A stretch of DNA of 64,000 bases from Paulownia fortunei. Taxonomy: Eukaryota; Streptophyta; Magnoliopsida; Lamiales; Paulowniaceae. The position numbers were made by a program, and so were the translations under genes. Numbering within the stretch: the first letter of the stretch is position 1; the number at the start of each line of letters is the position of its first letter. The notes beneath the pieces are model-generated. The model made no database searches, was not told where the DNA came from, and saw nothing but the letters and a program-made list of their open reading frames with translations. Below, piece after piece: positions 1-64,000 of the stretch. The stretch lies in NCBI GenBank assembly GCA_019321725.1, contig CM033116.1:2538642-2602641 (forward strand). The letters are read 5' to 3'.

Positions 1-733
1 CCGTTTATCATTAATATTTTATGTATTTAACACAATAATATTTAGAAATATATTAATATTTTTTAAATTTATAATGAGTAATAAAACTCACAAGTAAAAT
101 GTATCAATTAATAAAAAATATCAGATTATATAATAATTTAATAGACACTATATTAAACTAAAAAATAGTCATTAACAATAAAATTTCAAGTAAATATAAT
201 GTCAAGTGTTAATTAATGAAGTTAAACAAATTTTTAAAATATAAATACAAATCTATTAATTTTAAAATATTTATAAAACAAATTTACTAAAAATAATAAA
301 TAAGAACAATTCAATTAATTTTTAAGAATACAGAAAAAAACAAAGTGATATAATGAGAATAAGAAAAACTGATACCAACTGATAGTAAAAGAAGTTATAA
401 TTAGTAAACAATTAAAAGTACAAAGAGATAAAATAATATTCAATGAGCATAAAAAAAGATAAAAAAATTTAACCCTTCTTCATGTTAAAAAACAAATTAA
501 TACGCGAAAAAAGCACGGAAAATCACACCAAGCATATTTTTTTTATGAATAAATAGCAGTCATTTCATCAGTTAGGACAGCAATACCTAGGGAACTCTAA
601 TATAAAATTGTCATCTATTCGCTTCATTGAGAGGAGAAAACAGAAACCACCTAAAGCCACAACAAAGATCAAAGTACCGAGGACAGAAGAACAATGCAGT
701 TAATTAGGAAAAGAAAAAAAAAAAAAAAAGAGG
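1..733. other. AT-rich flank and probable 3' UTR of the KHZ-like gene
   Basis: The first ~540 bases are very AT-rich with stops in all frames, and I see no gene in them. From about 540 to 733 the sequence is less biased and directly follows the stop codon of the minus-strand KHZ-like gene, so it probably holds that gene's 3' UTR. A poly-A/G-rich tract sits at about 712-731. Confidence 0.5.
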
Positions 734-3700
734 TCACAACCCTGACTTGCGCAATTCTTCTGCTCCATGTGCGAAGTGGCACCTTTCTCCAAAAGTGCAA
801 GATCCTTTAGTAAAGTTCTCACAAAGTTTTGTTTTGTAGTTGCCAGCAGAAGCAGGGCCAGGCATCCCACGGTTTTTCATAGGTGGCCCGGAGGCCGCGC
901 TGACATTCACTATAAGTTCTCGAACCATTTGGCTGGCCTGCTTGATCTGATCAAACGTACCCTCGAGTTCAATGTTCCTTAAGTTGGGATCTGACTCATG
1001 ATCTCTTATGGAGAGCTTAGCTCCTGTCAAGCGGCAGATTTGCTTGGAATTCACCCCACCCTTGCCAATGACAGCTCCTGCGAGTGAAGCATCAATACTG
1101 ATCTTAGCAGTAGCAGAGGCTCCAAAGCTGGCAGCCACACCGAGATTTGGTGGAGTTGGCTCCATACGACCACCACCGTATCTTCCTGGCATTTGTCCCA
1201 TAGCACGAGGATCCTCATGTGGTGCAACTGTTGGCTTGCCAAGTTCCCACTCGCCATGTGCAAAATGACATTTGTCCCCAAACTTGCACCCTTCTGCTGT
1301 TTTGTATTTGTTGCATAAACGAGTTTTCACAACCGGAGAGGATCCATCTGGAAAAGGCGGAGTAACAACTGGATTTCTGGTAGCAGCTGGAAGGGCTGGA
1401 TTACTGCCAAGCATCTGAGTGACAGCCTTGATGCCACCAGGAACGTAATGCAAGAAGTGGCATCCCTCCCCAAACGGACACCCAGAAGTACTGCATACAA
1501 ATGAAATAAGATTAACAAACAAGCACATGAATTTGCCTCAAGAGAATATATAATGATTCCATATATTAAATATCAAATCACAAATAAAACAGCTGAACAA
1601 TATTGTAAAATCCATCCATTTCCAACTTAGAGAAGACAACGAACTAATCCGACTACAGCACACTTACTTTCACCAAAACTGACAGCAAATCACATGAAAA
1701 AAATTCAAAAACAAGGAATTTCAGCTTTAGCAAAATATCAATGTACCACATACAAGATTACAGCACCTACTAGTTTTGGCCAATAACGTGGATAGAATGC
1801 CATTGATTCCCACAAATTGTTGATGCGCACAAGCTTATGCATTAAACAAGAATGCGGCCTTAAGGAACACGAAGGCAATCTTAACAGCAATCAACAAAAT
1901 AAGACAAACCACCAGAAAGTACAAACAATTATGATGTTTATTCAAGAAAAAATAGGTGTCTAAAGAAAACCAACATCCAGCATCATACTCTCATGGCACA
2001 TGTTACAACAAATAAAAAAGAAAGAATTGAACATAATATTTGGAAACTATTACCACTTCTATCAGAAGTCTAAAACCATTTTTAGTTCTCATTTGCCACA
2101 AAAAAAGTTTAACATATAAATAAATTCACAAACTGCAAATATTCATCATAGGTCCAAAACATTTGATTTTTTCTATTTACAGAAAAGTACGCAAGTTCAA
2201 TTATGCTTGCATAGCTTCTCAATCCAAGTTCTGTACAGTGCACAAATTACAAAAAACAGCAGGGACGTAACAGTAATATATTACATATTCTGTTAATTAC
2301 AACTCCTCCCCCCCCCCCCCCCCCACCAAAATAAATAATTTCCTTTTTTGACTGATTTTTTTAGGGTTTATAACACCTTAATCATTCAAATCTTTGATCT
2401 AAGATATGCAAATTACAACCAGAAAGATTAAATGCCAGCATTCACACTTTCCAGATAACTGTTAAGATTGCTGATAACCACAAAGCAATTCCACATTTCT
2501 CAAGAGTAACTAAAGCCTCACATAACAGTCACGCATGATGAGCTCTCTTTGATTCTTGTTATGAAGTTAATAAATATTAAATGGCTCTCCTCCCAACTTA
2601 AGCTTTTAGATGAGATATAGAATTAGAGCTAGCCCAGACAAGAGGTCGTAGGTTCAATAATTTCTAGTAATTTATCACAACAAAATCCACAGCAATTGGT
2701 TGAAGGTTCTAACATTCTGGTAGTAAATCTACAAGCAACCAAAGCCTACTCTACCATCAGAGAAATTAGCCAACATCATGCAATAAACACTATGTATCAC
2801 ATATCATATAATAATTTGCTAATATTTTCAAATAACAAATTACTTGAACCTTGAAGGGGAAAAAACTGTTATCAATAATTCACACAGGAATCCCTTCCAA
2901 CCTACATGTTTCACGAAAGTTAAATGACGTCAATCCAGCTATTAGCAAAATCCCATGACCAGAACTCACAAACATACTCAATTGGCATCAACTTGCCCAG
3001 TATTAGTAATTGCCAGAGGCTCAAAAGCCTAAGTACCAGCACAAGCTCAGACCAGCATCCAACATTTGGTAACACAATCATACAAGAAACTCTTGGAAGT
3101 CACACTACCATTAGAAGTCAGAATACTCTATCCTAAGGTGGTTCAATCTAGAAAAGTCAAATTTATCCTCTCTCAATTCATCTGAAGTACTCTAGTTATC
3201 TGTTTCAGTATTTTTATAAATAGACACCCATAAAACGCAATTTTTACTTTATAGAGTACTGATAAGGATGGCAGAATATCATGTGTCAGACTTCCGATAA
3301 AAGAACTCTTCTTCATTAGCAAAGGAAAATCAGGTAACAATAAGAACTTCGAAATAGCAGCCAATCAAGTTCATCAAAACAAAGAAACTATGAGAAAAAC
3401 AGCATCTATATTGTAGCATGCAATAGGAATCCAGAGAAAACATAACCTCATGCCCCTTGGACATAATTAAACACAATTACACCAACACGACAGACCCCTG
3501 GATATGATAATCACTGAGATGCCGGAACTGCACCCCACAGGCATTCAAATTGAAAAATACTGCCCGCAACAGGTCAAACTCAGATGCAGGCCAAACTTAA
3601 TTCAACAATTTACATTGATTAGTTAATTAAGTCAGTTATAAAGATGGCACACACATTTGCACCATAATACCAGTATAACCAAGTTGATACAAAATTAATT

Positions 3701-4991
3701 CATCTGCATTGATCTTTTCACTAGCTTATTGTCCAAGCAACTGAATGATCCAACAGTACTTTCACTAATGAGCCTTTCCATTCAGTAGATGTTACGTCAC
3801 CCTGAGCAAGTGGTTAATTCAGTAAGACTGTCATTCATCCATTTCCATTCAATAGCCGTCATTATCAATTAACGAAGAGTATAACCTGTTTCACAACTTT
3901 AGATGTCCAATTCATTAGTCCAAACGAATGATATTCTTTAAGGTAAAAGGAGAAAAACTGTATGCCACTTCACAATCATTACCAGTATACGAAAATTGCA
4001 CTTACAATATTGATTTTAGATAGGTTAAGATTAGAACCTGAAAAACTTTGTGCAGGGCCTCAATTTGCTTCCTATACCAGTTGTAAAGGACTCCATTTCT
4101 GTTGCAGAAAATTAATAGTCTTCTTTAGTTAAAATTTACATTAGTTATTAGTCTCTAAACTTTTAAATATATATTAAATCCATATGTTCACCACCATTAA
4201 CAACAGAATTGTTATGTTCCAAGAAAAATATAGACATCTGGAGTGAAAACACTACTAAAAAAACACCTTCGATTGTAAAAGTAGAGGTTTTAGGGCTTTT
4301 AAGGTAGTCAAAGACTCTTGTGAATGGTGAATAACAGGGAAGAAAAACACTATTCTCGTTTTGGGATGATGAAGAATGTAATAGCTAAAAATGCATTATT
4401 AAATATAATAAATTTATCAAAAAATCGTTCTTTAAAACAAACTAACCCAAAAACCCAGTATAATAATAAACTATACACCAAATTACCACCACTACTACAA
4501 TCCAATTGGTAAATGTAGCGTGCTCCTCTCATCACACATATATTTCACTTCATTTGTTCGTTTTATTTTGAAACATCAACAGAATATATTTCATTTAATT
4601 AAAAGATCCAAGAGGGTACTAATACAAGTCCATTACACCTATGCGTGCATAAGAAATCACTGGAAAAAAGATACCAAGCACTAAATGCAGCACATTGCAC
4701 AAAAACCAGAATAACTAATAAATCCAACATAAAATGAAAAGACTGCATTACTTCATAAATACCCTAGGACAAACATAAAGATAAAAATTATTAGTCACTT
4801 CAAGACTGCTACATAATATACGGAGCGAAAAAATAAGAAAAAAAAAAAAGACCCTAGATTTGGCGAACAGAAAGCACGTATACTGAATATTCAAGCGAAA
4901 AAGAAGGACCTTGCTTGGATTTCTTGAAACCGCCATTGCCATTGAGGCCACCCTCGGGTCTACCTCTTTTTCTCGCCCCTCCAAACTCCAT
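734..4991 (-). CDS. KHZ1: CCCH zinc finger / KH domain RNA-binding protein (KHZ1/KHZ2-like)
   Basis: Three coding exons on the minus strand: 4910-4991, 4038-4098 and 734-1490, joined in phase by GT-AG introns to a 299-residue protein. It has three C3H1 fingers (C43-C52-C58-H62; C107-C116-C122-H126; C271-C279-C285-H289) and one KH domain at about residues 175-243 with the GKGG loop at 190-193. The order CCCH-CCCH-KH-CCCH and the start MEFGGARKRGRPEGG match Arabidopsis KHZ1/KHZ2 (At3g12130/At5g06770), redundant nuclear RNA-binding proteins that promote flowering and senescence. The N-terminus also has an AT-hook-like RKRGRP core. The first finger is split by the 2.5-kb intron 1491-4037, whose final acceptor divides a Ser codon. 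The family identity is firm; which paralogue it matches is not resolved, so the symbol is nominal. Confidence 0.9.
2308..2324. repeat. 17-bp homopolymer C tract in KHZ-like intron 2
   Basis: An uninterrupted run of C on the plus strand (G on the coding strand) inside the 2.5-kb intron. It is a simple repeat; its length may be a sequencing or assembly estimate. Confidence 0.8.
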
Positions 4992-5161
4992 TTCCCAATC
5001 CTCTTCTTCAATAAAGAATAATTGAAAAGACCAAAAAAGAAAAACTACAGCAATTTCCAGAGAGAGCAAAAAGCAGCTCAAAATCTAAACGAAAGAAGAG
5101 AAATTGAGACCCAGAAATAGCAACTAGAGTAAAACAAGGAAATGCGAGATGGACAAAACCC

Positions 5162-7340
5162 TAGACAAAGAGAGGACGATGGGCGCGGATACGAAAAATA
5201 GATTTAAATGCGGTTCATAATTTTTTTTCACGTGCGCTGCCATTTTATATGGATAGTTGTCAGTCGTCACGACTTACCGCTTTAGATTTTGCTGGGCCAT
5301 TGATGGTCCGTTAGGGAGTTGGGCCTCCATCTCAAATTATGTGGGCTTCGCATATCATTAAAGACCTGCTCAAGAGATTATTTATTCATAATATTGATCT
5401 ATAAAAAACAATAATTTAAAAATATTAACTCAGTGTGACAAATCTAAACTTGGAGGTGAACTTGTTAAGGAGATAACATTGGCTTTGGATTAACATCAAT
5501 GACTTACATTGGATGTAATATGTACCTTTCAAGTATTTAGTTTGGATTCTCAATTGTAAATATGTAATATCATCAATATATATTAATTATATATTAATGC
5601 AATTATTCTTTATATTTTGAGGTATATTTGTGATAGATTTTTGAGATGCTACATCCGATTAATAATACACCAACTATGTAGATGATGGATAAATAGTTAT
5701 TTTTTTATAAAATGGACAATAATTACAAGACAAGGAAAATAGCACGAATTAAAATTTTTCAAGTTGATGAATATTTAGGTACAATCTTTTTTTGATCCTC
5801 TGTTCTTATCTTCAAAAAATAAGGATTATTGAGATTTGAAATTTTGAATGTAGAATTGATAGCTTGACATTCTCCAAATTTGATATGTCATTCACAGCGT
5901 TAATTCGAGGGTTTAGCAATTTAATGTGAAATAAACATCGTGATTTGATGAATTATGCGACGAATACCTTAATTTTCGTCTTGAACACGATAATTCTTCT
6001 TAAATTTGATGGAGTTGGATTGCAAAAACTTCATTTGACAACCTTTTTGCTTGAACTTGTTATTTTTCTCAATTTGTTTTAAGTTTTTGAAAATGATCTT
6101 TATTTATATTTGTAGGACGATAACTATTGTCATTTTTACTTGATGACATGATATAATTTAATTGATTTTTCGTGATTTGATAAATATTTATTGTTTTAAT
6201 TATAAAGTGTGATTTGAATTATCAAAATATTATATACACATACATAAATTGTAAGATACGATGTTCATTACAAAGATATCATAATTTAATATATGATAAT
6301 ATTTAATTTTTCTATCACTTAAAATTTTTATTTAATCTTGAAATTCAATAATAATTTTAAAAATAAATAAAATATAAATTAATAAATAAATTTTATTTTA
6401 CACATATAAATATATATTTGACAGTAGAATTTTCGTATCTACATCCATATTTTAGATAACTATAATTTTTTTATTTGTGGGATTCATGTAAAATTTTTGG
6501 TAGATTTATGTTTCTTGTGGGCCTATCACATTAAAAAAAACAGCCCCCCCCCCGTCAGATGATCTGTTTGATGATCGGCCACACAATTCCAGGAATATCG
6601 ATGAACCGCAAATCGGTTTGACTATTGTCTTTCTTCAAAAATCATCATTAATTTTAGTAATTCATGCCAAAAATTGGATTGCCTAATTTTTTCGGGTGAA
6701 TAGCAACCGGCCGGTGTGCCAAACCCGAGTTTCAAATTCAAATTAGATTGTTAAATTCATTTTATAATTTTTAAATATATTTTTTAAAATATTATTAATT
6801 TTTTTAAAAAATTATATTTTTTAAAAATAAATATTAAATAAATACATATAAATCAAAATAAAACGGAGGACTAAAATTGAAAAAATATATGTGCATTATA
6901 GGCTTGAATAATTCATTATTATTCTTGAAAATATTAGTAAGTCATGTTGCCTTAATTTAAAGTTATACTTCCTGTCTCAAGCGATTATTGTGGGTTGAGC
7001 TTCTTGTGCGCAGAAGTGTACAGTTTTTATTGAAAATTTGGGTGTTAGTTGAGGCATATTCCGCGATTTACCCCTTCTAGGTGCTAAGAACATATGTTTA
7101 GAAGTACAAAATTAATCTGGCAAGTTAGGAATCTAAATTATCAAATAAAAAAAAATAAAAAATTATAGTTCCTGTCTTTTTTGGACACAACTTTAATAAC
7201 CATTATACTACTAAGTATATGTAAACAACCCGACATTGATAATTATGAAAACCCAATGAGGCACAACAAAAATTAACTTCTAACATTAGCAACTAAGAAA
7301 TGTAAAAACCAGAAACTGTTCCAGTGTCCACTTTTACTGT
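5162..7340. other. Intergenic, AT-rich, no gene seen
   Basis: This stretch lies between the 5' end of the KHZ-like gene (its 5' UTR probably reaches about 5160) and the 3' end of the NPF gene. It contains the KHZ-like promoter region and a short poly-C tract near 6545-6553. All frames are broken by frequent stops and I recognise no gene, tRNA or transposon protein. Confidence 0.6.
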
Positions 7341-10001
7341 TCAAACTTTATTCACCACTTGCTCCTCTTTCGGCCCACCATCCTTCACATTTTCACCTTC
7401 CTCACAGCCGCTGGTCTCATCAAGATTAACACATTTATACCACTTTGCACACGCCAGGTAAATCAAGAAATCTACAGCGGTTAGAACAGCAATCAGGAAA
7501 TAAAATCTGTCCATGTGCCCCGTGTTTAAATCCTCCGGAATCCACCCGGGTTTGTTATTTCTCGCCGTGATTCCCATCACCATGTTCACCAGCATGCTGC
7601 TAACGAAATTCCCTAGAGAAATCGACGCCATGCACAGCGAGCTCCCGAAGCTCTTGATCCCATCCGGGGCCTGCCCGTTGAAGAACTCCAGCTGCCCGAT
7701 GTACATAAAAACTTCCGACGCGCCGACCAACACGTACTGCGGGATCTGCCACAATATGCTCATCGAGCTGGTGTGCTTTTCCGGAACCACTGATCTGAGT
7801 CTTTGCATTTCGGTTATGCCGGCGGCGAGCATCGCCAGCATTCCGATTATAAGGCCGATGCCCATGCGCTGGAGCTCGGTCAGGCCCTTGGGGTTGCCGC
7901 TGAGCCTGCCCGCCACGGGGACGAGGATCTGGCGGTATATTCCGGTGCAGAGGAGGACGCTGCAGATGTCGAACACCGACATGCTGGCGGCCGGGAGGCG
8001 GAATTTGCCGATGTGGGAGTCCATGACTTCGCCTTGCTCCACGAAGAGGGAGGCCATTTGGGTGAAGACCACTGAGTATATGATTGTGCAGAGCCAGATT
8101 GGCAGCATTCGGAGGATGCATTTGGCTTCCTCCACTTGGGTTACGGTGCAGAGGCGCCAGTGATTTGCCGGGCCACGGTGGTCTTCTTCTGTTATTATTG
8201 CTGCCTTGTCAAGACACCTGAAGTTTTTCCAAAAAATTAATCAGATTCCTACTTTTGTAACAGAGATGGAACCAGGATCTTAGTCCACTTGCGCCTGGTT
8301 TCATCAATCCCCGTTCATTATATAGAGCCAAATGAAGTTGGACACTGGAAAAAAAATATGATTCTCATTAAGCAAGATTGGAAAGAAAAATGAGGGCTTT
8401 TGCCACTTACTCAAATTCATCAGTATGAAAAATTTTTCGACTTCCTTTGATTGCAGACTCTGATCCTTCGACTTCGTACAACGCCTCCCCTTCCCTAAGA
8501 GTTGCTTTCCATTTCTTGGCTGCGGCGACGAATACTTGCATCACCCTCGGTAAAGGATTCCCACATGGCTTAATGTATCGGTATCCAGGGGAACCAAGCA
8601 AAAATGCCACCAATGCCACGACGGCTGAGGCGGTGGCTGCCCAGAATCCGAGCGCCCATTTGCCAGTGTCCTCATAGTACACCAATATAGTGTTTGAAAA
8701 CAAGGAGCCTGTGTTGAGTGCAAAGTAGAAGTAGCAGAAGAAAGCAGCTTTCGAGCTCTTCTGCTTAGGAATCAACTCATTGAATTGATCGGCTCCAAAT
8801 GTGGCTATGGTGGGCTGGTGGCCACCATAGCCGAAGGCCACTAAATATATAGCCAAGTAGAATACGGCCGAGGCATATGAAGTAGTCGGCACGCAGATTT
8901 GTTTGCCATCACCACAGCCCTCAGGCTTGAGCAAGAATAGCCAAGATGACAAGGACAGAAGCACCAGGCCCTGTAAATTCACAAAGGACGTGTTTTCAGA
9001 TTAATTAAGATATTAGCTAATAAAATGGACAAAAAATAGTGCGAAAATGGAATTTCAATTATCTTATCTATATTTACCAGAACAAAGATGACTTGAAAAA
9101 TTGCACAAGTAAGATAACGGCCCCAGTATGAATCACTGAGGAATGCTCCAACGAGGGAGCACAAGTAAACAGTTCCAGTCCATTTGCTGACATTATTAGC
9201 TGCAGAAGCATTGTCTTGTCCGAGAACTCGAGTTAAGAACAAAACCAAGTTCACCCCAACGCCAAAGAAAGCTAGTGTTGCAAGCCCTTGATTTGCTGCA
9301 CCATCAAAATTCCAATTTTAAGGAAGAAAAAAGAAGTGGGAAAGTTCTAAAAAGAAATAGTAGTGATCTCAATTAACCTGATATTCTTGGAACAAATTTA
9401 ATAGGGAAAGAAAACTACCTAGCAAAAGAAATGCAGAACTCCAGCCTCCTGAGCTATTCTTTTTAATATCTTCATTGCTTACAGGTCGTGCTTCAGGGAT
9501 ATTCAGGGTTTCAGTTCCCTGAAAAATCAGAGTTAAAGCATATATAAGTTCATGCAAGAAAATTTTACGATTAAATGCCAAGAACATAAACTTTGTACTT
9601 TTACGAATCAATGTAAGTAAACTCCATCTGACCTGTGTTACATAATGAAAAGAATCAGAAAACCAAAAAAAAAAAAAAAATCCAATGAAAATTACAATTG
9701 CGCGACGGAATATGAAGAAATTAAACAAGGTGAAAACTATATGCACATGGAGAATGCTACTTATGAAAGAAAAGCAAGGACAATGTACCAAGGTACGCAG
9801 GCAAAATGAGATGCCCTCTAAAACCAGAAATAATTAAGGAGATAGCCAAGGGGCCCCTACTCTGTCTCTAAAAACCTGATTCAGGATGCGGGTCAACTTT
9901 TTCAAGACTTAATATAAGTTCTATGGTATAACTTTTGCATTAGAAAAGAGCTATTAAAGGGACAAAAGTGCAATACCAACCTTTGGTGGTGCAGTCTCCA
10001 T
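7341..10001 (-). CDS. NPF7: NRT1/PTR family (NPF7-clade) major facilitator transporter
   Basis: Five coding exons on the minus strand: 9981-10001 (21 bp), 9419-9518, 9078-9295 (218 bp, a classic NPF exon), 8411-8970 and 7341-8217. The phases agree and give 591 residues. The protein is a 12-TM POT/MFS carrier of the plasma membrane. Segments such as NQGLATLAFFGVGVNLV, GGHQPTIATFGADQFNE, WLCTIIYSVVFTQMASLF and GASEVFMYIGQLEFFN point to the NPF7 clade (NRT1.5/NPF7.3, NRT1.8/NPF7.2, NPF7.1), whose members load or unload nitrate and potassium in xylem. The first membrane helix lacks the ExxE(K/R) proton-coupling motif of most NPFs, as I recall for NPF7.3. The linker reads HTDEFECLDKAA, with Cys where most homologues have Phe. 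Which clade member it is, and its substrate, are not decided. Confidence 0.9.
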
Positions 10002-10003
10002 GA

Positions 10004-11313
10004 TCAGGGTAAGGGAGTCAATTGAAGTGAATCAAATCTTACTCTGCAGTGTTTAATACAAAAGGACTTTGTTAGAGATTGATATCATATTGGAGCAGAA
10101 GAATAGGCAACTGATCAGAAGTTAACGGAAAACGAAACAGAATGAAGAATACAACCATCGTTTTATAGAAACATCACAATTGTAATGAAATCCGACGTGT
10201 AAGTAAACAGAGGACTTGAACATTTTTGAGAGTATAATGCATGATATAATATGAAAGTTGAAACACTGTGATCTATAGCAAAATACTAGAATAGATATAC
10301 AACTTTAAGGAAAAATGTGATCAACAAATAATTGCACGTTGAAATTTTGTGTTGCATGAGACCAATTACTTTACTGTATATCTATTCTACATTGGATCAT
10401 TTAGTTTAGTGTTAGTTTTTTAACTTTTTTTTTTCCCTTACAGCGCTAGATGATGTATTTTTGAGTTCAATACCACATAAAATTCACTAGAATATAGTTA
10501 CAAAACCAAGAAAATGCCAATCTAGACGAGGAGGAGCAAGTCATGCATGCCTTGAAGAAAGCTCAAGAGATGTGAAGCCAAAGACTGATCTAGAGAAAAT
10601 AGTTGGCAAAGAAAACATGTCGACGCTAGTAATATTTATACACACCAATATGCAAGAAATGAAAAGCATTAAGATTGGCAAAGGTGGTCATTTTCAAAAC
10701 CATCCCTTCTGTGGAAACAAGACTAATTACCAGATAAAGGAAGTACTATTGGAAAGAATAGCATGAGTAAAATCAGAAGGAATTTTGGCCACAAAATGGA
10801 TCAGTCATTGTCATTCAATATCTCAAAATATACAAGTGGATTTCGATTACTGTTTGATTATGACAATGGTGCTTACTTCTTTAATATTGTGTCTTTTTAT
10901 TGGGTTTTACTAATTTGTCACTAGCCATATTCAACAGCTCAGATAATGTTCCTTTCAAAAATTTCAAAGTTGATTTTCTTTCGAGAAAGATTTAGAGGAC
11001 TTACTGTTCTGTAACATGAAAATCAACATTGTCCATTGCAAAATCTTACCACAAAACAAAAAAGAATTTATAAGAAAAAACCTGTAGCCTGATATGGTAC
11101 TAGTAATATAATTTTTAAGACATTATGGTTGATGTGCACTAATTTGTAGTCACATTATTACCTTTTCCTGAACTTGACGAGAGATTGAAGAAGGAGCTCC
11201 GGGATAGTGGCTGTTTCCGGTGATCCCGTCTCAATAAGAACAAGTGGGAATGTTGGCCGGAAAATCACTCGGCTCGCCGGGAAGAACTCAAGCCCAGTAA
11301 AACCTATTGTCAT
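10004..11313 (-). promoter_or_regulatory. Spliced uORF in the probable NPF7 5' UTR (exon 11162-11313 joined to 10043)
   Basis: On the minus strand an ATG at 11313 opens a reading frame that reaches a GT donor at 11161/11160. If this is spliced to the acceptor CAG at 10046-10044, just upstream of the NPF start, the frame continues and ends at TGA 10006-10004, two bases before the NPF ATG at 10001. The predicted uORF is about 63 codons. The segment is distinctly less AT-rich than its surroundings. The exon assignment is inferred from splice signals only, and the true transcript start is unknown. Confidence 0.4.
10047..11161. other. Probable 5' UTR intron of NPF7
   Basis: AT-rich DNA between the likely non-coding first exon and the first coding exon. 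I see no coding potential beyond a chance ORF at 10572-10766. It would be intronic if the upstream exon is real. Confidence 0.35.
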
Positions 11314-13269
11314 TTATGGTAAAAAAAAAACCAGAAAGTAGATAACCTTTCTTTCTTGCAAGGCAACTCAGGCGAACCAATATTGAACCAGTGTCGATTC
11401 TTTTTCTCTTTGTCTCTTCTTAGTATGGAAAATTAAAAAGACTAATCCCTGAAAACTTATTTGAAGAAGGTAACGAAAGAAGAAGCAGATGTATGATAAT
11501 GTTTGGAAAAGAATCAAAGTCTTGTAGGTGTTTTTAAAGAGTTTAAAGGTTATGTAACAGACTCCTAGTAAAGCTCCAATTCTTGCTCCAATGTCGCCAT
11601 GTTTCAGTTTGATCAGTTCAAATTTGTGTTGGATCAGGACTCTGAATCTGGATGTTTCTACAGTATTGTATCTTGCTCCCCTACCCTCCTATCTTTTTTG
11701 GGTTTAAGGCATGCATACGGTTGCATTTGAGTCCTCTAAAAATATTAATTCATTAAACAGCAAAAAAATAAAAATAACAATAACAATAACAATTTTTTGT
11801 TTGTTGTTAGTGTAATTTTAGAAAATCTCTTTAAGTTCCAGAGAATCATAATTGTTTGTAAATCTTACAATATAAATAATTTTTAATTATCACTACAAAT
11901 CCCTAAACTTTCCATAAGTAACGTCTTATTTTTAATATTCAACCTCGAGATTTTTAATAGCTAATCAAATCAGATCGATTATTCTAAAAACACTGCTGAA
12001 GAGTAGTGATATTATAGAAGAGAGGGAGTAAAAAAGCATTTGTACAAGGACTTAATAGTAATTACAAGTAGTAGGGAGCGATAAGCAGAACTTGATTTCA
12101 GGTTGAACCTGGTAAGGATTGTCCCATATTATACTGTTTGACGACTTATCAAATCAAACCTATGATAGATGCTCCTCCTTTCGGGTGGAGGCAAAGTGCG
12201 GATAAGTTGTCTCCCACTTGGAAATTAATCATTCTCATGGACACTGTTTGGTTTTTTCACTGAAACTGAAAAAACAAAAGGAACAGTCTTTCGTGCGCAG
12301 TTGTCCACAATTTAGATTCATTTTGTATAGCCATGTGTATATATATAATTAATTTAAAAATATATAAAAAAAATATTTAATACATATTACATATATATAT
12401 AGTATATATATATATAAATTTGATGGACCATAAATTTAAAATAAAATTCATAAATTAAGCTCAATAAGTCTATTCAAATTGTGGATGAACAAAAACAAAA
12501 TTTAATAAATCAAATTCACGGGATCCACAAGTCAATACACAAAATTAGACTAAAATATTCCGATGAAGCCTATGAAGACATAAGAACCAAAACTCATAAA
12601 AATTCTCGTATCAATATTATAAATACATCACCCTTCATTGTTAAAAGTTACAAAATTTATTACGCCACTTTTGAAAACTCTCTAAAACTAATTTAAATAT
12701 CAAACGAGTTAATTTCTGACATTTTTATTATTTTTTATGATACACATAGCAACTTATATTATAATTAACTTGCACTTAAGATAATAACATATCAAAATAA
12801 AAAGTGAGTATTTTTTTTTTTTTTTTTAAGATTGCACCTAGTATTGGATATTGATGCTTGAATATGCAAGTGTGTCACAGTCATGTAAGGACACATCTTA
12901 AGTATCAATTAAAAGGAGAGAAGCACGTGTTGGACACATATATGCATGACATGGATCTGTATTATCACACGAACAAGCATGTATCTGACACAACACTATT
13001 CAAACATTGAAAATGCAGATAAACGTGCATCAGAGACATTCTCACAATAGCTTATCTCTCGACAATATATTGTGATTCAACCCGGCATCATATATCAGGC
13101 GAATCACATTTTTAGTCCTTTGTGGTGGGGGTGTATGTGGGTTGGGTGGATTTTATTATTATTTTTAGGTATAATTCAATGTTTATGGTCTTAAAGTATC
13201 TTAACTCAAGTCAATTCGAAAAGCATTAAAACCACTTTTAAAGTTTAATTGGATTGGAACCGTCTAGTA

Positions 13270-13350
13270 GTAGATGATGCATTTTATTATATATTATACA
13301 CACTTATATTTATATATGATGTAACGTAAATTCAATATACATCATTAATT
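13270..13350 (-). repeat. MITE-like repeat family B, copy 1 (inverted relative to the others)
   Basis: The reverse complement of this stretch resembles the core of the repeats at 15962-16083 and 40398-40572, around the near-palindrome acatataaatatatgt. Only the core is matched, and the boundaries are approximate. Confidence 0.35.
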
Positions 13351-13967
13351 ATAATATTTATTAAAATAATTGAAACGTATCAAATGATTTTTGTTGTCTT
13401 TAGCAATCTTATATTGTTGTTATGTCCCAAAGTAATCTTAAAAGAACAACTAAATAAGTTTTTTTTTTTTTTTTAAGTGTATTAGATACTTGAAATATGG
13501 TGACAAAGCATTCATGTCCTAAAGTAGATTAAGTAAATTAATACCACAATATGACCATAAAAATGAAATTAATTACACTTACCAAAAAAAAAAATGATAA
13601 AATTTCTTCACTCATTCATGTCATGAAAGACAAATTCTATTAAAAAACTCTAAATATTGGTGATGGCCTGTAAGTGACGAGAGATATTGAAAAAAGATGA
13701 GACATAATAAATAAACATGTCGGCAATAATAATTAGTGATATTGAATTACAATTTTTGAAATTTAGCAAGAAAGAAAAAATGAAGATGAGGGAGAGTGCA
13801 AAATTTGTAATATATTGATTAATTCGATCATTAGTTACTTTTCAATAATTTTCCTTTCGCCTTGGTCAAATTTAAAATATTTATAAAATTCACTAAAAAG
13901 AATAATTTCATCATTGAATCATTTTCAGGTCTAGCATAGAAAAATAGTAGACTAGTAATTTTAACTT

Positions 13968-14343
13968 GGGTGTTTATAAGGTTTTCAAAACATCTTAGAT
14001 ATTGTTTAATAACTTATTAAGTTCTCAAAAAAGTATTTAATAATTTTTTTTAATAACTTATAAGATAAAAAAAAATATTATTTGAAAGTTTATAATCTCA
14101 TATAAAAAAGTAATTACATCCTAATTTATTTTTAAAATAAAAATTTACTTTAATATTTTTTTTAATTTTAATAATTTTAATTACAAAATTGTCATTACTA
14201 TCATTTTAAAAGTTTTATAATCCTATTTTATCCAAATACTTCAACAACTTATTTTTAAGATATAATATTTTATAAACTTAAAAAATATCTTATAAAATAT
14301 AAATATTATAATTTTTTTTTAAATAAATTTAGTCAAACAGCCA
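13968..14343 (+). mobile_element. hAT-like MITE family A, copy 1
   Basis: AT-rich non-coding element beginning near gggtgtttataaggttttc and ending near aaataaatttagtcaaacag. Much of its length aligns by eye with 28441-28762, and the reverse complement of its end matches the start of 37145-37411. Such ends are typical of hAT-type non-autonomous plant MITEs. No transposase and no clean target-site duplication were identified. Confidence 0.5.
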
Positions 14344-15387
14344 TTAAATATAAAACCAAACCCGACTGCAAAATTGCAATTTTTTTTAATTGGGGCCTCT
14401 ACTTTGTGGGCATTTTTTGAACTAGGCATGACCAAGATTTGGACCAGCAAAATTGTACGAGGAGACTAAGGAATAGTTGTGCAGTTGTCTTAAACATATA
14501 AATGCCAAAAAATTCTTTAGAATTATCTCCTCCACTTGTATTTTTCAACCAAAGAATTGAAAGTAATTTCACAATATTTATCATGCTTCCGATTTTTAAG
14601 GCTTTTTTCCTGGGTTTCACTTTTTCACTTTTTCACTTTTAGACATACAATACTACACTGTATTTGGTCCTTAAATTTTACTGAGTAAAATAATAAGAAA
14701 AATATTTTATTTGATTCAAAAAATAATATTTTATGCATTATTTTTTTTTCTTTTTCTCTTATGAAAATTTAAAATCCAGACGTAAAATAACAGTGATGAA
14801 AAGTAAATATCCCAGTTTAAAAATCATGAAATTATTTTTATGCATATTGGTAAATATTTCTAGTTTTTCTCTTTGTCTGCGTAAATGTTGCCCTCTATTT
14901 TTCTTTGAAACATGGTATAGAAGGCTGCCATAGGATGGATCTCTACTTTGTGAAAAACGTATTTTCACAACAACAAAAAAATCTCCGAAACACGAGTTTG
15001 GTTGGCATTCTTTAAAAAAGTCCCAAAAAAAATATTTCTCACCTCTCTCCCACCCACCATCTGCAGACAAATTTTTCAATCCAAAAATTTTATTTCCAGA
15101 GATTTTTTTATAAGAATATTATCCATCTAAATATGAGAACAAAAAATAATCTCATGCCTCCAAATATATTATCATAAAAAAATATATATCACATTAATAG
15201 TCATTTTTTCATATCCAAAAAAGAACCTATCCATTCTGATGAAAATTATTCTATGAGAAAAATAGAGAAAAAAAATAAGTGAATAAAAATGAAAAAAATA
15301 TTTGGATATGTGTTTGAATAAGTTCTTTTTATAAGAATATGAGTGTAAATGAAAAATGACTAGGTGCAGCTTAAATTCCTTACCTCA

Positions 15388-15415
15388 ATATATATATATA
15401 TATATATATATATAT
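15388..15415. repeat. (AT)n microsatellite
   Basis: An uninterrupted AT dinucleotide repeat of about 28 bases. Similar AT runs occur at about 20492-20513, 44317-44336 and 57345-57372. Confidence 0.85.
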
Positions 15416-15961
15416 TTCATAAGAAAAATATCAAGGTAAAAAGCATTTTACCTAAATTTGTTTGAATATATTTTGAAATTATAAATGACGAAAAGGCCCT
15501 CAAATTGAATTGGACAAAAACCATTAAATATTGAAAATCGAGATGAACAAAATTACTTCTAACTTATAGCATTTTACCATAGTGTATATAACACTTTTTC
15601 ACACTGCAATCAAAATAATAAGCCAATTTGAACCCAAATTTATTTGAGAAATAAAGTAGTTGGGTGTATTTAAAAATTAATGAGATGGTATTTGAAACGG
15701 AAATTCTAAAAAAGGTTTATTAAAATTTTATTGAAATTAGAAGGGGTCATATTTGCTTGGACAACTTTTTTAGACTATTTATCTTTTTAACTTTTTGAAT
15801 GTCATCTTACCGAATAAACCTATAGAAGATAAAACATGTGAAGGAAATCTTTAAAAAGATAATTGGTGGTAAGTATAATGTGATAAGAAAATTCTGAAAG
15901 GTGCAGAACAACAATAATAGTTGGATGGACAGATTCTATGGATAAATAGATCTTCTAAATA

Positions 15962-16083
15962 CATGCACTTGGTGATATACATTGACTCAATCATATATTT
16001 ACACACACTTACATATAAATATATGTAAAATATATAATAAAATACATAATGGTACTGAATCTAACATCTATTATACCGAATAA
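15962..16083 (+). repeat. MITE-like repeat family B, copy 2
   Basis: The core acatataaatatatgtaaaa and its flanks (ending near aacatctattatacc) match the element at 40398-40572. It has no coding potential; the boundaries are approximate. Confidence 0.4.
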
Positions 16084-16413
16084 ATAAATTAAAGTATAAA
16101 AAAACATCGCAAAAATCCATAGTTCTCCATATTTACCATTGTAGACCACTATTGCAACCTCGTAACCATGAACTTGAAGGCTCAGAATTTGCAGAGCAGT
16201 TCAAAAGTTATTTACATAATTCTGCTTAATAGTTCCTTCTTACTGGCAACATAACTATCAATGCTGAAGCAACTGATCCAAAGCTAGAGTTTGCTTGCAA
16301 TATTCAGCTCTGTCAAAAACTATATACATGCCAAAAGTTTCAGGACAAGCTATTGACACCATAACTTACAAAAGGCTTTTTAAAGCTTGCAACTCAAATT
16401 CCGTATGGTGTCA

Positions 16414-18965
16414 TCACCAATTTAAGGAAGAATTCTGCACGGTACGGCCATAGTTCCTCGAGAACTTCTTAACTGGTGCCGTACGTACTAACTGAAAATC
16501 ACTTGGAATTGGTTCTGCTGGGCTGGAACCGTTATCACATGGTTCTGCTTTTGCTTTAGCAAAACCTGCATCAGTGAATGCATCCCTTAGCGGCATCAGT
16601 TCTTCCCCCTCTGGCACCAGAGTCTTCATCAGCTGCAATTCAAGAGCCGGGGTCAAGTTTTGAAGATGCAAGCTTAACTCAGTTTCAAAGAACCAAATAT
16701 GTAAGCAAAAAGGAAAATGTCAAATGGTTTGTAGTTAAGCTTATGGGGAACAAGTAGTTTGTCAAATTTAAATACCAAGGATCAAGATAGCAGCTTTGGA
16801 ATTTGTATTAACAATTAAGATAGTGCTCAGATACACAAAATCCTGATGATTTTATTCACACTGCCATACCTTCCAATCATCAAAGTCAAATCTGAAGATG
16901 AATTGGTGGTTTTTAGCTACTCCACTCTTAATTTCCTGTGCACTTGGACCATTGGTAGGGACTGCAATAGAAAAAGCAACAAAATTATAGATTCATAGCA
17001 ATGCCACACAAATGAATAAGAAAGATCAAGAACATTTTCATAAGAATGTGGGGAAAGAGGTATACCAACAACTTGAGAACCAATCTCATCTACATCTATA
17101 CGAACTCTCCCATCTTTTACCAAGAAAGACAGCGCAAATAAGTTCTCAACTGTCTGAGCAAAAGAATTTCTGTTCAACATCAGATTTTCAACTTTAACTT
17201 TTTTCTCCTTCTTTAATATCTCAAACATCATGTGCATGTTTCTGTCAGTGTCTGTCACCACCTCAGCAGCTTTTTCGAGCTGCTTAAAAAAAATGGAGGA
17301 TAAATTGATTGTGCAAAAGGATAAATCAACAAGGTTCAAAAAACCATAAAAATACCAAGCAAATACACTAAACCCAAGTGGATCAGAACATTGACAACAT
17401 GAAACTGATAAAAAACAAACTATTGCTCCACATATTAGTAAAATGGAAACTGATTGATTCCTGAAGTAGAAAGGGTTACTGTTATCAGCAACTGCATCCA
17501 AGAAAGATGCTCCATAAAACAAGCATTACGATTGACACATGAGCTAGCTGTAAAGATTTTATCTTAACATAAAAATAAATATAGCATTCCAGAGCAAAGG
17601 TTGCAGTATACTATACAGAAAGGGAAAACTAGGAAAAAAGTTTCAATCCTACCTCTTCTGGTCGAGCTTTTCCTATTGACCTTGATCGTTTTGCACGAAC
17701 CACCAACTTCCATTGCTTAAGCTCATTGTTCATAGGTCCAATCCTAAAAAAAAGCCAAGCAAATAATACAACACATAAACATTGATATACACATTCACAA
17801 TTCATATGCAGATCTTAGCACATTAAAGATATGAAACATAAGAAAACACTCACATTGTCATGCACCCTGGTCCAATCATGAAAAAAGGTGAACAAAGAGA
17901 GCCAACAATTTGCCACAAAATATTAGGTGAATTCTCCAAAAGCCCCTTCATAGTTTTTTGCTGCCCAAATTTCTTCAAGCAGGAAACAAACTCAGCTGGG
18001 GTAACACCTCCACTAGTATGTGTTTTAACAGAAGCCACCAAAGTGCTTGTCAGTCCTAGCAAAGCTTCTGCATCAGCTACCTGCTCCCTAGGCTTGTTGA
18101 CTCGAATAAAAAATTTATGCATTAATATAATGAAAATAGAAGTATGCAAATTTTTAATGCATGTCTCCTCAAAAGTCTTAGACATGTCAATGAAAAAATG
18201 TGAACAGCTTACACCAAGACATATGCTTATTTCATGATCAGAACAGATGGATTTTCAGAGAGATGGATTGCACTGTTATTATCATTGAAATTCTCTACAA
18301 AACTTTGACAAAGAAACATAGTATCTTCAATAAATGTTAAAAATAATCGTTATTCAAATAATGTGTACTTTTATGTAAGTCAGAAACTCAAAGTTAATTA
18401 ACACCTTCACTTACTCTTGGAATGGATAAGGAACTTCCACAAAACCATCAGAAAATAATAAAAACCAAATTAACACAAATAACTGCTGCCAAAAAATTGA
18501 ATATTCTTCTATAACACTACGGAAAAGAAAAGAATATATACTTCAAAAAACACACACTTACACAGACAGAGTGTGAGAGAAGAGTAATAATACCATGTTG
18601 ATGCATGTTTTCTACTTCGTTCATAATGGCCATAAACTTATTCGAATCCCCATTTGCTATTTCATCCTTTCCTTCTGCACCATACACAAATAAAAATTTC
18701 AAAAAACAGAAAATCAGTATTAAACTTCAAAAAGACCCATAACAATAGCAGCATCATTTACATGCAGAAAAAGTGGAAGCCCATTTCAAGAAACTAGAAA
18801 AGATCAAGTACCATTGATGCGGTTTTCGATTTCACGGTAATGCGAACGAATAGTCCTACGCTTCGACACGGGATCATTCTCCTGAGTCGACTCGTTGGTT
18901 TCTTCCGTAACCATGGAGTCCCCTCCATTGTCTGTCACTCTATCCCTCTTCAAATTTCTCTTCAT
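16414..18965 (-). CDS. NSE4: NSE4, kleisin subunit of the SMC5/6 complex
   Basis: Seven exons on the minus strand: 18812-18965, 18594-18674, 17854-18100, 17653-17743, 17066-17279, 16870-16961 and 16414-16632. They are in phase and encode 365 residues, close to Arabidopsis NSE4A/B (about 380-400). NSE4 bridges the SMC5 and SMC6 heads with NSE1/NSE3 and acts in nuclear DNA repair and sister-chromatid alignment. Diagnostic segments are NKPREQVADAEALLGLTS, GGVTPAEFVSCLKKFGQ, and the C-terminal winged-helix block with NRNSFAQTVENLFALSFLV and VPEGEELMPLRDAF. The start MKRNLKRD was chosen because the basic N-terminus matches the family; the frame stays open upstream but looks non-homologous. The acceptor before exon 5 is a tandem AAGCAG, so an isoform with one extra Gln (exon end 17282) is possible. 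Confidence 0.93.
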
Positions 18966-21064
18966 CTCTGTGTGTGTTTGTGTGCGTGTGGAGAGTATCA
19001 AATTTTTGTAAGTCTTTTCACAGGAAATTTGAAATGTCTGCTTCTTGCAACGAGGAATGTGTGTGCGTTGGGAAGTTTGGATGGTTTTTGTTTTCCCTCT
19101 CTTTTGAAATATTACCGGGAACCTTGTTTCAGAAGACTGGGTTAAATTCATATTTAACTGGGTGAACATGATATGAGGAAAAAGTTGTGGGGGTAGAATG
19201 TAATAATTCTAATTTAGTGTGAATTTCACTTTGTCCCCCTCAAACTATGACAATATACACTTTGACCCTCCTTAAGAAAATATAATTTATTTTTCAATTT
19301 TACCTTCTTTTTCAATATATTTGAGAAAATATTAAAATTGAAAATTTTATTTTCACTTAATAATATAAAACAACTAATTTTATATTATACCAACTACAAA
19401 ATGACAAAATTACATTTTATCTTAGTTTATTACATAAAATAATATTTTTATTTAATCAATTAATTTTACTTTTATTTATTATAAATAATTATTAACTAAT
19501 TAATAGTCATAAAACTGGTGTGATTGAAATATCGTCTGAAAAAAAGAATAATGTAGGTAAAAAAAACCTTTAAATCTTAAGAATAAGAATGCAGCGTAAG
19601 CCGTCAATTTCCTTAACCTTTTGGCATAAGAAGACATTAGTCCCAAACATGGTATTGTGATCATGCAATTTTTGTTAGCATAGAAATAGTTGTTTCGAGC
19701 CTTTAGATAATTCTACTTACCCACTTGCTAATTTATGGTAAACCATTTTATTTAAAAGTCTTTCAAGCTTTTTTTGAAAGTAATAAATATTTGACTGACT
19801 ATTATGATAACTAATAAATAATTTTTTTACTGAATAAGATTATTATCTTATATAATAAACTAAATAAAATTCAACTATGTCATTATTTTGTTTAACTTAA
19901 ATAAATTATTTTATAATATTAAGTACTTTTTTTTTTCTTGATAAACTCTAGTAATATTAAGCCGTTGTTCGGCTGAAAAAGAGAGGAAAATTAGTTCGCC
20001 CTTGGACTGACTTGGCCCAATATATAATAGAAATGTGAAATAGTTTTCACATTATTGCACTTCACAAACTACATAATCAACAAAATTTTCAATGTTTGTT
20101 TGGTGAAGGGAAAGGCTAAAGTTAGAAATTTAATAATTTTGGATTATGCCTTCTTTATTTAATTAAAACATGGAAACCTTCAATCAAATGTTTACTTGAA
20201 AATTGCTTAACAAAAACTTCCCCTTCACTAATATTTCATTTTGCAGGAGTCATCGCTCAATGTCCATTCCAAATATATATAAGTTGTTGTTATACTAGTA
20301 TTTAATTCGGTGGTTGAATCAGAGAAAAATCGTCTACCCTCAAAATTAATCAAGTCAAGCGTGAACATCCAAGTTATAAATAATAATAATAATAATAATG
20401 ATAACTCTTGATATGCACCTATAAGAACATTTTTAGAAAGATAAAATAATTATGAATGTATGTATGTTACAAATTACCATCCAAAAGACAACATATATAT
20501 ATATATATATATAAATGATGTAAAAATTTTAAATGAATAGTTATTATTATTATCAGCCTTCAAATGTGGATAATTCTCAAATTCTCACACAATACATGTA
20601 GCCATAAATTAATATCAATTATGGTGACCAACAATATAGTTAACTCCTAATACTAATTACATGTAATTTATAATTCTCAATCCCTCAAAATATCATATGA
20701 ACCCGTAGAGATTAATGTAACCAACAATGTTAATGCTATAAACTCAAAATTTATACTAATTACATAATTTTCTAATTGTCAATCCCTTGTAGATTACTTA
20801 TGTACCTATTGAAATTATTGTAATCAACAATATTTTGAACTCAAAAGTACTTACCTAAGTATGTATGTATTTTCAACCCACACTTTTTTCCTTTTAACAC
20901 TTGTACAAATGTAAGTTCAAACAACTTTAAAGCCAGAACAGCACCATCCTCGTTTTATGCATATAGAACCAAATAGGTTGGTGTATACTCAGGCGTTACA
21001 CAGACATAAGAAATAGAGGAAGAAAGAAGAGAAAGGAGAGAGATAGAGGGGAAAGAAAGAAGAG
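18966..21064. other. Intergenic region between NSE4 and the SANT-like gene
   Basis: AT-rich DNA carrying the head-to-head promoters of NSE4 (-) and the SANT-like gene (+). It contains an (AT)n run at about 20492-20513 and a short AAT repeat near 20381-20399. No gene was recognised. Confidence 0.5.
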
Positions 21065-21661
21065 TTGGAAGAAATAAGAGGAGGAGATAGCAAATTTTTC
21101 AAGAAACTAAAAATGAGCACCGTCCAAGAAGCCTTGTGGCTTGTTTATGCTGTGCACCGCCATGGCATTAACAATTGGGATGCGGTGGCTGCCCAATTGA
21201 ACACCACTTGTGTGGGGTACCGGCGGGATCCGCCGCCTTACACCGCTAGAGGCTGCAGACAAAGGTATCTCACCATGAGGAAGCGCTTTAAGAATTCTAT
21301 CAGAGATATGGACACCCTCAGTCTCATTCCTGTTGGGGATGATGATCAAGAGGACAATAACAAGGCTAAAGACCAAAAAATGGAACAGGAGGATGCGGAA
21401 TACTCCGACGAAGAAAAAGAGAAAGCTCTGTTGGAGATCATGATGAAGGAGTTTAATCAGCTCAGGCAAGCTGAGCTGAGGTTGGAAATCTACGGAGAAA
21501 ATACACAAGTGAAGTAAGATATCCAATTTCTTCCCTTTCAATCATTTGTTTTTCTGTTTTTTCACATCCTCAGAGCTGTGAGAATGAATCTACAGAAAGA
21601 AATAGTCAATGTAGAAGGGAGCTCAAGCACTAAAAATGGCAAGCACTTTCGCCATGCATAG
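21065..21661 (+). CDS. Small SANT/Myb-like protein related to the N-terminus of plant BRD8-type bromodomain proteins
   Basis: Exon 1 runs 21065-21513 and ends at a good donor (GTAAGA). Exon 2 is probably 21574-21661 after ttcacatcctcag, giving about 178 residues; without splicing the ORF stops at 21517 (150 residues). Residues 19-75 look like a SANT/Myb-like domain (EALWLVYAVHRHG, NNWDAVAAQL, ARGCRQRYLTMRKRF). They are followed by an acidic stretch and a helix with FNQLRQAELRLEI, equivalent to the 'RVAELRREVERYD' segment of plant DNA-binding bromodomain proteins. Those relatives continue into a bromodomain, which is absent here. Met17 (21113) is an alternative start. This may be a truncated duplicate with remaining function or an early pseudogene. 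Confidence 0.55.
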
Positions 21662-21870
21662 CTGCAGAATATCTTCTGGTGAAGAAGAAAACAGAACTGA
21701 AAGCTCCAAAGGTGGTGAAAATATGGGTATGGTGTGATCAGATCAGAACCTGTTTGCCTCAAAATTGAGTCGCACTCGGTTCAAAGTGTGATCAATGAAG
21801 AAGGTGACGAGGCAATCTTGGCTGTCGAAGGAAACTCAAAGACTCTGAGCCATTCAAAAGATTCTTGAAA
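21662..21870 (+). pseudogene. Possible frame-shifted continuation of the BRD8-like gene
   Basis: Directly after the predicted stop, two further open stretches occur in other frames. One (from about 21666) reads SSGEEENRTESSKGGEN; the other (about 21722-21868) includes EPVCLKIES and INEEGDEAILAVEG and ends at TGA. Their acidic, Ser/Glu-rich character fits the linker that follows the SANT and coiled-coil part in BRD8-like plant proteins. This suggests the gene once continued and has frameshifts. The resemblance is by eye only. Confidence 0.3.
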
Positions 21871-23011
21871 CCACACGGGCTCATAAGCATTCTTCCTTTT
21901 TCCAAAATTTTCCTTAGTGAAAATGCTTGTACAACTAATTATACTACTGTTAAATTGTTATCGCTGCATTCAACTTAAAAAAAAAAGGGGGATAAATAAT
22001 TGAAAATTTATTAATTAATTTGTTAAGAAATTGTGGCAATGACACCTGTATATTATAATTACCTTAAAATAATAGAGAATGGAGTATTTATAGCCATAAG
22101 ATCGAAAAATATAATTCTATGTAATATAATATAAATGGTATATAGATTATTTAGACTTTATGAAACAATGGATTTAAAACTTATGGCCTCCAACTTAGTT
22201 TAAGTATTACAACCGATCATCTTTGTTAACCTTTTTAATTTAACTTATTGTGCCTTAGAAATTTTTTGATCCATAATCTAAATTAACCCTTTTAACTTAT
22301 AAAGTTATTTATAGTTTTATAGAGTCTATTTTGAGTTCATATCCTATATCAAAATTTGCTAACATATTTGACCACATAGATGTTCTTTATATTTTTCTTG
22401 ACTAGCATAAGAGGGAAACCAAATCATTATAAGTTAGTTTTACTCTAAATTATCATATAATAGTCAAAACTTAGCAATTGAAAATGAAATGTAGATTATT
22501 ATGATCCATAATCTACATATTCAAGGTTAGGTAAAAGTTTTTAATATTTATCTAGGGAAAAACTACATACTCTTGAAAAAATAAAATATACAGAGAAATA
22601 TTATTAGGAAAATAAATAATGAGGCAACTAATCAAAAGATATATGATCACTTTTCACAATCTTGATTTTATTTTATAAAGTGGACGTTTTTTTAGTCTAA
22701 TGGAAATATTTGTTAGCAAAGGCAATAAACAAAATTCTATATAATAAAAAAAAATAATTGGACTTAAAAAAACAAACAAAACATGTTTGGCAAATAGTAC
22801 TATAAGACACTTTGTCCAACAATAAATTTTTTAGTAGTGTTGAAAAAAAAATAAAAATGAGTGGGCCATTAGAAATTTTATGGACTCCATAAAATTGTAA
22901 AAATAAACAAATATCTCTATACAAATATACGTAGATATATAGATACATAATAGAAAGAAAAAATTATAAAAAAATCAGTCAAACAAGTACATAGTAAAAA
23001 TAATCAACAAA
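21871..23011. other. Intergenic, AT-rich; SELO promoter region
   Basis: No gene recognised. The last few hundred bases should include the SELO promoter and 5' UTR. Confidence 0.5.
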
Positions 23012-27992
<4,981 letters not shown>

Positions 27993-29950
27993 TGAATTCA
28001 TTACACAGAAGGAAAGAGAGAAATGTAATATGTACATAAAAAGCATGTATGCTGTTTTTGCTTTGTAATAACCTGTAAAAGCTGTAGCCTGCCATGCTTT
28101 GATTTCGTTTTTCCCTCTTTTGGGCATAGAGTCATACAGGTCAAGATGTATTTTTGTTATACAAATTGCTTGGGAGAGATTTAAACAATTTGTTGCTAGA
28201 GATTGAATTCAATAATTCAATATACATTTCCTTGGTTTGGATCTTAAGTCGTCTGCTCCTACGGTATGTGAAGTGATAGAAGCCAATTCCTGAAATACAA
28301 TTCTAAATTAGCAAATTTTGCTGAGAATTGAAGGTAAAACAAACACACATTCTATTTTTTATGGTAGAAAATAGATTTTGACCTCCAAAGTATGAAGTAG
28401 ACTTTGTCACACTCGGATTGAACTAAGAAGGCATTAGATGAATTTATAAGGTTTTTAAAACATCTTTTTTAATTTGTTTAAAAATTTATAAAATATAAAA
28501 AATAAAAAATTATAAACTCTTAAATAAAAAGTGTGTCCATCCCAACTTATTTTCAAAATAATATCTAATTTTAATTATTATTTTTAATAATTTTAATTAT
28601 AAAATTATCATTACTAATATTTTAAAAAAAATATTATCTTATCTTATTCAAATACTTTAATAACTTTGTTTTAGAATTAGATATATCATTTTATAAACTT
28701 CAAAAATATCTAATAAAATGTAGAATCTTATAATTTTTTTTAAATAAACCTAACCAAATACTCTCTAAAACATCAAGAACAAGACCTATACCTGATATAA
28801 GAAGTTAAATTAGTTGGATTCGGGACTTCGATCTAAGGATAAATTTACCTGTTTGACAACTTCACAATTAAAGAGATAAACCACGAATTTAGAAAAAATA
28901 AGACGAAGGGAAATATGCTACTCTACTGTATTAATTACTAAATTTATTGACGCATTATTTGAAACTTCTCAGCAATGCGGGTAAATTCGATCCAAGATTG
29001 TAGTACACAGCGCCAAAGAAACTCAACTCTGAGTGCCCATTTCATACTCTCAAACAGATCTACAAGATTACAGCCCGGGTATTTGTTCTCTTTCTTGGGT
29101 TCTTGTTTCTTGAATTCTCCCAGCCTTTCAGTTGAGATAAGTACCTCATTATGAGACACAATTCTTGAATTTTGTAGGAAAAAAATAGGAGGAATGACGC
29201 TGATTAAATTTCTTTTCCTTTATGCTCTCCATCTGGTTGACTTTGTTGTTTCTTGAATTGAGTATATGATAAATTTGTAAAAATATGCAAAGGCCCATTA
29301 AGGGTTTCTTCGTCTTCTTTTGAAATTCGTAAGTTTAAGTTAATTGCTGTCACTCTCTAGATTGTCTCAAAGAAAAGAATTAATGGGTTGTATCTTCTGC
29401 ATGTAATTGAAGATCTTGAAAAACAACAGACTGGAACATGTTTAAATTTTCTTCTTTTGCCTAAGCTAATTGTGTTATTTACCTTTATTCTCCTTACTAT
29501 GTTCTGTATTTTAAACATTTACTAATCCTGATTTCTTCATTTTCTTATTGTTTTTTTTTTTTTTTTTGGAAAAATGAATTGTATTTGTAATTTTTTTTCT
29601 CATGAATGTAATTGCACGTATGACATATCCTTTCTGGAACTAAGCGAAATAATGTATAACTAAGCATCTGTTGTTTCCTTCTGATATCTGCTGTATATGA
29701 GTTTTTGATTCATCTCTGTCTGAAGAAGGGGTATTGAGCAGGTGCAAAAGAAGGGTGTCTGATATGGGCAAAGAAAAAAACATTCTTTGTTTGCTGTTCC
29801 ATTTCCTTACAAGTTGCTCTGTTGTTTGTGTTACAACAGTAATGAGGCCTTGTGCTGGATTTCCTTTATATGTCTCTAGTATGTAGTAGAGGAGCTACTA
29901 TGTAATTGTATATGGATAACAGTGAAATCATTTCGATTACAGGTAAAAGA
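27993..29950. other. Intergenic region between SELO and LIP2
   Basis: It begins with the SELO 3' UTR (to about 28200), then an hAT-like MITE (28441-28762). A minus-strand ORF at 28944-29159 (71 residues) has no recognised domain. From about 29160 onward the DNA probably includes the LIP2 promoter, a non-coding 5' exon and part of a 5' UTR intron, but the transcript start is not visible. Confidence 0.4.
28441..28762 (+). mobile_element. hAT-like MITE family A, copy 2
   Basis: It aligns by eye with 13968-14343: a start near aatttataaggtttttaaaa, a shared centre taataattttaatta, and an end near ttaaataaacctaaccaaat. Non-coding; boundaries approximate. Confidence 0.5.
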
Positions 29951-30425
29951 TGTCGGGATCTTTCTGATCTGGTCAACAGCGAACTGACTCGAGACCTGAG
30001 GCTCGACCCCGAACCGATCAGACTTCTGGTCTTGAACTCGAACTGATCAGACTTTTTTATATCCCAAATTATCTGATGGATTGAGATAGAGTTATGATCA
30101 TGACTCAGCTCTCGCTCCTGAATAAAAAACTCAAAGACTCAGTTAGGCTTGATGGGGTGGCTCCCAACTATAACCCTTCGAAACTTAAGTAAGATCACTG
30201 AATAAAGGAAGAAGCAAACTAAAGAAAGTAAGTTCAAGTTAAGAAAATTTAGTAATTACAATAAATGAGTCCTCACTGTAATGTCTGAACAAGGCTATTT
30301 ATGGATTTAAGCTGGGGGACACGTGGCGAACCCTAACTATTCAAAGTAAGCATTTTATGTGGCTGTGAATTCGGGTTACTATCTGGATTGGACTCGGGTC
30401 GGGTTTGTTCCGGGTAGTCTTAGTG
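29951..30425 (-). mobile_element. LTR-like insertion upstream of LIP2 (putative solo LTR)
   Basis: A block of about 475 bp is clearly less AT-rich than its flanks. On the minus strand it has an LTR-like order: a TATA-like ataaatagcc, a pyrimidine-rich downstream part and an end in gatcccgaca (plus strand tgtcgggatc at 29951). No internal retrotransposon region and no 5-bp target duplication were found, so the right boundary is approximate and the class uncertain. Confidence 0.35.
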
Positions 30426-30758
30426 GATTCCATTTCATTTGTAATTTCGTATTAACTTCAAGGTAATTGTGTATTTTCCTTATATGCCAGCTAATCCCCT
30501 TATCACTTTCTTCCTTGTAGCTCAATATGCACAAAATGATATGGGATATTATTTTGATTTTTGATATTTGTATGATCCTGTCTGCAGTATACTGGTGCTT
30601 CTGCATTTAAAAGTTATTTTAGAACTGTAGCTGGATGGGTTTTGAAATGTTGGTCTTGATAACATGTATATGCATATTTTGACATTTTTAGACTATGCAA
30701 CTGTGTCTTGTGACTTTTGGATGAATATGATCTCTCACGATTATTCATCATTCAGGAA

Positions 30759-31463
30759 ATGAGAGTTCCTCGAAGCATTGAGATCTGGAAGATGGGTGTT
30801 GTCAATTACTTTGAGGCACTTAAGCTGCAAGAGAAATTGACATCTGATAGAAAAATACACAAGATAACCGATACCCTGCTGTCCCTACAGCATCCACCCA
30901 CATATACTCTTGGCAAAAGGCGAACTGATCATAATATATTGGTTTCAGAGGCTGAACTTAAAGCCATGGGGGCAGAACTTCACTACACACAACGAGGAGG
31001 TGATATCACATTTCATGGTCCTCACCAGGCTGTTTTGTATCCCATTATTTATTTAAGAGAGATTGGCTTAGGGGCTAGAAAGTACGTGGAGAATCTTGAA
31101 TCAACAATGATTGAGTTGGCGTCTTTATATGGTGTCAAAGCTTGTGCTGGACAAACAGGTGAAACGGGGGTTTGGGTTGGACAGAGAAAGATTGGTGCCA
31201 TTGGGGTTCGTATATCTTCTGGAATTACATCCCATGGGTTGGCATTTAACATCAATCCTGATTTGAACTACTTCAAGCATATTGTGCCATGTGGGATAGC
31301 AGATAAAGAAGTCACATCTTTGCAAAAAGAGGTAGAACAGGTGCTCCCTCCTGAAGAAGTAATTCATGAGCAGTTGATTTCATGTTTTATAAGAACATTT
31401 GGCTACGCCAATATTATTTGGAGAGATAGTTCATTGGTATCCTCAGATTATAGAAAAAACTAA
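30759..31463 (+). CDS. LIP2: LIP2, mitochondrial-type octanoyltransferase (lipoyl pathway)
   Basis: A single coding exon of 234 residues, the size of Arabidopsis LIP2 (At1g04640). It is a LipB-type enzyme that moves octanoate from acyl carrier protein to lipoyl domains of pyruvate and 2-oxoglutarate dehydrogenases and glycine cleavage H protein, before LIP1 inserts sulfur. Signatures are HPPTYTLGKRRTD, QRGGDITFHGPHQ, the catalytic Lys in RKIGAIGVRISSG (K144) and the catalytic Cys in HIVPCGIADKEVTSL (C178). The start is the first Met after an acceptor (ttattcatcattcag, then gaaATG), so the 5' UTR is probably spliced. The frame is open upstream to 30717, but that part lies in the intron. Mitochondrial location is known for the family; no long transit peptide is visible here. 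Confidence 0.95.
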   Translation: MRVPRSIEIWKMGVVNYFEALKLQEKLTSDRKIHKITDTLLSLQHPPTYTLGKRRTDHNILVSEAELKAMGAELHYTQRGGDITFHGPHQAVLYPIIYLREIGLGARKYVENLESTMIELASLYGVKACAGQTGETGVWVGQRKIGAIGVRISSGITSHGLAFNINPDLNYFKHIVPCGIADKEVTSLQKEVEQVLPPEEVIHEQLISCFIRTFGYANIIWRDSSLVSSDYRKN

Positions 31464-33130
31464 TGAGTTGCATTATACTGAAACTCTCACTCTGTACTTG
31501 CCCCTAATACTTGATCATTAATTATAGAGTACATGTTTTTTTCTTCACTGAATATTACTTGTAAATGGCATTTCTTAGGGCTTTCTTAGTATATTTCAGA
31601 AGAAAACATGACTGAACAGCCGTGAAAAGCTACACCCTGTGACGAACATTGGCTGCAAGATCCGGCGATGATGAATCACCCTCAAATTGGATTAAATGCA
31701 TCTCAGAGTCTTTAATCTCTTACTTGGAATTGGTCTGAGGTATCTCTGAATATCACTCTTATTGATTTAGGTATCTTCCAGGACCCAAAAGACTCGTATA
31801 TATGAATGCTTAACAAGTTTCCTGCTGACCTTAAGATAATGAGACTTCTTGCCGGTATCTTGTTGATATCTTACGAGTAGTTAAAGTATCTTCACATCCA
31901 GCAAATCTTGTTGTCTCATTGTCAAGAATATAAAACCGATGTGAATGCTATTGAGGCAGGATATTTCGTCCTACTCTGGATTGTGCAACTACAAGAAGTA
32001 CAACTGCACCACTACAGTGAACTGTATAGGTCAGGGAACCGTGATTATTTTGAGTGCTGAAATTAGAAAAACAATAAAGGGATCACTCTCTCAAGCAATA
32101 ATGAGTTGCCCTTTTCAAGTGGATGATCAACGAAACTGTGTGTGATCAAATTGGTGGACTGTACTTTAAAAAATGCTATCGAGCAGGAATTCATGTTCCA
32201 GCTTCCAAGGTAAAAACATGGGGCTGCCCAAGAAACGGCATACTAAACCACTAACGGGATCTAAAAAGATTAGAATGTCGTAATAACGATTTCACTTAAA
32301 CATCGAAATATAGTTTAGACAATTGAAGGGAAGAAATAACAAGAAGGTAGTATTAGTTATGATGAATGGTCTTGATAAGAAAGGTGGTAAAATCTTAGGA
32401 CAGCCAACATGTGCAGTTGATATATAATACAACATTAAGGTACAGAATCAAAGCAAGCTTACCCAGCTAAACCTAGCTGTGGATGTTCTTTGTTGCAATG
32501 ATTAAAGGAGAGATTAAGACATTAATTAAGAATTAATGTCACGATGAAGTTTGATGACTAATGTGATGTCTTGTTAGAAGTCACATGACACATGTTCTTT
32601 AATCTTTGAGGATTGCCTTGAACATAGAGATCAATAATAGTCAAATCAGCATCACATGTGAGAGCTGCTTCCGAGTTCCAACTCAATTGAAAAACAAGCA
32701 AGTAGGAATATATTTCCAGAATAAGGATCACTCTGATATGGTTAAAGGGCATTGCATTTTAGCCTCATTTTCAAGTTATATAAATCTTTATACTAATATA
32801 AAAATGAGCAAACTATAAAAACTATCTGTAAGACTTGTGAGTTGTGAATATTCAAATTGGGCTAGCACAAATGTTCCTCAATGCAGTGTCAGAGCCACAT
32901 CTTGACACTGTTGACTTAATCTAATAGCCTGAATGTTGGTCTTAATTTATAGTCTCTTGTTAAATTCTTTTGCACATAACACATGTTCTGTCAGGCTAAA
33001 GCACGAGCTACAATTAAGAAGAAATCACAGCTCTAGAACAATATCCTCACATTATAACTAGCAATCCCAAGCTTTTCATTTTCTTCCATCTCCATTTCAT
33101 TTTTCTTGGAAGCGAAAATTAAGCAACAAC
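31464..33130. other. Intergenic, nothing recognised
   Basis: LIP2 3' UTR followed by moderately AT-rich DNA. ORFs at 31945-32145 and 32606-32818 lack recognisable domains. I see no supported gene. Confidence 0.5.
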
Positions 33131-33373
33131 ATGAGAAACAATCACAAAACAACATTTGTTCTTCTATTTCTAATCTTTCTGCATTTACAGACTAGCTCTG
33201 CTCTGCATATCTCTCATGGGAAATTGCAGTCAAGAAAGTTGCTGGTTTCTGTGAATTCACTTTCTGTGAACAAAGGGATGTTGAGTGGAGCAATGGTAGA
33301 GCCAGAGAAAGCAGTGGAAAATGGGCTTAGGAAAAAACCTCCGAGTTATTCAAATCCCACTCAGAATAAATGA
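33131..33373 (+). CDS. Small secreted peptide precursor (unassigned family)
   Basis: An intronless 80-residue ORF. Residues 1-24 form a clear signal peptide: a basic N-region, a hydrophobic core FVLLFLIFLHL, and a likely cleavage after TSSA. The mature part is small, basic and Cys-free, with RKLL soon after cleavage and a Pro-rich C-terminus GLRKKPPSYSNPTQNK. This is the layout of plant signalling-peptide precursors, whose active peptide is cut from the C-terminus. The end resembles CLE, IDA-like or SCOOP motifs only loosely, so I do not assign a family. A short Kozak-like leader (caacaacATG) supports the start. Confidence 0.6.
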   Translation: MRNNHKTTFVLLFLIFLHLQTSSALHISHGKLQSRKLLVSVNSLSVNKGMLSGAMVEPEKAVENGLRKKPPSYSNPTQNK

Positions 33374-34040
33374 GGTCTTCCTTCCCATATAGATTAGGAG
33401 AAAGAGAGATCAAAGATATCTCTCTTTCCATAATTTTGGCAGTTCCCTTTGTTATTTTTAAATGTTTCTTTTAGTTTAGTTTACAGGAAAGAAATTAGCC
33501 TTGATCAGTAGTATAGTTATTTTCTTGCCATGTCCTCTGTTTTATTTATTTTTTTGCCTTTTCCATGTGACAATTCTATTTGCTAATTTTTTATTTGTCA
33601 GCATTGTATAATTTTAGGTGAATCTGCAACAATAGCATCTACATATTATGTTTTTGGCTGGTTATTAATGAAACTACACTTCTATTCTTACATCCCATTA
33701 TGGTCTAAAATAACATCTGACTTATGTTACATGCACCTTAAAGATCTAAAGCGAAGATTCTTATGTTTCAAAAGATCATTTCTACTGTTTCACATGCCAA
33801 AGGAATCACATTCCCCTCAAAGTTGGGTTGGAATCATAGGACAGAACCAGAACAGGTTCATATTCCAGTGAGCTTTTGCAGATGCTCTTCAAACTTTCCA
33901 CATCGAATCTTATCTTCTTTATAGAAGAATGTTAACGGGGTTGCTCTATTTAAGCCTATCTGCACTTCAGTTTTAGGCAAGAGTTTTCCAGGTTCATCAC
34001 TCAGAAATTTGATATTGTAAAGGTCAGATGGTGGTCGAAA

Positions 34041-34262
34041 ATGGATTTGTTCTGCAACATGGTTGTTTGTGGTGCAATGGGAGACGCCGAGATGGTTACT
34101 ATTTTACTGGTCCCGCTCGGCGTCATCATTGCACCACTGACAGCCATATGTTGCTTCTTCCTGTCAGCATCTGCACTAATCCATGGCGGAGGTACCATTT
34201 TTTGGTTGGTTTTTACTACTATACATATAAAAAGGATATTTTTTGTAAAGTTTAGGGGGTGA
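34041..34262 (+). CDS. Short hydrophobic ORF, doubtful
   Basis: 73 residues with a long hydrophobic segment (TILLVPLGVIIAPLTAICC), possibly one or two membrane helices. No family was recognised. The 5' half has balanced base composition unlike the surrounding AT-rich DNA; the last ~25 codons run into AT-rich sequence. It could be an exon fragment rather than a complete gene. Confidence 0.15.
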   Translation: MDLFCNMVVCGAMGDAEMVTILLVPLGVIIAPLTAICCFFLSASALIHGGGTIFWLVFTTIHIKRIFFVKFRG

Positions 34263-35852
34263 CAATTCCATTTTTATAATTCAAATTAATATTTTATCTT
34301 ATATTTTAAATTGTAAGTATAAAAAATATTTTTTAAAATACATATTTCACGATTTACATATACAATATAATTTCAACTTTTCGATTCGTAGCTAGGCCTC
34401 TGGCACATATATGTACAAATCGCATACAGAAAACATATAAGAAGATATTAAACTACTATATTAAATTAAATATAGGTGCTTTAGTATATATTGGAACCAA
34501 AGTTTTTGAAAATAGTGGATATTGATTGGCAACTTAGCCTAAAAATAACCAACATGCTGCCAAAACCTAATTGCTAATGGCTTAGTATTTATTTTTAAAA
34601 AAGTAGTTTGATAAAGGCTAAAATCTTGGTTTTCAATTATTGTTTTTGAATCGAAAACAAAGTCAAATTTAAGTTCGGCCCAATTAAGATTAGGCATTTA
34701 TTGCCCCATTTAGCTCAGCCCTTTTTCATGTTGGGTTTTTGGACTTGTGAGGTCTCACAGACAGAACAAAGTTTAGGTTGGCAGTTTGGTCATTTCAATC
34801 CAAAATAATAAAGTTATTATCCGAAATAAATGGATAAAATATCATGAATTATACAATCTATTTAACATTTTAGGTATGATAAATTCCATTTGTATACCTA
34901 ATTATAGGCTATTCTTATTTTATATAGTTCCATTCTAGACATATTTCTTCCAATATTTAGCATGAACTACATTAATTTATCTATCTCAATCTATAGTAGT
35001 ACGGTTGAATCCTAAATGAAAACTTAAATTATAGTAAAAACTGGATTTTTCCAAAGCTAACTTTTTGATGTAGGGTTGAGTTGGGGGTTGGGGGGTGGGG
35101 GGGGGGGGGGCGTGTTGTTCTTGTTTCTTGTTTCTTGTTTCTTTTTTTCTTTAATTCTTTAAAGAGGGTAAAGTCGTAATTTTTTTGGATTTGCTTTTTC
35201 TGAGTGTTGTTGAAGATCAAGAAAGACAATAGGAAAATAAATGCAAAATTGTTTAACACGTTCATTAATTTATCTATATCAATATCTTTATCTTCTATGT
35301 ATGAAAATGTGAATCCTATAAGTGTTTGTTTCCATTGTAGAAAGACATTTATATCCGTATTTAAGTACTTTTAGTTAATAATAAATAAAGGCTAATTAAA
35401 TGTATAAAGTTGTATTAAAAAAAGAAATCATTTAATAGAAGAACACCTATAGAAAAACATATTCAGATTTCTAAAAAATTTAAACTACTTATCCGTGATT
35501 CTAGACCAAAACAATGTCTTAACTAAAATAAAAAAAAGCAAAATAATAATTATAATAATTTATTGCAATGCTAGAAGAGGAAGTGAATACTCTTTATACT
35601 CATTTTTTCCACCAAACACATATGTATATATTATTTTTGAAAATTGTCCAATGCGGTTACAATCAACATATGAAAACCAAAGAAAAATCTCATTAATTAT
35701 TTTAAATTAAAATTTTAATTTTCTTTGTATAAACATATGATCCACAAATTATTTTAATGAATTGAAAAATTATTACATAATAAATTTATAAGTTGGACTT
35801 TCTACTAAATTATTCATTATTACAAAAATTACCTAGAATCCCTTTCAATTAT

Positions 35853-36537
35853 TGTTGATGTGGTGTCTTTTTTGTTGCTCCTTCAATCGACTGAACTAGC
35901 AAAGGGCTCCTACGTGCGAAATGGTAAGGAGCATCAGAGTGTTTTCGGCGAAAACTCTTATAATCAGAGTATAAAAAATATGAATAAAATTACCACAATA
36001 ACAATAATAAAAAATAATTTTCATACATGATAATGAGAAATTGAAAGATATTTATAGATGTATAATTTGAGATTATGATATTGTGCGTTTACGAAGATAA
36101 TCCTTATAACTGTCAAGAAAATGGTCAAACATTTTTGATCAAATGAAGGGTACCTAATATTAGACAATTGTCAATTAAGGTGTCTAACCTAATTTTTTGT
36201 CTAATCTATTACTTAAATTCCACCAACCCATATTTTTTGAAACCTATATAAACCTCCCGACTCTCATTTGTATAACATCCAAAATTAGAGAATTAAAAAG
36301 AGTTTGATAGAAAAGCTTTAAAGAAAGTTTGTGAAAAAATTTTGTGAAAAAAATTTTTTGTGTGGGTTGTGAGTTGTAAGTGTTGTAAACACTTGTATTT
36401 TTTTTTTCTTTAATAAAACGATCTGCAGCAGGATTGGAGACGTAGTCATTATTGGCCGAACTCCGTTATCAAACTTGTGTGTGTTGTTTTCGTTCTCACT
36501 TATCTGATTTATCGAAAATTTTCATAATTTTCCAACA
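35853..36537 (+). mobile_element. Solo-LTR-like element (Copia-type features)
   Basis: About 685 bp, bounded by TGTTG at the left and CAACA at the right. Inside are a TATA box (cctatataaacctcc near 36243), a downstream leader and the typical late-LTR phrase with ggagacgtagtcattattgg. No internal gag-pol is present and no primer-binding site follows. The flanking 5-mers (attat and ataac) are not identical, so a target duplication is not demonstrated. Confidence 0.5.
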
Positions 36538-36569
36538 ATAACCGGATGATAAAATTTTAGAATAGGGCT

Positions 36570-36665
36570 AAAACAACAACACTAATAAAAAAATAAATTT
36601 TGTATATGATAATAAGAAATTAAAAAATATTTATAGGTGTATAATTTGATATTACGATCTTGTAG
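36570..36665 (+). repeat. Diverged direct repeat of part of the LTR-like element
   Basis: This segment, with atgataataagaaattaaaa and atatttataggtgtataatt, closely resembles about 35990-36100 inside the LTR-like element (atgataatgagaaattgaaa, atatttatagatgtataatt). It is probably a fragment of a second, older copy. Confidence 0.5.
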
Positions 36666-36886
36666 GGAAGGTGCATTTAATTACAAGATTGAGTTGGGCT
36701 TTTTAAAAATAATTAAATATAATAATCCATTGAGGCTAGTGAGATAAATTGGATTTAATCAAGCTATTTGGGCCTAAATTATTACTAGTTACATCAATTG
36801 TCATGTTTTTAAGGCTTGTCTTCGAATTTGGGAATTCCTTCCCATATAATTGAGAATCTCATGCATATATACATACAGATATATAG

Positions 36887-36909
36887 ACACACACACACAC
36901 ACACACACA
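36887..36909. repeat. (AC)n microsatellite
   Basis: A CA/AC dinucleotide run of about 23 bases. Confidence 0.8.
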
Positions 36910-37144
36910 TGCACATATGTTGTGTGTGAACGCGCTCGCTTTTCCTGGTTGACGCGGGTAATAAATTTCTATGCACCAAACAAGTCACACAACCTCTTCC
37001 TTTGGAATCTTTCAATGGCCGTCCCGTGAGGGAGGGGATGCTGATTTTCTAGATGGGCTTACGTCAACAACACAGTAGTATTATATTCCTGGAATATTAG
37101 CTATGTTCTATTGCTAAATTGAGTACAATATACGTTAATTTAGA

Positions 37145-37411
37145 GGGTGTATGGCTAAATTTATTTAAATATTTTTATATTTATAAAATATCAAATTTTA
37201 TTTTACATACAAAATTTTAATGTGTTTACATAAAATAAATAAAATCATAAAATATATAAAATATTAGTAATGATAATTTCTAAAATAAGATGTTAAAAAT
37301 AAGTTATGAACTTTATTTTATTTTTTAAATTTTTTACCAAACACATCTTAATAAACTTTCAAATAGCATATAATATATATTTTAAGGAATTTATAAGACG
37401 CTTTTAAACGA
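37145..37411 (-). mobile_element. hAT-like MITE family A, copy 3 (inverted)
   Basis: Its left end, gggtgtatggctaaatttat, is the reverse complement counterpart of the right end of 13968-14343, and its right end (ttataagacgcttttaaacg) matches the inverted left end. It lies about 260 bp upstream of the receptor kinase start codon, within its likely promoter. Confidence 0.45.
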
Positions 37412-37671
37412 ACATGTCACAAGTCATTGGGCCCTTCTTCTATGTTCATTCTCTTTCCAAGAATAGCCAAGGGAGGCTCTATTTGAGAGTCAATGAAAGG
37501 AAGACAATTATTTTTTTTATTTTTTTTTTGTTTTCAGTCAATTTATTGACCAAGACTTCTCAACTGCTATGGCAAGAAAAAACTTGTACAATTCTTCCAG
37601 CATTTCTTGCACAGATTGAGGTTGCTTTATGGTATCCCAAAATAGTGAAATCCTAAAAACTTTCTTGGTTT

Positions 37672-40086
37672 GTGAAAAAAATGATCACTTCTGAAATGGC
37701 TTTTGCAGTTTCATGTAGACTATCGTTTATCTTGCTGATCATTATGCTACCAATTTCAGCCACGGCCCAATCCTCCCGCAACGTTACTTTGGGTTCATCC
37801 ATAGTTGCAAACGATGCAAATTCCACTTGGAAATCACCTTCCGGGGAATTTGCTTTTGGCTTCCAGCAGGTTGCTCCTGGAGGCTACTTGCTAGCCATCT
37901 GGTTCGATGAAATACCTGAAAAAACCATTGTTTGGTCTGCCAACCGTGATAATCTAGCCGAACAAGGATCAAGAATCCAACTTTTTGCAGATGGGAGGTT
38001 CGAACTTGATGATCCAAGAGGCCGACGGATTTGGGCTGCTAATTTGGCTGGCTCTGGTGTGGCATATGGTGCGATGCTTGACAGTGGTGACTTTGTGCTA
38101 GCAAGCAATGCTTCAGCCGTCGTGTGGCAGAGTTTTGATGAGCCAACTGACACATTATTACCAGCCCAGATATTCAATCAAGACAGTAGTCTGGTTTCCA
38201 GCTTTTCTGAGACAAACTACTCAAGAGGAAGATTCAAGTTCGGCTTGCAAACTGATGGAAATCTTGTGAGTTACACTAGAAACTTCCCAATGGATGACAA
38301 CGTTTTTGCGTATTGGTCAACACAAACTCTCGGCACTGGATTCCAGTTGATCTTTAACCAATCTGGATACATCTACCTCATCGCAAGGAATGGAACTATA
38401 CTTAATTCTCTGTCCTCAAATGGAGTTTCAACTAGCCAATTTTATCAGAGATTCACACTGGATTATGATGGGGTTCTCAGGCATTATGCCTATCCCAAGT
38501 CTGCTAATTCAACAGGTGGGAGGGCAATGGCATGGTCCGTTAATGTATTTTTTCCTTCCAATATATGTCTCCGTGTTGGAGGAGATACAGGAGCAGGTGC
38601 TTGTGGATTTAACAGTTTTTGCTCATTAGGAACTGATCAAAGGCCTATCTGTGGGTGCCCTATTGGCTACTCTCGGATGGACCCGAATGACAGGATGAGT
38701 GGATGCAAACCAGAATTCCTTCAACAGAGCTGTAATCAACAATCACAGGAAACTGACCTTTTTAGCTTAGGCGACATGTCTAACACAGATTGGCCTAACT
38801 CTGATTATGCTCATTTCCAATCAGTCACTGAGGATTGGTGTAGACAGGTTTGCCTTGCTGATTGTTTTTGTGCTGTTGCAATATATAGAGACGGTAATTG
38901 TTGGAAGAAGAAAATCCCTCTTTCCAATGGGAGGATTGATCCTAGCGTAGGGGGAAAGGCTTTGGTAAAGATAAGGAAAAACAACACGACAGGGAATCCT
39001 TCTGGCTGTAATCCAAGTAAGAGCAACCGGTCCACTCTGATCATCACGGGGTCAGCTTTGTTGGGCAGCTCAGTGTTTCTGAACTTACTCCTATTTGCAT
39101 CTGTATTGCTGTTTGTTTTTCGTTTCAACGGAAGAAAATCAAAGACGTTTCAAGCATATACAGTTCTTCCAGGAGTGAACATAAGAAGCTTCAGTTTCAA
39201 TGAGCTACAAGAAGCTACAAATGGATTCAAGGAAGAATTGGGCAGTGGTGCTTGCTCAACAGTGTACAAAGGGGCTCTCAAGGATGAAAATGGAAAAGTT
39301 GTTGCCGTGAAAAAGCTGGATAAGATAGCCGGAGAAGCTGATCAGGAATTCAAAGCTGAAGTGAGCTCAATCAGCAGGACCAACCACAAAAACCTTGTCC
39401 AGTTGCTAGGATATTGTGATGAGGGTAAACACAGGCTTTTAGTGTATGAGTTCATGAGTAATGGCTCTTTGGCAAACTTTCTATTTGAAAACTCAAGGCC
39501 CAACTGGTATAGAAGAGTGCAGATTGCATTTGCAACTGCAAGAGGCCTTTGCTATTTGCATGAAGAGTGTAGCACCCAAATCATACACTGTGACATTAAG
39601 CCTCAAAATGTACTTTTGGACGAGTCCCATACAGCAAAAATATCCGATTTTGGGTTAGCCAAGCTTTTGAGGCCTGATCAGACTAGAACCACCACTGGAA
39701 TAAGGGGAACTAGAGGGTATGTGGCTCCAGAATGGTTCAGAAACATGCCTATAACAGTCAAGGTGGATGTTTACAGTTTCGGGATCTTGTTGCTCGAGCT
39801 GCTATGCTGCAGAAGGAATGTTGAAACAGATGTTAAGGATGAGAATGAGGTGATTCTTGCTGATTGGGCTTATGATTGTTACAAACAAGGAACATTGCAA
39901 TCGTTAGTGGCCGACGATGAGGAGGCCATGGATGATATCAAACGATTCGAGAAATTCGTGATGACAGCAATTTGGTGCACTCAGGAAGATCCAGCATTGA
40001 GGCCTCACATGAAGAGAGTAATGCATATGCTTGAGGGATCAGTTGAAGTCCCTGCTCCTCCAGATCCTGCATCATTTATTAGTTAG
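37672..40086 (+). CDS. G-type lectin S-receptor-like serine/threonine protein kinase (LECRK/RLK1-like)
   Basis: An intronless gene encoding 804 residues. In order: signal peptide (about 1-32), bulb-type mannose-binding lectin domain (about 35-175, with GEFAFGFQQV, TIVWSANRD and VVWQSFDEPTDTLLP), a Cys-rich EGF-like segment (CGFNSFCSLG), a PAN-like domain (WCRQVCLADCFCAVAIY), a TM helix (about 454-483) and a kinase domain. Kinase landmarks are the Gly loop GSGACSTV, Lys547 in VAVKKL, HCDIKPQN with Asp641, and DFG at Asp659. HCD replaces HRD, so this is a non-RD kinase, as is common in immune receptors. The protein sits in the plasma membrane and the subfamily includes rice LecRKs for pathogen and insect resistance; the ligand is unknown. 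Met4 and Met9 are alternative starts before the signal peptide. Confidence 0.94.
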   Translation: MKKMITSEMAFAVSCRLSFILLIIMLPISATAQSSRNVTLGSSIVANDANSTWKSPSGEFAFGFQQVAPGGYLLAIWFDEIPEKTIVWSANRDNLAEQGSRIQLFADGRFELDDPRGRRIWAANLAGSGVAYGAMLDSGDFVLASNASAVVWQSFDEPTDTLLPAQIFNQDSSLVSSFSETNYSRGRFKFGLQTDGNLVSYTRNFPMDDNVFAYWSTQTLGTGFQLIFNQSGYIYLIARNGTILNSLSSNGVSTSQFYQRFTLDYDGVLRHYAYPKSANSTGGRAMAWSVNVFFPSNICLRVGGDTGAGACGFNSFCSLGTDQRPICGCPIGYSRMDPNDRMSGCKPEFLQQSCNQQSQETDLFSLGDMSNTDWPNSDYAHFQSVTEDWCRQVCLADCFCAVAIYRDGNCWKKKIPLSNGRIDPSVGGKALVKIRKNNTTGNPSGCNPSKSNRSTLIITGSALLGSSVFLNLLLFASVLLFVFRFNGRKSKTFQAYTVLPGVNIRSFSFNELQEATNGFKEELGSGACSTVYKGALKDENGKVVAVKKLDKIAGEADQEFKAEVSSISRTNHKNLVQLLGYCDEGKHRLLVYEFMSNGSLANFLFENSRPNWYRRVQIAFATARGLCYLHEECSTQIIHCDIKPQNVLLDESHTAKISDFGLAKLLRPDQTRTTTGIRGTRGYVAPEWFRNMPITVKVDVYSFGILLLELLCCRRNVETDVKDENEVILADWAYDCYKQGTLQSLVADDEEAMDDIKRFEKFVMTAIWCTQEDPALRPHMKRVMHMLEGSVEVPAPPDPASFIS

Positions 40087-41640
40087 CCTTAAATTTCCTT
40101 TATTCAAATGCTCTGTGTGTTGCATTCAGCTTTTTGATGAATAAGATCATTCAATCGTAGGCTTATAATTTGTGCACTAAAATGTCAGTTTCTGATGCTG
40201 ATTCCAGTTGAGTTTGACAACAAAATAATTTTTTACACAAATCAAGACACAAGCTTAAATTGAAAGTCCTTCCAAAATTTTTGGCTGATAACTAGTTTCC
40301 ATTGAAAGTATTGCTTAAAGGAATCCTATTCCTGTATTCTTAGTCTTCCTTTTTCTTTCAAATTAATTTTTTATACCTATTTCGGCCTCAGATTATGTAT
40401 CATTGGGTGTAGCATCTCTTAAATTATGAGGTTTTATAAATGTTACACCGCACTTGGCATACATTTCACTATACACTCACACATGCATACATATAAATAT
40501 GTGTAAAATATGTGGTGAAATACAACTCGATGAATATTATTGAGTGTAACATTTATTAAATTATGCTATGATATAAAAAATTATCCCAACTTACTTGTAG
40601 CTCACCAAGTCGGATTAGAGAACTCTTCATAAGCTATTTGTTTCGACCAATTAAGTGCCCAAAGATTCAAAATATATTAATAGACCAACATTAAAGCCCT
40701 AACAGCTTGTTTGGCAATGTTTTCTATGTTTCTGATAAAATTTATTTTGGGAGAAGATAATTTTGATAGTGGGATTGAAAAAACTCTATCATACACGGGC
40801 TTCATTTTGTCCAAAATAAAAGTTTCAACAACCTAAAACTCTTTCACATTTCTAACATAAGTGAAGTTATTTTACTCTCCAACTCTCCAACAAATGGTTG
40901 GTCATCTGATTTGTGAAGTCTCAAAGGGAGTGACCCCTTTACTAACAGGGCCCATGGCCTTGCCTTCTAATTCCACTTTCCTCCTTTAGCATGTATTCAA
41001 GTTTAACTATCTAAGCAAGCCACCATTTTTTTTTTTTCTGAAATGTTTGGATTTGGTTTGAATGTTTTAAGAGACCATATTAAAAAAGGTAATATATTAT
41101 GAGAAAAATATATTAAAAAACGTAATTTATATTTAGTTTTATTTTGCGACAATAAAAATAGGAAAGAAAACAAAACCAAAAGTAGCCTTTACACTTGGTA
41201 TTTCCTTCTTTCAGGTTATGCATTGTACTCCATAAATCCCCTCTATTTAGTGTGTCATTTTCTTTTTGTATTTCCCCTCAGACAAATAGAAATGTGGATT
41301 CAAGTAGCATACTTACAAATGAATGCCACAAAATTACTAAAGTTTGACATAATAAATTCCAGTTTGTTGTTTTGAATTTCATGGGACACAGAGTGTAAAA
41401 CAAAAGCAAAAACAAAGAAAATTATATTTGTACTTTGTACATATAAATTGGAATTTTGTGGAAAACACACCTTGAATTCTAGTAACTATTTTAACTGGTC
41501 AAACTAACAGTGTTGCAAGATAAAAGGGAAACTGAAATTTATTTTTAACTATAAACTTATATTTGTTTGTTCACATTTACCCCTGGCTTTCTGACTCTCA
41601 CATACACACAGTCACACACAGGCTAACATAGATTATACAC
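40087..41640. other. Intergenic region after the receptor kinase
   Basis: 3' UTR of the kinase, then AT-rich DNA with one MITE-like repeat (40398-40572) and no recognised gene. The last part is the promoter of the AT-hook gene. Confidence 0.5.
40398..40572 (+). repeat. MITE-like repeat family B, copy 3, bounded by direct repeats
   Basis: The core acatataaatatgtgtaaaa matches 15962-16083. The two ends are near-identical direct repeats: cattgggtgtagcatctctt at the left and tattgagtgtaacatttatt at the right, each followed by aaattatg. Non-coding. Confidence 0.45.
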
Positions 41641-43365
41641 ACTTTGACACCCTACACTTCTACATAATCTACAAACCCAATCAACAAATATCTCTTCACG
41701 TTTCTAAGCTAGCGCTCTCTCTATCTTTCTCTATTCTGCTTGCGTCTCTGTGTGTTTTCTGCTTCATGGGCGTTACCCCTTTTTGGAGTAATTTTTCTTC
41801 CTCTTATTCCATCACAGAATAACCTATCCTTGATCTTTTTGAATCACTCCAATCTTGATCTGGGTTCTTTGCAGTCCCCTCCAAGATCACATTTTTTCAC
41901 TAAAAATATCACTTGTTTAACTTTTTTCAGCTTCACATCGAATTCTTGAAATTAAATATTATTGGATTCTGGGCTTTTGGTGGTTTTGGAGTATCTCTTC
42001 GGCGCATGGTATAGCAGATTCACTCTGATGACTTGTCTGGTGGCTCTCTTGGTGAGTTTCATTTTTTTTTATCTCTAGTTTCGATTTTTCCCTAAACTGA
42101 GGGGTTTAGTGGTTTTTGTGCTGCGATGTAGTTATCGAAAGGGAAGATGGAAATCTTGAATCTTATGGCTGTTTGTAGTTCCTGAAGTCCATGGATCTGT
42201 CTTTAATTCGTTTGATTGGTTCAACCTGGTTTTGACCTTGTAAAGATCGTTCCTTCTGCTCTGCATATATTTCACTGAAATAAAAATTAGGTCCTTGTCT
42301 CGGTTTCTCTGTGGAATATTACCTGAAATATCAGTTTGGTTCGAATTGAACATATATTCTTTCTAATTAGACTTTGCACTGGGTCTTGATTTCGCGGTTG
42401 TCTCTCTATTTGTCTGCTATTGTGACTGTGTTTCTGTGTGTTATAGACTATGTATATAGAGTTTAATCAAATATTCTAATATGTATGATACTTCTTAGCA
42501 TGTTTAGGGTGGAAAAGAAAGTGAAAATGGTGTTTCTGCATCAGATACAGGTAGAAAGATTGAACTTTGGAGTGCTATGTTCTGCCCTGCTTCATTTGTA
42601 TGTTGTGTTTCATGTATCGTTTTTTCTCAGGTTATTCTGGGGGTCCTTTTCTGTAACGTGTTCAGAAAATTCTCCCAGTAATCCGACGGTTTGAAATTGT
42701 CATGGATGCTTTGTCAAGAATCCTGTAACATTTGATGACCATATTTTCTGTGTTTAAATGGCCATATTTCAGTGTGAATCACTTTGTTTTATGGGCATCC
42801 AACTGATTCTGGTGTGTTTTGTGGTCTTAAAAAAATTGAGATGATATGTTGGATGTTTTACATTTCTGGGTGGAAGTTTTAGTTGCTAACAGTCATATGA
42901 GTATGCAATTATTAAGCTCTATGGCCTATCTCATGGTTTGTTTGTGAAGTATTCTTTCTTATCAACAGCTAATTCTTACTGAGTTTTTCCATGAGGCTTG
43001 GTTGGTAGATTTTTATTTTGCCTAAAAACTTGAATGAAGTTTGAATTGGAAAAGCTGCATTGAAGTGTGATTTAATAACTTTCATTGCTAGTTGAGAATT
43101 AAAGATTTCTAACTAAAACTTTTTTGATATACTTGCTAGCCTGTTTCATAGTATTACTTTTCGTTTTGAAGACCTCGTTAAGGCACTCACAAAGTTCTTG
43201 TTTATATTTATTTATTCTCTACACGGTTGGCACATCTGTGTAAGAAATGCGAAAAATCCCTGTGTTTTGAATGGAAATATTATCCCTGTTTTTTCCATGA
43301 AATTTTAGTATTTATATTCTGTATCTACTCAAGTAACCTTTGACCTGTGGCACTTTTTAATGCAG
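41641..43365 (+). other. 5' UTR exon and 1.3-kb 5' UTR intron of the AT-hook gene
   Basis: Pyrimidine-rich leader sequence ends at a GT donor (exon end 42051, then gtgagtttc). The next acceptor, ttaatgcag at 43357-43365, precedes the AT-hook start by 44 bases. The leader contains short uORFs, for example an ATG at 42028 that would run across the splice junction for about 14 codons. The transcript start is not determined. Confidence 0.5.
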
Positions 43366-43409
43366 AAATTTCAAGGAGTTGTGTGATATCTATCTCTAGG
43401 TTTAAGATA

Positions 43410-43817
43410 ATGGGCAGGGGTAGAGCAAAAGGAAAGAAGCTCTCTGTGACTAACCAAGATGATCCTGGAAGCGGTGAGGAAGAAAAAATCCCTGCACAGA
43501 AGAGAAGGGGAAGACCACAGAAATCACTTAAAGATGAAATAGACGAGGACGAAGCTCAAAAGATAGAAGATGAAGACAGTGAGGACGCGACGGGGCTACC
43601 CAATAAAGACATGAAAAATAAACCTGCACAGAATGGGAAAAAACGAAAAAGGAATGCCCAAGTGAAGGAGAAAGTTGACTCAGTGAAAGAGGAGAATGGA
43701 AACGGAACCAGATCAAGCACTGAGGAGTCGAATAAATCAAATGGTTTCCGTCAAAATGGGAACAGGCGAAAGAACAAACCTCGTCGAGCTGCTGAGGCAG
43801 TTGTTGAGTGCAACTGA
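43410..43817 (+). CDS. Small highly charged AT-hook protein, function unknown
   Basis: 135 residues in one exon. It has one AT-hook core (KRRGRPQK, RGRP at 33-36), a basic start MGRGRAKGKK, a central acidic stretch (DEIDEDEAQKIEDEDSED) and a basic tail with KKRKR and RRKNKPRRA. It is predicted to be disordered and nuclear, binding AT-rich DNA in the minor groove. It resembles short uncharacterised plant proteins of the same layout rather than HMGA, as there is no H1/H5-like domain. The start was chosen because an acceptor at 43365 removes the upstream in-frame Met at 43347. Confidence 0.7.
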   Translation: MGRGRAKGKKLSVTNQDDPGSGEEEKIPAQKRRGRPQKSLKDEIDEDEAQKIEDEDSEDATGLPNKDMKNKPAQNGKKRKRNAQVKEKVDSVKEENGNGTRSSTEESNKSNGFRQNGNRRKNKPRRAAEAVVECN

Positions 43818-45009
43818 GAAAGTGATTAGCCTCTGGAACAGAACTTTTTCTGTAACAGCAGATGCCAATGGAAGTGAGGCCTTGTCCTTCTCTTCTTCTG
43901 TTCTTCCATTTATTTGCTTCTCATTTTTGGCACATTTTATTTGGAATTCATTTTTTATTTTGGATCTTGGCTGTATGTGAGACATCAGTACCTTGCGGTA
44001 ACAATGATATTTTTGTGATGCTCAGATGATTGATTGCCTTTATTATTCTTTCAAAAAATGCTAAGTTATTAGCCATTATATAAAGGTTCTTTTGCAAATT
44101 ATAAGCTACCAATTTGATTTGTGTCTTGATTTGTGTGAGTTGCATCTTGATATTATAAAGTAAAATATGATATTATATACAAGCACCCAAAAGGGTTGGA
44201 TTGATTTTCTTTTTCTTTTTTCTTTTAATCTGGACCTTTACAAAATATCAGCATTATCACAAGCATGGAATGAAATTGAAGAAATTCATTAGCTAAATGA
44301 TTACAGGAATTCGTAAAATATATATATATATATATAAAATAATAAATTAGTTTCCTATCAGTTTAAATGTTATTAATGCACCATAATCATTAGTATGGCA
44401 ATAAATAACAATGGGCCTATTTAAAATGCTGGGACACTTTTACAGAGGATTATTTTGTGAAAAATATATTTACAGTTGATTAAGTACCAATCATCCTAAT
44501 CCATCCAACCAAACAGGATTAAGTATCAATCATATTAATCCCATCGAACCCAAGGGCCACTATGGATCTCACTCTTTATATTTTAACATAGAACAGCAGG
44601 ACCCTTCCGGAATGGTACTGTAATTTTTCTTTTCCATCCAAATTGGAAAATATTTGGAGTATTTTTGAGTTACCTTTCCATTTCCCTTTTTGGGCCTCGG
44701 AGAATTTTCTCTGGGCCCGTTCATACCTAGAGCCCAACAAATGATAGAATTGGTCACCAAAAACCGGAGCCCAAAGAGTGAGAGGATTGGACCCACTGCA
44801 TTGCCTTTAAAAGCAGTCCACCATGATGAAAACGATTTTCCCTGAATTAAGTAGTGAAGAGCGTTTTATGTGTTTTTATTTTTTGGGTCCTGAACGATTA
44901 TGCGACTTAAGTGTAATTATGGTGATTGGAGTGAATGGAGCGGAAGAAAATTCCCGGCAATTGAGGAGAACTCCTACGATATGCGTTTGTGACAGAGAGA
45001 AATCGAAAA
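43818..45009. other. 3' UTR of the AT-hook gene and intergenic region
   Basis: Probable 3' UTR to about 44150, then AT-rich DNA with an (AT)n run near 44317-44336. From about 44700 composition becomes more balanced, consistent with the former promoter or leader of the TOP6B-derived copy. Confidence 0.45.
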
Positions 45010-46225
45010 ATGGAAACAGCAGAATCAGTGAGAGCCCGGCGGAAGCAAAGAAGTCAAGAAATCAAAAACACCCAGAAAGCCTAAAGACACCCAGCTTCTT
45101 AAACGGAATATGTTTACTCACATCCTATCTCATATTTATCTCTTCTGTGTGTTTTTCGCATCTGTATATCTTTGTAAAAGAGTTTTGGGGTAAATTTCTG
45201 TTATTTGATTTGTGGTTTGTTTCTTGAATTTATTCTTTCTTTTTATTTTGACAGAATCTCCGGCAGAGTTGCTTGCAGAAGACAAGAAAAATGCTGGGAC
45301 TGACAAGGTGAGGTGTACTTCTTGTTGTTGTTATTATTATTATCAAGTGTGTGGGGTGTGGGGGTGTGGGCGTGGGTGTGCGCGCATTATTTGTTGAGCA
45401 TTCGCTTGGCGAGGTGAAGGAAAAGTTTCACATACAGTTTCTATTGTTGTACACTTTCCATGAAATAGTCAGTTTTCCTGTGGTTGGTTGATGCCATAGG
45501 CCCATGAACAGCATTCACTTATTTAATCGTGTCTGGTGGTTGATTGATGGGATAATTCTTTTCTGGAACGAGCTACTGAATAAGAACCAAAGTCTATCCT
45601 TGACCTTGCAAAGGTGAATTGAGGGGGTTTCAGGTAGTGATAATTGATCCCTGGTTGCAGGGTGTGGTTTTCTTAACATGTCAATGGGGTGGGGAGGGTG
45701 CCAATGGCCTCAATGAGGTGACATAGGAGCTTGATGGTGGTGACGGAGGTAGTTGTAGTGGCTGTAGGATTCCTGTCTCTGCATTTGAAGAAAATGCCAT
45801 ACACTCAAAATGGGAAGAAAAGCTGCAAATCATTTTATCAAGTTTTAGCTCAACAAAACCATGGGAAATTCTGGAATCCTATCTGTGTAACTAGATATAG
45901 ATGCTGATTAGATGTTAAATTCTTCATATTTATACATTACCTTTTAGATTAGAGCTCTTGGCCTTTTAAGCTTCCTTTTCGTTATCCCTAATGTTATCTC
46001 AGCCAAGAGAATGCTCGTACACTACTGTGAGAGAGCTTGTTGTAAATGCGCTTGATTCCATGGAGCCAATCTCTCAACTTCCTATCATTGAAATGATAGT
46101 GCGAGTATCAGTATAATTATCTCTTTCAATTTTTGATTAGACCTTACAAATATTGATGCTCAATTGGTTGATTGTTCTGGTGTAGAGAGATTGGGAGAAG
46201 CAAGTTAAATCACATACCAAATTTT
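45010..46225 (+). pseudogene. TOP6B: Truncated copy of TOP6B (DNA topoisomerase VI subunit B), exons 1-4 only
   Basis: Four pieces match the start of plant TOP6B (RHL3/BIN3/HYP6), the GHKL-ATPase subunit of topoisomerase VI used in endoreduplication. Exon 1 (about 45010-45107) encodes the Lys/Pro-rich start, KKSKTPRKPKDTQLLKR, but the only nearby ATG is in another frame. Exon 2 (45255-45307) reads SPAELLAEDKKNAGTDK. Exon 3 (46003-46098) contains YTTVRELVVNALDS and the following ISQLPIIE block, with the ATPase N-box Glu, Asn and Asp kept. Exon 4 is recognisable only as EIGRSKLN (from about 46187), and similarity then ends. Introns are retained, so it is a genomic duplication and not a retrocopy. 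The frameshift, a lost exon 1 donor and the missing remainder (normally over 600 residues) make it a pseudogene. Confidence 0.75.
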
Positions 46226-47020
46226 AAATGTAAACTTACAATTGCAGGTTGATTATTAGATGGCATTGGAATATGCTACACCAATGGGGTTGAATGATGA
46301 ACCTAGGGAGGATGTATACATACCACCACTAGAAGCTGAATATAGTTTCATTTGAGTGTTAAGCCTTGTATTTGTCTTCAAAATTATCCATTAGGTACTA
46401 ATAGGTATTTGAATTGTCATTTTCTCATGATTTTCTATTTCTGTACAGTGTATGCTAAATGGTAGGAGCCCCAAGTTGAACATGCCAATGCATCGCCAGT
46501 ATAGGGTTGATTGTCTGACACTACCTTAACCAGAGATCCAACAAATGTATTGCAAGATTGATTTCCATTAATTATGCGATGAATTTGTATAATTTTGTTT
46601 ATTAATTTTGCAATATTCCCATTTCCACCTATTGATGTAATAATGTAAATGCCAGTGAAATATCCATTGCCAGCGTATTTCTTGATGTTAGTTTGAGAAA
46701 AATAGAGTGTTAGCTGATCCTGGAGAGTCGCATATGCTACTGAAAATCCCAATATTACCATGTGCATGATTCCCTGACAAAGATATGCTGCTGCTCATAA
46801 CTATTTATATTCTGTTTCTGTTATGCGTCAGATAAAGGAGATTAACTCTTATTTATAGTCAATTGATAAAGAGTTAAAACATTGACAAAATTGAAATTCT
46901 TATTGTTGCACATAACATAGATAATACCCATATCTATTTTGCACTACAGGTTCCATCTCTTATTGTCAACTAAAGGCTTGAAAGACTAACTAATGCATAC
47001 TCCTATACTAGACAAAGGAT
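46226..47020. other. Region between the TOP6B fragment and the synthetase gene
   Basis: It includes the 3' UTR of the minus-strand synthetase gene near 46900-47020. A minus-strand ORF at 46435-46767 (110 residues) has no recognised domain; I do not call it a gene. Confidence 0.4.
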
Positions 47021-48730
47021 TTAGTTAACAAACTCTTCTTTCATTGCCAGGGAGAGAGCACCTAGGCTACCTTCAGTACCTACTGTCACTCCAGGCATGG
47101 CCACAGCTCTGCTTCCCACAAATCCACCTTTCCTGATAACAATCTTTCCATACTTTACTTTACCCCCCTCACCTTCATATATGTGTCCAAAGAGCAAAGC
47201 TTCTCTTCCCACAGACCCATACTCTTCTATTTGCATCAGTTCAGGATTTAACACAGCACCCATGCTGTCCACATAAACCCCTCTGTCCCAGGCAACTTCT
47301 GATCCCATGAGCTTCATCCATATGTTGAAGAGAAATGATCCACCTGTCATTTCCATGAAATACTCTCCAATCAGTGTCCTTATGGCCTGCCAAGTAGTGT
47401 CCATGAATATCCCTATACTCCAAATCGGCTCGATTTTGCCTTCTTTCTTCTGCCCTACCAGAATCCATTTACTCAATGCACAAAGAAGCCCTGCTAGGAT
47501 GCCTGTGCAAAGCCAAAAGAACGGCAGCAAGCAATGCATCTGTGTTTTGTTGATCTTATTCAGGTAGAAGATGAAGTTCATTGGAGCAAAAATTACCAAT
47601 CCTATCAGAAAATAAGGCAGAAAAATCTGTAGAAATGGTTGAGCAGACATCAGCCACAAGGTTACGTACCAAGGCCTTGCCAGTGTCACTTCTTTGGCAA
47701 CGTTTTTCTCCAGTGTAACTGCCATTGGACAGCCTGAAAGGTCAACTTTGACATCAGACTGATCCAAGAAAGTCCTCCAAGCCTCAGGAAGTGGCCTTTT
47801 GTTTCGCAGATGCTGGCATATTGCGTACACTACAGAACGGCCATGATCCATTGATGCACTCTGATTACATGATGAAGCCCTGATGACATCCACTTCGGGA
47901 CATCTCAGAAATGGGTTAAACTCGAGATCTTCTGATTCCTCTTTGGTGAGCACTTGATCAATGGTGATCTCTCCCACGTCAAAGTGTGGAAACTCAGTTT
48001 CATCCCATGGCTTGGTACAGTCAAGTGCAATCTCACGTGTCATTTCATCATCTGGGACTGGCCGCATTTGTAGCTGAAGGACATAGCGAACTCTATCTGG
48101 AGAATTCACCCGCTGTTGAAAATCATCAGCGAGGAAAAGTAGAGGACGCTTATCACTTTCATCTCTTGGGATCGCACCTGTTTCTGGTGGAAGTATACCC
48201 ATTGGCTCGACCTTGCCATTGTCCTCACTGAACTTCTTATCAAAGGGCCTCAACTTGAATTTGACATACATTTCTTGTCCATCTTTGAATCTGAACAGCC
48301 TGGAAATGTTTGAGTAATAATGAAGCTCGGAATAAGAGTCTGCTCTCCTTAAGGAGCCCCACATCGCATCCCGAATGTGTGGAGAATGCTTCACATGCTC
48401 TTCTCGTGCGGCAGCTCCACAGACAAGCCACGTGGCAAAGTCGCCTATGGTTCGTGCATGAAATGCATTGCCGGTCTTCAAGGTCAAATCAAGCAGTGGA
48501 GATGTCTCATCAGTGATGTTTGAAAGGATTCTTATTGCTGCACCACGTGGATCGAGACGTGCATCATCATCTGAGCTTAAACAATTACTGTGGCGCATGA
48601 TGATGGAGTATTTCTTCCCAGGGGAGAAGATTATGTGATCTGGGAAACTTGGCAGGTGATCATAAAGCCTTAGAAATCCCTTGCCAGCAGCACCAATCCG
48701 GTGGAAGTATCTTGAACGTACTTTGAGGGT
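47021..48730 (-). other. Catalase-like and C-terminal beta-helix portion of the synthetase
   Basis: Sub-feature of the large gene. Catalase-superfamily landmarks in order are RYFHRIGAAGKG (distal His region), DARLDPRGAAIRI, GNAFHARTIGDFATW, SRLFRFKDGQEMYVKFKLRP, PHFDVGEITID and HGRSVVYAICQHLR. The last corresponds to the proximal GRxxxYxxxxxR heme motif of catalases. Two hydrophobic helices (LPYFLIGLVIFAPMNFIFYL; LPFFWLCTGILAGLLCALS) and the hexapeptide-like stretch GKIVIRKGGFVGSRAVAMPG follow to the stop. Confidence 0.7.
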
Positions 48731-51700
48731 CGAGCCTGCGAAATTTGCTGCAAGATTTCCCAGTACCTTCCTATATTTCATGTCCATCTCCTCTATCCTA
48801 TCATCGAAAGAGTGCATGGTGTTCTTAACCATGACTGGAGTTGGAGAGCCAACAAAAACGCCACCTCTCTGGAGAACTCTATTTGCAGGAGCAACTGAAA
48901 GTGCCCCAAGAATGACATCTTTCTCAAGGACAGAACCAGGGAGCACTAGGCCTTGACTCCCTACTACTGAATTGTCTTGTATCTCGATTCCCCCTGAAAT
49001 GTAGCCGCTTGAGGTGTAATAGCCAGGAATGATGCGGCTGAAATCCCCTAAATGCACACCATCGGCTAGCGAAACGAGTTCTGGGTCTGACACAGGATTG
49101 ATGGCTCTGATGGAACAATGTTGCCCAACTTTGGCTCCCATATGGCGTAAATACAAACAGAAAGCTTCTGTTCCAGAAAGGAACTTAGCAAATCTTATGT
49201 GGCACGCAGTTACAATCCTGTGGAGAAACCAAGTTTTGACAGGTGTTCTAGACATATCTTCATTTCTTGCTAAATAGGATTTGAGTAAGCAAGTGAAACA
49301 ACTTAGAATAAGCCCATAAGTGGTGTAAGCCATGGCTATGGAGATGGCAAAACTGATGGGGTTTGAAGGGACAGTGTTAAAAATCACTGTATATGCAACA
49401 ATGGTGTGAGGGAGCCAATGGAAGGCTCCAGATACACAAATAAATGCAAAGTGCTGCACGGTGGGAGGCTTTTGCAATATCCAGAGGTAGATGAAATAAG
49501 ACATAGCTGCTGATAAGCTGCCAAGACAACCAATTGCATAGATGCCAAGTAAGTGAATGATGGGTGCATAATTCTCAGAATTTTTGCTGATGATTTGCTT
49601 TACCATTTTACCCTGTGGTCATCATAGAAGCAGAGAAAGCAAAGGTCAGTGTATCAATCTCCAAATTTTGGCTTACACTTCCGCTAAAATATGCTACCCA
49701 TTAATCTTTCAAGTACCAGAGAAACTATGTGCATATTCCAAGTACATAACTACTCTTGCAAGTTTGTAAGAGCCAACACTTCAAAAGGTGATATTATATA
49801 ATGCTTGATACAAAATGCTCTATGTGCTGTTGCTGATTCTCTATTTCTCGTGACATTCTCCAGTGCATGGTGACCAAGAGAAGTGCTGCATGGGTAAATT
49901 CAAGAAAATCGATTGTTCTGACTTATTTACAAGTTTGCCATTTTCTGTTTCGGGGCTGAAGTCAATAATAATATGCATTAGGAGATTTTAGTAGCAATGT
50001 AAGAATGTAGGCATTTTCAGTAAAGAACAGTAAAATGCATTTTCTAAATTGTAAGAGAAGCAAAACATAAAAAATTCTTTTGGAGACCATGAGCATAGAT
50101 GTTTTCAGTGACTAACCTTTTGGAAATTATCCACATCCAAAGTTGTAGCCTCAGTCTTTCCAGAAGTCAGTGCAAGTACTTCATCTCCTTCTTCCACCAC
50201 TATGCCTCTCTGGAGCAGAGCATATGGTCCCACTGAACATCTTGGACCAATTCTGATGGGGTAGAAACTCAGAATTCCATTTTTCACTTCGTGGCTTTGA
50301 ATCAATGCTCCTTCTGCAAGTACCGCATCTTCCCCAATTGAAACTAAAAATGGATCAGTGATGTCGATAGTATCAATTAATGCAGAGGATTCAATCTTAG
50401 CTCCTAGCATCCTAAACCAGTAGTTGATGAACACAGTGCCTCTCAGGTGAACTGCAAGAACTTTTGAAGAGATCTCTTGAGCCTTGTAAAGCGCCCACCA
50501 CTTGGCAAATTCAGCAGACCAAATTGAAACCTCAGGATCCAAGGCATAGTTTGGCTGCAGAAATGGAGTGCCCAAGAAAGCTATGCAAATGCAAGTGGAG
50601 AAAATGCACAACATCCAAGAAAGAGGGGCACACACCAGGGTAATCAAGTAATTGAAGCAGGTAATTCTCTGCATTGTGTGGTTAGTAGACATCCAATATG
50701 TAAATGTGGAAACTGAGAGATAAGCAGGAAACATCAGCAAGAAGCAAACATAAGCAAGCACTATGAGTTGCATTAACCAAATGCGCAGCTTATGAGATAA
50801 AGAAGCCTCAAGAGCAGTTCCTGCTGCTTTTGACTTTTTCTTTGTAGAATTTGGCAAACCAATAACTGATTGAGGACGGGACTTCTTTAACAGATTAACT
50901 GCAAAATTTGCCAAGTCGTCAATGCAGGTTGCTGTAAAAATATCGATTGCACCAACAGGAACCCCGAGAAAATCTGAAAGTTTTTGAGCGGCTCGAACCA
51001 CACCAATGGAATCAACCCCATAAGATACAAGACTTTCAGTGGTGGAGATACTGGCAATAGAAACTCCAGTCATTTGAGAGAGCAGCTCCATCAAAAAGTT
51101 TATTATGTCTGTCTTTGTTATACTGGAACTTGTTGGTGGGTGAGTTCTCATGGCTTGAGGTTCTGATGCACTTTCCTTAGATTGGATCCGCAACTTTTCT
51201 CCTGTAATTAGCTGATCAACAATATCCAGAGTTCCATCAGAAAACTTTTTAAGACATTCAAACCTCTTGATTTTTCCTGATGTTGTCTTACTAATGGTCT
51301 TTGGTTTTATCAGAACAATGGAAGCGACCATAATTCCATGTTCTTCTGCAACACAGGTCTGAATCTGTTTAATAGCTTCCTTCATAATGGACTTAACTTC
51401 TCGAACCTCCGCAATTACCACCAGCCCAAATTGATCAGAAAATTCAGAAAATGGTATCCCTTTTGACAAAAGTATCTCCTTTGGAACACCAATTGCAGCA
51501 CAACAACCAGGGCGTATAAGTTGACATGAATTCTCAACTGTTTTCTCAACATCTGAGGAATATATATTCCTACCTGCAACAATTATGAGATCTTTTATCC
51601 GGCCTGTGATGAATAATTTTCCATCAATAATTCGCCCCAAGTCTCCAGTTCTTATGTATTTCTTGCCAGGATTGTTATATTGTTCATTTCTGAACGTCTT

Positions 51701-54700
51701 TTGACTTAACTCCTCCCTATCCCAGTACCCAACTCCAGAACTTGGGCTACTAATCCACACCTCCCCTTCTTTTTCAGATTTTTCATGCTCCTTGCTAGTT
51801 TCCAGATCAACAATTTTGATATGGACATCAGCATCATCATCTTGATTAATGTAGCCACAACACACCCTATCTTGCCAATCAACTAGTATCGCTTTACCTT
51901 CTCCATATGCGCTACATACATAGACACAGTTCTCTGCTAATCCATAACCAGGAGCCATAATCTCTTGAGAGAGTCCAAAAGGTTGAGTCAACTCAAGAAA
52001 CTTTTTCATGGTTGTTGCCCTGATTGGTTCAGCAGCAACCATGAGAAAAACCATGGAGGACAAATCAAATTTTTGTGCTTTGTTAGCCTCTAGTCTACGA
52101 ATAAGGAGTTCAAAGGCGAAATTGGGGCCAGCACTATGAGTAGCACGATATGTGCTTATAGTTTGCAGCCATAATAGGGGATTCCTAATAAATGTCAGTG
52201 GAGAAAACAAAATTGCAGACCCACCACTTACCAAACTAGTAAAAAGTCCACCAATGAGTCCCATGTCATGGTACTGAGGTAGCCAACTCACTAGCACTGT
52301 ATTTGATGTGCTCTTGTATCTTCTTCTCATCATCTTTACATTGTGAATAAGCCCACCATGAGTTATCATGACTCCTTTGGGGTCACCGGTTGAACCTGAT
52401 GTGAATTGGAGAAAACACAAATCATGTGCTGAAGGTTCATACTTCTCAGCAGTGTGACCAAGAGAGATGGAGATTTTGGATTTTTTCACCCAAGAGTCTG
52501 TATGCAACCATGGCAAATCAGGCCAACGAGGGGATAATTTGCTGTTTCCTTTAAGAGCTAACATGTTTCTGGCAGAAGCTGCCTTAACTGTTATGTGATA
52601 GCTAACTGTTGATAGAATGGCGACTGCATTGCATGCTTCGGCAATGTTAGAAACATGAAGAAGTGCTTGTCCACCTCTCTGCAATGGATCGGGAGGAATT
52701 GCAGGCACTGGTATGACACCAGCTCTCAAACACCCAAAGAAGGCATCAATGAAATCTAGACCTGGAATATAGACCAAGAGAACCCTATCACCGGTCTTAA
52801 TGGTCGGGTTATGACAAGTGAGAAGTTTTTCAGAGATTTCAGAAGCATTTGAGTGAAGTTCTTTATACGTTCTCTGGGCTACAACATGCCCCTTCTCATT
52901 GATCCATGTATACAACGTCCTGCTCTGGGTGACACTATGAGTTCCCCAATATCTCAAGTATGCATCAAGCGAGGAAAGATCTGGAAACTTGACTCCTGGT
53001 GATTCATCCAGTTGCCTGGAAAGTAAGCCTTCATAACTTGGTTTCAATGTCAATAATCTCTGCAGAAGCATACATTGCAATTATCTAAGTTAATAACGGT
53101 TCAAAATTGACCTTGTTAAATCAATGCCAAAACTATCCATGTTTTAATAAAATGTGTACGCATTTTCATTACCTTGACATATGGATAGCTTGGTTCAGGA
53201 TTATCATTAGAGAAATGCTTCCGGACAAGCTCCAAGGCATAGCTAGAGTTCCTCTCTGTCAGCTCAAATGCCATTAGGCCACCAACGAAGTAAGTATTGT
53301 GTTGACCCTGCAGTAGAAACTCCAGCTTATCATAGAACCCATCCTTCATATCTGTTTTTATGAAATAACAATACAGTCAGAACGGAGATGTGAATGAATG
53401 CCTCTGAACTTTCTTATTACTCGTAATATAGCATACCTTCACTGCTCACATGAGGAAAGTACTTGAATTTTCGTTGTAAAATCACTCTTTTGATTTCCCC
53501 TCCCATTCTTTTGGCTGCAGCTATGGCAAGCTCAGCAACTTTGGTTCCCTGAATATCAGCAGAGTTCCCATAAGACCAGAACAGGAAAACATCTGTATTT
53601 TCATAAAATCTCTGCATTGCAACAGGATTTCCTATAGCTGCAGGATCATCCATAAACTCATCAAAGTAATAAAAACCCTTTGGAATGTGCTCCAACCCCT
53701 TTATATTCAAGACAGTGGTATAGTAGTCAATAGTTTGCACTTTACTGAACAACTCCTTTTCCAGGTCACTTATGTCGATGCGGTCGCTCACAGAATCTGC
53801 ACAGAGAAAGCAATTTAATAATCTTGAGGAAACTACTAGAACTTTTTTGTATTATGATATCTAACTTACCTGTTGTGTTCAACGACGGTGATCTGTAAGT
53901 CTTCCCACTGTTAAATGGAAAAGCACCAGAGATAATAATTTTATCAAATTCTCTCCCTTGTACATCGCCATTCTCAGTTCTAAATTTAACTTTGATGCCA
54001 GATGAATCACGTCTAACTGATAGTACTTCTGTGTTGCAACAGACTTCTATAGGCAGCCTTTCACTCAGCTTCTTCCAGAGACTCATGTAACCTCCTTTGA
54101 ACCGCCGAATTTTTCCAGCCATTGATGTCCTGGTGAACTCATGAATGTAAGCGTATGGCATGTCTTGCACGTATCCATATCCTGATGCTGTGTATCCATA
54201 TATTACTGATTTAGGAACTGAGGGAAAGCCTTGATTTTTGAGATATTCAGGAGCCAAATCTGGAGCAATTTCACTCACAGCATGCACTCCAATTCGACCA
54301 GATGTTTTAGCCTTATCCTGCAGAAAGAGGACATAGAATCAGAAGTGGTTGAGTAGCTGAAATTTACAGGTATGTTTTATCTCATCATCTGCTGACCTGG
54401 AGTTTCAGTGTAAGAGAGATCATAGATACATAATCTTCTACCAACTTCATTTCACTGAGAGCTCCAGTTGAACTGTTAATGAGTGCAAATTTATGGGTGT
54501 CCATTTCCTCTGTTTCCACACCAACCTCTCTAGCCAAATGAAAAATAGAGGGAGCACTGTTTGCTGCAAGAACTTGACCTCCCAGATCATAGATCCTTCC
54601 TGTAAGAAGACACAAAAGGTGTTTGAATTTTATTTTCTTTTATTTTCACTGAGAAACTTTGACTTCCAAAATTTTCATTCACCAAATGCAAGACACACTG

Positions 54701-55187
54701 TACATGACTACGTTCCCATGCCATAATCCCCAAATATTATGCGATTACTCATGCATAGGCACTTAGTTTTTGCCAAATATTCCTTCTACATCTTCAATAT
54801 TTAAAACTACTCTGCGTTTTTCTAATACTAGTTCAAACTTGTTCAGTTGTCAACTATTCTAATTGTTTGTAACAACCCTCATGTTAAGTTTTTGCTTGTT
54901 AAGTTTATCTAAACATAAGATAATATATTCATGCAGCATATACCTTCAACTTCAACTGATTCGCACATGCCTCCAGGGGATTGATGTTTCTCAAACACTG
55001 TTACATCAGAGTAACCCAGTTTGCATAGAGCATAAGCAGCAGAGAGTCCACTCGGACCAGCTCCAACTACTGCAATCCTTGTTTGTGGAGGAAAGCAAGG
55101 GTGCAGCTTTGAGAATTGATCAACAATTGATACTCCATCCATGTTTTCCAGGCACTTTGCTCTGTAGGTAATTTTAAATTTAACCAT
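47021..55187 (-). CDS. Multidomain NRPS-like synthetase: FAD oxidase - acyl-AMP ligase - carrier - membrane/beta-helix - catalase-like
   Basis: Seven minus-strand exons: 54944-55187, 54397-54599, 53870-54317, 53437-53796, 53173-53351, 50117-53059 and 47021-49612. The phases close exactly to 2,322 residues. Domains: FAD amine-oxidase-like, 37-475 (VGAGPSG at 41-47, C-terminal NTYFVGGL); FAAL-type adenylation, about 480-1080 (TSGSTG near 698, SWLPQYHDMGLIGG, TGRIKDLIIVAGRN, catalytic Lys1074 in SGKIKR); carrier domain with phosphopantetheine Ser1162 (GVDSIGVV); TM helices and hexapeptide beta-helix repeats (about 1210-1720); catalase-fold domain (about 1755-2075) with His1763 and R2051-x3-Y2055; then two TM helices and a final hexapeptide module. 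The terminal half resembles the Pls/PosA NRPS terminal family. An in-frame TAA directly precedes Met1; Met16 (55142) is an alternative start. Probable role: activate an acyl or amino acid, hold it on the carrier and modify it at a membrane. Product unknown. Confidence 0.88.
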
Positions 55188-58100
55188 TTAGTTGAAGAGA
55201 AAGTAAAATGCATGTTTACAAAGACAAGCAGCAATCCTTTTCATCATCCTCATTCCAAGAATACTACCATTAGAAGAAAGCATGCAGATAGTTTCGTTGC
55301 ATTTTGCATGAAGGATTTCCAATGAAATTGTAAAAGACAAAAAGTTGTATTAAGAGTGTTACAGAAGCTAAGTAAATTTATCCCAGTCCAAATTATGGGA
55401 CAAAGGGAATGTTGAAGCCACAATCTGAGACAAAATTCATTAATATAAGAATCAACAATAGAGCAAGAAATTGCTTACATTTAACACGGCTACACGGTAG
55501 CAGATAGAAACAGATTAAGCAATGGTGTTTAATTCTTGTGGAAACTGCCACAACTGTGACTAAGTAGCTGGACAATGGTGCAATATCTTGCAAATTGATT
55601 TGAATTTGGTGGGGTCTTACTATCTGCAGAGTGGAGGGAGATACTTTGAGAAAGAGACGAGATACAATGAGTATTTTTACACTGCTCCCTCAATGTTCAA
55701 CACTAGGCTTGGGGAAAGGTACTTCAGCTCAACATGTTTATATAGCATAAGCATAATGCATACACAGAACTTGACAGAGAGACTGTGACGTGCCAATTCT
55801 CTAGTTCTGGCTAGCTTCTTTGACAAGGTCTCACAAAATGATTTTTTGGGGAAAAAATGGTGACACCCTTAGAAACATGAACAAGAAAATCAATAGCTAC
55901 AGCACTTGACTTGACCCAATCATAACTTCTAAAGCTTACGTGTGGACTAGGTAGCCAAGGAAACCTAATGAGTTACATTTTCTTCTTTGTTTTTCTAGAG
56001 TGATAAACCTCAGACAACATTATCTGATGCAGGACTAGGTCAGATTGTGTTACATGAAAAAGAAAATACGGGTTTTTCCTGGTATGTTTGTTTTTTATCG
56101 CTGTATGTCCAAAAGAAATCACTATTTTTCTAAGTAAACGGTGGCAGATTTGATCATTCAAGGCTTTCAGTATATGGATTAAGATCTCGGATCTTTGAGG
56201 GGGATATTCTTGAAAAACCAAACTGCATAATCAAACCCATAATCACTTTGGTTTGGCCGTCTCGATGGTGCTTAAGTTTTCATGTGTCCAGCTCCAAGCA
56301 ACAAACTTCATGGTGGCTGTCAAGCCTGAGAATGGCCTTACGCTCTTGTATTATGAGTAACTAGTCGATTCATTTAACTCTTGTGCAACAAAATAAGACA
56401 CTGTAGAGGCATATCCTTTCTTGGATGCAGCATCTTGATCAAAAACAGTTTAATAATCATAGATTAATTAGTCTTTGTGTTGGGAGCTTTGTTTGTTTTA
56501 CTTCTATGAGCTGTTAAAATACTTTTTATCTCCTGCTAAAACAAATCACTTCTTGTCCCATTCTCTTCTTTCATTCCCCTTCCCATGTAATTCTTTGAAT
56601 AAATTGGATATGATACGTGACAAATGTATATTTAGAAAAATATTTTATGTAATTGATACGTTGGAATATGAAATAAAAAACTAACTTAAAAGTAAAGATC
56701 CAAATTGGCATGAAATTCGAGGATCCGGATCTATTGTTACTATGTTGTAATTATTGTCACGAAACTTGAAACCCGATACTTTGTAAGAATAAACCCTCCA
56801 ACCATTGTTATCAATCATTATTTCAATTAAATAATCATATATCCTACTATATATCCACTATTTACAACAAACAAACGACGTGTATAATTAAAAATATTTT
56901 TTAAAATATATTATTTTTTAATATAATATTCAAATATATTATTACATTGGTCAATTTTACAACCCAAAATGCATTACCATTAGATACTTTTTCCAAAAAT
57001 ACTAGTCAAATTTTTTCAAAAAGCATAACACTAGGGTAACGTATTAAAAAACCCTACATAGTCATTGAGTCTTCCACCCAACAAACCGCGTCAATAGAGA
57101 AGAACTTGACCCAAGAATGTTTGGTCAAGTTAAGATTTGAGAACAATTTTATAAGTTATTGAATGCAGGTCAACCCAGAACTCTTTCAGGATAAGTCTTA
57201 TTTCTTGGTCCTTCTAGAAATATTCAGAATTTTAAAAAATAAAATAAAATACTCCACAATCAGAAAAAAAAAACAAACAAAAATAATAATAATAAAAGAA
57301 AATTAGCATATAATTAGTTAATAATTAGTGAGTCATTAATTGGATATAATATATATATATATATATATATATACTCAAAGATCAGAAAAAAGCAATAACT
57401 AAGGAGGAGTATTATTAATTAAGTAGAAAGGTAGGTCATCATTTGGCTTAAGTCTCACTCTATTGCTTGAACACCTCATTAATTTCAAAATCTTTGATTT
57501 TTATTTATTTGTTGGACTCAATTGAATTGACACATAGAAATTGTAAGCTGAAATCAGGTTTTTTTTTTTTATAGACCTCATCAATAAATATATATTAAAT
57601 ACATTCTAGGTAGTCATAGGTGACAATAATTTATGTATATTTAATATTTTATAATAACTATAGCATCTTTGATTAATTGACTAAGCACGTTTTACTAAAG
57701 TATTTTCACGTGAACTTGATCAATTTCAATTTGACAAATTTAACATGCGTAGTCGACTTGCCATCGTTATGCTAATATATTTATAATTTATTCAATACAT
57801 TTATTAATTATTATTTACTATGTTAAATAATAAAAAATAACAATACACGTATCAGTTTGGAATTTGAATCCAAAATATCATACTTCGTAAAGTATTTAGA
57901 TCTTTTGCCTTGACCTTATCAATTATATTTTGTTAATTGTTCTTTATGAGACAAAGTAAAATGGCTCAAAATATTATTGGTCATGAGTTTAATTTAATTT
58001 CATCTTCACTTGCGTATCTCGTTTATTTTTATTTAGTTTTCAAATATTTTGAAAAAGAAATATCATGATTTTCCAACTCTTATCCAAAGTAACTAAAACC

Positions 58101-60662
58101 CATGACTTTAAAGTTGTAAATTCAAAGTATTTATCAATAATTATTTTGAGATGGAACTTAAAATATAGATTAAGTAATATTTGCTTAAAATGAATCCAAA
58201 ATATGGAAACTTCAGTTTCCCCTGGGCCATTTTTTTAATTCTTTATTTTTAGAGTTATTTTATATATTCTTCACTTCTTTTTTTTTAATAAAAAAAATAT
58301 TTGAATGTGGTTGAACCTTTGTGCTCTCTTGACACAAATGCAACACTCAAACACTAGGCCAAATTTGAATTTGTTCAATAATGTTTAACGCAAATAAATA
58401 AACGTTCAGCCCGCTAGGCCCAGCACAGGTCCGGGACCGTGTCTACGCCACTGGTCCGATCTGGGCTTAAGTACCTTAAAGATTTTTTAGCCCAGACCCG
58501 ACCCACTTCAGAATGGGCCTGTGCTGAATTGGCCTGCTACAAATTACGGACTTATACAGGCTTGGACTGATTCAGTCCGAACCGGCTCAGTTGACATCTT
58601 TAATACCGATCGAATTTTTAAATATAGTTGTGGCCTAATCATTAGCCCCGTTTAAATTACTCGATTAGTCGCACATTTATGTTGTAATAATTGATGATAA
58701 AATCTCCTAATAAAAAATGCCTTCAATAGACCAAAACCCTCATTTTACCATTGTCGAAGAATGAGTCTCAAAACCAGATAAATATACACTGACCAAAAGA
58801 AAGGCACAAATAAAAATGTAATAGCAAAACATACTAACCTTGAAGACCAAAGTATACTTCTGAGGAATATCAGCTTACAGAAGCTGCAGAAGCTCCTTTG
58901 AAGTGGGAAGCTTTGATAAATTTGTTTAAGTACATGTGCATGAAACAAATCTCCAACTCCCTTTGAATGAAAAAGTTGAGAATTAACAAAGATTAAATAG
59001 CAGATCCAAGCTTACAGATGCCAGAATAAGAGAATTTTCAGCAGACAGGTGGGCATGTATCTGCCAAATGTATGTGTGCATGCAAGAATTGAATGATGTT
59101 ACATACGTTACAGCCCTGGAAAATCAATACTTTTAGTCCTTCATAAACAAATCTTATTGAGCAATAAATGCGTGCTGATGGAACCATGAACATTTATTAC
59201 ACTAATACAATTCTTTTCTGACAGGGGAAATCTACTTGTTGGGATGATGGGATCAGAGATACTCCACAGTTTCAGTGATTCTGGGAGTTGGTTTTGGGGA
59301 TGTTTAAGGTTTTCCATTTCTTGCAGGGTATTGGTGGAACTAACTTACTGTTAAGAAGACATGTTTTGTAATTACTTATATTAGAGGCTGATATTTCCAC
59401 AAGTACTTGGATTTGTTTTTTTCCTGCTTTGCAGATTATCTTGTAATCCAGGCAGTGTCTCCCTCAAGTTCTGCTCTCTGATCTCTCTCTCACTCATTGT
59501 ATAAGTTAGGTTTAACTCTTTCTCATTCTATACTTAGCTTTAAATTTTAATGAATATGTAGAAGTTTATGTCTAACTACACCCAAGCACAAGTTAAAGAC
59601 GAAGAAAGAAATATTCAGTATTTACCTATGGACGAATATATTATAAATTTTAGTTAAAAGTTACGGAGAAACAACCAACCTGAAAATATAAAAATAGATA
59701 ATATACGATTTATAGTATTATATATAAAATATGAATGTAAAATAATTACTTCAGAACAAAAAATACAATTTATTTTAATATTATATTTGTATGTATTATG
59801 ATTGCACTTATTTTTAAATTATGCAAAATTTATTTTATACGTATTACTATGTTATTTAATTTATAAGTATGACAACAAATAGAGATAATTATTTAATAAT
59901 AATCAATCTTTTTATACATTATTAGAATTTTAATTTTTAATTGTATGGTATTAAATTAATCCTTAAAAATAATTTTTAAATTTTTAACAACTATCTATAA
60001 ATATTTATTAAGATGTATTATTACTTGTCAAATATAATATAAAATATATATAATACGTGTATTATATTTTTCCTTACAAGTATGAATATGATTTGTTAGG
60101 TTCAAAATATGTATTGAAAATTATAATATTTTTTAATTATTCGTACATATTATATATGTATACAGTTAACTAACAAGTAACTAATTTTATTTTTAAAAAA
60201 AAAAAGAGACTTGTAATGAAGTTAAAAAAACAGGACCAAAGTGAAAATTATCCAAATTATCCAATTTATTTAACGTGATGATTTACACATACAGATAGTC
60301 CTCCTTTCTCCTACCTGTCGGTCATTACAAGTTTACACGGCATTAATATTTAAAGTTACTATGTTTCACTTTCAAGTTTTTAATAAGAAGAAAACTTGGC
60401 CACGATCATGATGGCAAGTCAAAACATTAAATTAGAATCACCACCCAAATCAATGAAGATTTCTCCAATGAAAATGATTTAATCACCATCATTATCAACA
60501 ACGACAATTGCCAGCGAAGGAGAAAAACTGAGACTGGACCACTGAAAACTCAAAGCTAGCACTGTATTGTATGATGGTTTCCTCCTCTACACTCACAAAA
60601 CTTAGTTAATTGAATCATAACATAAGTTGTAACAGAAAGATCATATTTTACTCAGATTTTCA
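55188..60662. other. Gene-poor intergenic region (synthetase promoter on the left)
   Basis: The first ~600 bases should hold the synthetase promoter and 5' UTR. The rest is mostly AT-rich with an (AT)n run at about 57345-57372, a GC-richer repeat at 58404-58612, and a moderately balanced stretch at 58740-59560 with no domain-bearing ORF. The final few hundred bases hold the promoter of the oxidoreductase gene. Confidence 0.5.
58404..58612. repeat. GC-richer dispersed-repeat-like segment
   Basis: A block of about 210 bp, rich in ggcccag, gacccgaccc and ccgaacc motifs, is sharply different from its AT-rich flanks. Similar 'gggcccgacccg' segments are common dispersed repeats in plant genomes. 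No terminal repeats or coding capacity seen. Confidence 0.35.
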
Positions 60663-63243
60663 ATGGAGCCACCCCAGATAGCCATACTTGGAGCCGGCAT
60701 CTTTGTCAAAACCGAATATATTCCAAGATTGGCTGAAATTTCTGATCTTTTCATTCTCAAAGCCATCTGGAGCCGCACTGAGGTAGAAATATCCATCCAT
60801 TTTCTTCTTTATATGTTTTGTTGGATTTTCTTGAAAGAACATCTAAGTGTGGAAAAGAATTAGAGGGGTTTTCACTCAAATTCATGCGTTTTCCTAGGAG
60901 TTCACTTTCGGTATCTGGGTTTTCTTCTATGTGAATTTGGCGTGACTTATATAAAATGTTAGATGGGTGCAAATGATGCTGTTTCCCCTGTTTTGCAAAA
61001 TTGAACATTGGTTTTTTGGATATTTTATTTTAAGGTTCCTGTAATTTTTGGAAAATTTGAACATGGGTTGTAATTTATAGGAGTCGGCCAGGGGAGCAGT
61101 TGATATTGCTAAGAAGTTCTTTCCAGAGGTGGAATGCAAATGGGGTGATGCTGGTCTTGATGAGATTATTCAAGATGCTTCCATCGTTGCTGTACTTGTG
61201 GTTCTTGCTGCCCAATTTCAGGCATCTCTCTTTTCTCTCTGCATGTCTGCATTTGTATGCTCTGCTGTTATTATGTGAGGCTCTGCTCCCCAACTTCTCG
61301 TTGCCCTTACTATGGATGAGAGAGGAAACGTATCTGAGTAAAAAAAATTTAATCAATTTTTGGTTTCAAGAAATAAAGGGCAACCCAAATTCTCTTAGTT
61401 TTTAGCCCCAAATCATTAAAAAGAAAAAAAGAAAAAGAAAAAGAAAAAGAAAAATGGTACCACTTCATTACATTTTAATGTCATGCTAAAAAACTGATAT
61501 TACATGGACTGCTGATCATGCAAATTTATAAAGTAATATATCTAGAAAGACAGTGGTAGCCAATGAACTTATCCAAACTTTCAATCGCTTCTACAAGACT
61601 ATATATTTATACTCGTTGCATTATTTTCATTCTTCTACTGCAGAGATTACAAAACTGTAATGATTTGAAATTGTTGATATTCACTTCAATTTTGCCACAT
61701 TATCATTCAGTAGTGAATTATTTCTTGCAGGTGGATTTGTCATTAAGGCTGCTGAAGGGTGGAAAGCATGTTCTTCAGGGTAATTGAGCGTAACATAATA
61801 AAAAGAAAAACATTATTTCAGTATAGTTGAAACTTCCGTAAGAGTTTACACTGACATGGCACACTTGCAGTAGCAGAAACCTGACACTCTTATCTGCTGT
61901 GGAAATTATGTTTTGTGAATGCCATATTCATTACCTTATAGAATTGAAGTTCTCGTTGTTCACGTGTGATAAACTAACAGTTTCTATGTTTGTGCATGTG
62001 TGTTACACATTGCTTGGATTATGAAGAGAAACCAGCAGCAGCTTGTAAGTATGATAAAATTATATTTATGTATATTTCTAAACTTTCATGCAAGAGAATA
62101 TCTGGAGCCATTATTCTTCTACTCTTCTACTTTGTATATTTTTCCATATTAAAAAATGTGAGTTTTGATCTAAAATGTGCTTATTTAGACTGCATTAGAG
62201 GATACCAGTACGGAAAAGGCTGAGTCTAGCTGTTTAGAGGTCAACCTGTTGAAGTTTACTACATGTCTGTTCACTGGGAATGAGCCCTGAACTTGCTTGG
62301 TCCATGACACCCTTGAGAAAAGTCTTTGCACTTAGAAGTTGTGGTTACTTAACTGAGATGGGAAAACTTCCTTCAAAATAATAGTGAAAATAGAACCTTA
62401 GATGAAAATTAATTTACGCTTGTGCAATCGTTATGGTGACTTGATGTATGAACTTCTCTCAAGTTTTTATCTATCAACTTAAAATAGTCTCTTTTATACT
62501 CATCTTAGCTTAGAGTCCTTGTAGCTGATAGATCTCCTAATTTTAAAAGTCAGAACACTGCAGCATAAAAATCTACTAAGTTGCAAAAGCGCATAAAATA
62601 CACCTTCTACTCATGCTAATATAGACATGGAATTTTTTTAGTGGAGAATCATTTAGTAATGGATTACCTGTCTCATTTTTTCAGCCATTACTGAGGTGGA
62701 AACTGCATTGTCATGCTATGATTCTCTTAGCACCACTTTGCCTTGTCGACCAATTTGGGCAGTTGCTGAAAATTACCGTTTTGAACCTGCTTTTGTGGAG
62801 GTACAGAATAATTCTGCTCTGGGTTATTAGATTACTTGATCAATATGATGGCCTGTTATATAGATTGTTGTCCACCGACAGGGAACAAAACTCATGGCTG
62901 ATATCGGAGATATGGTAAATTTTCAAATTATTGTGGAAGTTCCAATGAATAGCTCAAGTCCTTACTTCTCAAGTTCTTGGAGACACAACTTTACTGTGAG
63001 TACAATTTCCAAAAATTTGATCCCTTTCTGCTCATTTTCAGAAAACCTACAAGAAATTTAGTGAAGTATTTGTATACTGAAAATATAGCATGCCGGTGTC
63101 ACTGATTATTGGTGATTACCATTTTTGTGCTGTTTATGTTAAACGAACCTGCAATCTTCAAGTCTGGTGCTGAAACTTTGCTGTTTTGGTAGGGGGGATA
63201 CATTCTAGACATGGGAGTACATTTTGTTGCAGCATTGAGGATG
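60663..63243 (+). CDS. Gfo/Idh/MocA family NAD(P)-binding oxidoreductase (partial, 5' part)
   Basis: Seven exons visible: 60663-60782, 61081-61221, 61731-61779, 62027-62044 (18 bp), 62685-62800, 62882-62995 and 63193-63243. They are in phase and encode 203 residues before the gene runs past the window. The N-terminus has a Rossmann dinucleotide loop, AILGAGIF. It is followed by KAIWSRTE, GLDEIIQDASIVAVLVV, the catalytic-domain motif KHVLQEKPAAA (the EKP motif), WAVAENYRFEPAFVE and GGYILDMGVHFVAALRM. This matches plant proteins such as At4g17370. The sugar or other substrate is unknown; cytosolic location is likely as no targeting peptide is seen. Intron 2 appears to use a GC donor (CAG then GCATCT), and exon 4 is a micro-exon. 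Confidence 0.88.
61417..61454. repeat. A-rich (AAAAAG)n simple repeat in intron 2
   Basis: Tandem aaaaag/aaaaaag units within the intron of the oxidoreductase gene. Confidence 0.75.
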
Positions 63244-64000
63244 GTGAGCTAGTCTTTTTCTGTATTCTTTACTGTTGAATATTTTGGCCGTTGCGTCTTC
63301 TAAGACATAGTGCTTCTAGGAGTGGACTGTTAACAATGCAAATTAAGTCCATTAACCTAGCATAATACTGATAATAATTAATTTCTAAAAAAAAAGCTAC
63401 TTGAACTTTGTTCCTTTTCTACTTATAAATTGATATCACATTTAAAATGATATAGAAGACAGTCTTCCTGATTTGGTTGCCTCATGGGATGCTGCTGTCT
63501 ATTTTATGAATGGCTCATTTAGGCTCAATTTTTTTCATTCAGTGGTAAATGACCCAAATTGAATGTCGAAATAGCAATTGTTTTGTAAACCTTTTTGTCT
63601 TACTATGCCTGTGATAAGGCACTGATTTTGTCCATGCATGTATTATTGATTGTTGTCTCTGAAAATTTTATAGATCTGTTTTCTATTTGCCAGTGCACTG
63701 TAATATGTCTGTCAGCTTATAGTTCAAAGAGAAGCATCATGTGACATCGATACTCATTTTCTTGTCGGCAGTGATTTTTCAATCTGATACGTTTAGGGGT
63801 TTGTAGAAACTTATTTATTAGCGCCCATATCTTCCTAGAACTGGAGAATGGATTCAAACTCCTGCCTCTCCACCTTCTAGATCAAAAATCATTTTTCCCT
63901 GAAACCTCCAATATTTATTCACTTCAAAGTAGCGCAGAATCTGTGAAGAATGCAATGCTGGTGAAATAATCCATCTTTCATGAATAAAGTTCTAATATAC
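63244..64000 (+). other. Intron of the oxidoreductase gene at the window edge
   Basis: After the donor at 63244 no segment resembles the expected next exon of the family, so this is read as intron continuing beyond the window. Confidence 0.55.

Follow-up and report, generated by a model that had tools for sequence, protein, structure and literature searches.

We think that the gene at 47021..55187 on the minus strand of the window (the whole stretch of 64,000 nucleotides of Paulownia fortunei DNA that was analyzed) encodes a plant membrane-bound, carrier-based fatty-acid-modifying synthase, most likely of the oxylipin type, that would release its chain by transfer. We put the probability of this reading at roughly 55%. 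The gene is very probably a member of a plant family that we recognize by its published description: Patil et al. (2021, eLife; PMC8460268) reported plant proteins of unknown function in which a fatty acyl-AMP ligase (FAAL) lies between "HemY" and "catalase" domains. The domain order here (FAD, FAAL, catalase-type) fits the description of that family. The initial annotation knew of no described product for this architecture, and had not taken the 2021 report into account; the architecture itself is not new. Two other articles (PMC9342972 and PMC11837247) also refer to plant FAALs, and the portions of them that we consulted do not describe this architecture. In the one open-access collection that we searched, we found no published function for the architecture; other work may exist outside it. 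A single plant protein of this kind would mean that plants process fatty acids while these are bound to a carrier.

Exon structure and reading frame

The gene runs from a start codon to a stop codon through seven exons, all on the minus strand. Exon 1 (54944..55187; amino acids 1-81) includes the start codon, with an in-frame stop immediately 5' of it, and the FAD-binding loop GAGPSG (amino acids 42-47). The FAD domain continues through exons 2 (54397..54599), 3 (53870..54317) and 4 (53437..53796) and ends in exon 5 (53173..53351). Exon 6 (50117..53059; amino acids 479-1459) encodes the FAAL, the carrier domain, and a membrane/beta-helix unit (unit 1), and exon 7 (47021..49612; amino acids 1460-2322) encodes unit 2, the heme domain, and unit 3. 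The initial annotation had joined seven exons in perfect phase into a protein of about 2,320 residues, and this was borne out: the spliced frame has 2,322 amino acids and no internal stops, none of the six junctions breaks the phase, and all six introns have GT-AG borders. Five of the introns contain in-frame stops; the exception is intron 3, which is stop-free, but because it is 73 bases long, its retention would shift the frame.

Counted from stop to stop, the open frames of the two long exons span 991 and 865 codons. In 40 simulated first-order Markov windows of 64 kb each, with composition taken from 46.0-56.5 kb, the longest stop-free stretch was 125-197 codons, so chance is excluded for these two exons. 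The GC content at codon positions 1, 2 and 3 is 0.49, 0.40 and 0.39, as compared to 0.33 in the introns. We rejected a pseudogene, given 2,322 codons without a stop. The window does not contain a second copy of the gene: the best match outside the exons had E = 0.30 over 12 residues.

We also considered whether there might be two or three neighboring genes, with exons 1-5 or 1-6 in one gene and exon 7 in another. Exon 7 has an in-frame ATG two codons past the splice site (amino acid 1462), reading through the end of exon 6 would reach a stop at the fourth codon beyond the donor, and intron 6, with the donor GTTAGT, exceeds the other five in length, at 504 bases. However, the conserved phase argues against separate genes, AATAAA is absent from intron 6, and a cut there would divide a three-unit region that was modeled as one domain in PosA (PMC10522769). 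Also, the HemY, FAAL and catalase domains occur together in the published plant proteins (PMC8460268). We consider separate genes to be improbable. The frame, the logic of the domains, and the published description of the plant proteins together suggest that all seven exons are transcribed as a single unit.

Relatives of the FAD, ligase and heme domains

In a Pfam search, as proposed in the initial annotation for its domains, four families (Amino_oxidase, AMP-binding, PP-binding and Catalase) exceeded their curated cut-offs, while Hexapep fell under its cut-off (17.3 versus 27 bits). No NCBIfam model shown for any piece of the protein reached its curated cut-off. For each of the FAD, ligase and heme domains, the closest relative with a solved structure acts on fatty acids. 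The domain names, once sharpened in this way, point to fatty acids and not to amino acids.

First, amino acids 35-465 (exons 1-5) match residues 6-423 of 424 of the fatty acid isomerase of P. acnes (2b9w; E = 1.6e-25 among PDB sequences). This match scored 93 bits, versus 38 bits for the next one, spermine oxidase. For the other 46 matches listed, the best stretch is confined to query residues 30-125, unlike the full-length match to 2b9w, so that homology to polyunsaturated fatty acid isomerase (PAI) extends past the FAD loop and through the substrate domain. Matches to HemY (protoporphyrinogen oxidase) are restricted to N-terminal residues 35-123, and we rejected this identity. The FAD domain appears to be isomerase-like: its nearest relative is a fatty-acid double-bond isomerase, and not an amine oxidase, the family that the initial annotation had proposed to search for. 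A plant relative was noticed before: in 2007, the best match for the P. acnes isomerase outside of P. acnes was a rice protein, at 26% identity (PMC2885616).

Second, the ligase comprises a FAAL domain (51215..52876, minus strand; amino acids 540-1093) and is followed by a carrier (PP-binding) domain (50903..51097, minus strand; amino acids 1133-1197) with serine 1162 in GVDSIG. The FAAL domain contains TSGSTGDPKG at 698, GYGLAE at 849, TGDLG at 949, and the lysine of TSGK at 1074, which we take to be adenylation motifs and the catalytic lysine. The 15 best matches among PDB sequences scored 298-157 bits; 7 of these carry FAAL or FadD names, and the other 8 are presumably FAALs as well. McyG scored 156 bits, the first matches named as amino acid adenylation domain-containing (6ulx and 6ulw) scored 130 and 129 bits, and gramicidin synthetase and one CoA ligase scored 71 bits each. 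For exon 6, the best NCBIfam model is an NRPS/PKS model, which is matched by its first 690 positions, and after it mostly FAAL models lead, with none reaching its curated cut-off. By sequence, the ligase is of the FAAL class, since neither CoA ligases nor amino-acid adenylation domains match it as well as FAALs do. The activation of an acyl group, as originally proposed, stands, but because the ligase is FAAL-class, "acyl or aminoacyl" narrows to fatty acyl.

Third, the heme domain (47798..48739, minus strand; amino acids 1751-2064) resembles coral allene oxide synthase. It matches 1u5u across the whole domain (106 bits, E = 1.7e-29, PDB sequences), while the only true catalase among the matches listed, 1si8, had just 15 bits (E = 0.059). 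We rejected a true catalase, and the "catalase-like" module of the initial annotation is better described by its coral relative. The nucleotide loop, the adenylation motifs, the carrier serine and the heme ligand do appear intact, as had been noted.

The heme domain is 29% identical to the coral enzyme, which does not fix its reaction. The coral heme residues R64, H67, R102, Y353 and R360 (PMC5617202) are kept as R1760, H1763 (the distal, catalytic histidine, H67), R1799, Y2055 (the heme ligand, Y353) and R2062. On the distal side, T66 is replaced by F1762 and N137 by K1838. In the coral enzyme, T66 is called catalytically important, and substitutions at N137 reportedly leave catalysis as such unaffected (PMC5617202). 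Given these two replacements, the heme domain may catalyze something other than allene oxide synthesis, and we describe the domain as allene-oxide-synthase-like instead of filing it as an allene oxide synthase.

In another explanation, the FAD domain acts on the acyl chain as an oxidase and generates hydrogen peroxide, which the heme domain, as a catalase, peroxidase or peroxygenase, removes or uses. This would agree with the Pfam names (Amino_oxidase and Catalase, both above cut-off) and with the lack of a lipoxygenase domain in the protein chain. Also, the wild-type coral allene oxide synthase (cAOS) of C. imbricata frees oxygen from hydrogen peroxide with a kcat of 303 per second, but according to the introduction of that article, cAOS cannot scavenge hydrogen peroxide (PMC5617202). 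However, the nearest solved structures are, by a wide margin, an isomerase for the FAD domain and an allene oxide synthase for the heme domain instead of oxidases or catalases, and the distal asparagine that is common to cAOS and catalase (PMC5617202) is a lysine here. We view this explanation as unlikely, though it is the strongest of the competing ones.

The membrane/beta-helix units

After the carrier domain, the protein has a pattern of membrane pairs and beta-helix-type stretches, as judged from sequence and hydropathy, in three mutually related units. Unit 1 (50117..50821; amino acids 1225-1459) and unit 3 (47024..47737; amino acids 2085-2322) each have a membrane pair and a beta-helix-type stretch, and unit 2 (48755..49594; amino acids 1466-1745) has membrane segments and a beta-helix-type stretch; all are on the minus strand. 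TIGR02353, which the initial annotation had suggested as a check, matches each unit separately (E = 1.7e-21, 6.3e-14 and 2.4e-16 for units 1, 2 and 3), with 51-76 bits per unit and 104.5 bits for exon 7; these are all below its curated cut-off of 423 bits. Each unit also matches stretches that recur in two bacterial Pls/PosA proteins, and the heme domain is inserted between units 2 and 3. The beta-helix/membrane module can therefore be refined to a Pls/PosA-like terminal region of three units that is split by the heme domain. In predicted models, the terminal region of PosA has three membrane pairs with three beta-helices, whose packing resembles that of several sugar nucleotide acyltransferases (PMC10522769). 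An AlphaFold model of exon 7 from a two-row alignment had a mean pLDDT of 31.8; we rejected it, and it adds no support.

The terminal region might instead suggest an NRPS-like enzyme, a plant relative of Pls/PosA whose product is an amino acid polymer or an amide, and the resemblance of this region to those synthetases is the argument for this. But the ligase is FAAL-class, its best PDB match scoring 298 bits, and the adenylation domains of the two Pls/PosA proteins match it weakly (17.7 and 16.2 bits for the best stretch, 41.0 and 31.6 bits overall). We rejected an NRPS with an amino acid substrate on these grounds, and we consider this explanation to be the least probable of all.

Proposed function and comparison with known systems

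We return to the fatty-acid-modifying synthase, for which we infer the substrate, the product, the order of the steps, a hydroperoxide as the substrate of the heme domain, the acceptor, and release of the chain by transfer to it. The FAAL would adenylate an unsaturated fatty acid and load it onto the pantetheine arm of the adjoining carrier domain. Before or after loading, the isomerase-like FAD domain would shift a double bond into conjugation; alternatively, it might perform another desaturation or oxidation of the chain. The heme domain would rearrange a fatty acyl hydroperoxide, which must come from elsewhere, as the chain has no lipoxygenase domain. The three beta-helix units and the membrane segments may fold into one pseudo-trimeric, acyltransferase-like body, which would deliver the acyl chain at the membrane to an acceptor, either an amine or a hydroxyl. 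Of the initial annotation's overall view, a membrane-anchored, single-chain enzyme for the activation and carriage of an acyl group remains, but the aminoacyl option gives way to a fatty acyl group, and the closest relatives of the FAD and heme domains are not amine oxidases and catalases.

Plant oxylipins such as jasmonates are made by CYP74 enzymes from free fatty acid peroxides. More speculatively, the protein might constitute a second plant oxylipin route without CYP74, in which an unsaturated acyl chain undergoes isomerization and peroxide rearrangement on a carrier domain, a Pls-type pseudo-trimer transfers the chain to a membrane acceptor, the product is an acyl conjugate instead of a free acid, and the heme domain, with F and K, carries out a rearrangement that is not seen in coral. 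We hold this extended proposal only tentatively and would not be surprised if it were wrong. The domain assignments open the family reported in 2021 to a handful of simple, independent assays.

A genome scan based on an alignment of the heme domain gave 34 stretches that fit a pattern, and just 3 of these, all from Sinorhizobium, encode relatives; the scan used two short patterns and says little about absence elsewhere. Two viral scans found no relatives, one among 2 stretches and the other among 51. Among 72,556 plasmid records (tblastn), exon 7 was matched by 7, the FAD domain by 12, and exon 6 by 843. None of the 843 reached 80% coverage of exon 6 in one place, and we saw no record among them with the FAAL, the carrier and unit 1 consecutively.

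Each part of the protein has a counterpart in a different setting, and such parts are known best from bacteria and corals. The P. acnes isomerase (2b9w), which matches the FAD domain over its full length, is a 424-residue chain without fused domains, whereas the FAD domain here sits in a fusion. Coral allene oxide synthase (1u5u, 3dy5) shares the heme-ligand tyrosine, the distal histidine and three heme arginines, but it has T66 and N137 where F and K are found here, and it is fused to a lipoxygenase instead of to FAAL, carrier and membrane units. The nearest bacterial relative of the heme domain that we found is the C-terminal half of a double catalase-fold protein from Sinorhizobium (L005:3832-5895), at 29% identity. 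That half keeps T66-H67 and N137, of which the plant domain keeps only H67, and the 687-residue protein has no FAAL, carrier or beta-helix, as read by eye. The Pls/PosA synthetases (TIGR02353), which make epsilon-poly-lysine and delta-poly-ornithine, share the order of an adenylating domain, a carrier, and then three membrane-pair/beta-helix units. In the plant protein, a FAAL replaces the amino-acid adenylation domain, an FAD domain is added in front, and a heme domain separates unit 2 from unit 3. Neither the FAD nor the heme query had a match in the two bacterial Pls/PosA proteins that we compared. Finally, the family of Patil et al. shares a HemY-type FAD domain, a FAAL, a catalase-type domain and a plant host. 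The portion of that article that we consulted assigns no isomerase, allene oxide synthase or Pls/PosA terminal region, and all three are assigned here.

A seven-exon gene in an ordinary neighborhood

The gene occupies positions 55187 down to 47021 of the minus strand as seven exons, and both the coordinates and the exon count of the initial annotation were correct. With exon ends set from splice signals and phase, and the exons joined by script, the spliced translation has 2,322 residues and no internal stops. Exons 1 to 7 are 244, 203, 448, 360, 179, 2,943, and 2,592 bases long; introns 1 to 6 are 344, 79, 73, 85, 113, and 504 bases. All of the introns are GT-AG, five of the six contain in-frame stops, and an in-frame stop immediately precedes the start codon. 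The two long exons are open for 991 and 865 codons, which is more than four times the longest stop-free stretch (197 codons) in the 40 Markov-made windows that served as a null model.

Eight of the nine neighboring open stretches that we scanned contain ordinary plant-type domains, and one has no domain. On the plus strand, the domain scan found exon fragments encoding a SelO protein adenylyltransferase (24462 to 27026) and an ordinary gene with a lipoyl protein ligase A/B catalytic domain (30714 to 31463); a receptor-kinase-like gene with B_lectin and kinase domains (37657 to 40086, plus) is open stop-to-stop for 809 amino acids. The same scan found pieces of a CCCH/KH zinc finger gene (734 to 1537, minus), a POT-family transporter (7341 to 8240, minus), an Nse4-like gene (16917 to 17525, minus), and a Myb-like gene (21047 to 21517, plus; slightly under the Pfam cutoff), which is an ordinary neighborhood.

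Three catalytic domains and a carrier

According to Pfam, exons 1 to 5 encode an Amino_oxidase domain. Among sequences with solved structures, the top match to this FAD domain was 2b9w (93 bits; the second row scored 38 bits), with query residues 35 to 465 aligned to 6 to 423 of the 424-residue chain; in the remaining 46 rows, the best stretch of each was confined to query residues 30 to 125. 2b9w was deposited as a putative aminooxidase, but it is the fatty acid isomerase of Propionibacterium acnes, and an entry with the same sequence, 2BAB, is so named (PMC6162330). None of the 25 NCBIfam models listed for the FAD piece reached its own cutoff. As of 2007, the isomerase's top match beyond P. 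acnes was the rice protein Q7XR12 (26% identity; PMC2885616), which agrees with an isomerase-like assignment and hints at a relative in grasses. In Photobacterium (L003, 4364 to 7221), a stretch without annotated features holds an isomerase-like FAD gene whose frame overlaps the end of a second FAD-enzyme-like frame, desaturase-like by eye.

For the ligase in exon 6, the 15 best distinct PDB sequences scored 298 to 157 bits. Seven of these have FAAL or FadD names (FadD32, FadD23, and FadD28, twice each, and one fatty acyl-adenylate ligase), and we take the other eight to be FAALs as well, including 7r7e (named polyketide synthase) and 3kxw. Next were McyG (156 bits) and two entries named amino acid adenylation domain-containing (130 and 129 bits), with gramicidin synthetase and a CoA ligase lower still (71 bits against the plant ligase). 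In NCBIfam, an NRPS/PKS model came first (positions 27 to 688), followed mostly by FAAL models; no model reached its curated cutoff on exon 6. A motif check found the adenylation core motifs, the C-terminal lysine, and the carrier serine in the exon 6 product. A cluster on a lichen Nostoc plasmid (L002, 5865 to 18136) encodes a vanadium haloperoxidase, a P450, a PKS, an NRPS, and an AMP-binding protein with a match to the FAAL region of the plant protein.

Residues 292 to 604 of exon 7 matched coral allene oxide synthase (E = 1.7e-29, among sequences with solved structures). The sole true catalase among the 31 rows had E = 0.059, and Pfam's Catalase model was 4 bits above its cutoff over a short stretch. 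Of the residues named for the coral enzyme (R64, R102, R360, H67, T66, N137, and Y353; PMC5617202), the plant protein keeps R1760, R1799, R2062, H1763, and Y2055, while T66 is changed to F1762 and N137 to K1838. Unlike the plant domain, a relative from Sinorhizobium still has the T-H pair and the N, which are also common to catalase (PMC5617202). Because both retain them, the changes most simply arose on the plant side, judging from the one plant sequence compared. N137 is reported to be unimportant for catalysis per se (PMC5617202). The domain looks like an active hydroperoxide-type heme enzyme of uncertain product.

In Sinorhizobium terangae (L005, 3832 to 5895), a 687-residue protein joins two catalase-type folds, the second of which is allene-oxide-synthase-like and retains T66-H67 and N137. 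The NGR234 copy of this two-fold gene is annotated alongside a di-heme peroxidase and a patatin-like lipase, and the neighbors of the S. terangae gene look like these; this is a possible bacterial oxylipin locus. On plasmid pNGR234a of Sinorhizobium NGR234 (L001, 8001 to 9005), the two-fold gene looks broken: its second half is out of frame with the annotated catalase and is labelled hypothetical in the record.

The three-unit end

Hydropathy identified membrane-like segments near residues 1235 to 1313, 1477 to 1569, and 2116 to 2179, each group followed by a beta-helix-type stretch; two further segments within the FAAL domain (571 to 589 and 745 to 763) are probably false. Each unit separately matched TIGR02353 (E = 1.7e-21, 6.3e-14, and 2.4e-16 for units 1, 2, and 3), and Pfam's Hexapep was under its cutoff. 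Within the protein, unit 2 as query recovered unit 3 (22.0 bits) and unit 1 (20.6 bits); unit 1 recovered neither of the others. Two bacterial Pls/PosA proteins, encoded on plasmids of Sphingomonas and Streptomyces, had two to three matching stretches per plant unit, including weak ones (E as high as 4.6 for a stretch), and neither matched the plant FAD or heme queries. In predicted models, the Pls/PosA end has three membrane pairs and three left-handed beta-helices packed like several sugar nucleotide acyltransferases (PMC10522769). The plant heme domain sits between the second and third units. Should all three units make up a single body, exon 6, which encodes unit 1, would have to go with exon 7, which encodes units 2 and 3; this is an argument, not proof.

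Proposed reactions and known systems

All three catalytic domains suggest that the substrate is an unsaturated fatty acid. In the simplest scheme, the fatty acid would be adenylated and loaded on the carrier, its double bond would be shifted, a peroxide would be rearranged, and the product would be transferred to an acceptor at the membrane via the three-unit body; everything here beyond domain identity is inference. The 2,322-residue chain has no lipoxygenase domain, and the scheme is the weaker for it unless a hydroperoxide is available from the cell. A serious rival is that the FAD part is an oxidase, as its Pfam family would have it, and that the heme part consumes peroxide; the isomerase and allene oxide synthase matches count against this rival.

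Scans of plasmids and genomes for bacterial counterparts of the plant protein found partial relatives only. This analysis adds the isomerase-like and allene-oxide-synthase-like identities of the FAD and heme domains, the two distal substitutions in the heme domain (F1762 and K1838), and the Pls/PosA-like three-unit end with a heme domain inserted. These features did not turn up in a search of the open-access literature that included passages of Patil et al. (PMC8460268). Those authors described plant proteins in which a FAAL is flanked by HemY and catalase domains, as proteins of unknown function; the gene fits this description, so as a kind it is not new. With its architecture on record, it is not categorically new, and it can be likened to Pls/PosA-like synthetases and to catalase-related oxylipin enzymes.
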